From NCBI GenBank assembly GCA_903913215.1, contig CAIWKE010000019.1, positions 1 to 46,740 on the forward strand: DNA of 46,740 bases, written 5' to 3'. The position numbers and the translations under genes were made by a program. This document shows positions 1 through 46,740 of the stretch, in pieces. Position 1 is the first letter of the stretch. Each line of letters opens with the position of its first letter. This DNA is from an uncultured Holophagaceae bacterium (GTDB taxonomy: Bacteria > Acidobacteriota > Holophagae > Holophagales > Holophagaceae). The notes below the pieces were generated by a model, which did no database searches, had not been told where the DNA came from, and saw only the letters and a program-made list of their open reading frames with translations.

Positions 1-27
1 CCCTTCCCAAGCCCCCACTCGGGCCAT
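1..27 (-). CDS. Transposase N-terminus (partial, runs off the left edge)
   Basis: Nine codons (MARVGAWEG) read leftwards from an ATG at 27-25 inside the left insertion-sequence end. The same start occurs at 46718 in the right copy. An AAGGAG ribosome-binding site sits only three bases before the ATG, which is tight but usable. The position just inside a terminal repeat, after a hairpin, is where IS transposases normally begin. The short peptide resembles the opening of ISL3-type transposases (hydrophobic LLG-type start), but nine residues cannot prove a family. Confidence 0.45.
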
Positions 28-139
28 AGACTCCTTAGTCAGCAACGGCAGCCTCCTCTCCACTTGTTTCTTCGCAAATCCAAGTGAATCAGAGACTGCC
101 GTTGCCCTGTCTATCTACCCCTCAAATCCCGGAAGAACC
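5..139 (-). mobile_element. End of an insertion sequence (left copy, ISL3-like terminus)
   Basis: These 135 bases are the exact reverse complement of 46606-46740. The two copies stop matching abruptly after GGAAGAACC (139). Read from the inside the terminus is GGTTCTTCCGGGATTTGAGG, which resembles the inverted-repeat ends I remember for the ISL3 family. The flank right after it (AAGAAAAT) is AT-rich, fitting a preferred insertion target. The bulk of the element lies beyond the window edge, so the window probably ends where an assembly broke at a multicopy IS. The family is inference; the repeat itself is certain. Confidence 0.75.
42..105. repeat. Subterminal hairpin of the IS end (left copy)
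   Basis: Perfect 10-base arms GCAACGGCAG (42-51) and CTGCCGTTGC (96-105) enclose a second nested pair, CACTTG and CAAGTG. The 64-base palindrome lies between the IS terminus and the transposase start. It could be a transcription-blocking structure or a transposase-binding region. Confidence 0.7.
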
Positions 140-229
140 AAGAAAATTACTTATGACAACTCCGGTGACTGGGATAGGGTGTTGTTCAACAATTGCCAAT
201 CACAATCATCTAACCCAGAGGGGGTCCCT

Positions 230-343
230 ATGACCGCCATCAACACGCGTTCCGACAAGTTCATGATCTGGGTGTTCCTTGGCATCGTTGCCGTTGTCTC
301 GTTCATCCTCTTCAAACTGATCGTTGGCTCCGACGGAATTTAG
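230..343 (+). CDS. 37-residue single-helix membrane protein
   Basis: This ORF starts at an ATG six bases after a GAGGGGG ribosome-binding site. It encodes 37 residues: a short polar N-terminus (MTAINTRSDK), one hydrophobic helix of about 20 residues (roughly 11-32, FMIWVFLGIVAVVSFILF onward), and a short polar tail ending GSDGI. I do not recognise a family. The layout resembles small membrane peptides that modulate larger membrane complexes. It stands alone between the IS end and the convergent kinase gene that ends at 424. A TTGTTCAACAA palindrome at 182-192 lies in its leader and might be an operator. Being so short it could be chance, but the ribosome-binding site and clean helix argue for a gene. 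Confidence 0.5.
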   Translation: MTAINTRSDKFMIWVFLGIVAVVSFILFKLIVGSDGI

Positions 344-423
344 GACCAGCCGGGCGCTGTGTCCCATTTCCCCCGCCAACGGCCCTGTCTCCCGGCCACG
401 CGGTGCCAGGGATCGGCGGCGAA

Positions 424-2090
424 CTAGAGGCCCGGCAGGTCGGCCAGCCGGGTCCGCAGCTCACCGAGGGTGAAGGGCTTGGAGATGCTGTGGACGCCCG
501 CCGTGGCTTCCACCAGGGCCAGCAGGGACTCGTCGTTATAGCCCGTGCAGAGGAGCACTGGCACCGTGGGACGGTAGCCCCGGAGCAGGGGCAGGACCTG
601 GGCCCCAGTCATGTCGGGCATATGCATGTCCAGGATCACCAGGCTGAAGGGGCGATCGGTCGCCAGGAACTGGAGGGCCTGGTGGCCGGTGGAGGCGGTC
701 AGGGCCCGGTGCCCCAGGGCCCCGAGCAGCAGGCTCATGGCATCCAAGATCAGGGGGTCGTCGTCCACCAGCAGGATGTCCAGACTCGATGGCTCGAGCC
801 GCTGCGTCCCAGATCCGGTGCTGGGTATCGGGGCCCAGGGAACCAGCCGCTCGGCGGGGAAGGTGAGGATGGCCTCAGTCCCCATGCCGGGGCTGCTCCG
901 AAGTTCCATCCGGCCCCCGTGGGCCTTCATGGTGCCGTTGACCATGGAAAGCCCCAGGCCCGTGCCAGTCCCGTTGGACTTGGTGGTGAAGAACGGCTCC
1001 ATGGCCCGAGCCAGCACAGTGCTATCCATGCCAGGGCCGGTGTCCACCACCCGCAGTTCCAGGTCGCCGTCGGGCCGCTGCCGCCCCAGAATGAGCAGTT
1101 CGCCGCCTTCGGCCATGGCGTCCATGCTGTTGACGCAGAGGTTCAGCAACGCGTGGCTGAGGGCCCCGGCCTCGCCCCGGACCAGGGGCAGATTCGGCTG
1201 CACCTCCACTTGGACCTGGATGCGCTTCATGGTGAAGGAATCCATGAGCCGGGCCAGGTCTTCGACCAGGAGGCGCAGGTCCACGGGCCGTTCCTCCCGG
1301 GGCCCCTTGTGGGCAAAGGCCATGAGGCTCCGCACCACGTCCCGGCCCCGGAGGCAGGCGGCCACGATGGTTTTGAGGTTGCGGGCATGGGTCGGGGGCA
1401 GATCCTGGGCCTCGCACAGGGTGGTGGCCAGGCCCAGGATGGCCCCCATGACGTTGTTCATATCGTGGGCGATGCCGCCGGCAAACACGCCGAGGCTCTC
1501 CATTTTGTGGGCCTGGAGCAGGTCAGCTTCCAGGAGGCGACGCTCTTCCTGGCTCCGCTCCAGGTCGCTGATGTCTACGATCACGGCCCGGCACTCCATC
1601 CCATCCGCCGTGGGCATGCCCTCCAGGTGGACCGGGAAGACCGAGCCGTCCTTCCGCACCAGATGCATCTTGCAGGCGCCGGCGGCCCCCCCGGAAAAGA
1701 TACCCGCCAGGAATGCCTCCAGCCCGGAGCGGTCAGGCTTGGCCACCCAGGCGCCCAGCCGCTGGCCCACCAGCAGGTAGCGTTCCTGCCCCAGCATCCG
1801 CGCCCCGGTGAGGTTGATCTGCAGGATGCCGCCATCAGGCCCCAGGCTCACGAAGCCCGAGGGGGAGAAGTCATAGAAGTCCACGTACCGCTGCCGAAGC
1901 GAGTCCTCCTCGAGGCGGGCCTCTCGCAACTCCTCGTTCTGAATCTCCAGTTCGACCTGGTGGACCTGCAACTCGTGAAGGATCCGCAGAAGCCGATCCG
2001 GCTCGGCCGCCTGGTAAGCCGGTGAGAAGCGCCCGAGGCGGGCCTCGGCCCGACGGCGGATGCCCTCCAGGCCGGGCTCGGGCTCCTCGG

Positions 2091-2094
<4 letters not shown>
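424..2094 (-). CDS. PAS-domain hybrid histidine kinase with C-terminal receiver
   Basis: 556 residues, no membrane segment, so cytoplasmic. Order: N-terminal helical region (about 1-70), PAS domain (about 72-180, with FSPSGFVSL and the closing VIVDISDLERSQEE), DHp domain with phospho-accepting His210 in AGGIAHDMNN, HATPase_c with N-box LCVNSMDAM (about 320-327), G1 DTGPGM and GTGLGLS, then a receiver with acidic cluster VDDD near 443-446, phospho-acceptor Asp489 (VILDMHMPD) and Lys in SKPF. The start ATG overlaps the stop of the upstream CheB-CheR-PAS gene by four bases (ATGA), so the two are translationally coupled and probably one signalling unit. Presumably it autophosphorylates and passes phosphate to its own receiver. 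It lacks a DNA-binding output, so its downstream partner is unknown. No CheA or chemoreceptor is nearby. Confidence 0.9.
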
Positions 2095-4901
<2,807 letters not shown>

Positions 4902-4932
4902 CTCGCGGCTCCTGGGAGGATAATTAAGACCA

Positions 4933-4938
4933 AGTATA
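4933..4938 (-). promoter_or_regulatory. Putative -10 box for the CheB-CheR-PAS operon
   Basis: TATACT on the minus strand in a locally AT-rich stretch, about 30 bases before the chosen start codon at 4901. No good -35 hexamer is visible upstream, so an activator may be needed. Confidence 0.35.
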
Positions 4939-5034
4939 ACCATGGGGGCCATCCCGGCCCCTGGCCCCGGAAGGGAAGATTGGAACAAGGTTCAGTGGCC
5001 CTGGCCTAGACTGGGGGCCTGATAGGAGCTGACC

Positions 5035-5637
5035 ATGCCCGAACCGCTCGAATCCGTTCAGGAAGGCGTGCAGGACCATGCCGCCGAAAGCCGCTTGAAT
5101 GGCTTCATCGCCCTCTTTGTGGCGGTGGTGGCCACCTTCATGGCCCTTTGCAACGTGAAGGACGGCAACGTCGTCCAGGCCATGCAGCAGTCCCAGGCCC
5201 GGGCCGTGGACCAATGGGCCTACTACCAGAGCAAAGGCACCAAGCAGCACATCGCCGAGAACTCCGCGGACATGCTGCGGGTGCAGCTGGACCTGAACCC
5301 CGGCCTGAAGCCGGAACTGAAGGCCAAGGTGGAGGCCAAGATCGCCACCCAGGAAGCCAACGCCAAGACCTACGCGGCGGAAAAAGAGCAGATCAAGGCC
5401 GAGGCGGAAAAGGCCGCCAAGGACTACGACGCCATGAACGTCCACGACGACCAGTTCGATCTCGCCGAGGCCTGCCTCAGCGTGGCCATCGCCCTGGCGG
5501 GCGTCACGGCCCTCACCAAGAAGCGCTGGCTCTTTGGCGTGGCCAGCGTCTTCGCCAGCCTCGGCATCCTCTTCGGCCTGGCGGGCTTCCTGGGCTGGGG
5601 CCTCCACTCGGACTTCATGGCCAAGGTACTGGGCTAG
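5035..5637 (+). CDS. DUF4337-type membrane protein
   Basis: 200 residues with the pattern of the DUF4337 family: a helix near residues 22-42 (LNGFIALFVAVVATFMALCNV), a conserved QSQARAVDQWAYYQSKGTK stretch at about 53-71, a charged alpha-helical, partly coiled-coil middle (about 90-145), and two C-terminal hydrophobic helices (about 148-165 and 170-192). GGAG lies seven bases before the ATG. It is divergent from the CheB-CheR-PAS operon and followed by a hairpin before the oxidoreductase gene, so probably transcribed alone. The molecular function of the family is not established. It is probably an inner-membrane protein with a soluble helical domain. Confidence 0.75.
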   Translation: MPEPLESVQEGVQDHAAESRLNGFIALFVAVVATFMALCNVKDGNVVQAMQQSQARAVDQWAYYQSKGTKQHIAENSADMLRVQLDLNPGLKPELKAKVEAKIATQEANAKTYAAEKEQIKAEAEKAAKDYDAMNVHDDQFDLAEACLSVAIALAGVTALTKKRWLFGVASVFASLGILFGLAGFLGWGLHSDFMAKVLG

Positions 5638-5653
5638 GGGGCACTCCGTGCTT

Positions 5654-5680
5654 TGGTGGGATGATGCCTGCATCCCATCA
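5654..5680 (+). terminator. Hairpin between the DUF4337 gene and the oxidoreductase gene
   Basis: Arms TGGTGGGATG (5654-5663) and CATCCCATCA (5671-5680) pair over ten positions with one G-T wobble and a 7-base loop. No T-run follows, so it is either a factor-assisted terminator for the upstream gene or a leader structure of the downstream one. Confidence 0.45.
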
Positions 5681-5703
5681 CCGCGCCACCGAGGAAGGAC
5701 TCC

Positions 5704-7584
5704 ATGATCAAGGGCTACGCCAATAGGATCCTGGAGGTCGATCTCGCCGCCCGGACCTTTTCGTTCCAGCCCCTGGATGATGAGATCGCCCGCCTCTACA
5801 TCGGCGGCAAGGGCTACGGTACGCGGCTGCTCTATGACACAACCAAGCCCGGCATCGACGCCCTGGGCCCCGAGAACCCACTGATCTTCGCCACGGGGCC
5901 CCTCAACGGCTCGCTGGCGCCCCAGTCCAACCGCTTCGCCGTGGTCTGCAAGAGCCCCCTCACGGGGGGCATCGGCAACGCCGCCTGCGGGGGCTCCTTC
6001 GCCCTGGGCCTGAAGAAGGCCGGTCTCGATGTGCTGGTCATCCGGAACCAGTCGCCCACCCCATTGCGCCTGGAGGTGGACGGAGACGCCGGCACCGTGG
6101 CCTTCGTGGACGCCACGGAACTCTGGGGCCGGGGCACCTCTGCCACGCAGGAGGCCCTGGGCAAGAGCGGCTACCACGCCGTCATCGGCCCGGCGGGAGA
6201 GAACCAGGTGCTCTACGCGGGCATCGTGTCCCAGGAGCGCATCGCCGGGCGCACGGGCGTGGGCGCGGTCATGGGCTCCAAGCGGCTCAAGGCCATCACC
6301 GTGAAGGGCACCGCCAAGCTGGAGATGGAGGACGAAGAGAAGTTCAAGGCCTACACCAAGTGGCTGCGCCAGCACTTCCGGGCCCACCCGGTGCTGGGGG
6401 AGAAGCTGCGCCGCTACGGCACCATGGGGATCGTCAACACGACCAATGGCCGGAACATCCTCCCCACCCACAACTTCCGCTTCGGGCACCACCCACACGC
6501 CATGCAGCTGTCCGGCGAATACCTGGAGGACAACGGCCTCGTCGGCGTGAAGTCCAGCTGCATCCACTGCCCCGTGGCCTGCGGCCGCGACGTGATGGTC
6601 GATGGCGCCCGGGTCAAGGGGCCTGAGTACGAGACCGTGGCCCTGCTGGGCACCAACCTGGACATCGTGGATATCAAGCAAGTGTCCGAATGGAACCAGC
6701 TCGCAGACGACCTGGGCATGGACACCATCAGCCTGGGCGTCACCCTTGGCTTCGCCATGGAGCTGCAGGAGCTGGGCATGCTTGAGACCGACCTGGCCTT
6801 CGGCAAACCCGAGGGCATCAGCGCCATGATCCGGGACATCGCCTTCCGCCGCGGCCTCGGCGACGACCTGGCCCAGGGCGTGAAGCGCCTGAGCGAAAAG
6901 TATGGTGGCTGGAGCTTCGCCATGCACGTGAAGGGCCTGGAGCTCTCGGCCTACGACCCCCGGGGTTCCTACGCCCAGGGCGTGGAGTACGCCACCACCA
7001 ACCGGGGCGGCTGCCACGTGCAGGGCGCCAGCATGTACATGGAGTCCACGGGTCCGCTGACCATCAACCCCCAGAGCCTGCGCCTCAAGGCAGAGCTGCC
7101 CGTGGTCCAGCAGAACCTGGCCTGCGCCCTCAATGCCATGGTGCTCTGCATGTTCAGCACCTACGGCATCATCCCGGCCTTTGTCCACCGCATGGATCCC
7201 AATAGCTTCCTCTACCGGATGCTCGTGGGCGCCTTCGAGCGCAGCGGACCCATGTACCGCTGGCTCCTGGGCCTCAAGGTCCGGCCCCTCCTCTGGTTCG
7301 AGCAGTGGCTCACCTACATCACGGGGCAGACCTTCACCTCAGGCCACCTGCAGGAGATCGGGGCCCGCATCTTCAACCTGGAGCGCATGTACAACCTGCG
7401 GGAGGGCCTCACGGGCCAGGACGACACCCTGCCTCCCCGGATGCTCCACGAGCCAACATTCAAGCACCTGCATTCGGGTGTGCCCCTGGACAGCCTGCTG
7501 CCCCGCTACTACCAGATCCGCGGCTGGGACGCCCAGGGTGTGCCCCTGCCCCGCACACTCAAGAAGCTGCAGGTGCGGGTGTGA
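5704..7584 (+). CDS. Tungsten-type aldehyde:ferredoxin oxidoreductase
   Basis: 626 residues, the typical length of the AOR family (tungsten or molybdenum bis-pterin enzymes oxidising aldehydes to acids with ferredoxin-like acceptors). The start resembles other members (GYANRILEVDL, IGGKGYGTRLL). The N-terminal pterin-binding region includes CKSPLTGGIGNAACGG near 82-97. The [4Fe-4S] ligands are Cys286, Cys289 and Cys293 (CIHCPVAC) with the fourth at Cys482. The second pterin motif, usually DxxGLC, here reads NAMVLC (477-482), so the Asp and Gly are replaced while the cluster Cys is kept. The first motif is DTISLG (340-345). No signal peptide, so cytoplasmic. Its stop overlaps the GTG of a MoaD-like gene by four bases. 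Substrate unknown; the altered motif suggests a subfamily away from the classical archaeal enzymes. Confidence 0.9.
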   Translation: MIKGYANRILEVDLAARTFSFQPLDDEIARLYIGGKGYGTRLLYDTTKPGIDALGPENPLIFATGPLNGSLAPQSNRFAVVCKSPLTGGIGNAACGGSFALGLKKAGLDVLVIRNQSPTPLRLEVDGDAGTVAFVDATELWGRGTSATQEALGKSGYHAVIGPAGENQVLYAGIVSQERIAGRTGVGAVMGSKRLKAITVKGTAKLEMEDEEKFKAYTKWLRQHFRAHPVLGEKLRRYGTMGIVNTTNGRNILPTHNFRFGHHPHAMQLSGEYLEDNGLVGVKSSCIHCPVACGRDVMVDGARVKGPEYETVALLGTNLDIVDIKQVSEWNQLADDLGMDTISLGVTLGFAMELQELGMLETDLAFGKPEGISAMIRDIAFRRGLGDDLAQGVKRLSEKYGGWSFAMHVKGLELSAYDPRGSYAQGVEYATTNRGGCHVQGASMYMESTGPLTINPQSLRLKAELPVVQQNLACALNAMVLCMFSTYGIIPAFVHRMDPNSFLYRMLVGAFERSGPMYRWLLGLKVRPLLWFEQWLTYITGQTFTSGHLQEIGARIFNLERMYNLREGLTGQDDTLPPRMLHEPTFKHLHSGVPLDSLLPRYYQIRGWDAQGVPLPRTLKKLQVRV

Positions 7585-7844
7585 GCATCACCGTGGAGCT
7601 CACCTACGACCTAGCCAAGCTGCTGGGCACCCGGCATCTGGAGCTGGAGGGCGCCGCCACCGTGGGGGACGCCCTGCGCCTCACCCGGGTCCATTTCGCG
7701 GAGCAGCAGGCGGACTTCGACCGGCTCACCCGGGTGACTGCCCTGGCCGTCAACGGCGTCCTCATCAACCACCGGAACCTCTGGGCCACCCCCCTCGCTC
7801 CCGGGGACCGGGTCAGCTTTCTCAAGGCCGCAGCCGGGGGCTGA
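7581..7844 (+). CDS. MoaD/ThiS-family sulfur-carrier protein
   Basis: 87 residues with a beta-grasp pattern and the diagnostic C-terminal Gly-Gly (PGDRVSFLKAAAGG), where MoaD-like proteins are adenylated and loaded with sulfur as a thiocarboxylate. The central LAVNGVLINHRN and the following PLAPGDRVSFL match the family. The GTG start overlaps the stop of the oxidoreductase gene (GTGA), so translation is coupled. MoaD-like proteins next to AOR genes are thought to serve maturation of the tungsto-pterin cofactor. No other cofactor-synthesis genes are nearby, so the large MoaE-type partner must be elsewhere. Confidence 0.85.
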   Translation: MSITVELTYDLAKLLGTRHLELEGAATVGDALRLTRVHFAEQQADFDRLTRVTALAVNGVLINHRNLWATPLAPGDRVSFLKAAAGG

Positions 7845-8001
7845 GGTGGGCTGTGAACGGCTCGAAAGCGACTGCCTGAACGTCTAAGATTATTCCGTTG
7901 GAACCCACTATTTAATTCAGGCCCCACCACCTAATATTCAACGAATTCAAGCAAATTCCCGAAGAGACGGCAATCTTTGTAGCAAAAGGCGGCAACGACT
8001 C

Positions 8002-9921
8002 ATGCTCCGATGGACTTCTGCACTCTTGATGGGGGGCTGCCTGGCGGCTCAGCAGGTTCCCGAGGCCCCATCCGAGGGCGGAGCACGGCTCCTGGAGCTT
8101 CTGAACACGCCCATCGCGGTCACCTCCCACGTGCCCCTGTCCAACCGGGAGAGCCCTGGCATCACAACGGTGCTGCAGCGGGAGGAGATCATGGCCTCCG
8201 GTGCCCGCGACCTGATGGATGTGCTCCGCTTTGTCCCCGGATTCGCCTTCGCGTCTGATACCAACGGGGTGGTCGGCATCGGGGTGAGGACCTGCTGGGG
8301 CCACGATGGGAAAGTACTCCTGCTCATTGATGGTCAGGAGATGGTCGAACCCCTCTATGGCACCCTCCAGTTCGGGGGGCACTACCCCATCGACAACGTG
8401 CAACGGATTGAGATCATCCGCGGGCCGGGCAGCGTCCTTTACGGCGGATTCGCAGAACTGGCGGTCATCAACGTCATCACCCGGAAGGGCGGAAACATCG
8501 GTGGGGTGGATGGCTCCTTCTGGTTGGGCCAGATGGCAAGTGCACAGCACAACCTTGCCAAGGGGCACGTGGCCTATGGGCAGGTCTTTGGTGACCTCGA
8601 TGTGGCGCTCTCCTACGTTCGAGGTCAGGCCCCCCAGGGCGTCGGCTCCTGGCAGAAGCCTGCCTATGCTGGCTCGACGGTCATCCAGGCGGGGGACGCC
8701 TCAGCCACCCACCAGGACTTCCTCAACCTCAAGGCCTCGTACGGCAACCTGAACCTGCACTACCTGCGCGATGACTACGCCGTCAATGACTACACCGGCG
8801 AGTTCAAGACCACCACCACGCCCATCCGTTTCCCGGGAGAGTTCTTTGGCGTGAACGACCTGTTCGAAGTGGGTGCCTGGTCCTTCAAACCGAGCCTCAC
8901 CATCAAGTCCCAGGCCCCTTGGCTCTACACGGCGGCCCGTACCGATCGCAACACCCGGACAGACGGCGGCCTGCTCGCGACCTGGGCGGCGACCAAGACG
9001 TTCAAGGTCACCCTCGGTGCCGATGTCATCCAGGACAACACCAACATGTTCTGGAGCAGCCGGAACGTGCGCGAGACCTACGTCTACGAGAGCCGGGCCA
9101 CCTACCTCCAGATGCTCTGGTCGAAGGACTTCGGGAACCTGGACCTGGGCGTGAGGTACGACTACAACAATGCTTTCGGATCTGCCCTCAGTCCCCGCCT
9201 TGCCTTCACGAAGGCCACCGAGACGTGGCATGTGAAGCTCCTCGCAGCGGGCGCCTTCCAGGCACCTTCCTACGAGGATCTCTTCGCGAACCCGTCCCTG
9301 AGACCTGAGCGTACTCGCACCTTTGAAGTGGAGTATGGCCATGCGGTAGGACCGACCAGCTACCTGACGGCCAACGCCTTCTACCTCCGGGTGCATGATC
9401 CCATCAGCTATGGCAATCCGGCCCCAGGCGTCAACGGCTACTACAATTTCAACTACACGGGAGCCCACGGTCTGGAGGTGACCCTGCGCAGTCTCTGGAC
9501 AGACCTCGTCCTCCAGGCTGCGGTGTCCCTCTCCAGGGCGGATGACCAGAATGCCGCTTTCTACGCGGTGCTGGGGCAGCCCAGCTACCACGTGGGCTTC
9601 GCCAACCTGAAGGTCTCATCCCAAGCCCAGTGGCAGTTCGCGCAGGACTGGTCCCTGAACCCGGAATGCCTCCTGCTGGGGCCCCGCTACGGCTACCGAC
9701 TCGGCGAGGTGGCCCCCTCCCGCTTCGGCAGCACGGTCCTCCTGAACCTCTTCCTCACCCGCCGCCTCTCCAGCCACGCGGAACTGGGCCTGAGTCTCCG
9801 CAACCTCGCCAACGCCACCATGGACTACATCCAGGCCTTCGGGATCCCAGGTGCGGGCGGCAATCCTCCCCTGCCCGGCCCCGGCCGGGAAATCGCCCTC
9901 CGGGCCTCCTTCACCTACTAG
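8002..9921 (+). CDS. TonB-dependent outer-membrane receptor
   Basis: 639 residues. A short signal peptide (about 1-16, cleavage near LAAQ) is followed by a plug domain (about 45-160: ITTVLQREEIMASGARDLMDVLRFVPGF, broken by variable loops, then VLLLIDGQEM and IEIIRGPGSVLYGG). A beta-barrel of roughly 450 residues ends in ALRASFTY with a terminal aromatic residue as expected for BAM insertion. It is the first gene of a three-gene unit with a YfiR-like protein and a sensor kinase. That context suggests the receptor passes a ligand or a signal to the kinase rather than acting only in nutrient uptake. The ligand cannot be told from the sequence. The 157-base region upstream is AT-richer than its surroundings and probably holds the promoter. 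Confidence 0.9.
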   Translation: MLRWTSALLMGGCLAAQQVPEAPSEGGARLLELLNTPIAVTSHVPLSNRESPGITTVLQREEIMASGARDLMDVLRFVPGFAFASDTNGVVGIGVRTCWGHDGKVLLLIDGQEMVEPLYGTLQFGGHYPIDNVQRIEIIRGPGSVLYGGFAELAVINVITRKGGNIGGVDGSFWLGQMASAQHNLAKGHVAYGQVFGDLDVALSYVRGQAPQGVGSWQKPAYAGSTVIQAGDASATHQDFLNLKASYGNLNLHYLRDDYAVNDYTGEFKTTTTPIRFPGEFFGVNDLFEVGAWSFKPSLTIKSQAPWLYTAARTDRNTRTDGGLLATWAATKTFKVTLGADVIQDNTNMFWSSRNVRETYVYESRATYLQMLWSKDFGNLDLGVRYDYNNAFGSALSPRLAFTKATETWHVKLLAAGAFQAPSYEDLFANPSLRPERTRTFEVEYGHAVGPTSYLTANAFYLRVHDPISYGNPAPGVNGYYNFNYTGAHGLEVTLRSLWTDLVLQAAVSLSRADDQNAAFYAVLGQPSYHVGFANLKVSSQAQWQFAQDWSLNPECLLLGPRYGYRLGEVAPSRFGSTVLLNLFLTRRLSSHAELGLSLRNLANATMDYIQAFGIPGAGGNPPLPGPGREIALRASFTY

Positions 9922-9936
9922 GCCGGAACCCCACGC

Positions 9937-10536
9937 ATGGAACGAGTCCCCGCATCACCTCGTCCAAGGCAGGCCCAGTCCTGGGTGGGGAGGACATGCC
10001 TGACCGTGATCCTGTTCCTGGGCCTGGCCCTGCCGACCCTGGCAGCCGGCCTTTCGAAACCGGATCCGGCCGGGCTGAGACTTGAAGCCAAGTTCACCAT
10101 CGAGCTGGCTTCCTACATGAAATTCCCAAAGGTGAAAGATCCCTCAAGCCCTTTCGTCATCGCGGTCATCGGCGAGTCCCCCTTCAGTGATGAGCTGGAA
10201 GCCTACGCCAAGGGGCAGACCATCCAGGGGCGGAGCATCCAGATCAGTTACTACCAGCGGGTACCCGAGGGCCGCCCCTGCGACCTGCTCTTCATCTGCC
10301 GCTCCGAGTGGCCACGGGTCGGCCCCATCGTCGCCTGGTGCAAGACCAAGGGCATCCTCACCGTCGCCGAGGGGGAACAGCTGGCCTACAAAGGCGTGAT
10401 GGTGAGTCTCTTCGTGGAGGGCGATCGCCTGCGGCTGGGCATCAACTTGCGGGCCCTCGAGGAGGAGGGCTTCACCCTCGGCGCCAACGTGCTCCAGCTG
10501 GCCCGAGTCCTCGTTCCCCCCAAACCGGCACGCTGA
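9937..10536 (+). CDS. YfiR-like (DUF4154) periplasmic protein
   Basis: 199 residues. A positively charged N-region and a hydrophobic stretch (about 21-37, ending TLAAG) form a signal peptide. The mature part follows the YfiR/DUF4154 pattern: EAKFTIELASYMKFP, PFVIAVIGESPF near 70-81, the GRSIQISYYQ strand, CDLLFICRSE with paired cysteines, and the C-terminal MVSLFVEGDRLRLGINLRALEEEGF typical of the family. YfiR in Pseudomonas is a periplasmic inhibitor of the CHASE8 diguanylate cyclase YfiN. Here the next gene, five bases downstream, encodes a kinase with a CHASE8-like periplasmic domain, so this protein probably gates that kinase. No strong ribosome-binding site is visible. A GTG further in (about residue 16) is a possible alternative start. 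Confidence 0.85.
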   Translation: MERVPASPRPRQAQSWVGRTCLTVILFLGLALPTLAAGLSKPDPAGLRLEAKFTIELASYMKFPKVKDPSSPFVIAVIGESPFSDELEAYAKGQTIQGRSIQISYYQRVPEGRPCDLLFICRSEWPRVGPIVAWCKTKGILTVAEGEQLAYKGVMVSLFVEGDRLRLGINLRALEEEGFTLGANVLQLARVLVPPKPAR

Positions 10537-10541
10537 GCCCC

Positions 10542-12827
10542 ATGTCCATGGAATCCCACCCCTCCATCCGGCGCCGTACCCTGGCCATCCTCCTGGGCAC
10601 GGCGAGCCTGGGAATTCTGGCCACGGGGCTGATCCTCTTCGGCTTCCAGTACCGCTCGGCCCGCCAGGTGGCCCGACAGGACCTGCAGAGCCTGGGTGTG
10701 GTGCTGGCCTATAACGCAGCCCCCATGCTCTCCTTCGACGACCCGGAAAATGCAGCGCGGCTACTGGAGGCCCTGCGCCAGCGTCCGGACATCAAGCGCG
10801 CCAGGATCCTGCGCGGCAACGGCAGCGAGCTCGCCCGCTATCCCAGCCAGGCTGCAGGTTCACCCGCCGTGGAACCGAGCTCTGAGACCGGTGGTCTCTT
10901 GCTGACCTCGGTCCCCATCCAGAACGCCGCCGGGCACGGGGTAGGCACCCTGCTCATGGAATCCGATCAGGTCGCAGTCAAGCAGCAGATCCGCTGGACT
11001 GCCACGGCCCTCTTCATCACCTTGGTCATCCTGGGCGGGGGCGTGTTCCTCCTGTCCCTGCGCCTCCAGCACTACCTCACAGACCCAGTGCTGGACCTGG
11101 CAGGCCTGGCGGAGGTCATCTCCAAGCGCAAGGACTTCAGCCTCCGCGCCCGGCCCCAGCGGACCCGGGAGTTGGACATCCTGGCGAGCGCCCTCAACGA
11201 GATGCTGGCCCGCATCCAGTCCCAGGACCGGGAACTGGAGGCGAACCTTCAGCAGCTGGCCCAGGAACTCCAGGAGCGGAAGCAGGCCGAGGCGGCCCTA
11301 CGGGCCAGCGAACAGCGCTACCGCGGCCTGGTGGAGAACACCTCCGACATGATGTTCTGGGTCTGCATGGATCGCAGGGGCGACTTTTTCGTGGAGGACC
11401 TCAACCCGGCCCAGGAGCGGATCCTCGGCATGGCGCGCAGCCAGGTGGTGGGGCGGCGCATCGTGGACATTCTCCCTCCAGACGTGGCGGCTGGCATCGT
11501 GGGTCGCTATCGGCAGTGCCTGGACTCCGGCGCCCCCCTCAGCTACGAGGAGCGGGCCGAGCTCCCCACGGGCCTGGTCATCGCCCAGACCCTGCTGGTG
11601 CCCCTGGTGGGGGAGGACGGCGAGATCCGCCAGATCATCGGCACCTCCCGCGACATCACCCAGCACCGCAGCACCGAGGAAGCGTTCCGTCAGGCTCAGA
11701 AGTTGGAGAGCCTGGGTGTCCTGGCCGGAGGCATCGCCCACGACTTCAACAACCTCCTAGCCGCCATTCTCGGCAACCTGAACCTCGCTCAGTCCCTGGT
11801 GGGCCCTGGCGGCGAGGCCCTGCCCTTCCTGGACAAGGTCGAGAAGACCGTTCTGAGGGCCTCGGATCTCACCCAGCAGATGCTGGCCTACTCCGGGCGC
11901 AGTCGCTTCGAAGTGAAGCCCCTGGACCTCAACCACACGGTTACGGAAATCGGCCACCTGTTGGCCGTCTCCATCGCCAAGACCGTGGCCCTGTCCTATC
12001 AGCTGGAGCAGGACATCCCCAGCATCGCGGCGGACGCGGCCCAGATCCAGCAAGTGGTCATGAACCTAGTCACTAATGCCTCGGATGCCATCGGCGACCG
12101 ACCGGGCTCCATCGTCATCCGCACCAGCACCGTGGGCCTGGACCACGCCAGGCTGGAGCGCGACTTCGCTACCCAGGGCATGCGGCCGGGGCAGTACGTG
12201 CTGCTGGAGGTGAGGGACACGGGCAGCGGTATCAGCGAGGAAGTCCTGGCCCGCATCTTCGATCCCTTCTTCACCACCAAGCCCAAGGGGCGTGGCCTCG
12301 GCCTCTCCGCCATGCTGGGCATCCTGCGGGGCCACAAGGGCGGCATCCGCATCCAGAGCCGGATGGGCGAGGGTTCCACCTTCCACTTGTACTTCCCCAG
12401 CAGCGAACTGCTGGTCCCGGCGGCCGCGCCGGTGCCGGTCCCAGAGGAGAGCCCACTGGCCTGTCGCGTCCTGCTGGTGGACGACGAGGAGGAGGTCCGG
12501 GAGGCCTCGGCAATGGGGCTGCAGATGCAGGGCCTGGTGGTGGTGGAGGCCCGGAATGGCCTCGAGGCCCTGAACCTCTTTCGCGATTCCCCACAGGACT
12601 TCCACTTGGTGGTGATGGATCTGACCATGCCCCACATGGATGGCCGCACGGCCTTCCGGGAGATCCGGAAGCTGGATCCTCAGGTGCCAGTCATCCTCAT
12701 CAGCGGCTTCGATGAGGGGGAGCTGCCCGAAGACTTCGATGGCCAGCGACCCAATGCCTTCATCCAGAAGCCCTACCGGCTCTCGGAACTGCGCCGCAAG
12801 GTGGTGGAAGTGATGAAGAGCAGCTAG
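10542..12827 (+). CDS. CHASE8-like/HAMP/PAS hybrid histidine kinase
   Basis: 761 residues from the ATG just after the YfiR-like gene (a second ATG lies two codons on). TM1 about 13-36. A periplasmic domain of about 115 residues has a CHASE8-like pattern (LGVVLAYNAAPMLSFDDPENAARLLEAL at 51-78 in variable form, then IKRARILRGNGSELARY). TM2 is about 153-173 and a HAMP linker runs to about 235. A PAS domain follows (about 258-378, closing IIGTSRDITQHRSTEE). DHp has phospho-accepting His400 in AGGIAHDFNN; HATPase_c has DTGSGIS and GRGLGLSAMLG. The receiver has Asp693 (VVMDLTMPH) and Lys in QKPY. An inner-membrane sensor, probably controlled by the YfiR-like neighbour. No DNA-binding or GGDEF output is fused, so its target is unknown. 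Confidence 0.88.
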   Translation: MSMESHPSIRRRTLAILLGTASLGILATGLILFGFQYRSARQVARQDLQSLGVVLAYNAAPMLSFDDPENAARLLEALRQRPDIKRARILRGNGSELARYPSQAAGSPAVEPSSETGGLLLTSVPIQNAAGHGVGTLLMESDQVAVKQQIRWTATALFITLVILGGGVFLLSLRLQHYLTDPVLDLAGLAEVISKRKDFSLRARPQRTRELDILASALNEMLARIQSQDRELEANLQQLAQELQERKQAEAALRASEQRYRGLVENTSDMMFWVCMDRRGDFFVEDLNPAQERILGMARSQVVGRRIVDILPPDVAAGIVGRYRQCLDSGAPLSYEERAELPTGLVIAQTLLVPLVGEDGEIRQIIGTSRDITQHRSTEEAFRQAQKLESLGVLAGGIAHDFNNLLAAILGNLNLAQSLVGPGGEALPFLDKVEKTVLRASDLTQQMLAYSGRSRFEVKPLDLNHTVTEIGHLLAVSIAKTVALSYQLEQDIPSIAADAAQIQQVVMNLVTNASDAIGDRPGSIVIRTSTVGLDHARLERDFATQGMRPGQYVLLEVRDTGSGISEEVLARIFDPFFTTKPKGRGLGLSAMLGILRGHKGGIRIQSRMGEGSTFHLYFPSSELLVPAAAPVPVPEESPLACRVLLVDDEEEVREASAMGLQMQGLVVVEARNGLEALNLFRDSPQDFHLVVMDLTMPHMDGRTAFREIRKLDPQVPVILISGFDEGELPEDFDGQRPNAFIQKPYRLSELRRKVVEVMKSS

Positions 12828-12836
12828 TAGCCGAAC

Positions 12837-15800
12837 TCAGAACTGGTAGCCCGCAGAGATCAGCACGCTCCTGAGCTGAGATTCCCGGTCCTCCGCTGAG
12901 CGGGGCCGACCCATGATGCGCTTCCAGTCGGCGGCGTACTCCACCTTGAGAGGAAAGCCAAACTTGAAGATGAGACCAAAACCCGGCGTGACGCGCAGGG
13001 CCGGAAAAGAGGGTGCGATCGGCTTCAGGGTGGTGGCATCTGTTGAGGTGAGGAGGGCCGAGTAGACCTGCCCCGCATCCACGAAGAGCTCGGCCCAGAC
13101 CGAGTTCATGCCGAAGAGGGGGAAGCGGTATTCCAGGTTCAACACCAGCAGGGCCTGGCCCCCCAGAGGGATGGTGCGGGTCACCGGGTTGCCGTTGGCA
13201 TCTATGACGGCGTTGCCCGTGGCATTCAGAAGTGGCACCTGGCCCAGGGGTCCCAGCATGTCAGGCTCCACGCCCCGCACCGTGGCGGAGCCGCCCCCGA
13301 AGAAGCGCTCAGATAGGGGTAGAGCCTGAGAGGAACTCGCTGTAGGTCGGGCCAGGCCCAGACGGGCGCTGGCCATGAACATGCCATCTTCCGCATGAAA
13401 ACCCACGGGCGAGTTCCATTGGTAGCGGAGGTCCAGCTTGGCGAAGCTGCTGTTTTTGGAGGTGAGGAAGGCCTGGCCAGCGAACTCCACCCGCCCCTGG
13501 AAGTAGGTGCCGTCCGTGGGATCGTAGGGGCGATCCCGCCGGTCCACCGTCACCTGGAGATAGGGGGCGGAGATGATGCTGTGCGGTGGGGTGCGGGCGA
13601 CCTTGAACAGGTCTTCGTTGGTGATCAAGGCATTGCCGTCGGAGTCTTTGTTGGCGGCCACATCCACCCGCTCCCAGCGGTAGCCCAGCTGCACGGACTG
13701 CACGGGACTGAGCTTCCATTCCAGGCTGGGGGTGATGCGGCGGCGGCGGGCGAAGAAGGCCGCCTGGGCCTCCTCGATGTAGGCCGCCTCAGCATGGAAC
13801 GTGGTACGTTCGGGCAGCCAGCTGTCCAGTGCACCCGGCATGAACCAGGGATCCGTATAGCCCACGCTGTAGTTGTCCACGGAGCGGTTGATGTTGCCCG
13901 TGGGGAAGGCCCGGCGCAGGAAGGGGATGTCGAGGGTCTGGTTCCCACCCCGGGCGCCAAAGTCCAGGGTGCGGCCCATGCCGCCCACGTTCAGGCGCTG
14001 GGCGTTGAGCCCGAGGTGATAGCCCTGGGTGTTGTCGAAGCCGAAGGACTCGGAAAAGATCCAGGGCGGCCGCTCCTGGAGCCGCAGGGCCAGGTCGCCC
14101 CGCTGCCAGGGCTGTTGTTCTTCGCCGGGCAGCTCCTTGAGGCCGAGAAGGTCCAGCCGCTGGAAGGTGCCCAGGTTGCCCAGGTGGATCTGACCCTCGT
14201 CCAGCCGGAGGGGATCCAGGGCGGTCCCGGTTGGCAGCTCCATCTCCCGCAGAACCGCCCGCGCCTGGGTCTGGTCGCTGCCCTGGACCACCAGGCGGCG
14301 GGTCAGATCCAGGGGCTGGGTCGGCACCTGGATGCGCACCATGGAGCGGGAGTCCTCATCCTCGAAGCTCAGCTTCACCTGAGGATTGGCGGAACCCGCC
14401 GAACTCAGCCGCCGGCGCAGGTCCGCCACCACCAGGGCCAGATCGTTCCGGACCAGGGGGAGGCTGGGCTTGAAGTCAAGGCGCACGGTCTCCTCCGTGC
14501 GGACCAGGGTTCCCTCCACCCCCAGGAGGTGTCGCCGATCTGACGGGTATGTGGCAGAGCCGTGGAGGGCCTTCGGCCGGTCCGAGAGGGCCAACAGGAG
14601 GCTCTGGGCCAGGCTCTCCCGGGGCAGGTCGGTGCGGGCGGGCAGGTCAAGGACGAGGCTGTCCAGGAGGTGGCGGCGCCCCTCCCGGATGCTGAGGTGG
14701 ACTTCCACGATCCCGCTGGCCAAGGTGTCCACGCGTCGCCGCACGGCCACCTCCGTGAAACCCCGTAGCAGGTAGTAGGCCGTGACCCGGTCCTCCAGGG
14801 ACTTGACGGTCTGGGCCTCAGCCAGAGGCGAGAAGACCAGCAGGCGGCGGGACAGGGTCACCACGGCCTGCAGATCCTTCTCGGACACCTCGCGATTGCC
14901 CTCGAAGGTGACCTTGCCCAGCGTGCGGCGGGGTCCCTTGACCACGGTATAGGTGAGGGTCACGGCCTGGGGGCGTTCTGAGGACCCGGCGCTGACCTCG
15001 CGCTGATAGGTCACCTTTGCTTCCGGGTAGCCCTGGTCCCGGAAGTATGAGGCGATGCGTCCCGCCCCCTCCTCCAGGAGGCTGGGCGTGTAGCGTTCGG
15101 CCCGGGCCAGGGGCACGAACTCTGCGAGCCGGGGCTGCTTCCAGATGAAGCCGAGAGGGTTCATGCCCCGGGCACGGAGCTGCACCTTGGGTCCAGCCTG
15201 CACTTCCAGCACCATGATGCCGGTTTCCGGAGCAGGCTCCAGCCGCACCGTGCCTTCCAGGTAGCCGTCCTTGACCAGGCGCTGCCGCAGCCTGCGGTGG
15301 GCCTCGCGGAGCGTGGCGGGGGTCCAGAGGGTCTTCCCGGGCTCGAGGTGGGCTTCCTTCAGGAGCCTTTCCTGGGTGTAGGGCGCGGGATCGCCCTCAA
15401 ACCGGATCTGCTGGAGCAGGGCGGGCGTGCCCAGACTCAGCACCAGTCCCAGGGGCCGCCCGGGCTCCGTCACCCGAAGCTGAAGCCGGGCTTCGGGGTA
15501 GCCAGCCTCCCGCAGGCGCTGTTCGGCCAGGCCCACCAGCTGGGCCTGGCGCTGCGGCCCTAGGCGCTGGCCCCGCCTCAGCTCCGGCAACAGGGTCTTC
15601 CGCAGGGACCCGGGGACCGCATCGCCCTCCCAACGCCAGCTCTGGATCGGCTGGAGGGAGACCAAACGTAGGTGGATCACCCCGTCGACCAGGCTGCCGG
15701 TCACGGACTGGTACCGGTCCACCAAGCGCACGGCAGCCAGAGCCTGCTGGAAGCTGCCCTCGTCCAGGGGCAGGCCGGGCTTCAGGCCCAGGGCAGCGGC

Positions 15801-15932
15801 GGCGAAGCGCCGATCGTCCTCGCTGCCGCCCTCGATGTCGACCTTGACCAGGGCCGTCGGGACGTCGAGCCCCCAGGCGCCGGAAGCACCCAGCGCCAGG
15901 AGGCTCGACAGCAGGACGGTGCGGGGACGCAC
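12837..15932 (-). CDS. Omp85-family outer-membrane protein with multiple POTRA domains
   Basis: 1031 residues. Signal peptide about 1-22 (cleavage GAWG/LDV). Then about five consecutive POTRA-like repeats between residues 28 and 425; the IRFEGD, VTFEGNREVSEKDL and LRGFTEV elements are the clearest. A less regular section follows, then a C-terminal 16-strand barrel-type domain from about 610 (WIFSESFGFDNTQGY onward). The Omp85 L6 motif appears as GGGSATVRGVEPDMLGP, and the C-terminus ends in GYQF with a terminal Phe. These proteins insert or export proteins across the outer membrane (BamA, TamA). With this POTRA number and no lipoproteins nearby it is not obviously BamA itself; TamA-like is equally possible. 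The GTG start is four bases after the stop of the STAS gene, with AGGAAG abutting the start. The two genes are probably cotranscribed. Confidence 0.8.
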   Translation of the reverse strand: MRPRTVLLSSLLALGASGAWGLDVPTALVKVDIEGGSEDDRRFAAAALGLKPGLPLDEGSFQQALAAVRLVDRYQSVTGSLVDGVIHLRLVSLQPIQSWRWEGDAVPGSLRKTLLPELRRGQRLGPQRQAQLVGLAEQRLREAGYPEARLQLRVTEPGRPLGLVLSLGTPALLQQIRFEGDPAPYTQERLLKEAHLEPGKTLWTPATLREAHRRLRQRLVKDGYLEGTVRLEPAPETGIMVLEVQAGPKVQLRARGMNPLGFIWKQPRLAEFVPLARAERYTPSLLEEGAGRIASYFRDQGYPEAKVTYQREVSAGSSERPQAVTLTYTVVKGPRRTLGKVTFEGNREVSEKDLQAVVTLSRRLLVFSPLAEAQTVKSLEDRVTAYYLLRGFTEVAVRRRVDTLASGIVEVHLSIREGRRHLLDSLVLDLPARTDLPRESLAQSLLLALSDRPKALHGSATYPSDRRHLLGVEGTLVRTEETVRLDFKPSLPLVRNDLALVVADLRRRLSSAGSANPQVKLSFEDEDSRSMVRIQVPTQPLDLTRRLVVQGSDQTQARAVLREMELPTGTALDPLRLDEGQIHLGNLGTFQRLDLLGLKELPGEEQQPWQRGDLALRLQERPPWIFSESFGFDNTQGYHLGLNAQRLNVGGMGRTLDFGARGGNQTLDIPFLRRAFPTGNINRSVDNYSVGYTDPWFMPGALDSWLPERTTFHAEAAYIEEAQAAFFARRRRITPSLEWKLSPVQSVQLGYRWERVDVAANKDSDGNALITNEDLFKVARTPPHSIISAPYLQVTVDRRDRPYDPTDGTYFQGRVEFAGQAFLTSKNSSFAKLDLRYQWNSPVGFHAEDGMFMASARLGLARPTASSSQALPLSERFFGGGSATVRGVEPDMLGPLGQVPLLNATGNAVIDANGNPVTRTIPLGGQALLVLNLEYRFPLFGMNSVWAELFVDAGQVYSALLTSTDATTLKPIAPSFPALRVTPGFGLIFKFGFPLKVEYAADWKRIMGRPRSAEDRESQLRSVLISAGYQF

Positions 15933-15936
15933 CTTC

Positions 15937-16272
15937 CTAGAAACCCGCGAGGGCCTCTTCCTCGGTGTCCATCACGTCGAAGACCGAGTGCAGGCTGGTC
16001 ATCTTGATGAGGCTGAAGATCTTGGAGCTCATGCCGCAGATGCGCATCTCGCCGCTCTTCCCCTTGATGGAGGTGTAGCAGCCCACCAGCTCGCCCACAC
16101 CGGAGGAGTCCAGGTAACTCACCTTGCTGAAGTTGATGACGATCTTGCGGGCGCCGTCCGTCAGGGCCGTGCGCACGGCCTCGCCGAGCTCCTGGTCGCC
16201 GTCTCCGAGGGTGATCTTCCCTTCGGGGTAGAGGATCAGCACCTCTTGGTGCTTGCGGGTGTTCAGGATCAT
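15937..16272 (-). CDS. STAS-domain protein (anti-sigma-factor-antagonist type)
   Basis: 111 residues, a single SpoIIAA-like STAS domain: VLILYPEGKITLGDGDQEL at the N-terminus, VINFSKVSYLDSSGVGELV with the phosphorylatable Ser pair 56-57 after Asp55, and IKMTSLHSVFDVMDTEEEAL near the end. I chose the ATG at 16272 (GAGG six bases upstream) over upstream in-frame codons. In partner-switching systems such proteins bind an HPK-type kinase when unphosphorylated. No such kinase lies next to it, but the large Omp85 gene follows in the same operon and the flagellar operon starts divergently 177 bases away. Its role is therefore inferred as regulatory only. Confidence 0.88.
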   Translation of the reverse strand: MILNTRKHQEVLILYPEGKITLGDGDQELGEAVRTALTDGARKIVINFSKVSYLDSSGVGELVGCYTSIKGKSGEMRICGMSSKIFSLIKMTSLHSVFDVMDTEEEALAGF

Positions 16273-16382
16273 GGGATGCCTCGAGATGAGCGGCCAGTGT
16301 AGCAAAAGTGCCGAGGTCCAGGGCAAAGATGCGATCGCTTCTCAGAGACTTTGGAGCTGTCCTGAAACCAGAACCCAGGAAC

Positions 16383-16398
16383 CGGCACGGGGCCTGCA
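16383..16398 (+). promoter_or_regulatory. Sigma-54 promoter candidate for the flagellar operon
   Basis: CGGCACGGGGCCTGCA fits the -24/-12 consensus (TGGCACG, four bases, TTGCA). The invariant GG at 16384-16385 and GC at 16396-16397 are separated by exactly ten bases. Only the first T and one T of the -12 element differ. Predicted start of transcription near 16409, 40 bases before flgB. Sigma-54 control of flagellar middle genes is common, and a sigma-54 activator is encoded at 34193. Confidence 0.65.
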
Positions 16399-16448
16399 TG
16401 GCTCTCCCCAGTGCCGGGACTCACCCGGTCCATTCTGCAGGGTGCTCC

Positions 16449-16868
16449 ATGTTCGACCTCACCGGTGGCAACGCGATGATCCAGTCCATGGATGTCAGCA
16501 TGTCCCTGGCTTCCAAGCGCATGAGCCTGATCGCCTCGAACCTGGCCAACCTGGACACCCCGGGCTACCGGACCCGGGACTTCAGCTTCCAGGGGGCCCT
16601 CAAGTCGGCCCTGGATGGGCAAACCTCGCCCGCCTCTCTCAACGCCACCCACCCCATGCACCTCCAGGGCACGACCAGCGCCGCCCTGCCGCCCACCACC
16701 GATGCCCTCAAGCCCAGCTCCGAGCGCAACGATGGCAACGATGTGAGCCTGGACCGGGAGAACATGCTGCTCTCCCGCACCCAGACCGACTACCAGACAG
16801 CGTCCACCCTCATGCAAGTCGAGCTTCGGAAGCTCTATTCCATGATCCGAGAAGCGAGCGCGCACTGA
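16449..16868 (+). CDS. flgB: Flagellar basal-body rod protein FlgB
   Basis: 139 residues, the normal size of this proximal rod subunit. It begins MFDLTGGNAMIQSMDVSMSL and carries the rod-protein N-terminal signature RMSLIASNLANLDTPGYRTRDFSF (about 25-48, read with its conserved NxANxxTPGY core). The C-terminal helix contains VSLDRENMLLSRTQTDYQTA, used for axial packing. It is exported by the flagellar type III apparatus and sits between the MS ring and the rest of the rod. First gene of the operon behind a sigma-54 promoter candidate. The ribosome-binding site is weak (CAGGGTG). Its stop overlaps the flgC start by one base (TGATG). Confidence 0.95.
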   Translation: MFDLTGGNAMIQSMDVSMSLASKRMSLIASNLANLDTPGYRTRDFSFQGALKSALDGQTSPASLNATHPMHLQGTTSAALPPTTDALKPSSERNDGNDVSLDRENMLLSRTQTDYQTASTLMQVELRKLYSMIREASAH

Positions 16869-17287
16869 TGTCCATCAACCAGATCCTCGATATCGCCGGC
16901 ACCGGCATGGCTGCTCAGCGGCTGCGGGTCCAACTCATCGCCGCCAACATCGCCAACAGCGAGACCACGCGCACCAAGGAAGGCGGCCCCTACCGGCGCA
17001 TGGACGCAGTCTTCCAGAGCCAGGACATGGGCTTCAAGGGCGCCCTGGCCAGTGCCGGAGTCCGGGTCGCCAGCATCCAGAAGAGCAAGGAACCCTTCCT
17101 CAGCCGCTACGAGCCCAGCCACCCGGATGCCAACTCCGATGGCGTGGTGAGCTACCCCAACGTCAATCCCGTCGAGGAGATGGTCAACCTCACGGAGGCC
17201 AGCCAGTCCTATCAGGCCAACATTGCCGTGGTCCGGGCCGCCAAGACCATGGCCACCTCCGCCCTGGACATCCTCCGCGTCCAGTAG
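16868..17287 (+). CDS. flgC: Flagellar basal-body rod protein FlgC
   Basis: 139 residues. The N-terminus has the rod signature (MAAQRLRVQLIAANIANSET near 14-33) and the C-terminus the matching YPNVNPVEEMVNLTEASQSY and ANIAVVRAAKTMATSALDIL, which form the coiled axial domain. It is secreted through the flagellar export gate and polymerises in the rod next to FlgB. One-base overlap with flgB implies translational coupling. A 75-base gap follows before fliE. Confidence 0.95.
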   Translation: MSINQILDIAGTGMAAQRLRVQLIAANIANSETTRTKEGGPYRRMDAVFQSQDMGFKGALASAGVRVASIQKSKEPFLSRYEPSHPDANSDGVVSYPNVNPVEEMVNLTEASQSYQANIAVVRAAKTMATSALDILRVQ

Positions 17288-17362
17288 GCTGTCGGAATTT
17301 CGACTTGCCCCCGGACCGCTCCCGACTGATCGTGTGACTAGCCCTTCCCCCGAGCCCACCCC

Positions 17363-17692
17363 ATGGACCCACTCCTGAACATCCCCTCGCTGACCCCCCT
17401 CAGCCCCGCCTCTGGAACCGACCGTTCCAGCCTGGGCAGTGGCGCTGCGGGCGGTGCGGGTGCCGAGGGCGGGGTCGCTTTTGGGGACCTCCTCAAGCAG
17501 GCCCTCCAGGAAGTGAACCAGGTTTCAGCCCAATCCGAGGTTGAGGCACGGAACTTGATGACTGGAGAGGGTGCAGACATGCACTCGGCCATGCTGGCTG
17601 TCCAGAAGGCCGATCTTAGCTTCCAGATGATGATGGCCGTGCGATCGAAACTGATCGACGCCTACCGCGAGGTCATGCGCATGCAGATGTAG
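17363..17692 (+). CDS. fliE: Flagellar hook-basal body complex protein FliE
   Basis: 109 residues. The family-defining C-terminal half is clear (FGDLLKQALQEVNQVSAQSE, LMTGEGADMHSAMLAVQKADLSFQ, ending SKLIDAYREVMRMQM). The N-terminal 40 residues are a low-complexity Gly/Ala-rich export region. FliE links the MS ring to the rod and is needed for rod export. It lies between flgC and fliF as in most flgBC-fliEFGHIJ operons. There is no evident ribosome-binding site at the ATG, so reinitiation or a leader structure may matter. Confidence 0.93.
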   Translation: MDPLLNIPSLTPLSPASGTDRSSLGSGAAGGAGAEGGVAFGDLLKQALQEVNQVSAQSEVEARNLMTGEGADMHSAMLAVQKADLSFQMMMAVRSKLIDAYREVMRMQM

Positions 17693-17741
17693 CGCAGGCC
17701 TGGCTTTCGGGCGCGGCCTCACCCCTGACTGAGGAACGCCT

Positions 17742-19439
17742 ATGGCCGGGGAAACGAACCTCGCTGAACAGATCACCACTGCCTTCCGCGACATGAGCGG
17801 GACCCAGCGCGTCATGGTTTTGGCTATCACCGTGACGGTGCTCCTGGCCCTCGGCGGTCTGGGCATCTGGGCTGGCCAGGAGTCCAAGGCCGTCCTGGCC
17901 GCCAACATCTCCCCCCAGGAGGCCAGCTCCATCGTGGCCCAGCTGGACAAGCAGCAGATCCCCTACGAGCTCAGCGGCGACCAGCGCAGCATCATGGTCC
18001 CCGAGAGCAAAGTGGGCCAATTACGCCTGAAGTTCGCTGGGGACGGCCTCCTCTCCGGGGACAAGCTGGGCTTCGAGAAGCTGGAGAACGCTGGCCTCGG
18101 AACCACGGATTTCTCCCAGAAGGTCATTCACCGCCGGGCCATGGAAGCCACTTTGGCCAAGACCATCATGAGCCTCCAGCAGGTGGCTGACGCCAACGTC
18201 CACATCACACCCTCCAGCGACAGCCCCTTCCTCACAGAGAAGGAAGACGCCAAGGCCAGCGTCCTGCTCAAACTCCGGGGCTCCAAGATGCTGCCGGACG
18301 AGAACACCCAGGCCATCGTGAACCTGGTGGCCGCCAGCGTGGAGGGCCTCAAGCCTGAGCAAGTGGTCATCATCGACCAGTACAGCCGCATCCTCTCCCG
18401 CACCGGCCGCGACCCCATGGTGGGGGCCAGCGATGCTCAAAAGAAGGTGGCCCGGGAGGAGGAGGACTACCTTGTCCGCCGCGTCACGGACCTGCTGGAG
18501 CCTGTGGTGGGCATCGGCAAGGTGCGGGCCACGGCCCATGTGGACCTGGATTTCGACAAGGTGAAGATGAACGAGGAGCGCTTCGATCCTGCGAGCCAGG
18601 TGGAGCGCAGTGTTCAGCAGAAGGAAGAGAAGCTCACCAAGAAGGACTCGGGCGCGGGCATCCCCGGCACCCCCAGCAACGTGGCGCCAGCCACGGGCGG
18701 CGGCACCGCGAATGTCATCGAAAACTCCGAGAAGAAGGAGACCACCACCAACTACGACATCAGCAAGGTCGTCAGCTCCACCGACAAGGCCACCGGCACC
18801 GTGAAGCGCATGACCCTGGCCGTGATCGTGGATGACCTGAGTACCTGGACCAAGGATCCCAAGGGTGAGCCCCTGCTGAAGACCACCCCCCGGCCCGCCG
18901 AGGAACTGAAGAAAATCCGGGACCAGGTCTCAGCCGCCGTGGGCATCCAGCCCAAGCGCGGGGATGAACTCACCGTGGAGAACATGGCCTTCGCCACCCT
19001 CCAGACGAACCCCAAGGAAGAGGCGGACGCCAAGAAGCAGTTCTGGGTGGATCTGGTGCGCCAGTTCGCCCCCAGCGTGATCTACGGCATCATCGGCCTG
19101 GCCCTCTTCTTCATGATCTTCCTGCCCATGCTCAAGCGCATGTCCGCCGCCATCAACCGCCCGGCTCCCATGCGGGTGGCCAGCGGAGACGGTGGCGAGG
19201 GCGGCCTGGCCATGGCCGGCGGCGGGGGCGGCGGCAGCACCCGCAAGCCCGTGCAGGTGAAGTCCATGACCGAGATCGAGGCTGAGATCGAAGCAGAACT
19301 CAACGCCGATGCCGCCTTCAGCGCCCCGGAAGCCCGCCGGCGCGAGCTCATCAAGAAGCGCCTCCAGGAAGGCTCCATGGAGGATCCAGAAACCATCGCC
19401 TCGCTGGTCCGCTCCTGGCTGCTTGAGGAGGGACGGTAG
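17742..19439 (+). CDS. fliF: Flagellar MS-ring protein FliF
   Basis: 565 residues. TM1 about 24-44 (VMVLAITVTVLLALGGLGIW), then the YscJ-like ring-building domain (NISPQEASSIVAQLDKQQIPYEL, with the characteristic VHITPSSDSPFLTEKEDAKASV in variable form, and the VVIIDQYSRILS stretch near 207). A long periplasmic beta-collar region of low complexity follows (about 290-345), then TM2 near 444-464 and a cytoplasmic tail ending in the FliG-binding segment (IASLVRSWLLEEGR). It forms the membrane platform on which the motor and export gate assemble. GAGGAA precedes the ATG. The Gly-rich stretch at about 487-502 between TM2 and the tail is probably a flexible linker. Confidence 0.96.
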   Translation: MAGETNLAEQITTAFRDMSGTQRVMVLAITVTVLLALGGLGIWAGQESKAVLAANISPQEASSIVAQLDKQQIPYELSGDQRSIMVPESKVGQLRLKFAGDGLLSGDKLGFEKLENAGLGTTDFSQKVIHRRAMEATLAKTIMSLQQVADANVHITPSSDSPFLTEKEDAKASVLLKLRGSKMLPDENTQAIVNLVAASVEGLKPEQVVIIDQYSRILSRTGRDPMVGASDAQKKVAREEEDYLVRRVTDLLEPVVGIGKVRATAHVDLDFDKVKMNEERFDPASQVERSVQQKEEKLTKKDSGAGIPGTPSNVAPATGGGTANVIENSEKKETTTNYDISKVVSSTDKATGTVKRMTLAVIVDDLSTWTKDPKGEPLLKTTPRPAEELKKIRDQVSAAVGIQPKRGDELTVENMAFATLQTNPKEEADAKKQFWVDLVRQFAPSVIYGIIGLALFFMIFLPMLKRMSAAINRPAPMRVASGDGGEGGLAMAGGGGGGSTRKPVQVKSMTEIEAEIEAELNADAAFSAPEARRRELIKKRLQEGSMEDPETIASLVRSWLLEEGR

Positions 19440-19441
19440 CC

Positions 19442-20446
19442 ATGTCGAAACTGACCGGAATGCAGAAGGCCGCCGTGCTCATGGTCACCCTGGGTGACGA
19501 GACCGCATCGAACATCTTCAAGTACCTGGAAGAGGACGAAATCCAGTCCATCTCCCGGGAGATCGCCATCACCAAGCATGTGCAGCCCGAGTTGGCCGAG
19601 GAAGTCATGGAGGAGTTCCACACCATGACCCAGGCCCGGAGCTACATCAGCCAGGGCGGCATCGAGTACGCCAAGAAGCTGCTCATCAAGTCTGTGGGCC
19701 CCGAGGTGGCGCGGAAAATCATCGACCGCCTGGTCAAGGCCCTGGAATCCAGCGCCGGCTTCACCAGCCTGGAGCGGGCGAACCCCCAGCAGCTCTCCAA
19801 GTTCATCCAGAACGAGCACCCCCAGACCATCGCCCTCATCCTGGCCCACCTCAACGCCTCCCAGGCGGCGGAACTCATCTCCAGCCTCCCGGAAGTACTC
19901 CGCAGCGACGTGGCCATGCGCATGGCCAGCCTCCAGGAGATCAGCCCCGAGGTGGTGCGCCGCATCAGCCTCATCCTTGAACAGAAGCTGGAGGCCCTGG
20001 GCTCCTTCGCCACCGAAGCCTATGGCGGTGTCCGCGCCGTGGCTGAGTTGTTCAACCGCATGGAGCGCAATGTGGGCCGCACGGTGCTCGAGAAGATCGA
20101 GACCGAGAACCCCCAACTGGCGGCCAGCATCCGGGACCTCATGTTCGTTTTCGACGACATCCTGCTCATCGACGACAACGGCATCACTGAGATCCTCAAA
20201 CGGGCCGACAAGAAGACCCTCACCATCGCCCTCAAGGGCACCAGTGAGGAACTCCAGAATCAGTTCTTCCGCAACATGTCCAGCCGCGCCGTGGAGCTCA
20301 TGAAGGAAGAGATGGAGTTCATGGGCCCCGTGAAGCTGAAGGATGTGGAGAAGTCCCAACACGAGATCGTGGAGATCGTGCGTCAGCTCGAAGAGGAAGG
20401 CGTCATCAGCATCGGCGGAGGCGGAGGCGAGGACTATGTCTCATAA
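19442..20446 (+). CDS. fliG: Flagellar motor switch protein FliG
   Basis: 334 residues, full length. N-domain begins LTGMQKAAVLMVTLGDETAS; the middle domain has the EHPQ motif (NEHPQTIALILAHL, near 124-137); the C-domain has the charged torque helix with VFDDILLIDDNGITEILKRADK (about 237-258), which meets MotA. It couples stator movement to the MS ring and takes part in direction switching with FliM and FliN (not in this window). It starts two bases after the fliF stop. Its own 3' end overlaps fliH by 11 bases. A poly-Gly stretch just before the end (IGGGGGEDYVS) is unusual but harmless in appearance. Confidence 0.97.
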   Translation: MSKLTGMQKAAVLMVTLGDETASNIFKYLEEDEIQSISREIAITKHVQPELAEEVMEEFHTMTQARSYISQGGIEYAKKLLIKSVGPEVARKIIDRLVKALESSAGFTSLERANPQQLSKFIQNEHPQTIALILAHLNASQAAELISSLPEVLRSDVAMRMASLQEISPEVVRRISLILEQKLEALGSFATEAYGGVRAVAELFNRMERNVGRTVLEKIETENPQLAASIRDLMFVFDDILLIDDNGITEILKRADKKTLTIALKGTSEELQNQFFRNMSSRAVELMKEEMEFMGPVKLKDVEKSQHEIVEIVRQLEEEGVISIGGGGGEDYVS

Positions 20447-21167
20447 GGGCTTCATCCGCGCCGAGGACCTCGTGGACACCCTCCTCGAGTCGTTCCCGTA
20501 CTTCCCCATCGACGCCATGATGTCCCAGGAGAACTTCGGCGAGGATTCCGATTCCATCGCCTCGGAGCTGGGGGACCACGATGGCATGGCCATCCCCCTG
20601 GAGAAGCGACTCGTGGACCGGCTCCAGGAAGCGGAGCGCCAGGCTCAGGACATCGCCCGCCGCGCCTATGAAGAGGGGTTTGCGGGAGGTGAGGCCGAGG
20701 GCCGGGCCTTCGGCGAATCCCAGTACAAGGCCTACATCCTGCGCCTCGAAGAGCAACTCCTGGACTTGGCCACGGTCGCGACGGGCCTCAGGGAAGCCCT
20801 GAACGAAGAGGTGGTGGCCCTGGCCCTGGCCGTGGGCGAGCACCTGGCCGTCCAGCAGATCGAGCAGAACCCGGAGGCCGTGAAGGCCCTGCTGGAGCGC
20901 GTCCTCGAAGAGCTGCCCTTCCCCCTCCCCCGGGGTCGGCGCGAAGGCGAGATGCCCATGCAGGTCTACCTCAACCCAGCCGACCTGGAGCAGCTGGGCG
21001 AGCACTTCTCGGACCACTCGGGCCTCGTGCTTCTGGCCGAAACGGCCCTCAGCCGCGGCAGCCTGCGCATTGAGGCCCCCCAGGGCATCCTCAACGGCAC
21101 CCTCGAGCGGCGCCGCGAACGCCTCATGCAGCTCATCGAACGCATGAAAGAAGAAGGCCGGGCATGA
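20436..21167 (+). CDS. fliH: Flagellar export regulator FliH
   Basis: 243 residues. The central region has the GxxxG-like helix repeats typical of FliH (YEEGFAGGEAEGRAFGESQY, near 82-101), followed by a long helix and a C-terminal FliH/HrpE-type domain (LYLNPADLEQL-like QVYLNPADLEQLGEHF, and SRGSLRIEAPQGILNGTLERR). It forms a dimer that holds the ATPase FliI off the membrane and brings it to the export gate. The N-terminal 50 residues (DLVDTLLESFPYFPIDAMM, then an acidic patch) are an extension I cannot assign. The start lies inside fliG; the stop overlaps fliI (ATGA). Confidence 0.88.
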   Translation: MSHKGFIRAEDLVDTLLESFPYFPIDAMMSQENFGEDSDSIASELGDHDGMAIPLEKRLVDRLQEAERQAQDIARRAYEEGFAGGEAEGRAFGESQYKAYILRLEEQLLDLATVATGLREALNEEVVALALAVGEHLAVQQIEQNPEAVKALLERVLEELPFPLPRGRREGEMPMQVYLNPADLEQLGEHFSDHSGLVLLAETALSRGSLRIEAPQGILNGTLERRRERLMQLIERMKEEGRA

Positions 21168-22525
21168 GCCCCCTCCTGGCCCCCTCCGCCCTGGCGGCCC
21201 GCATCCCCGGGCTGCCCAAGGGCGACTGGATGGGCCGGGTCACCAAGGTGGTGGGCCTGGTGGTGGAATCCACGGGGCCCGATTGCTCGGTGGGCGAGCA
21301 GATGCTCATCCACGCCACGGACGTGGGGGGTCGGCCCCGGCTGGTCCATGCTGAAGTGGTCGGCTTTTCCGGCCAGAAGGTGCTGCTCATGCCCATCGAG
21401 GAGACCGAAGGCATCCGCCCCGGCCTCTGGGTGGAGGGCACAGGCCATCAGTCTGAGCTGCCCGTTTCGGACTCCCTGCTGGGCCGCGTCATCGATCCCC
21501 TGGGACGCCCCTTGGATGGTGGCCCCCCCATCGAGGCCATGGCCCACCTGCCTCTGCAGGGCGCCCCCCCCAATCCCATGCAGCGCAAACGCATCGATCA
21601 GGTGCTCTCCACCGGCGTGCGGGCCATCGACGGCCTGCTCACCCTGGGCAAGGGCCAGCGGGTCGGCATCTTCTCCGGCTCCGGTGTGGGCAAGTCCACC
21701 CTCCTGGGCATGGTGGCGCGGAACACTTCGGCCGCAGTGAACGTCATCACCCTGGTGGGGGAGCGGGGCCGCGAACTGCGGGAGTTCATCGAGAACGACC
21801 TGGGCACCGAGGGCCTCCGCCGCAGCGTGGTGGTGGTCTCCACCAGCGACCAGAGCCCTCTCCTGCGTCTGCGCTGCGCCATGGCCGGCACCACCGTGGC
21901 CGAGTACTTCATGCGCCAGGGCAAGGACGTGCTCCTGATGATGGACAGCGTGACCCGCTTCGCCATGGCCCAGCGCGAAGTGGGCCTCAGCGCCGGCGAG
22001 CCGCCGAGTTCCCGAGGCTATACCCCTTCAGTCTTCGCCCTGCTGCCCCGGCTCATGGAGCGGGCCGGAACCTTCGAGGGCATGGGTTCCATCACGGGCA
22101 TCTACACGGTGCTGGTGGAGGGCGACGACAAGAACGAGCCCATCAGTGACGCCGTGCGGGGCATCCTCGATGGGCACGTGGTACTCTCCCGGAAGCTGGG
22201 CTCCAAGAACCATTTTCCCGCCATTGATGTGCTCGCCAGCCTCTCCCGCCTCTTCAGCGCCCTGGCGCCACCCGAGCAGAAGCAGCTCGCCAGCAAGCTG
22301 CGGGACCTCATGGCCACCTACCAGGACGCCGAGGACCTCATCCAGATCGGCGCCTACACCAAGGGCTCCAGCACCAGCATCGACCAGGCCATCCAATTCC
22401 AGCCCGCCATCCAGTCCTTCCTGCGCCAGGCCACGGCCGAGGCCTCGGATCACCGCCAGGCCATGCTCGACATGGGCAAGATCTTCGGCATTGATCTGGC
22501 GCCCTTCCTGAAGCAGCTGAGCTGA
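21164..22525 (+). CDS. fliI: Flagellum-specific ATPase FliI
   Basis: 453 residues. The Walker A loop is at about 172-179 (SGVGKST), Walker B in VLLMMDSVTRFAMAQREVGL, and the F1/V1-type signature PSSRGYTPSVFALLPRLMERAG. The N-terminal beta-barrel domain and the C-terminal helical domain that binds export substrates are both complete. It energises or organises substrate loading at the flagellar type III gate with FliH and FliJ. Its start is coupled to fliH (ATGA) and its stop to fliJ (TGATG), so fliHIJ form a tight translational unit. Confidence 0.97.
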   Translation: MSPLLAPSALAARIPGLPKGDWMGRVTKVVGLVVESTGPDCSVGEQMLIHATDVGGRPRLVHAEVVGFSGQKVLLMPIEETEGIRPGLWVEGTGHQSELPVSDSLLGRVIDPLGRPLDGGPPIEAMAHLPLQGAPPNPMQRKRIDQVLSTGVRAIDGLLTLGKGQRVGIFSGSGVGKSTLLGMVARNTSAAVNVITLVGERGRELREFIENDLGTEGLRRSVVVVSTSDQSPLLRLRCAMAGTTVAEYFMRQGKDVLLMMDSVTRFAMAQREVGLSAGEPPSSRGYTPSVFALLPRLMERAGTFEGMGSITGIYTVLVEGDDKNEPISDAVRGILDGHVVLSRKLGSKNHFPAIDVLASLSRLFSALAPPEQKQLASKLRDLMATYQDAEDLIQIGAYTKGSSTSIDQAIQFQPAIQSFLRQATAEASDHRQAMLDMGKIFGIDLAPFLKQLS

Positions 22526-22974
22526 TGGCCGCCCGCTTCCACTTCCGCCTGGAGCCCCTGCGCAAGCTGCGGGAGGCCCTGGAGCGTGAGGCCGAGCGCG
22601 CCCTGGCCCGGGCCATCCAGGCCGAGCGGGAAGTCCGAGATTTCCTGGAAGCCCTGGAAGCCGAGCGCACCGCCCTCTACGAAGCCCGCCGTCAGGCCGC
22701 AGGCCAAGTCCTGGACTTGGACCTCTGGCGCGCCGGCGAACGCTACCTGGTGGTGCTGGAACGGCGGCAGATCGAAGCCTTTGAGCATCTGCGGACAGCC
22801 TCCGCCGCCACCGCCGCCGCCAGGGCGGCCCTGGTCCTGGCCCACCGTGATCACCTCATGCTCGTCCGCCTGAAGGAACGCCGCGCGCTTCAGCACCTGA
22901 AAGAACAGGAGCTCCGCGAAGCCCTGGAGATGGACGAACTGGCCGTCCTGCGCTACCAACGGCTTACCGCCTAG
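22525..22974 (+). CDS. fliJ: Flagellar export protein FliJ
   Basis: 149 residues, almost entirely alpha-helical and charged, as expected for the FliJ coiled coil (FRLEPLRKLREALEREAERALARA at the N-terminus in variable form, and LVRLKERRALQHLKEQELREALE near the end). It sits in the FliI hexamer and escorts chaperones to the gate. Sequence conservation in this family is low, so position directly after fliI with a one-base overlap carries much of the weight. Confidence 0.9.
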   Translation: MAARFHFRLEPLRKLREALEREAERALARAIQAEREVRDFLEALEAERTALYEARRQAAGQVLDLDLWRAGERYLVVLERRQIEAFEHLRTASAATAAARAALVLAHRDHLMLVRLKERRALQHLKEQELREALEMDELAVLRYQRLTA

Positions 22975-22990
22975 CCCCGTAGGAGTCCCC

Positions 22991-23536
22991 ATGAATCCCC
23001 GCTACCTGCTCTGGATCTCGGCCCCCCTTATCCTGTCGGCAGGCGTCCTTTGGCTGTCGGCCCAGGAACCCAAAGGCGAGACCAAGGGCCTCGCCGGTGA
23101 AGGCGTGAAGGTGGCAGAGCTGGCCTCCCAACTGCAGAACCGCGAGAAGGCCATCGCCCAGAAAGAGGCTGAGCTGCGCCAGCTGGAGCAGCGCCTCAAC
23201 ACCCTCCAGGCCACCCTCGACAAGGACCGCGGCGAGATGGCCGGCCGGGAGAAGGCCGTGCAGGAGGCCCTGGCCAAGGTGGAGCACCTGAAGGTCCGCC
23301 CCGCGATCGACCCCCAGATCATCCGCACCTATGAGGCCATGGACCCCACCGCTGGGGCCCAGGCCATGAAGGAGCTGGCCGCCCAGAACATGGAGGTGGC
23401 CGTGGCCCTGGTGGCGGGCATGGTGCCCAAGAAAGCCGCGAAGCTCATGGACCAGCTGGCACCCCTCGACGCCAAGCTGGCGGGTCGGCTCTCGGAGAAG
23501 GTCAGCCTCTCCAAGGCCAAAGATCCCGCAGTTTGA
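22991..23536 (+). CDS. MotE/MgtE-N-like flagellar accessory protein
   Basis: 181 residues. An N-terminal signal or anchor (about 5-24, LLWISAPLILSAGVLWLSAQ) is followed by a coiled coil (about 42-100, LQNREKAIAQKEAELRQLEQRLNTL onward) and a C-terminal helical domain of about 65 residues (IIRTYEAMDPTAGAQAMKEL to APLDAKLAGRLSEKV) resembling the MgtE N-domain fold seen in MotE and in FliG-like repeats. It follows fliJ by 16 bases with a GGAG site four bases before the ATG. MotE is a periplasmic chaperone of the MotC motor component in rhizobia. Here only the fold and place are supported, so the name is a working label. Confidence 0.75.
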   Translation: MNPRYLLWISAPLILSAGVLWLSAQEPKGETKGLAGEGVKVAELASQLQNREKAIAQKEAELRQLEQRLNTLQATLDKDRGEMAGREKAVQEALAKVEHLKVRPAIDPQIIRTYEAMDPTAGAQAMKELAAQNMEVAVALVAGMVPKKAAKLMDQLAPLDAKLAGRLSEKVSLSKAKDPAV

Positions 23537-23581
23537 ACCCCGGCAAACCATAGTCCACGAGCGGCTTGGCCGCGAGTGGGC

Positions 23582-23613
23582 CCGGGGGTGTGCGCGCAGC
23601 GCGGGACCCCCGG
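23582..23613 (+). terminator. Strong GC hairpin upstream of fliK
   Basis: Eight-base perfect arms CCGGGGGT (23582-23589) and ACCCCCGG (23606-23613) with further GCGC pairing inside the 16-base loop. No T-run follows. It sits between the motE-like stop and a second sigma-54 promoter candidate, so it may attenuate or end read-through, leaving fliK-flgDE partly independent. Confidence 0.5.
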
Positions 23614-23644
23614 ACAGCATCGAGCCATTCCTGCCCAACGACAT

Positions 23645-23660
23645 CGGCACGGTCCTGGCC
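23645..23660 (+). promoter_or_regulatory. Sigma-54 promoter candidate for fliK-flgD-flgE
   Basis: CGGCACGGTCCTGGCC has GGCACG and the invariant GG (23646-23647) and GC (23658-23659) exactly ten bases apart. The -12 element is weaker (TGGC instead of TTGC). Predicted transcription start near 23671, about 28 bases before fliK. Confidence 0.5.
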
Positions 23661-23698
23661 CAGGGAACTCATCCGGATGACCCGGAAGTGAGGTCCCC

Positions 23699-25450
23699 AT
23701 GGCTTCAGCCAGTCCCACCGCCCTCTTGCCGATCAGCGATCGGCTGGTGTCGGAGCGTTCGGAAGCCAAGGCCTACGATGGCTCCGACGGCAAGTTTGCG
23801 GGCCTCATGGCCCAGTTCACGCCCCCGGCGACCAAGCCCGCGGGGACATTGGTTGGCAGCAGCCCCCAAGCCCGGTCGGAGGCACTGCGGAGCAGGCGCA
23901 GTGACAGCTCCCAGACCGCCCATGTCGACGCCAGCAGCACCACGGCTGCCCAGGACAGCCCAAACCGCCCTGCGCCAGTCCGAGAGCAGTCAGCCCAAGT
24001 GCCGACGCCCCGGGATCCGAGCCGCAACAATCCCGCCGCCGCTTCCACCCCCGCCCCGCGGAATGGCGCCACCGCCGCCCCCGATGCCAGTGGCACCCCG
24101 GCAACTCCTGCCAAAGCTGACGCGTCTCCCACGACCAATGCCCAACCCCAGGGAGCCCAGGGACAGCCCCCAGTGGCCCCAACTGTTGACGACACCGCTG
24201 CCGCCGTGGCCCAGGCTCTGGCGCTGACTCAAGCTCAGTTCCAGGCCAGCCAGGGGTCCTCCCTCATTCCCATCGCCGCCCAGGCCCCCAACGCAACCCT
24301 GGATCCCAACGCAGCCCCAGATCCCAGCGCAACCCTGGATCCCAAAGCAGCCCTGGATCCCATGGCGATGCTGAAAGTCGGCCTGGCGGCCTCCCAGGGC
24401 CTGCCGCTCCCCCAGGCGCCCTCTGCGCCTGCAGCCACAGCCGCCCTGCCCACTCCGACTCAGATCCAGCCCCAGACCCCCACTCCGGCGCCGGCACAGA
24501 CACCCGTTCCACTTCCCACCTCTGCCGCCAGCCTCAGCCAGGATCTGGCCAAGGCCCTGCAATCACAGAGCCCCAGCCCGGCGGCCAACGATCCCGGGTC
24601 CGCCGCGCCCACCCAAGGCCAGCCCACCTCGCCGATCATCACCTTCCAGGCAGCGGTTGCCGCCACTGGCGCCCCGTCCAAGGAGACGCCGAAACCAGCC
24701 GCCGCGGCGCAGCTCGCGACAGGATTGCTGGCGGAAGCTGCGCTGGCCAGCGCCAAGACTCCGCTGCTGCTCGCGGCCCCCGCCGCACCGCAGGCCCTGA
24801 CCCCCGTGCAGCTCAAGCTCCAGCTCGAAGCAGCGCCCCTGAGCGCAGAGGCCACCAAGGCCACCGCAGCAGAGGCGGGCTTTCCGACTCCCACCCTGGA
24901 TCTCGGCGCCCAGAAGGTCCAGGGCACGTCTACCCAGGCCTTGCACCTACCGGATGGCTCCAGTGCGGCGGTCCTGAACGCTCCCGCAAAAACCATGGAG
25001 GTCGCTCCCGCTCCTGTGGTCACCGAAGCAGCCACCATTCAGACGCCGCTCACGGCCCCCGTCAGCCAGGTGGCCGGCAGCATGCGGTGGATGCTGAAGA
25101 CCGGCTCCCAGGAAGCCCAGCTGCAGTTGCATCCCGACTCTCTTGGCCAGGTCACCATCCACCTCAAGGTGGAGGGTGGCGAGGTCCACGCCCGCATCTG
25201 GGTCACCGATCCCAGCTCCGCCCAGGCCGTACAGGAAGGTCGTGCCCACCTGGAGCTGTCGCTCAAGGAGCAGGGTCTCCAACTGGGAAGCTTCGACCTC
25301 CAACAAGGCAATCATCCCTCCCAGCAGGCGCCACCGACCGCGGCCTACAGCACGCCGCCCGCCGCAGACCTGCTTCAGGCCCGGCAAGAAGCACCACCCG
25401 GTCCGTTGCCTTCCGTCCTCAACCCGCACCACGTCGAGCTTTACGCATGA
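23699..25450 (+). CDS. fliK: Flagellar hook-length control protein FliK
   Basis: 583 residues. The first 440 residues are a low-complexity Ala/Pro/Gln/Thr-rich ruler region, which in this family varies freely. The C-terminal FliK domain is recognisable: SMRWMLKTGSQEAQLQLHPD, LGQVTIHLKVEGGEVHARIW and HLELSLKEQGLQLGSFDLQ (about 460-540), the part that contacts the FlhB gate and switches export from hook to filament. Four 18-base tandem repeats lie in the ruler region (24290-24361). Position between the export genes and flgD/flgE matches other operons. It has its own promoter candidate. Confidence 0.9.
   Translation: MASASPTALLPISDRLVSERSEAKAYDGSDGKFAGLMAQFTPPATKPAGTLVGSSPQARSEALRSRRSDSSQTAHVDASSTTAAQDSPNRPAPVREQSAQVPTPRDPSRNNPAAASTPAPRNGATAAPDASGTPATPAKADASPTTNAQPQGAQGQPPVAPTVDDTAAAVAQALALTQAQFQASQGSSLIPIAAQAPNATLDPNAAPDPSATLDPKAALDPMAMLKVGLAASQGLPLPQAPSAPAATAALPTPTQIQPQTPTPAPAQTPVPLPTSAASLSQDLAKALQSQSPSPAANDPGSAAPTQGQPTSPIITFQAAVAATGAPSKETPKPAAAAQLATGLLAEAALASAKTPLLLAAPAAPQALTPVQLKLQLEAAPLSAEATKATAAEAGFPTPTLDLGAQKVQGTSTQALHLPDGSSAAVLNAPAKTMEVAPAPVVTEAATIQTPLTAPVSQVAGSMRWMLKTGSQEAQLQLHPDSLGQVTIHLKVEGGEVHARIWVTDPSSAQAVQEGRAHLELSLKEQGLQLGSFDLQQGNHPSQQAPPTAAYSTPPAADLLQARQEAPPGPLPSVLNPHHVELYA
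24290..24361 (+). repeat. Four 18-bp tandem repeats inside fliK
   Basis: Units of 18 bases, each ending in GATCCC, encode the hexapeptides NATLDP, NAAPDP, SATLDP and KAALDP in frame. Copy-number change would keep the frame and lengthen or shorten the FliK ruler by six residues per unit. Confidence 0.85.
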
Positions 25451-25490
25451 TCGGCATGATTCCTGTTTATTCAATCACCTGGAGGTTTCC

Positions 25491-26153
25491 ATGGAAACCG
25501 GAATGATCACCAGCACCACGGCGACCCCCGCTACCACCACCAGCACCGCCACACCCGGCGGCGCCCTGGACAAGAACAGCTTTCTCAAGTTGCTGGTGGC
25601 CCAGCTGAAGAACCAGGACCCCACGGGTTCTGGCCAGGATCCCAACGCGATGATCCAACAGCTGACGAGCTTCTCGTCTCTGGAGCAGGCACAGAACACC
25701 AACAGCCTGCTCACGGGGTTGCAGGGCCAGACCTCAGGCCTGTTCCAGGCTCAGACGGCGGCCCTGGTGGGCAAGACCGTGCAGGTGAGCGGCTCCTCCT
25801 TCAACCTGGCCTCGGGTTCCGCCTCCATGGGGCTCAACCTCGGCACCGCCGCCAACGTGACGCTGACCGTGAAAGATGCCAATGGCCAGCTGGTGGCCCT
25901 CATTCCCGAAGGACAGCTCAACGCTGGCAATAACACCCTGACCTGGAATGGCAAGGATGCCAACGGCGTCACCCTGCCGGACGGCGCCTACTCGGTGGGC
26001 GTGTCGGCCACGACCGCCAACGGGACCGCCGCCACCGCCACCACCAGCATGTTGGTGAAGGTGGACTCGGTCTCCTTCAAAAACGGAGCGGTCTACCTGA
26101 ACTCTGGCAACAGCAGCTTCGCCCTCACTGACGTCACCAAGATCAACGCCTGA
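25491..26153 (+). CDS. flgD: Flagellar hook capping/assembly protein FlgD
   Basis: 220 residues. The N-terminal signature is clear (LDKNSFLKLLVAQLKNQDP near 28-46, then FSSLEQAQNTNSLL). The C-terminal half is a FlgD Ig-like domain with NTLTWNGKDANGVTLPDGAYSV in variable form and a closing VDSVSFKNGAVYLNSG. FlgD caps the growing hook and promotes FlgE polymerisation. A perfect GGAGG lies five bases before the ATG, the best ribosome-binding site of the operon. The Thr/Ala-rich first 25 residues are an export region. Confidence 0.94.
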   Translation: METGMITSTTATPATTTSTATPGGALDKNSFLKLLVAQLKNQDPTGSGQDPNAMIQQLTSFSSLEQAQNTNSLLTGLQGQTSGLFQAQTAALVGKTVQVSGSSFNLASGSASMGLNLGTAANVTLTVKDANGQLVALIPEGQLNAGNNTLTWNGKDANGVTLPDGAYSVGVSATTANGTAATATTSMLVKVDSVSFKNGAVYLNSGNSSFALTDVTKINA

Positions 26154-26168
26154 GCCCAAGGAGCCCCC

Positions 26169-27446
26169 ATGAGCCTCTATTCCGCCTTCTATTCCGGCCT
26201 TTCCGGCCTCGCCACCAATGCCAATGCGCTGAATGTCATCGGCAACAACCTCTCGAACATCAACACTGTGGGCTTCAAGGGCTCCAGCACCACCTTCCGC
26301 GACATCTTCAGCACCAGCCTGGGCGGCGTCTCCACCCAGGGCAACGGCAACCCCATCCAGTTCGGCTTGGGCGTTCAGGTGAACAGTGTGAGCCAGGACT
26401 TCTCCCAGTCTTCCTTCCAGAGCACCGGCAACGCGCTGGACATGGCCATCCAGGGCAACGGCTTCTTTACCCTGCAGAGCACCGATGGCCGCCAGGTCTT
26501 CTCCCGGGCCGGCAACTTCACGCGCAACAACTCAGGCCTGCTGGTGGCCAGCGACGCTTCCAACGTCATGGGCTGGAACCGTGATCCCCTCACCGGCAAG
26601 GTGAACACCTCCGCCTCTCTGTCCCCCATCAGCATCAGCGACGGCACCACAGCCAGCGCCCTGGCCACCTCCGTCATCAAGACCGGCGTGAACCTGAACG
26701 CCTCCGCTGCCACTGGCGCCACCTCGGTGCTCACCACGCCCGTCCAGGTCTATGACAGCCAGGGCAACACTCAGTCCCTCACGGTGACCTACCAGAAGAC
26801 CGGCACCAACACCTGGAGCTACACCGTGGCGGGCCCCGCCGGGGCCACCATCAATGGCGGCGCCACGGCAGCCGGCAACCTCACCTTCTCCCCCAACGGC
26901 ACCCTGCTCACCATCAATGGCAGCTCTCCGACCGCGGGCAACAATCCCTCCCTCGCCATCAACTGGGGCAACGGCGCCGCCGCCAGTACCATCGGCTTTG
27001 GCCTGGTGAATGCCGACGGCAGCTCGAACCTGACCCAGTACAGCGCCGCCAGCGACACCAGCAGCAGCTACCAGGACGGCTACGGCGCCGGCACACTGCG
27101 CGACCTGACCGTAGACCAGACCGGCGTCATCAGCGGCACCTTCACCAATGGCCAGGTCATCCAGCTGGCCCAGGTGGCGCTCTCCACCTTCAACAACGTG
27201 AATGGCCTAGTGCAGGCCGGGAACAACCACTGGGGCCAGAGCCTCGCCTCGGGCTCGCCCACCGTCGGCATTGCGGGCCAGGGCGGCCGGGGCGGCGTGC
27301 TGGGTTCCAACCTGGAACTTTCCAACGTGGATATGGCGGGCGAGTTCACCAAGCTCATCCTCAGCCAACGCGGCTACCAGGCCAATTCCCGCATCGTCAC
27401 CACTACGGACCAGCTGCTGCAGGAAACCCTGAACATGAAGCAGTAG
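26169..27446 (+). CDS. flgE: Flagellar hook protein FlgE
   Basis: 425 residues. The N-terminal axial segment has SGLSGLATNANALNVIGNNLSNINTVGFKGS (about 8-38, read with the NNxxNxxTxGFK core), the DMAIQGNGFFTLQ motif follows near 92-104, and the C-terminal segment has LELSNVDMAGEFTKLILSQR and ends ETLNMKQ. The middle 250 residues are the variable Ser/Gly/Ala/Asn-rich surface domain. It polymerises into the hook with FlgD as cap and FliK as ruler. Last flagellar gene of the operon. A 13-bp hairpin follows 20 bases after the stop. Confidence 0.95.
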   Translation: MSLYSAFYSGLSGLATNANALNVIGNNLSNINTVGFKGSSTTFRDIFSTSLGGVSTQGNGNPIQFGLGVQVNSVSQDFSQSSFQSTGNALDMAIQGNGFFTLQSTDGRQVFSRAGNFTRNNSGLLVASDASNVMGWNRDPLTGKVNTSASLSPISISDGTTASALATSVIKTGVNLNASAATGATSVLTTPVQVYDSQGNTQSLTVTYQKTGTNTWSYTVAGPAGATINGGATAAGNLTFSPNGTLLTINGSSPTAGNNPSLAINWGNGAAASTIGFGLVNADGSSNLTQYSAASDTSSSYQDGYGAGTLRDLTVDQTGVISGTFTNGQVIQLAQVALSTFNNVNGLVQAGNNHWGQSLASGSPTVGIAGQGGRGGVLGSNLELSNVDMAGEFTKLILSQRGYQANSRIVTTTDQLLQETLNMKQ

Positions 27447-27465
27447 GTTCTGGACTCCTACCCTT

Positions 27466-27495
27466 AGAAGCGCGGCTCCCCCGAGCCGCGCTTCT
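27466..27495 (+). terminator. Hairpin terminator at the end of the flagellar operon
   Basis: Perfect 13-bp stem (AGAAGCGCGGCTC at 27466-27478 with its complement at 27483-27495) and a CCCC loop. There is no T-run (GCGTACA follows). The stem strength and its place right after flgE make it the likely operon end. Confidence 0.75.
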
Positions 27496-27510
27496 GCGTA
27501 CACTGCTCCC

Positions 27511-28215
27511 ATGCCCCAGACCTACTTCCCCTCCACCGAATACCCAGGCCGCATCTTGGTGGTGGACGACCAGCGGGACAATCTCCGAATCCTGGCCCTG
27601 GAGCTGAAGCGGTCCCCCTTTCAGCTCACCTGTGTGGAGTCCGCCCGGGAAGCCCTGGAGCTGTGCGCGAACACCGTTTTCGAGGGCATCCTCATGGATG
27701 TGAGTCTGCCCGAGATGGACGGCATCGAGGCCTGCCGACGCATCCGGCGGGAGGGACTCAACACCCGCACTCCGCTCATCTTCCTCAGCGCCATGCGGGT
27801 GGGTGGGGACTGGGTGACCCAGGGCCTGGAGGCCGGGGGCCTAGACTACCTGACCAAGCCCTACGCCCTGCCGGAGCTGCTGGCGAAGCTGTCCGTGATG
27901 GTGCGCCTCTCCCGACAGAACGAGGCCGTCATGGCCCACGAGCGGCACACGGCCCTGCTGGAGGTGGCGGGCGGCGCGGCCCACGAGTTGGCTCAGCCCC
28001 TGGCCTCGGCCATCCTCCTGGCGGACCAGCTCGCCCACCAGAACGCCCCAGCCTCGGCCGCGCAGATCGAGCAGCTCCGGACCTTCCTGGGCCAGACCGC
28101 CCGCATCCTCCGCCAGATCCAGAACCTCCGCACCTATGTGACAAAACCCTATGCCACCGGGCAGATCCTGGATCTCGCCCAGAGCAGCGGCGAGCGGGAC
28201 GAGCCAGGGCTTTAA
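27511..28215 (+). CDS. Response regulator fused to a DHp-like helical domain, no ATPase
   Basis: 234 residues. A complete receiver (about 14-128) has Asp19-Asp20 (VVDD), phospho-acceptor Asp63 (LMDVSLPEMDG), Ser93 (FLSA) and Lys116 (TKPY). After a short helix comes a segment (about 140-210) that reads like a histidine-kinase dimerisation domain: His158 in GGAAHELAQPLASAILLADQ, followed by the second helix FLGQTARILRQIQNLRTYV. The protein then ends with no HATPase domain. It may be a phosphotransfer or phosphatase device, or a truncated kinase. It lies 15 bases after the flagellar terminator. There is 32 bases to ispG, so it may be cotranscribed with ispG or stand alone. Confidence 0.8.
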   Translation: MPQTYFPSTEYPGRILVVDDQRDNLRILALELKRSPFQLTCVESAREALELCANTVFEGILMDVSLPEMDGIEACRRIRREGLNTRTPLIFLSAMRVGGDWVTQGLEAGGLDYLTKPYALPELLAKLSVMVRLSRQNEAVMAHERHTALLEVAGGAAHELAQPLASAILLADQLAHQNAPASAAQIEQLRTFLGQTARILRQIQNLRTYVTKPYATGQILDLAQSSGERDEPGL

Positions 28216-28247
28216 CGGGGATACAATGGGCTTTTGACCGAGGCCCC

Positions 28248-29354
28248 ATGTCCGACCAGGAACTTCAGCCCCTCGCGCCCCGCCGGCACACCCGCCAGAT
28301 CATGGTGGGCAAGGTGCCCGTGGGCGGGGATGCTCCCATATCCGTGCAGAGCATGACCAAGACGGATACCCGGGATGTGGAAGCCACGGTCAAGCAGATT
28401 TACGGCTATGCCGCTGCGGGCTGCGAGATCGTGCGCGTGAGCGTCCCCACAAAGAAGGCCGGTGAGGTCTTCCATGAGATCTGCGACCGCAGCCCCATCC
28501 CCGTCATTGCCGACATCCACTTCGATTACCGCCTGGCCCTGGTGGCCGCGGATGCTGGCGCTGCCTGCCTCCGCATCAACCCGGGCAACATCGGCGGCCA
28601 GGACCGCGTGAAGGCCGTGGTGGACAAGGCGGGCTCCAAGGGCATCTCCATCCGCATCGGCGTCAACGGCGGCAGCCTCGAGAAGGACCTGCTGGAGAAG
28701 TTCGGCACCGCCACCCCCGAGGCCATGGTCGAAAGCGCACTGCGCCACATCGAGGTGCTCGAGCGCGAGAACTTCCACGACATCAAGATCAGCCTCAAGG
28801 CCAGCGATGTCATCCGCACGGTGCAGGCCTACCGTCTGCTGGCCAGACAGGTGGATTATCCGTTTCACCTGGGCATCACCGAGGCCGGCACACCCTTCGG
28901 CGGCACCATCCGCTCCAGCGTGGGCATGGGCATCCTGCTCGCCGAGGGCCTGGGCGACACCATCCGAGTCTCCCTGACGGGCGAGGGCGAGGACGAGTGC
29001 CGCGTGGGCCATGAAATGCTGCGCGCCCTCGCGCTGCGCTCCGGCGGCTTCCGCATGGTGAGCTGCCCCAGCTGCGGCCGGGTGCAGATCGACCTCAACC
29101 GGGTGGCCCACGAGATCGAGGAGGGCCTGAAGCTCATCAACCACGAGAACATCACCTACGCGGTCATGGGTTGCGTGGTGAACGGACCCGGCGAAGCCCG
29201 GGACGCGGACCTGGGAGTGGCGGGTGGCGCGGGCGAAGGGCTCATCTACCGCAAGGGCGAGCTCATCCGCAAGGTGAAGGAGGAGGACCTGGTCCCCGCC
29301 TTCCTGGAGGAGGCCCGCAAGGTCAAGGCCGAGGCTGATGCGGCCAAGGCCTAG
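28248..29354 (+). CDS. ispG: 4-hydroxy-3-methylbut-2-en-1-yl diphosphate synthase IspG
   Basis: 368 residues, the bacterial short form. It converts methylerythritol cyclodiphosphate to HMBPP in the non-mevalonate isoprenoid pathway using a [4Fe-4S] cluster. The TIM-barrel half has ISVQSMTKTDTRD, IADIHFDYRLAL and RINPGNIGG. The cluster half has Cys273 and Cys276 (SCPSCGR) and Cys309 (MGCVVNGPGE) with the catalytic Glu316. The start is the ATG at 28248 (GAGG four bases upstream); a TACAAT -10-like box lies at 28222-28227. The C-terminal Lys/Ala-rich tail is dispensable-looking. Its 3' end touches yidD. Confidence 0.97.
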   Translation: MSDQELQPLAPRRHTRQIMVGKVPVGGDAPISVQSMTKTDTRDVEATVKQIYGYAAAGCEIVRVSVPTKKAGEVFHEICDRSPIPVIADIHFDYRLALVAADAGAACLRINPGNIGGQDRVKAVVDKAGSKGISIRIGVNGGSLEKDLLEKFGTATPEAMVESALRHIEVLERENFHDIKISLKASDVIRTVQAYRLLARQVDYPFHLGITEAGTPFGGTIRSSVGMGILLAEGLGDTIRVSLTGEGEDECRVGHEMLRALALRSGGFRMVSCPSCGRVQIDLNRVAHEIEEGLKLINHENITYAVMGCVVNGPGEARDADLGVAGGAGEGLIYRKGELIRKVKEEDLVPAFLEEARKVKAEADAAKA

Positions 29355-29355
29355 C

Positions 29356-29652
29356 ATGGTCCTCTGGCTGCTGCTGCACCCTTTCGCCGCGTTCAGCCTC
29401 TACCTGCTGCTGGAGGCCTGTCTGCCTGTGCCCTTCCAGCCCACAGCCTGGGTCTGCCGGGGTGCCATCCGCACCTACCAGGCCACCCTCTCCAGCCACC
29501 TCCCCACCGCCTGCAAGTTCACACCCACCTGCAGTCACTACGGCCTCGGCTGCATCCAGAAATATGGCACCCTGCGCGGGGGCCTGCTCACCACCTGGCG
29601 CCTGCTCCGCTGCTCACCCCTGACCCAGGGTGGTGTGGATCCCATTCCCTGA
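29356..29652 (+). CDS. yidD: YidD-family membrane protein insertion factor
   Basis: 98 residues. A hydrophobic N-terminal helix (LLLHPFAAFSLYLLLEACLPV) precedes the YidD core: IRTYQATLSSHLPTACKFTPTCSHYGLGCIQKYG, with the conserved CxFxPTCSxY pattern, and the closing LLRCSPLTQGGVDPIP. YidD assists YidC in inserting inner-membrane proteins. It usually lies in the rpmH-rnpA-yidD-yidC cluster near the origin, whereas here it follows ispG. The start could also be the ATG at 29338, which overlaps ispG; I prefer 29356, one base after the ispG stop. It is slightly longer than usual because of the N-terminal helix. Confidence 0.9.
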   Translation: MVLWLLLHPFAAFSLYLLLEACLPVPFQPTAWVCRGAIRTYQATLSSHLPTACKFTPTCSHYGLGCIQKYGTLRGGLLTTWRLLRCSPLTQGGVDPIP

Positions 29653-29656
29653 GTGA

Positions 29657-29673
29657 GGGCGCGTCGAGCGCCC
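29657..29673 (+). terminator. Short hairpin after yidD
   Basis: GGGCGC (29657-29662) pairs with GCGCCC (29668-29673) around a 5-base loop, a few bases after the yidD stop. No T-run, so a weak terminator at best. Confidence 0.4.
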
Positions 29674-29727
29674 AAACGAGAGCTGTAGATTCTTTAAACA
29701 GATATTCAGACCTTTTTAGTATGGTAT

Positions 29728-29743
29728 TGTGACCCAGCTCACG
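29728..29743 (+). promoter_or_regulatory. CRP/FNR-family operator candidate upstream of the RIC gene
   Basis: TGTGACCCAGCTCACG matches the CRP-type half-sites TGTGA, six bases, TCACA with one mismatch. It lies in an AT-rich stretch 49 bases before the start of the repair gene. A CRP/FNR-family regulator responding to oxygen or nitric oxide would make sense for that gene, but which one cannot be told. Confidence 0.5.
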
Positions 29744-29791
29744 GCCCCTCCCACCCATCCTGAGGTCGAGTCATCAACCCGGAGGCATCCC

Positions 29792-30508
29792 ATGACCCTC
29801 ACCCTCGATACCAAAGTCGGCGACCTCGTACTGGCCTGGCCCCAGGCACTCCGCTTCCTGGAAGCCAAGGGCGTGGACTACTGCTGCGGCGGCCACCGCT
29901 CCCTGCAGGAAGCCTGCACGGTCGCGGGGCAAGAGCCCGAGGCCATCCTCGCGGCCCTGGAGGCCCTGCCGGCGCTGGCCCCCGGCACCCCCTCGCCCCA
30001 GGTCTGGCTGGCAGCATCCCTGACTCAGCTGCTGGCCCACATCGAGGCCACGCACCACGCCTTCCTCCGCACCGAGCTTCCCCGTCTGGAGGCTCTCATG
30101 CAGAAGGTCTTGGGCGCCCACGGGGCGAACCACCCGGAACTGGGCGAGGTGGCCGGGATCGTCCAGGACCTGAGCGGCGACCTGATCCCCCACCTCATGA
30201 AGGAAGAGCAGATCCTCTTCCCCTTCATCCGCCGCATGGAATCCGGCCAGCCCGGCGAGGCCTGCTTCGGCACCGTGCAGAGCCCCATTCGCGTCATGGA
30301 AGCCGAGCACGTGGAGGTGGGCAACCTGCTGGTCCAGCTCCGCACCCTCACGCAGGACTGCAGCGTCCCGGCGGACGGCTGCGCCACCTTCCGTGCCCTC
30401 TACGATGGCCTCAGGGGCCTGGAGGAGGATCTCCACCTCCACATCTACCTGGAGAACCAGATCCTCCACCCCCGCGCCGTGGCCATGGAGGCGGGCGTTC
30501 GCGCCTAA
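29792..30508 (+). CDS. Iron-sulfur cluster repair di-iron protein (RIC/YtfE/ScdA)
   Basis: 238 residues. The N-terminal DUF542/ScdA-N domain has KVGDLVLAWPQALRFLEAKG and the hallmark DYCCGGHRSL (Cys31, Cys32), followed by a hemerythrin-like four-helix domain with the di-iron ligands spread over HIEATHHAFLRTELPRL, LIPHLMKEEQILFPFI, MEAEHVEVGNLL and LHLHIYLENQILHPRA. RIC proteins restore Fe-S clusters damaged by nitric oxide or oxidants. I chose the ATG at 29792 (GGAGG seven bases upstream) instead of a GTG at 29729 that lies inside the CRP-like site. It is preceded by its own promoter region and followed by a convergent small gene. Confidence 0.92.
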   Translation: MTLTLDTKVGDLVLAWPQALRFLEAKGVDYCCGGHRSLQEACTVAGQEPEAILAALEALPALAPGTPSPQVWLAASLTQLLAHIEATHHAFLRTELPRLEALMQKVLGAHGANHPELGEVAGIVQDLSGDLIPHLMKEEQILFPFIRRMESGQPGEACFGTVQSPIRVMEAEHVEVGNLLVQLRTLTQDCSVPADGCATFRALYDGLRGLEEDLHLHIYLENQILHPRAVAMEAGVRA

Positions 30509-30514
30509 CTTGGA

Positions 30515-30733
30515 TCAGTGCGCGTCCTGGACGCTCCAGCGGTCGGTGCAGCCTTCGCTCTCGACGACTTGGTGGGCCTTGCGTAGGCGCAGGGTGTGCT
30601 GGACGGTCTGCATGACCGTGTAGAGCCGCTCCTGGATGCCCAGGCGGCGCAGGTCTTCAGCCGCGAACCAGGTGATGCCCTCTGCGCTCTTGCGAACGGC
30701 GTGATCTGCCAAGATCTGCTCAGTGATACCCAC
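30515..30733 (-). CDS. Small conserved-looking protein of unknown function (72 residues)
   Basis: The GTG start is preceded by a perfect GGAGG with a 5-base gap, so the start is well defined. The protein is soluble, basic and helical: VGITEQILADHAVRKSAEGI, then WFAAEDLRRLGIQERLYTVMQ and TLRLRKAHQVVESEG, ending CTDRWSVQDAH. The WFxxEDLRRLG and RLYTVMQTV pieces look like a compact helical domain, but I do not recognise the family. It is convergent with the RIC gene (6-base gap) and divergent from plsC (42-base gap), a well-isolated single gene. Codon usage is less GC-biased than its neighbours. Confidence 0.65.
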   Translation of the reverse strand: MGITEQILADHAVRKSAEGITWFAAEDLRRLGIQERLYTVMQTVQHTLRLRKAHQVVESEGCTDRWSVQDAH

Positions 30734-30775
30734 AAAGACCTCCGAACTGATACGTTGATCATACAGGGGGGAAGC

Positions 30776-31519
30776 GTGGCCAAGTGGCGGGACACGGGAA
30801 TGGGTGCGGTTCTCATGGGAGCATGGGCCCTGGCCACGGTACCCCTCACGGTCATCGGCATCCTGTTGGCTGTACCTTTCCTGGGGCCCCGGCGCGCCTT
30901 CGCCAAGGTGGGTCCCATGTTCGCCCGGGGCATGGCCTGGTTCTGCGACACGCCCTTCGAACTCCGGGGTTGGGAGCAGCTCCCCGAGGTCATCCGCTCG
31001 GGGCGGCAACCCGTGGTCTTCATGTCCAACCACGAGAGCCAGCTGGACCCACCGGTCCTGGTGGCCGCCCTGCCTCTGCCCGCGGTCTTCATCGCCAAGA
31101 AGGAGCTCAAGTACGTGCCCTTCATCGGCTGGGCCGGCTGGGCCGCAGGCGTGATCTTCATCGACCGGGGCAACCGCGAGCGCGCCATGCTGAGCCTTCA
31201 GGATGCCGCCCAGCAGATCCGGGGCGGCAAGAACGTGGTCATTTTCCCCGAGGGCACCCGCAGTCCCACGGGCAAGATGCTGCCCTTCAAGAAGGGTGGC
31301 TTCGCCCTGGCCATGGACGCCGGCGTGCCAATCATCCCGACGGCCACGGTCGGTGGCCACCATGTGCTTCCCTCCGGGGGCCTGCACATCCGGCCGGGGC
31401 GCTTCGTGGTGCTGGTGGGCGAGCCGGTGGCGCCCTCGGACTTCCCCAGTCGGGACGCACTCATGGTCGAAGTGCGCAGCCGCGTGGAGGCCCTCGTAGC
31501 CGAGGCGAATACGCTCTAG
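30776..31519 (+). CDS. plsC: 1-acyl-sn-glycerol-3-phosphate acyltransferase (PlsC-like)
   Basis: 247 residues from a GTG start. An N-terminal hydrophobic segment (about 10-37) anchors it in the inner membrane. The acyltransferase motifs are in place: NHESQLD (His86, Asp91; HX4D), FIDRGNRERA, and FPEGTRS (157-163), with VPIIPTATVGGHH further on. It acylates lysophosphatidic acid in phospholipid synthesis. GGGGGAAG precedes the GTG. The stop codon shares bases with the stop of the convergent kinase gene (CTAG at 31516-31519). Confidence 0.92.
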   Translation: MAKWRDTGMGAVLMGAWALATVPLTVIGILLAVPFLGPRRAFAKVGPMFARGMAWFCDTPFELRGWEQLPEVIRSGRQPVVFMSNHESQLDPPVLVAALPLPAVFIAKKELKYVPFIGWAGWAAGVIFIDRGNRERAMLSLQDAAQQIRGGKNVVIFPEGTRSPTGKMLPFKKGGFALAMDAGVPIIPTATVGGHHVLPSGGLHIRPGRFVVLVGEPVAPSDFPSRDALMVEVRSRVEALVAEANTL

Positions 31520-34041
31520 CGGAAGACCGGATCCTGCTTGGCCACTTTCAGCTTGCCCGGATGGAGCCGGTCCGCCAGTTCCACCATGGACTGGGCCATG
31601 GCCCGATCGCCCAGCCGTGCCACGACCCGGGCCATGAAGTAGAGGTTCACGGAGAGCACCCGGCGCTCGTTGTGCTTCTTGGTGCTGAGGTCAGTGGAAG
31701 CCAGCTTCTGCCGGAAGGCCTCGAAGCGGGCCTTGGCGCCCTCGCCATCCCCAGCCACCGCCTGCTTCACCCCCGCGAGCAGCACCGTGTTGGAGTGGTC
31801 CGGAGGCCACACGCCTTCCAGGTCCCGGAGCAGGCCCTCGGCCGTGGCCCGGTCGCTCCTGGTCCAGGCCGTGTAGGCCAGGAGACTGCGCAAGACGTTT
31901 GAGTTGGGGATCTCGCGCAAGCCGGCCCGGAGGCGCACCTCAGCCTCCTGGCTGCGTCCCATCCAGAGGAGGGCATCGGCCGCAGTGACATAGGCGAACT
32001 CCGCTGCGGGACGCAGACCCAGGGCGCGGTCTGCATGAGCCAGGGCCTCGGGCAGCTCACCTTCGTTTTGCAGCAGCACGCCGTAGCGGTGGTGGGCCTG
32101 CCAGCCCTCAGGGAAGAGGCTGAGGGATTTCTCGAAGTAGCGGCGGGCCGCCTGATGGTTCTCCTCGCCCTCCAGGCCCGCGAACACATCCGCCAGCACA
32201 TCGTAGGCCTTGTGGTCGGCCGGATCCAGGCGCACGGCCTGCAGGGCCGAGCGGCTGGCGCCCTCCAGGTCCCCCATGCGGAGCAGGATGGAGCCCAGGG
32301 CCCGGTAGGCCTGGGAGGCGCTGGGATCCAGGGCGATGGCCTTTTCTGAGGCCACCTTGCCCAGGCGCAGGAGGTTCTGGCCCTCCTCATAGCGGCCAGA
32401 ACTGAGGGCCGTGATGGCGCCCAGTTCCGCTAGGGTCCAGGCGTACTCGGCCCGGGCCGGCGCGTAGTCGGGTTCCCCCTCGATGGCCGAAGCCAGGAGG
32501 TTGCTGGCCAGCCGAACAGAATCCAGGTTGCCCTCGGTGATGACCCCCAGGGCCTTGGTGTAGAGCTCGCGGGTGCGGGGCAGCTTGGCCTGGGAACGCA
32601 TGGCCCCGGGGTCGCTGCCCAGACCCATCTCCTGGGGCAGCCGCTGCTGCAGCTCATCCTCCAGCTTCAGCAACTCGGTCATGGGCCGGTCCAGCTGGAA
32701 CTGGTGGAGCGTCGCGCCCCGGGCCACATCCACCACCCGGACGCCCATGCGCAGCTGGCCGCCCACCACCTGGTAGCTGCCGAGGACGAGCAGCTCCGCC
32801 TTGAGGCGGCGGCCCAGCTCCCCCAGGGCCCGCGGCGCCTGGCCCGGCTTGTCGCCCATCTGCTGCATGGCCTCCACCACCCGCAAGCGGTCCACCACGG
32901 CCAGATCGTCGCGGCGCACGAGGCCAAAGGCCATGGCGTCGGCGAAGCTGTTGCTGAGCCAAGCCTGCTCGAGATCCGGCTGCAACTGCTCCAGGGGCAG
33001 GATGGCCACCACACGGCGGCCCTTGGTGAAGTCCTCGCGGGAGGCCCGCCGGGCCTCGCCCAGACCCGTGCCATCGCCGCGCTGCAAGAACCAGGTGGTG
33101 GCGCCTACCACCAGCAGCAGGGCCACGCCCCCAAGCGCCCAGGGCCAGCGCCGGGTGGCGATCGGAGCCCGCGACGGGATCAGGTGGGGCACCGCCGCCG
33201 TGGCGGTATTTTCGGACAGCCCCGCGGCCAGGGCCTGCAGGTTGGGAAAGCGATCCTTGGGCTGCTTGGCCATCAGGCGGTGGATGGCGTCCTGGAGGGT
33301 GCGGGGCAGGTCCGGGCGCACCTCGGAGAGGGGCTTCGGCTCGTCCCGGGTCACGGCATAGAGCGTGTCCACCAGGCTGCCGTGGAGGAAGGGGTGGATG
33401 GCCGTGGCCAGCTCGTAGAGCACCACGCCCAGGCTGAACTGGTCCGACTGCCCGGTGAGGGGCTGACCATTGGCCTGCTCGGGGCTCATGTAGGCGGGGG
33501 TGCCCTGGCTGTAGCCCGGGGCCGTGCGCTCCACCAGGGTCAGGTGATGGGAAGTCGCCCCCAGGGATAGGTCATCCCCGCCGCGGCGGGCGATGCCGAA
33601 GTCCAGGATCTTGAGCTGGCCCTCTTCCGTGAGCAGCATGTTCTCGGGCTTGATGTCCCGATGGACGATGCCCTTCTGGTGGGCGTGGGAGAGGGCCGAG
33701 GCGGCCTGGCGGGCCAGCACCAGCAGGGTGTCCGGCTCCGCCGGGCGGCCCACCAGGGCCCGCAGCGTATGGCCCTCCACCAGTTCCATGGCGATGTACG
33801 GGGTACCGTCCACATCGCCGGCATCGTAGATGTGGGCAATGTTGGGATGGTTCAGCTGGCAGGCCAGCTTGGCCTCGCCGATGAGGGCCTGGCGGCGCAG
33901 GTCATCGGCGTCCTTGAGGATCTTGAGGGCCACCTCGCGCTCCAGGCGCAGATCCAGGGCCCTCCACACTTCGCCCATGGCCCCCTCGCCCAAACGGGCA
34001 AGCAATCGGTAAGAACCGAAACGGGTCGATTCGAGGGCCAA
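31516..34041 (-). CDS. Eukaryotic-type Ser/Thr protein kinase with TolB-N-like and TPR domains
   Basis: 841 residues from a TTG start (GGGAG four bases upstream; other in-frame codons upstream lack sites and would invade the divergent promoter). The kinase domain covers 10-280: glycine loop GEGAMGEV, Lys40 (VALKIL), HRD as IVHRDIKPEN with Asp129, DFG at 147-149, and APE as MSPEQ. One membrane helix (about 300-320) puts the rest outside the cytoplasm. Next comes a FlgO/TolB-N-like domain (VVAILPLEQL, SNSFADAMAFGLVRR, LLVLGSYQVVGGQLRMGVRVVD), then at least five TPR-like repeats (about 550-800). This architecture is common in Acidobacteriota. Substrates unknown; the divergent sigma-54 activator is a candidate by position. 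Confidence 0.9.
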   Translation of the reverse strand: MALESTRFGSYRLLARLGEGAMGEVWRALDLRLEREVALKILKDADDLRRQALIGEAKLACQLNHPNIAHIYDAGDVDGTPYIAMELVEGHTLRALVGRPAEPDTLLVLARQAASALSHAHQKGIVHRDIKPENMLLTEEGQLKILDFGIARRGGDDLSLGATSHHLTLVERTAPGYSQGTPAYMSPEQANGQPLTGQSDQFSLGVVLYELATAIHPFLHGSLVDTLYAVTRDEPKPLSEVRPDLPRTLQDAIHRLMAKQPKDRFPNLQALAAGLSENTATAAVPHLIPSRAPIATRRWPWALGGVALLLVVGATTWFLQRGDGTGLGEARRASREDFTKGRRVVAILPLEQLQPDLEQAWLSNSFADAMAFGLVRRDDLAVVDRLRVVEAMQQMGDKPGQAPRALGELGRRLKAELLVLGSYQVVGGQLRMGVRVVDVARGATLHQFQLDRPMTELLKLEDELQQRLPQEMGLGSDPGAMRSQAKLPRTRELYTKALGVITEGNLDSVRLASNLLASAIEGEPDYAPARAEYAWTLAELGAITALSSGRYEEGQNLLRLGKVASEKAIALDPSASQAYRALGSILLRMGDLEGASRSALQAVRLDPADHKAYDVLADVFAGLEGEENHQAARRYFEKSLSLFPEGWQAHHRYGVLLQNEGELPEALAHADRALGLRPAAEFAYVTAADALLWMGRSQEAEVRLRAGLREIPNSNVLRSLLAYTAWTRSDRATAEGLLRDLEGVWPPDHSNTVLLAGVKQAVAGDGEGAKARFEAFRQKLASTDLSTKKHNERRVLSVNLYFMARVVARLGDRAMAQSMVELADRLHPGKLKVAKQDPVFR

Positions 34042-34158
34042 GCAACTCCCATTACAAAAGAAGCAAGTATACCTTTCGGCAGGTAGGCATCGGACCTCAA
34101 TGGTCGAACATTTCCAACCCCGACTTGGCCCTAGCCTTGGGCCGGGCCTTGACCTGGG

Positions 34159-34174
34159 TCTCGAAATGTCGAGA
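34159..34174 (+). promoter_or_regulatory. Palindromic operator candidate before the sigma-54 activator gene
   Basis: TCTCGA and TCGAGA, perfect 6-base arms around AATG, 18 bases before the start codon at 34193. Could be an autoregulatory site for the divergent kinase/activator pair. Confidence 0.4.
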
Positions 34175-34192
34175 ATCAGGCCGGAGGCCGCC

Positions 34193-35737
34193 ATGCTCGC
34201 ACCGGATCTGGATGCTGCCCTCACCGGGGCCCGCCTGGTGGAGGAAGCCGGCGCCCTGCTGACTCTGGGCGAAGAGCCCGAGCGCATGGTGGCCCACGCC
34301 TTCGAACGGCTTGGGCAACTGGTGCCCTATGACCTGGCCACGGTGCTGCTGAAGGAGGGCGATCGCCTGCGCGTGGCCCACGCCGTGGGGCCACTGGCCA
34401 CGCCCCAACTGCTGTCGGCCCTCATTCCCGTGCGGGGGAATCTGCGCCTGCAGAATGCCCTCAAGGCCCGCTCCCGGCCCGCCACCTTTGAGGAGGACGA
34501 CCCCGGCGAGGACACCTTCCACGGCCTCCTCGACATGCCCAACGGCCACAGCTGCATGGTGGCGCCGCTGCGGAGCCAAGGCGAGACCTTCGGCCTCATG
34601 ACCCTGGACGCCATGGTCTGCCGCCAGTACCCGGAGAGCGTGCTGCACCACGTGGGTGTGTTCGCTTCCCTGCTGGCCCTGGGCCTCAAGCAGGCCGAGC
34701 ACTTGGGCCGTCTGGCGGAACGGGAGCGGAGTCTGGCCGAAGAAGTCAGCTACTTCCGGGAAGTGCAGCGGCGGGATGTGCTGCAGGAGCCCCTGCGGGC
34801 CGAAAGCCCCGCCATGCGCGGCATCCTGGAGCAGCTGCGCCAGGTGGCTGCCACCGCCGCCACAGTGCTCATCACCGGGGAGACCGGCACCGGCAAGGAA
34901 AAGGTGGCCCAGACCCTGCACCACCTCTCGCCCCGCCGCGAGAAGCCCTTCATCAAGGTGAACTGCGCCTCCCTGCCCGCCACCCTCATCGAGTCCGAGC
35001 TCTTCGGCCATGTTAAGGGCGCTTTCAGCGGTGCGGCTTCGGCTCGGAAAGGGCGCTTCGAACTGGCGGACGGCGGCACCCTGTTCCTGGATGAGATCGG
35101 CGACCTGCCCCTGGACCTGCAGCCCAAGCTGCTGCGGGCCATCCAGGAAAAGGAGATCGACCCTCTGGGCAGCGAGAAGCCCAAGCGCGTGGATGTGCGC
35201 CTGGTGGCCGCCACCCACACGGACCTGCGCCGGGCTGTGGCCGAGGGGCGCTTCCGGGAGGACCTCTTCTACCGTCTCAGCGTCTTCCCCATCCACCTCC
35301 CCCCCCTGCGCGAACGGCCCGAGGACATCGGGGCCCTGGCCGAGGGCTTCCTCGAGCGCTTCGCCCGGGAGAATCGCCGCCCCCCCATCCACCTGCCCGC
35401 CGCCATGCGGGAGCAGCTCGAGGGTTACGCCTGGCCCGGCAACGTCCGCGAGTTGCACAACGTCCTCGAGCGGGCCGCCATCCTCTCGGCGGATCGTGAG
35501 TTGCGCCTCCCGCCGGGCGCCCTGCCCGCCGCGGGGGAGCGCAGCGACCCGACGCTCAGCGGGGTCCTCAGTTGGGATGCCCAGGAGCGCCGCTACCTGG
35601 AGGGGCTGCTGCGCCACTGCGGCGGCAAGATCGCCGGCGCCACCGGGGCCGCCGCAAGGGCGGGGCTGGCCCCCTCCACCCTCCTGTCCAGGCTGGAGCG
35701 CCTGGGCCTGAAGCCCCGGGAGTTTCGGGAAGCGTGA
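34193..35737 (+). CDS. Sigma-54-dependent transcriptional activator (GAF-AAA+-Fis)
   Basis: 514 residues from the ATG at 34193, chosen for its GGAGG five bases upstream; in-frame ATGs at 34100 and 34166 lack such sites. N-terminal GAF-like sensor (about 15-170), a short coiled linker, then the AAA+ domain: Walker A GETGTGKE (229-236), the sigma-54 loop GAFSGA (276-281, Ser instead of the usual Thr), Walker B TLFLDEIGDL (Asp300, Glu301), arginine finger region FREDLFYRLSVFPI, and WPGNVRELHNVLERA. A C-terminal Fis-type HTH follows (IAGATGAAARAGLAPSTLLSRL). It activates sigma-54 promoters in answer to a small ligand or redox signal. Two such promoters lie in the flagellar operon, but a link is not shown. 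Confidence 0.93.
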   Translation: MLAPDLDAALTGARLVEEAGALLTLGEEPERMVAHAFERLGQLVPYDLATVLLKEGDRLRVAHAVGPLATPQLLSALIPVRGNLRLQNALKARSRPATFEEDDPGEDTFHGLLDMPNGHSCMVAPLRSQGETFGLMTLDAMVCRQYPESVLHHVGVFASLLALGLKQAEHLGRLAERERSLAEEVSYFREVQRRDVLQEPLRAESPAMRGILEQLRQVAATAATVLITGETGTGKEKVAQTLHHLSPRREKPFIKVNCASLPATLIESELFGHVKGAFSGAASARKGRFELADGGTLFLDEIGDLPLDLQPKLLRAIQEKEIDPLGSEKPKRVDVRLVAATHTDLRRAVAEGRFREDLFYRLSVFPIHLPPLRERPEDIGALAEGFLERFARENRRPPIHLPAAMREQLEGYAWPGNVRELHNVLERAAILSADRELRLPPGALPAAGERSDPTLSGVLSWDAQERRYLEGLLRHCGGKIAGATGAAARAGLAPSTLLSRLERLGLKPREFREA

Positions 35738-35764
35738 TAGCGTAAGTCCCTAACGGAGTGTTGG

Positions 35765-36484
35765 ATGAGCGAGATCACCGGCCCCAACGAAGCCCTGCCG
35801 CCTGTTCAAGCAGCACCGGCTTCCCCGCCGCCCCTGCAGCCCATCCCCTTCGAGGACCTGGAGACATTCCCTGGATTCTGGGCCCGGGTGGGCGCCATGT
35901 TCCAGCTTGTCTTCAGCGAGCCCATGACGCTCTTTGACCGGGTGCCCTTGACCGAAGGCCTCGGTGCTCCCTGGCGCTTCCTCCTGCTCATGTCCGTGCC
36001 GATTTTCCTCATCGTGGCGGCGATTTTCTTCTTCACGGGCATGGGCATCATGCTGGCGGCCCTGGAGTCCAAGGGCCTGCGCGGGGAGGGCGGAACCGTG
36101 GCGGCGGTCATGCCCATCATCTTCGGCGTCATCCTGCTGCTCATGCCCCTCCTGAGCTTTCTGGGCATGGTCATCGGCGGAGCCCTGAACCACTTCTTCC
36201 TGTGGATGTGGGGCGGCCTCAAGCACGGCCATCCCACCAGTCAGACCATCCGTGCCTACGGCTATGCCTCGGCCTTCCTCCAGATCGGCGCCCTCATCCC
36301 CTACCTCGGTTTCCTGATCCAGATCGCCGGCCTGGTGGTCATAGGCATCGGCCTCGCCCGTATGCACAAGACCGATACCTGGCGTGGCATCTGCGCGGTG
36401 CTCACCCCCCTGGCCCTCATGTGCTGCTGCCTCGTGCCCATCATCGTGATGTTTGCCGTCTACATCGGTGGCCACGCGCGGTAG
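35765..36484 (+). CDS. Yip1-family integral membrane protein
   Basis: 239 residues. A Pro/Ala-rich cytoplasmic N-terminus (1-60) ends in an amphipathic stretch (FWARVGAMFQLVFSEPMTLF), the usual entry to Yip1 domains. Five hydrophobic helices follow (roughly 75-98, 117-138, 143-158, 178-202, 215-233), including LNHFFLWMWGGLKHGH, which matches the family's aromatic-rich loop. Bacterial Yip1 proteins have no settled function. It follows the sigma-54 activator by 27 bases on the same strand and may share its transcript. Confidence 0.75.
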   Translation: MSEITGPNEALPPVQAAPASPPPLQPIPFEDLETFPGFWARVGAMFQLVFSEPMTLFDRVPLTEGLGAPWRFLLLMSVPIFLIVAAIFFFTGMGIMLAALESKGLRGEGGTVAAVMPIIFGVILLLMPLLSFLGMVIGGALNHFFLWMWGGLKHGHPTSQTIRAYGYASAFLQIGALIPYLGFLIQIAGLVVIGIGLARMHKTDTWRGICAVLTPLALMCCCLVPIIVMFAVYIGGHAR

Positions 36485-36553
36485 TCCGTATTCTGCAAAT
36501 CCGTTGGCTGGACCGTGGAAGAGACCACTGATCCACCACGAGAAGTCAGTTCT

Positions 36554-37210
36554 TCAGTCGTATCGGAGCCAAGCCCGTATTGCGTCCCCCACTTCGTCCG
36601 GGGCCAGCACGCGCTGCACGGCGTCGGCCTCCAGGGCTGTCTCTGCATCCCAGGTCTCGAAGCCCCGGAAGAGCCGATCGGCCCCGGCGGAACCCAGCAG
36701 CTCAGGCAGGCGCACGGTGCCGCCGAAGCCCGTGAGGATGCCGTGCTTCGCAGCGGGGTGTGCCAGGCGCAGGCCACCCTTGCCGGTGACGGGATCCGCG
36801 TCCACGGCCCACCGCTCCTGGCCATGCAGGGCCAGGTCACAACCACCCCCCATGGCCACGCCAGAAATGACCGTAAGGCTGCGCCAGCCGGGCCAGAGCA
36901 GGTGGTTCATCACGCGCTGGCCCCGGCGGGAGAAGGATTCCGCGGACACCGGATCCAGGGCGCCCACTTCATGCAGATCCGCCCCGGCGCAGAAGTGATG
37001 CCCCCGGCCCGCCATCCACGCAGAACCACCCAGGGCCAGGCGCCGCACGCCCGCCCAGCGCAGCTCGATGAAGAGCCGATCCATCGCCAGCAGCAGGTCA
37101 CTGTGCAGCCGGTGCAGACCGTCGCTGGAGCGCAGCCCGATCCAGGCCCCGTCCCCCTCGCGCCAGAGATCCAGCGAGGTGCGTCCTTCATACCAGGCCT
37201 GGATGGTCAT
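36554..37210 (-). CDS. Enoyl-CoA hydratase/isomerase (crotonase) family protein
   Basis: 218 residues, shorter than the usual 255-265. The oxyanion-hole segments are both present: HHFCAGADLHEVG (near 71-83) and VAMGGGCDLALH (about 118-129). GILTGFGGTVRLPELLG after that is a conserved family feature. The N-terminal strands are degenerate and the C-terminal trimerisation helix is short (VLAPDEVGDAIRAWLRYD), which accounts for the missing length. Whether it is hydratase, isomerase or hydrolase cannot be said. Its ATG overlaps the miaA stop (ATGA), so the two are coupled despite unrelated functions. Confidence 0.85.
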   Translation of the reverse strand: MTIQAWYEGRTSLDLWREGDGAWIGLRSSDGLHRLHSDLLLAMDRLFIELRWAGVRRLALGGSAWMAGRGHHFCAGADLHEVGALDPVSAESFSRRGQRVMNHLLWPGWRSLTVISGVAMGGGCDLALHGQERWAVDADPVTGKGGLRLAHPAAKHGILTGFGGTVRLPELLGSAGADRLFRGFETWDAETALEADAVQRVLAPDEVGDAIRAWLRYD

Positions 37211-38088
37211 GGCAGCTCCAGCTTGGCGAAGGCCGCTTCGAGCGGCTCCGTGTCAGGATCCCAGGTCGGGGCCCCGGGCAGCTGATTGCGGAACCAGGTG
37301 GCCTGACGCTTGGCGTAGGCCTGGGTCTCTTGTACCACCTGCGCCACCACCTGCTTAGGATCCCCGCCCGCCACCCAGGCCGCGTAGCCCAGAGGCCGCA
37401 ACGCCACCAGATCGTCGGCGTGGCCCGCCGCCAACAGTCCCGCCACTTCCTCGGACCAGCCCTGGGCCACCTGGGCGGCCACCCGGGCCATCACACGCTC
37501 CCGCCGCCGCTCGCGAGTCGGCGTCACCACCAGCACCCGCCAGCCCGCAGGCAGGCCCGTGGTCGGTCCTTCCAGCAAGCCCGAAGGCGCGCGCCCCGTG
37601 GCCAAGTGCAGGCTCAGGGCCCGCTGGACCCGGGCCGTGTCGTTGGGGTGCAGGCGCGCGGCCCGCGCAGGATCCACGGCCCCCAGGAAGCGATGCAGCA
37701 CCGGTGCGCCCAGCGCTGCGCCCCAGCGCCGGACCTTGTCCACCAGGGCATCGTCCACCTCGGGCAGAGCGCTGAGTTGGTCCCAGATGCCGCGCAGGTA
37801 GAGGCCCGAGCCCGTCACCAGCACCGGGGCTGGAACCGATCCCAACCAGCCCCGCACCAGCTCCCCGAACTGGGCCGGGTTGGGCCGCGTCGACAGGGGC
37901 AGCACGCCGTAGCCTAGGTGGGGTAGGCCGTCCTGCTCCGCGAGGCTGGGTTGCCCCGTACCGATGGCCAGGCCCGCCATGGCCTGGTAGGGATCCCCGT
38001 TCACCACGGTCCCACCCAGGCGCCGCGCCACCGCCGCCCCCAGGGCGGACTTGCCGGAGGCCGTGGGGCCGAGGAGGGCGATCAACAT
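37207..38088 (-). CDS. miaA: tRNA dimethylallyltransferase MiaA
   Basis: 293 residues. MiaA transfers a dimethylallyl group to A37 of tRNAs reading codons with U at the first base. The P-loop is GPTASGKS (near 7-14). The substrate-binding Asp is kept in VNGDPYQAM, although the usual NADSMQVY has changed. TGSGLYLRG replaces GGTGLY, NDTARVQRAL replaces NDPxRxxRAL, and the C-terminal QAYAKRQATWFRNQ is canonical. Overall a divergent but complete enzyme. No ribosome-binding site is visible before the ATG, and a longer in-frame extension upstream has no good start. It is divergent from a small exported protein. Confidence 0.92.
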   Translation of the reverse strand: MLIALLGPTASGKSALGAAVARRLGGTVVNGDPYQAMAGLAIGTGQPSLAEQDGLPHLGYGVLPLSTRPNPAQFGELVRGWLGSVPAPVLVTGSGLYLRGIWDQLSALPEVDDALVDKVRRWGAALGAPVLHRFLGAVDPARAARLHPNDTARVQRALSLHLATGRAPSGLLEGPTTGLPAGWRVLVVTPTRERRRERVMARVAAQVAQGWSEEVAGLLAAGHADDLVALRPLGYAAWVAGGDPKQVVAQVVQETQAYAKRQATWFRNQLPGAPTWDPDTEPLEAAFAKLELP

Positions 38089-38152
38089 GACTAAGACGCT
38101 AGCAGGAGTCAGCGGCGGGAACCTTCTCACTGGTTCACCACATTCGAAGGTC

Positions 38153-38521
38153 ATGCGCGTCTCCCTAGCCTGCCTGTGCCTCTGCGTCGGTCTCCTGGCC
38201 ACAGAGACACCCCGTCCGGGGCTGGATCCGACCTTTGTATCCAGGGTGCAGGCGGACACGGATGGGGGCCGGCACCCCTGGAAAGGCCTCAAGCAGCCAG
38301 CTGATTCGGCCTCGGCCATGGTGGAGATCATCGGCGAGCTAAGCCCCGAAGAACTCCGACAGGTGACCTTCCAGGAATTCCTGGTGTGGTTCCGGGCGGA
38401 CCTGCGGAAATTCTGGCGCGACCGTGGCTTCCCGGGGGCCCCTGAGGACGATGCGGTCACCACCCGCGCCGGCGGCAACCGGGTCTCCCACAACGTGGCC
38501 CTGGCGCGGGTGAACTTCTAA
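38153..38521 (+). CDS. Small exported protein of unknown function
   Basis: 122 residues. A signal peptide (MRVSLACLCLCVGLLAT) is followed by a mature domain with DADGGRHPW-like QADTDGGRHPWKGL, a helical stretch ELSPEELRQVTFQEFLVWFRADLRKFWRDRG, and a polar C-terminus ending VALARVNF. I do not recognise the family. CGAAGG lies just upstream of the ATG. The last codons overlap the stop of the convergent gene (CTAA shared at 38518-38521). Probably periplasmic. Confidence 0.6.
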   Translation: MRVSLACLCLCVGLLATETPRPGLDPTFVSRVQADTDGGRHPWKGLKQPADSASAMVEIIGELSPEELRQVTFQEFLVWFRADLRKFWRDRGFPGAPEDDAVTTRAGGNRVSHNVALARVNF

Positions 38522-38862
38522 GGTTCCCGCTCGCTGAGTCGGGGGATGAGCAGGGCCGCCTGGTCCCGCGCCAGCATGGCTGCGTCGATGGCGTGCCGGG
38601 CGGCAGCTTCGGCGGACTGGTCGGGGGTCAGCAGAGCTTCCAGCTGGCTGCGCAAACGGCGGATCTCACCTTCTGGATCGGGCAGATGCCGCTGTGCGGC
38701 GGCCTCAAAAGTCACCATGAAGCAGTTGATCGCATCGCAGGCGGTGCTCACGATGGCGCCGCTGTGCCGGTGGTCCAGTTCCAGAGCCAGCGCCGTCGCC
38801 AGGAAGCGGAGGCCGTCCTCGAAGCGGGCGTGGGGTGGGCCGGGCGGGCCGGAAGCTGACAT
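38518..38862 (-). CDS. Helical protein of unknown function (114 residues)
   Basis: Starts at the ATG at 38862 (another in-frame ATG lies six codons upstream). The sequence is almost all helix: FEDGLRFLATALALELDHRH, SGAIVSTACDAINCFMVTFE, a charged connector (LPDPEGEIRRLRSQLEAL) and ARHAIDAAMLARDQAALLIPRL. The pattern of paired helices resembles small HEPN-like bundles, but the RxxxxH motif is not evident, so I give no name. Tail-to-tail with the exported protein. Upstream lies a 333-base spacer of inverted repeats. Confidence 0.6.
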   Translation of the reverse strand: MSASGPPGPPHARFEDGLRFLATALALELDHRHSGAIVSTACDAINCFMVTFEAAAQRHLPDPEGEIRRLRSQLEALLTPDQSAEAAARHAIDAAMLARDQAALLIPRLSEREP

Positions 38863-38956
38863 GGATTCAGCTAAGCACATTGAGGTAGGGACACAAGGGA
38901 AAGAGCTGGACACGGAAGACGCGGAAAAGGACAGAAGACACGGGAATAATCCATTA

Positions 38957-39032
38957 GCCGGGGATAGACGGGGATTTACGGGGATGGGACCAGCCCGATC
39001 CCTATCCCCGTCCGTCCCAGTCCATCCCCGGC
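38957..39032. repeat. Imperfect inverted repeat in the 333-base spacer before purF
   Basis: The arms at about 38957-38991 and 38998-39032 both contain CCGGGGAT units and pair at most positions around a 6-base centre. Each arm also contains short direct repeats (GGGGAT spaced 10-12 bases). The rest of the spacer (38863-39195) shows purine-rich, degenerate CACGGAAGACGCGGAAAAG-like sequence but no ORF with a start signal. It looks like a multicopy intergenic repeat, possibly acting as a bidirectional terminator. Confidence 0.6.
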
Positions 39033-39195
39033 CATTTTGCTTTCCCTCGGTCAGGAACCATACCCATTCTCTTCCAGCCCCAAAAAAAATCGGCACCATC
39101 CCTGTGAATGAAGGATTCAACGAGTATCCAGGATGGAAGGGGTGGGGACGGGGCCGCATGGGAACTGCTTCCGCATCCAGCCCCTCGTTCCCGGC

Positions 39196-40566
39196 TCAAC
39201 CCTCGGCTGGCGGCACGGGGTATTCACCCGTAAAGCAGGCGTAGCAGAAACTCTGGCCATCGGGATCGCCCATGCAGCCCTCAAGGTCCTTGAGGTCGAG
39301 GTAGCCCAAGGTATCGGCCTCCACGAACTGGGTGATCTCGGTGTGGCTCATGTAGGAGGCGATGAGCTGCTGCCGCTTGGGGGTGTCGATGCCGTAGAAA
39401 CAGGAGTGGGTGGTGGGCGGGCAGGCGATGCGCATGTGCACCTCACTGGCCCCGGCCTCGCGGACCATCTGCACGATTTTCTTGCTGGTGGTGCCCCGCA
39501 CGATGCTGTCATCCACCAGCACCACGCGCTTGCCCGCCAGCAGGTGCCGCACGGGGTTCAGCTTCACCTTCACGCCAAAACTGCGGATGGTCTGCTTGGG
39601 CTCGATGAAGGTCCGGCCTACGTAGTGGTTGCGGATGATGCCGAAATCGAAGGGGATGCCGGATTGCTCGGAGTAGCCCAAGGCCGCGCTGACGCCGCTG
39701 TCGGGCACGGGCACGATGAGGTCCGCCTCCACGGGATGGCGCAGGGCCAGGCGGCGGCCCATTTCACGCCGGGCCACCATGACGCTCTGACCGTAGACCA
39801 GAGAGTCCGGCCGGGCGAAGTAGATGTGCTCGAATACGCAGGGCCGGGGCCGCACCCGCGGCAGAGGGAAGTGGGAGCTGGGCTCGCCTTCCCGGCGGGG
39901 GATCACGATCATCTCGCCGGCTTCCACATCGCGGATGTAAGTGGCACCCACCAGGTCGAAGGCGCAGGTCTCGGAGCTGACCACCGTGGTGCCGTTCATG
40001 CGGCCCAGGGCCAGGGGCCGAAAGCCGTGGGGATCCCGGGCGGCGATGAGGGCGTCCTCCGTGAGGATCAGCAGGGAGAAGGCCCCCTTGGCCTCGCGCA
40101 GGGCCGCCACCACGGCACCTTCCAAGGTGTCCGCCTGGGCCCGGTTGATGAGGGCCAGCAGTACTTCGCTATCGGAGGGGCTGGTGAAGGTGTGGCCATC
40201 GGCGATGAGGCGGGCCCGCAGCTCCTCGGTGTTGGTGAGGTTCCCGTTGTGGCAGAGGGCCACCTGGCCGAAGCGGCCGTGAATGAGGAAGGGGTGGGCC
40301 GCCGAGGCCACGTTGCCCCCGGTGGTGGAGTAGCGGGTGTGGCCGATGGCCGCATCGCCAGGCAGGTGGTCCAGGACGGATTCCGAGAACACGTCTGCCA
40401 CATAGCCCATAGCCTTGTGAAGGTGCAGGCCCTCCTCATCGGCGGAACAGATGCCCGCGGCCTCCTGGCCCCGGTGCTGGAGGGCGTAGAGCCCTAAGTA
40501 GGTCTGGCGGGAGGCTTCCACCTGGTGGCAGATCCCGAATACCCCGCACTCATCCCTGAACGGCAT
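39196..40566 (-). CDS. purF: Amidophosphoribosyltransferase PurF ([4Fe-4S] type)
   Basis: 456 residues. The start gives a five-residue propeptide PFRDE before the nucleophile Cys7 (CGVFG), as in Bacillus-type enzymes that mature by self-cleavage. The glutaminase domain shows LQHRGQEAAGI, GHTRYSTTG and CHNGNLTN. The PRTase domain shows VLVDDSIVRGTT. Cysteines in RPRPCVFEHIYF, MRIACPPTTHS and SFCYACFTGEYP sit where the Bacillus enzyme holds its [4Fe-4S] cluster. It makes phosphoribosylamine, the first committed step of purine synthesis. GGGGGAAGC precedes the ATG. It follows the exported protein at 40627 by 60 bases, on the same strand. Confidence 0.96.
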   Translation of the reverse strand: MPFRDECGVFGICHQVEASRQTYLGLYALQHRGQEAAGICSADEEGLHLHKAMGYVADVFSESVLDHLPGDAAIGHTRYSTTGGNVASAAHPFLIHGRFGQVALCHNGNLTNTEELRARLIADGHTFTSPSDSEVLLALINRAQADTLEGAVVAALREAKGAFSLLILTEDALIAARDPHGFRPLALGRMNGTTVVSSETCAFDLVGATYIRDVEAGEMIVIPRREGEPSSHFPLPRVRPRPCVFEHIYFARPDSLVYGQSVMVARREMGRRLALRHPVEADLIVPVPDSGVSAALGYSEQSGIPFDFGIIRNHYVGRTFIEPKQTIRSFGVKVKLNPVRHLLAGKRVVLVDDSIVRGTTSKKIVQMVREAGASEVHMRIACPPTTHSCFYGIDTPKRQQLIASYMSHTEITQFVEADTLGYLDLKDLEGCMGDPDGQSFCYACFTGEYPVPPAEG

Positions 40567-40626
40567 GCTTCCCCCGGCTTCCAGAATAGACCCTCGGACA
40601 GCGATCAAACAGCGCGGTTCTCTGTC

Positions 40627-41214
40627 CTAGCGGACCGTCACGCCCAAGGGCCCGTCCACCTGGGTTTCCCGCCCCCAGGCCTGGAGCGTGCTGAGCAGGC
40701 TGGTGCCCGCCTCGGCGGCGGCCAGTCCTGCAGTTCTGTCCAGGCCCTCCAGGTGTAATTCCACCCGGGCCACATCCCCCTGCTCGAAGCGGGCGCTGAG
40801 ATCGCAGAGGGCCAGCAGCCTGGGCGCCACCTCCACCAGCACCGTGGAGGCCTGCAGTCCCTTCGGCATCTCCAGGCTCCAGACCGGGAGGCTGCGGCCG
40901 CCGAAGCGGAGCAGGATGGGCTCCGCCCGGGTCTGGGGCGAGGGCCCCGCCAGGTAGAGCAGGTGCTCGGCCCGCCCCAGCAGCATCACCTGGGCGTAGG
41001 GCGTGCCCTCACCGCGGTTGGCTTCCAGGCGCCAGCCGCCCATGCGAGGCTTCTGCACCTTGTTGTGGCTGTGGGTGCCCGCCGTGGCCGCCAAGCGGAA
41101 GCGGGTTTCCAGGGGCTGGGCCTCTCCCCGCATCCAAAGCTGCATTCGGTACCTGAGGCCCTCCTGGGCCTGGACCGGCAGGATGAGCAGGAGGAGGAGC
41201 AGGGTCGAGCGCAT
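40627..41214 (-). CDS. Exported protein of unknown function (195 residues)
   Basis: A clean signal peptide (MRSTLLLLLLILPVQAQ) is followed by a beta-rich domain: LRYRMQLWMRGEAQPLETRFRL, then GWRLEANRGEGTPYAQVMLLGRAEHLLYLAG, and WSLEMPKGLQASTVLVEVAPRL. The C-terminal helix LAAAEAGTSLLSTLQAWGRE follows. I do not recognise the family. Probably periplasmic, possibly a substrate-binding or lipid-binding beta-sandwich, but that is only a guess from the strand pattern. It is divergent from the HAD gene and precedes purF on the same strand. Confidence 0.7.
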   Translation of the reverse strand: MRSTLLLLLLILPVQAQEGLRYRMQLWMRGEAQPLETRFRLAATAGTHSHNKVQKPRMGGWRLEANRGEGTPYAQVMLLGRAEHLLYLAGPSPQTRAEPILLRFGGRSLPVWSLEMPKGLQASTVLVEVAPRLLALCDLSARFEQGDVARVELHLEGLDRTAGLAAAEAGTSLLSTLQAWGRETQVDGPLGVTVR

Positions 41215-41299
41215 CAGGGCATCACCTTCACCTTTGAGAATGCCAGCCCGTGCGATCCACGGCCAGTGCTGCGATCCTGAAGGGGAGCCTGGAGGCCCT

Positions 41300-41947
41300 G
41301 TGCCGATCTGCTTCGACCTGGACGGAACCCTGGGGCACTTCAGCTCCGGCTTCGTGCTCCTGCGGGAGGCCCTGGGTGACCTTTGGGGCGGAACACCCAC
41401 GGTGGAGGAACTTGGCCGCTGCACCGGTTCCACGGATTGGGAGATCGTGGACGACCTGCACCGGCAGCGCTTCGGGCGGCCCCTGGACGAGGTCGGTTAT
41501 CAGGCCTATGAAGCCGCCTGCGTGGCCCGGTTCAGGACGGCCTTCTGCCCCGGCGGCCAGGCTCCCGTGGCCTTCCGGGGCATCCTCGCGGGTCTGCACC
41601 TGCTCGCGGTCACTCGGCCCGTGTGGGTGGTCTCGGGCAATGCCCCAGGCCTGCTGGCCTTCAAGGCCGAGGTGCTGGGCATCGATCCGGCCATCCCGCG
41701 CCTGGGCTCCCTGCCCCGCCACAGCCGTACCAGCTTGATCCAGCTGAGCCTCCGGGGCTGCCCCGGCCCCCACCTCTACATCGGCGACCGACCCCACGAC
41801 CTCGCCGCCGCCCAAGCCGCAGGCCTCCCCTTCCTCGCCATCGGCCCCGCCGTCCCCGGCCAGCACCCCAGCCTCGACCCCGAAGTCGAGGCTCAGGAAC
41901 TCGTGGACACCGTGGAATCGATACTCGGGGCTGAAAGGCAGAACTGA
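41300..41947 (+). CDS. HAD-superfamily hydrolase (phosphoglycolate phosphatase-like)
   Basis: 215 residues from a GTG start with GGAGG four bases upstream. Motif I is CFDLDGTL (Asp6, Asp8), motif II VWVVSGNAPG with the Ser, a probable motif III Lys in FKAEVLG, and motif IV YIGDRPHDLAAAQAAG. The helical cap between about 20 and 90 is of the C1 type found in phosphoglycolate phosphatases. It probably dephosphorylates a small metabolite; the substrate is not known. It overlaps the start of an intergenic repeat at its 3' end and is divergent from the exported protein at 41214. Confidence 0.85.
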   Translation: MPICFDLDGTLGHFSSGFVLLREALGDLWGGTPTVEELGRCTGSTDWEIVDDLHRQRFGRPLDEVGYQAYEAACVARFRTAFCPGGQAPVAFRGILAGLHLLAVTRPVWVVSGNAPGLLAFKAEVLGIDPAIPRLGSLPRHSRTSLIQLSLRGCPGPHLYIGDRPHDLAAAQAAGLPFLAIGPAVPGQHPSLDPEVEAQELVDTVESILGAERQN

Positions 41948-42007
41948 TCACCACCAAGACACCAAAGTACCAAGAAAAACAAAGGCGAACTTGGTGTCTT
42001 GGTGATC
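41945..42007. repeat. Intergenic inverted repeat between convergent genes
   Basis: TGATCACCACCAAGACACCA (start of the left arm, 41945-41968) pairs with ACTTGGTGTCTTGGTGATC (41989-42007), with a three-base bulge and a one-base bulge. The TTGGTGTCTTGGTG core is AT-richer than its surroundings and partly repeated again just downstream (CTGGTGCCTTGGTGTT). It separates the HAD gene from the convergent lipoprotein gene and may act as a two-way terminator. Confidence 0.65.
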
Positions 42008-42049
42008 TTCCTGGTGCCTTGGTGTTCAATCCGTTTCAAGCCTAAAGGG

Positions 42050-42556
42050 CTACCGCGTGCGGATCTCGAGGTCGTCCAGGAAGGCTGCGGTGCGCGCATC
42101 CCCCACCTTGCGGACGATGGCCTGGGCGTGGTGGAGGCGGCCCCGGCGGACCACCACGATGCCCTCGATGACGCCACCAGTGGGGCTCTTGGCGAGGTAG
42201 CGGAAGCCCGGCCCCTTGGCCTCGGGCAGCTCCGTGCGCTTGACGGGTCCGAAGCGGTAGCCCAGGAAGTTCTGGAAGGTCTGGAGGATCTGGGTGGGAG
42301 TCGTGCCGCCCTTGTCGCCGGGGGGCAGGTTCCCCACAGCCACGCTGAAGGCCTCATCCAAGCGCCCATTGGGATTCATGGCCATGTCGAACCACTCCAC
42401 CTCCCCGTAGGGCCCAGGCTCTGTGTGCCGGTGGAGTTTGGGGGGTCCCGGGAAGGTGGCGGCAAAGCCCAGGTTCTCGTTCTCGATGCGACGGGGATCA
42501 TCCTTGCACCCGCACAGGGCGAGCAGCAGCAGCAGGCTCAAGCAGGCACGGACCAT
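42050..42556 (-). CDS. Putative lipoprotein of unknown function
   Basis: 168 residues. The signal peptide MVRACLSLLLLLALCGC ends in a lipobox-like LCGC, so Cys17 is the likely lipidated residue. The mature part begins KDDPRRIENENLGFAATFPG, then strand-rich pieces (EVEWFDMAMNPNGRLDEAFSVAVGNLP, GVIEGIVVVRRGRLHHAQAIVRK). The pattern resembles small PsbP/MoxR-associated-like secreted domains that clear a protein surface, but I do not assign one. GGGGGAG lies three bases before the chosen ATG. It is the last gene of the tlpA-sel1 operon, 42 bases after it. Confidence 0.65.
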   Translation of the reverse strand: MVRACLSLLLLLALCGCKDDPRRIENENLGFAATFPGPPKLHRHTEPGPYGEVEWFDMAMNPNGRLDEAFSVAVGNLPPGDKGGTTPTQILQTFQNFLGYRFGPVKRTELPEAKGPGFRYLAKSPTGGVIEGIVVVRRGRLHHAQAIVRKVGDARTAAFLDDLEIRTR

Positions 42557-42598
42557 TGACTCCCCCAAGAGTGTCATCGGGCTACCCGGTCGAGAAGT

Positions 42599-43828
42599 TT
42601 ATTCACGACCTGCGGCTGCTTCCCAGCGGGCGGCCTCGCGCCGGTCCCGCAGCACCCCGTGGCCGCCCAGGTAGGCTTCGGCCAGGGCGAGCATGGCCTC
42701 CCGATGGCCCCCCTCGGCGGCCTTCCGGAACCACAGGGCGGCGCTCAGGCTGTCCCGGTGCCTCTGCCCATCGCCCTGGCGATAGGCCAGACCCAACCGG
42801 TAGCAGGCCTCCAGATCCCCGGCCTCGGCGGCCTCCCGCAGGCGGTCCCGGGTCGTCGAGGGGCGGTCCCGGCGCAGGGAAACTGCCAGCCAGACCAGCA
42901 TCGCCCCGGGGGGCACCAGCATGATCAGGGGCAGGTGGTGGAGCCCCGAGGAACCCGCCCAGAACAGGCTTCCGACCAAGTACAGCCCCGCCCCCAGGAG
43001 CAGCGCGAGAACCAGAAAGAGTCCCCAGCGCCCGGCCCGGTGGACCAGCGCCCGGTCCGCGGCCTGCTCCATCCCAGCCATGACCTCGCCGCTCAGCCGC
43101 ACCAGGGGATCCGAGCCCGACGCATCGTGTCGCAGGAGGTTCCGGGACAGTGGCGGCCAGGGGCGGAGCTGCTCCGCCCGAGCCTGCCAGGCCTGAGCCT
43201 TGGTCGGATCAGCCTCAACCCCATCGCCATCCGCGTGGGCCCGGGCCAGCCAGTCGGCGGCGGGCCCGAAGCCCAGGCTGGCGGCACGGCTGTACCAGAC
43301 CAGGGCTTCGCCAGGCTCTGCCACGACGTAGCCAAGCCCCGTGCGAAGGGCCTCCGCCAGCCGGAAGGCGGCTTCGGCGTGGCCCCGCTGGGCCGCCCGA
43401 CGAAGGTGTTCGACCCCGGCGCTTTGGCCCCCGGGACCGTAGCCCCCCTCCAGAAAGACCAGCGCTTCCTGGAACTGGGCTTCCCGCCCGCCCAGGGCCA
43501 GGGCCCGATCCAGGTAGCGGCGGCCCAGGGCCGGATGGTGGGCCCGGCTGGCCCAGTGGAGCCAGAGGGCCTCAGGGTCCGGGGCGAAACGGGCCACCCA
43601 GCCCCGGAGCCAGCGTTCCAGGAAGGCCAGGGCGGGGGTGGAGGCCCCGGCCATGGCCCCGATCACCGCAGCCGCCAGGAAATACCAGGTCGCCAGGGCG
43701 AGCAGGAGCACCCAGGCGATGGCCACGGGACGCAGCGGGGTGGGCAGGAGCAGGAGTGGGCCGAAGAGCAGGGCCCCCAGCGAGACCAGCCCCATGGCCC
43801 AGGGGCGCCAGGCTTGGGGCGGGACCAC
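42599..43828 (-). CDS. Sel1-repeat membrane protein
   Basis: 409 residues from a GTG start two bases after the tlpA stop. N-terminal helices about 9-31 and 34-58, then a first set of Sel1-like repeats (QSAGVEHLRRAAQRGHAEAAFRLAEAL, GEALVWYSRAASLGFGPAADWLARA), then two more helices (about 265-290 and 296-315), and a second Sel1 pair at the C-terminus (RLREAAEAGDLEACYRLGLAYRQG, ALWFRKAAEGGHREAMLALAEAYLGGHG). Sel1 repeats are protein-interaction scaffolds. Translation is probably coupled to tlpA. No enzymatic domain is visible. Confidence 0.85.
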   Translation of the reverse strand: MVPPQAWRPWAMGLVSLGALLFGPLLLLPTPLRPVAIAWVLLLALATWYFLAAAVIGAMAGASTPALAFLERWLRGWVARFAPDPEALWLHWASRAHHPALGRRYLDRALALGGREAQFQEALVFLEGGYGPGGQSAGVEHLRRAAQRGHAEAAFRLAEALRTGLGYVVAEPGEALVWYSRAASLGFGPAADWLARAHADGDGVEADPTKAQAWQARAEQLRPWPPLSRNLLRHDASGSDPLVRLSGEVMAGMEQAADRALVHRAGRWGLFLVLALLLGAGLYLVGSLFWAGSSGLHHLPLIMLVPPGAMLVWLAVSLRRDRPSTTRDRLREAAEAGDLEACYRLGLAYRQGDGQRHRDSLSAALWFRKAAEGGHREAMLALAEAYLGGHGVLRDRREAARWEAAAGRE

Positions 43829-43830
43829 GC

Positions 43831-44385
43831 TCAGCGCCCCTTCAGGGCCTCGTCGAGGGCCTGCCTGGCTCGGCCTCCGGCATAGCCGGACCAGCGGCGG
43901 ATGAGGCGGCCCCGGCGGTCTACGAGGAGGGTGGTGGGGATGCCGCTGATCTCGCCGAAAGGATCCAGGGCCTTGCCCCCGTCTGGCAGGAAGGCCTTCA
44001 GCCCGAGCTGGGGATTCTGGCTCAGGAAGGGCTTCACATCCCCCCAGCCGCCACGATCCACAGAAATGGGGAGCACCGCGTAGGCCTCCCCACTGGCTTT
44101 CTGCAGCTCTGCCACCTCAGGCAGGGACTCGCGGCAGGGCGGGCACCAGGTGGCCCAGACATCCACCAGCACCACCTTGCCGCGGTATTCCGCCAGGGTG
44201 TGGCGCTGGCCCGCCGCGTCCAGGAAGGCCACTTGGCTCACATCCGCGCCCTTGGAGGCGCCCTCGGAGCTGCCGCCAAAGAGGCCCCGCAGGACGGCGA
44301 AGCCCCCGAGCAAGAGCCCACCGCCCACCAGCAGGGCAGCCACACCCAGACGCCAGCGGGACTCGGGTTGGTAGGTTTCAGACAT
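43831..44385 (-). CDS. TlpA-like membrane-anchored thioredoxin
   Basis: 184 residues. One N-terminal helix (about 12-34, LGVAALLVGGGLLLGGFAVL) anchors a periplasmic thioredoxin domain with VVLVDVWATWCPPCRESLPE (WCPPC redox pair near 80-84), the ILPISVDRGG-like VLPISVDRGG, and the cis-Pro region GISGIPTTLLVDRRGRL in variable form. It reduces disulfides, for example in c-type cytochrome maturation. First gene of a three-gene minus-strand operon (tlpA, sel1, lipoprotein). GGAG lies five bases before the ATG. Divergent from the sulfurtransferase gene 59 bases away. Confidence 0.92.
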   Translation of the reverse strand: MSETYQPESRWRLGVAALLVGGGLLLGGFAVLRGLFGGSSEGASKGADVSQVAFLDAAGQRHTLAEYRGKVVLVDVWATWCPPCRESLPEVAELQKASGEAYAVLPISVDRGGWGDVKPFLSQNPQLGLKAFLPDGGKALDPFGEISGIPTTLLVDRRGRLIRRWSGYAGGRARQALDEALKGR

Positions 44386-44444
44386 GGAGGCTCCGGTGAG
44401 AGGGTTTAGATTACTGCCGCACCGGGACGCTTCATACTGGGGGC

Positions 44445-45278
44445 ATGCCCCTGATCACTGCCTCTGAGCTCCGCCCCCGCCTTTCCCAGGTCCGCCTCCT
44501 GGATGCCCGTCCAGTCCATGCCGACTTTGCCCGGGGCCACCTGCCGGGCGCCCTGCACGCGGGGCTGGAAAGCCACCTCAGCACCGCCCAGGATCCGGGC
44601 CATGACCCAGCCCAGGGCGGACGCCACCCCCTGCCGTCCCCAGCCCGCTTCGCCACCCAACTGGGGGCCTGGGGCATCGGCCCCACCACGGAGGTGGTGG
44701 TCTACGATGCCAGCGGCGGGGGCAACGCCGCTGCCCGCCTCTGGTGGATGCTGAAGGCCGTGGGCCACGGGCCCGTGCGGGTTCTGGATGGGGGCCTGGC
44801 CGCCGCCCTGGCCGAAGGGCTGGGTCTCGTCGAGGCGGTCCTGACCCCCGCGCCGGAGCCCCCCTATCCAGTCAGCGCCTGGCAACGGCCCACGGTGGAT
44901 GCGGACGCGGTGGAAGCGCTGCGCCAGGATCCCCTGCGCCGACTGCTGGATGTGCGCTCCGCAGAGCGCTGGCGCGGTGACACGGAGCCCTTTGATCCCG
45001 TGGCCGGCCACATCCCCGGCTCCCTGAACCTGGACTGGAAGGAGAACCTCAGGCCCGAAGGCCGCTTCAAGTCCCCGGAGACCCTGCGGGCCCAGTACGC
45101 AAGCCTGCTGGGCGGCCTGGGACCGGAGCACCTGACGGTCCACTGTGGCAGCGGCGTCACCGCCTGCCACACCCTGCTGGCCCTGGAGGTGGCGGGTCTG
45201 CCCGGCGCGGCCCTCTACGTGGGCAGCTGGAGCGAGTGGTGCCGCAGTGCGCACGCCAAGACCGGCGCCGCCAGATGA
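44445..45278 (+). CDS. sseA: Tandem-rhodanese sulfurtransferase (SseA type)
   Basis: 277 residues with two rhodanese domains. The first (about 3-125) has VVVYDASGGGNAAARLWWMLKA where the active loop of the N-domain is usually degenerate, so it is structural. The second (about 145-272) has the active loop VHCGSGVTAC with the catalytic Cys; CGSGVTA is the mercaptopyruvate-sulfurtransferase form rather than the thiosulfate (CRKGVTA) form. DVRSAERWRG, HIPGSLNL and GSWSEWC are typical of the family. Cytoplasmic; moves sulfane sulfur, possibly useful to the MoaD-type pathways, but that link is only conceptual. Its stop overlaps the MFS start (ATGA). Confidence 0.92.
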   Translation: MPLITASELRPRLSQVRLLDARPVHADFARGHLPGALHAGLESHLSTAQDPGHDPAQGGRHPLPSPARFATQLGAWGIGPTTEVVVYDASGGGNAAARLWWMLKAVGHGPVRVLDGGLAAALAEGLGLVEAVLTPAPEPPYPVSAWQRPTVDADAVEALRQDPLRRLLDVRSAERWRGDTEPFDPVAGHIPGSLNLDWKENLRPEGRFKSPETLRAQYASLLGGLGPEHLTVHCGSGVTACHTLLALEVAGLPGAALYVGSWSEWCRSAHAKTGAAR

Positions 45279-46444
45279 ACCCCTGGAAGGGCCTGGGAGG
45301 CCTCCCCCGCGAGGTGTGGCTGGTATGCGCCAGCACCCTGGTGAACCGCCTGGGCACCATGGCCCTGCCCTTCCTGGTGCTCTATCTCACCCAGGCTCGG
45401 CACTGGACGCCGGAGCAGGCGGCCTTCGGTATGATGGTCTACGGGGCCGGCGCCCTGGTGGCGGGGCCCTTCTCGGGCCGCCTGGCAGACCGCCTGGGCC
45501 ACGCCCAGGTGCTAAAGGCCAGCCTCTGGTGCTCAGGGGCACTGCTGCTCCTCCTGCCCTTCGCCACCGCTCGGCCCCTACTCTTCGGGCTGATCTTCCT
45601 CTGGGCGGGCCTCACCCAGGCCTTCTGGCCCAGCGCCATGGCCCTCATGACGGGCCTGGCCACACCAGAAAAGCGCAAGGCGGTCTTCGCCCTGCATCGC
45701 CTCTCGGCCAACCTCGGCATGGCCGTCGGCCCCGCCATGGGGGGCTTCATCGCCCACCACAGCTACCGCTGGGTGTTCTGGACCGACGGTCTCAGCACCC
45801 TCCTTGGGGCCCTGGTGCTGACCCTGCTGCTGAAGGCCCGGCCCCGGGCCGAACTGCCGCATGATCACCAGCCCGGCCAGAGCCCCTGGCGGGACCGCCA
45901 CCTGGCCTTCCTGCTGCTGCCCTTCATCCCGCTGCTCATGGTGTTCTTCCAGATCGAGGGCACACTGCCCCTCTGGGTAGTGCAGGATCTGGGCCTCGGC
46001 AGCCGGTTTTATGGCCTGCTCTTCACGGTGAACACCCTGGTCATCGTGGCGCTGGAAGTGGCCCTCAACCTGGCCCTGGCCCGCTGGCCCCATGGCCGCC
46101 AGATCTTCCTGGGGGCTGCCTGTCTGGCGCTTGGTTTTGGACTCACGGCCTTCGCCAGGGGACAGGTGCTGTTGATCGTGACCACGGTGATCTGGACCTT
46201 CGGCGAAATGATCCTCTTCCCCGCCATGAGCGATGCCGTGGCCACGCTGGCGCCACCGGACCGACGGGGCGAATACATGGGCCTGCTCTCTCTCTGCTTC
46301 GCCGCAGCCCTGGCCCTGGGCCCCTGGCTGGGGGTTTTGGGCTACGCCAAGCTCGGGCCCCAGGCCGTGTGGCTGGCCTGCTTCCCCATCTGCCTGGGGG
46401 CTGGCTTTCTGCTCTTCCGGTTTCGGACACCAGAGCGACCCTGA
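45275..46444 (+). CDS. MFS transporter (drug/efflux type)
   Basis: 389 residues with about 12 hydrophobic helices. Motif A between TM2 and TM3 reads GRLADRLGHAQVLK. The central loop is long and charged (about 190-215, KARPRAELPHDHQPGQSP), separating the two six-helix halves. LMTGLATPEKRKAVFALHRLSANLGMAVGPAMGG is typical of TM4-TM5 in these efflux carriers. Substrate unknown. It is translationally coupled to the sulfurtransferase gene. The 160 bases after it contain two short hairpins and then the IS end. Confidence 0.88.
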   Translation: MNPWKGLGGLPREVWLVCASTLVNRLGTMALPFLVLYLTQARHWTPEQAAFGMMVYGAGALVAGPFSGRLADRLGHAQVLKASLWCSGALLLLLPFATARPLLFGLIFLWAGLTQAFWPSAMALMTGLATPEKRKAVFALHRLSANLGMAVGPAMGGFIAHHSYRWVFWTDGLSTLLGALVLTLLLKARPRAELPHDHQPGQSPWRDRHLAFLLLPFIPLLMVFFQIEGTLPLWVVQDLGLGSRFYGLLFTVNTLVIVALEVALNLALARWPHGRQIFLGAACLALGFGLTAFARGQVLLIVTTVIWTFGEMILFPAMSDAVATLAPPDRRGEYMGLLSLCFAAALALGPWLGVLGYAKLGPQAVWLACFPICLGAGFLLFRFRTPERP

Positions 46445-46488
46445 ATCACGAGCCAGTGGTGTGAATCCGCCCCCACCTCGGCGGGAGC

Positions 46489-46503
46489 CCTTGTATTTCA
46501 AGG
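46489..46503 (+). terminator. Short hairpin after the MFS gene
   Basis: CCTTG (46489-46493) pairs with CAAGG (46499-46503) around TATTT. A second short stem (CCGCC 46467-46471 with GGCGG 46480-46484) lies just upstream. Weak terminator candidates with no T-run. Confidence 0.35.
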
Positions 46504-46639
46504 CTGGTTGGAATGAAAGAACATGTGTGTTGATTTTCCCCTTGTAACGATCGGTAATTGTCGAGGCGTTCCTGCTCAGGTTTTGCCAACTAATAGCTTA
46601 AAAAAGGTTCTTCCGGGATTTGAGGGGTAGATAGACAGG

Positions 46640-46703
46640 GCAACGGCAGTCTCTGATTCACTTGGATTTGCGAAGAAACAAGTGGAGAGGAGGCTGCCGT
46701 TGC
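46640..46703. repeat. Subterminal hairpin of the IS end (right copy)
   Basis: Arms GCAACGGCAG (46640-46649) and CTGCCGTTGC (46694-46703) with nested CACTTG/CAAGTG at 46659-46664 and 46679-46684. It lies between the terminus and the transposase ribosome-binding site. Confidence 0.7.
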
Positions 46704-46717
46704 TGACTAAGGAGTCT

Positions 46718-46740
46718 ATGGCCCGAGTGGGGGCTTGGGA
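46718..46740 (+). CDS. Transposase N-terminus (partial, runs off the right edge)
   Basis: Starts ATG at 46718 with AAGGAG three bases upstream and encodes MARVGAW before the sequence ends. It is the counterpart of the minus-strand fragment at 1-27. Confidence 0.45.

Follow-up and report, generated by a model that had tools for sequence, protein, structure and literature searches.

A TonB-dependent receptor (TBDR), a YfiR-like exported protein and a CHASE8-bearing hybrid histidine kinase are encoded by three tightly packed genes on the forward strand between positions 8002 and 12827 of the analysed stretch of DNA (hereafter the window; 46,740 bases, 67 % G+C), and the same gene set recurs in numerous other genomes. 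This unit is real and widespread and, as judged from gene order and sequence comparison, probably functions as a relay between the outer and inner membranes. On balance, we favour the reading that it would carry an outer-membrane signal to a phosphorelay via the YfiR-like protein as go-between, with the receptor replacing the YfiB component of the YfiBNR system.

The components of the unit were distinguished by domain searches of six window proteins. The first gene (8002–9921, + strand) codes for a TBDR of the BtuB/CirA type (639 aa; Plug PF07715, E = 7.8e-15), the second (9937–10536, +) for a YfiR-like (DUF4154) exported protein of 199 aa, and the third (10542–12827, +) for a hybrid histidine kinase of 761 aa, with the order CHASE8-HAMP-PAS-HisKA-HATPase-REC assigned on the basis of Pfam domains and catalytic motifs. 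Gaps of 15 bases between the TBDR and YfiR-like genes and 5 bases between the YfiR-like and kinase genes suggest that the three form one operon-like unit, expressed as a single transcript. In a scan of positions 7500 to 13000, no promoter- or terminator-like sites were found between the three genes, and such sites were no more frequent than in shuffled sequences (one promoter-like site versus 0.6 expected; two terminator-like sites versus 2.6 expected). A cobalamin riboswitch 5' of the BtuB-like receptor was considered and rejected, with no Rfam family reaching the gathering score anywhere in the window. Likewise, the upstream aldehyde ferredoxin oxidoreductase (AOR) and MoaD-like genes were rejected as parts of the unit. 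In a tblastn search (1e-10) with the window as positive control and flanks of approximately 7 kb, the further neighbours in the window (AOR, MoaD-like, DUF4337 and Omp85/POTRA genes) occurred in 0/124 other loci, a set distinct from the 80 named-genome loci described below. No response regulator or Hpt gene is encoded within the three-gene unit, and seven Hpt matches occur elsewhere in the host genome (3.9 Mb in 41 contigs). Neither an OmpA-like (YfiB-like) match nor a FecR-like anti-sigma or ECF sigma factor was observed among the six window proteins scanned.

The YfiR-like protein matches PF13689 with an E-value of 4.5e-31 (108 bits; cut-off 24.9), and no other gene of the host genome matches DUF4154 at E ≤ 0.001. 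Comparison of the family profile (A1) against the PDB yielded only Pseudomonas aeruginosa-type YfiR chains up to E = 0.01 (best 5.6e-13), while the window protein alone gave an E-value of 0.32 at best. The P. aeruginosa YfiR positions V160, F162 and L183, which Malone et al. 2012 (PMC3375315) tie to YfiN binding, are aligned with L165, L167 and L188 of the window protein and are thus still hydrophobic. Across 99 family members, position 167 is occupied by phenylalanine in 79 and by leucine in twelve. The pocket in which F57 of YfiB is reported to sit (L166/I169/V176/P178/L181 of YfiR; PMC4887326) is represented in the alignments by L171, L174, L181, A183 and L186. The YfiR disulfide C145–C152 is lost, with A150 and S157 in its place, and C71 is replaced by A76, while C110 is kept as C115.

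The most likely start of the kinase is the ATG at 10542, which is preferred because the longer alternative GTG frame, from 10308, overlaps the YfiR-like gene. On the + strand, the protein comprises a CHASE8 periplasmic sensor domain (10662–10919; PF17152, 1.8e-12, 47.8 bits versus a cut-off of 27; 3.3e-13 over 10662–10952 in the genome-wide search), a HAMP domain (11070–11219; 23.7 bits, under the cut-off of 25), a PAS_4 domain (11382–11669; Pfam search), a HisKA and HATPase_c kinase core (11721–12401; HisKA 26.7 bits, cut-off 26.9) and a receiver domain (12468–12803; Response_reg 1.5e-20). The catalytic residues are present (H400, N512, DTGSG at 559 and receiver D693). Among the three CHASE8 matches in the host genome the kinase is the best, the other two falling under the cut-off. 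A sequence-only reading of this DNA had placed a YfiR-like protein, a CHASE8-like hybrid kinase and a TBDR at these positions, and since the HMM searches bear out both the CHASE8 and DUF4154 domains, with the latter match the only one and the former the best in the genome, this observation stands as written.

The unit resembles YfiBNR of P. aeruginosa in the presence of a YfiR-family protein beside a CHASE8/PAS-HAMP inner-membrane protein. It differs from that system in that a TBDR stands where the OmpA/Pal-like lipoprotein YfiB is found, and in that the output is HisKA-HATPase_c-REC rather than GGDEF. The sequence-only reading took such a pathway to be undescribed, which was too broad. In Malone et al. 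2012 (PMC3375315), the core of YfiR and YfiN is presented as modular. According to these authors, YfiB is missing from almost every distant operon and GGDEF is in many cases exchanged for GGDEF-EAL, HPT or sensor histidine kinases, with a hybrid sensor kinase in Thauera; the legend of their Figure S5 also names an Acidobacterium. The swap of the output for a kinase is therefore not new. The term TonB does not occur in the main text of that article (PMC3375315), and a search of open-licence PubMed Central yielded no paper that places YfiR and a TonB receptor in a common pathway; four papers there that contain both terms appear to deal with other topics. Three NCBIfam models, NF053590 (TOL_0244 receptor), NF053591 (TOL_0243 YfiR-like) and NF053592 (histidine kinase near YfiR-like), nevertheless describe the same three-part set. 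Annotators have thus noticed the receptor partner, although no analysis of it was found in the literature searched. None of the three window proteins reaches its NCBIfam cut-off (receptor, 3.5e-15 and 55.6 bits versus 645; YfiR-like protein, 90.1 versus 125 bits; kinase, 123.9 versus 194 bits). Among the relatives tested, two of three receptors and five of five YfiR-like proteins pass, for example those of locus L181 (734 versus 645 bits for the receptor and 154 versus 125 bits for the YfiR-like protein). The window copy is thus a divergent member outside the curated NCBIfam cut-offs.

DUF4154 proteins are present in 82/396 genomes of the same phylum. Ninety-nine matches of at least 72 bits were analysed with their flanks, with 21 weaker matches left out. 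The order TBDR, YfiR and CHASE8 protein on one strand was observed in 49/99 of these loci. A TBDR occurs somewhere in the cluster in 77/99 loci, where it lies immediately upstream (55 loci), divergent (7), directly after YfiR (9) or after the kinase (6), and a CHASE8 protein is encoded beside YfiR in 83/99 loci. The remaining 22/99 clusters are TBDR-free within the distance limits used, and a small number of these lie close to the end of a contig. One chosen upstream frame, on either strand, was scanned in 20 of these 22 loci, and neither a receptor nor an OmpA-like protein was found; three of the frames matched DUF72 and two tetrahydrofolate dehydrogenase. A second set, from named genomes, comprised the best 80 of at least 555 relatives found with an eight-row YfiR alignment and is therefore no random sample. 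The full order is encoded in 52/80 of these loci, from thirteen phyla by record organism (19/52 Acidobacteriota); 51 were recognised with our own profiles, and one further locus (L225) has a CHASE8 kinase found by Pfam. The TBDR is immediately upstream of YfiR in 57/80 and divergent in 8/80 named loci. Among annotated plasmids, that of Sphingobium indicum B90A encodes a TBDR, YfiR and CHASE8 hybrid kinase, while that of Pelobacter propionicus has a different order (response regulator, histidine kinase, YfiR, CHASE8 histidine kinase and TBDR), with a receptor whose start reads like that of the window's receptor subgroup. The plasmids of Paraburkholderia sp. D15 and Pseudoalteromonas sp. Bsw20308 encode a TBDR and YfiR followed by CHASE8-GGDEF-EAL. 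The periplasmic region of the kinase matches CHASE8 and the gene order is kept beyond the host genome, so that neither of the two outcomes named as refuting the sequence-only reading was observed.

The window receptor is BtuB/CirA-like by NCBIfam, with scores below every cut-off (for example TIGR01779, 1.4e-23). Its Plug domain (8143–8451, +; Pfam search) is accompanied by a weak barrel match, below the cut-off, and no STN domain was found, with only the Plug and this weak barrel match observed up to E = 1. In TonB-dependent transducers of the FecA/FpvA type, a periplasmic domain of the outer-membrane receptor relays the signal to a protein of the inner membrane. Those receptors are STN-bearing and have anti-sigma and sigma factors as partners, whereas the window receptor is without an STN domain and is encoded with a YfiR-like protein and a kinase. 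Alignment of the receptors encoded before YfiR revealed a shared stretch like DLTxLSLEDLMNxEVTSVSK directly ahead of the plug, and the NF053590 profile begins in this pre-Ton-box segment (its position 1 corresponds to residue 14 of the receptor of locus L200). In the window receptor, the segment and presumed Ton box are represented by residues 30–43 (LLELLNTPIAVTSH; 8089–8130, +; alignment A3), which follow the SLEDLMN-x-EVTSVSK signature in degenerate form.

A profile of the segment and plug start (A3; 39 rows, built from YfiR-linked receptors) matches the window at 8080–8265 (71.5 bits) and was searched in the 396 same-phylum genomes, with matches starting at model position 7 or earlier counted as including the segment. 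Of the 68 listed segment-bearing receptors that score at least 75 bits, 61 have a DUF4154 match no more than 5 kb away, or 32/39 when the 29 places used to build A3 are excluded, counts which ignore shared ancestry; two of the seven unlinked receptors lie at a contig start. The linkage falls with the score, to 20/54 among the listed segment-bearing matches of 50–75 bits (13/23 at 65–75 bits, 6/20 at 58–65 bits and 1/11 at 50–58 bits). Plug-only matches are YfiR-linked in 0/28 of those listed, 27 of which score 50–75 bits. By genome, at least 66 of the 396 have both segment and YfiR, 16 YfiR only, at least three the segment only and 311 neither among the matches listed; at most fifteen candidates of each genome were scored, so that these genome counts are lower bounds and the last class may hide some. 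Some members of the window receptor's own subgroup ('LLNTPI..ASK..RESPG..GARDL') have no YfiR match in the stretch fetched, and one genome (G115) encodes at least fifteen segment-bearing receptors and four DUF4154 matches.

The predicted model of the L200 receptor is similar to BtuB (Z 40; rmsd 2.1 over 531–533 residues). The alignment starts at model residue 27 or 28, which is paired with residues 6–7 of BtuB (1nqe and others), while in the comparison with the BtuB-TonB complex (2gsk) the alignment extends from model residue 16, opposite residue 5. Residues 27–33 of the model are EVTSVSK and lie opposite the start of BtuB, where we take the Ton box of that protein to be situated; EVTSVSK is therefore read as the presumed Ton box, immediately preceded by SLEDLMN, presumably as a short helix. 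With the L200 receptor and its own YfiR modelled in one chain (AF2), the pLDDT of residues 11–20 rose from 45 to 75 and that of residues 21–30 from 56 to 69, while residues 31–40 dropped from 77 to 71 and residues 1–10 stayed at 34–35. The pTM was 0.83 with YfiR in the chain versus 0.91 for the receptor alone. This rise lends weak support to docking of the segment on YfiR, because no contacts are readable and the alignments of the two AF2 runs differ. Structure comparison of the receptor-YfiR read-through model retrieved receptor chains only and is informative for the receptor part alone. A receptor segment that appears to go together with YfiR is a new point.

In the favoured relay, the YfiR-like protein would be a periplasmic go-between that binds CHASE8 and restrains, or sets, the kinase, by analogy with YfiR and YfiN. 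The receptor would replace YfiB by offering the short helix just before the Ton box to YfiR, and ligand binding or TonB engagement may alter the availability of this helix. YfiR would then shift between the receptor and CHASE8, changing kinase activity, and phosphate could pass from the kinase to its receiver domain, from where an Hpt protein or response regulator encoded elsewhere would take it over. Counted against this relay are the TBDR-free loci, the weak TBDR-YfiR co-divergence described below, the falling linkage at lower A3 scores, the degenerate segment of the window receptor, the members of its subgroup without a YfiR match, the surplus of segment-bearing receptors in G115, the loss of the YfiR cysteines C71, C145 and C152, and the absence of a response regulator or Hpt gene from the unit.

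Distance correlations were determined for the 87 of 179 loci in which all three parts were long enough. YfiR distances correlate with those of the CHASE8 region at r = 0.78 (full shuffles at most 0.20), while the TBDR reaches 0.50 with YfiR and 0.55 with the kinase. Four genomes carry two triples each, and in these the true combination of YfiR and kinase came out best of the sixteen possible. YfiR and the kinase thus look like fixed partners. When the parts were swapped within genomes, 31 % of permutations equalled or exceeded the true TBDR-YfiR pairing and 12 % the true TBDR-kinase pairing, and the link between receptor and YfiR rests mainly on gene order and the shared segment. This weaker co-divergence suits an alternative in which YfiR and the kinase form a two-part sensor of a small periplasmic ligand or of redox state, the receptor only imports the compound that YfiR binds, and receptor-YfiR contact is unneeded. 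The 22/99 loci without a TBDR in the cluster also favour such a sensor, as does the YfiR fold, which resembles one lobe of a periplasmic binding protein and had VB6 or L-Trp bound in crystals (PMC4655355, PMC4887326). Import alone, however, leaves the shared pre-Ton-box segment unexplained, considering that none of the 28 plug-only matches listed is YfiR-linked, and we regard this alternative as rather unlikely.

The CHASE8 partner is usually a kinase, and other outputs are also encoded after receptor and YfiR, namely CHASE8-HAMP-GAF-GGDEF (locus L050) and CHASE8-HAMP-GGDEF-EAL (loci L054, L063 and L180). In a quick tree of 151 CHASE8-HAMP regions, in which 58/146 inner branches have support under 80, the four GGDEF-type outputs among 138 labelled rows require at least three changes, while the TBDR and YfiR stay. 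The regions of L054 and L063 fall in a four-row set with a support of 100, and their closest neighbours apart from each other, L057 and L058, carry kinases. The receptor-YfiR input therefore looks like a module with exchangeable output, which is a further new point. The sequence-only reading was correct in finding a kinase instead of a diguanylate cyclase in the window, where the output is HisKA-HATPase_c-REC; as a rule this does not extend to the family, with TBDR-YfiR pairs also encoded beside CHASE8-GGDEF and CHASE8-GGDEF-EAL proteins.

Kinase genes frequently lie next to the genes that they control, and a second alternative is that the YfiR-kinase pair controls expression of the neighbouring uptake receptor, the gene order reflecting co-regulation. 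The loci in which the TBDR is divergent (7/99) or downstream of YfiR or the kinase (15/99) would be in keeping with such control. The unit nevertheless encodes no DNA-binding regulator, and elsewhere the TBDR-YfiR pair is joined to GGDEF or GGDEF-EAL proteins, outputs that are not DNA-binding. The association of the receptor segment with YfiR also speaks against co-regulation, which we consider improbable. Accidental or selfish clustering without functional coupling, as one genome alone could show, is contradicted by the survey and scarcely credible, given the same order in 52/80 loci of thirteen named phyla, only 13 Plug matches (12 above the cut-off) in the whole host genome and the recurrence of the window's further neighbours in 0/124 other loci (distinct from the 80 named loci; flanks of approximately 7 kb).

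The receptor after which the NCBIfam receptor family is named, TOL_0244 of Thalassolituus oleivorans, is reported to be sevenfold up on n-C28 versus Tween 80 and to share 40.3 % similarity with OmpS (B5T_01485) of Alcanivorax dieselolei, which is reported to be indispensable for detecting and utilising alkanes (PMC6304351); OmpS is also treated in PMC9788540, PMC7284936 and PMC5174103. The portions of this literature covered offer no account of how the presence of an external ligand is conveyed from an OmpS-like receptor to the cytoplasm. The window receptor is only distantly related to these alkane-linked TBDRs, and the alkane link is reported for OmpS and TOL_0244 but not for the window receptor. 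A link of the receptor-YfiR-kinase unit to alkane sensing is possible and constitutes another new point. A bolder extension of the favoured relay, which we put forward tentatively and hold to be somewhat doubtful as a whole, is that it represents a third mode of TBDR signalling. Receptors with the pre-Ton-box helix would pass YfiR on to CHASE8 proteins or take it over from them, and a single input could thereby serve kinases, diguanylate cyclases or GGDEF-EAL proteins across many phyla; TonB, on engaging the neighbouring Ton box, would directly report transport to the kinase, and the unit would be the missing relay between OmpS/TOL_0244 and the cytoplasm in hydrocarbon degraders.

The receptor-YfiR-CHASE8 unit is a concrete, deletable gene set in cultured organisms, and its pre-Ton-box segment of 15–20 residues is a defined target for mutation. 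If the proposed relay is true, YfiR would gain an outer-membrane partner in lineages which, according to Malone et al. 2012 (PMC3375315), are almost all without YfiB.

Upstream of the unit, the window encodes an aldehyde ferredoxin oxidoreductase followed by a small protein (5704-7841), the latter being MoaD/ThiS-like on reading of the sequence, and neither gene was found beside any of the 124 other loci searched (0/124). Also upstream, on the minus strand (424-4988), are genes for a hybrid kinase with PAS and for a fusion that is CheB-CheR-PAS-like, while flagellar-like genes (flgB, flgC, fliE, fliF and fliG; 16308-20446, plus strand) lie downstream; the names in both regions rest on reading of the translations.

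The window's genome (G000) encodes two further kinases with a weak CHASE8-like periplasmic part, L131 (G000:C36:169351-169656) and L132 (G000:C35:45889-46197), each matching CHASE8 at 24 bits and with kinase core matches. Despite their presence, no second DUF4154 match was found in this genome. In the locus L203, a receptor and YfiR are followed by a MASE1-PAS kinase (L203:7478-9790), in which there is no CHASE8 match and which is possibly a different YfiR partner.

Short exported proteins of ~140 amino acids are encoded directly 3' of the receptor in three loci from same-genus genomes (L244:9241-9672 and L245:9553-9978, plus strand; L299:2611-3039, minus strand). The YfiR likeness of the first two is limited to the C-terminal end (E 0.001-0.004), while the third, matching at E 0.41, reads like them. 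All three may be very divergent YfiR-like partners; the stretches around them gave no CHASE8 match.

At least fifteen receptors with the pre-Ton-box segment (including those of L280 and L287-L290) are encoded in another genome of the phylum, G115, as opposed to only four DUF4154 matches. Several receptors may be served by one YfiR, or the segment may have another role.
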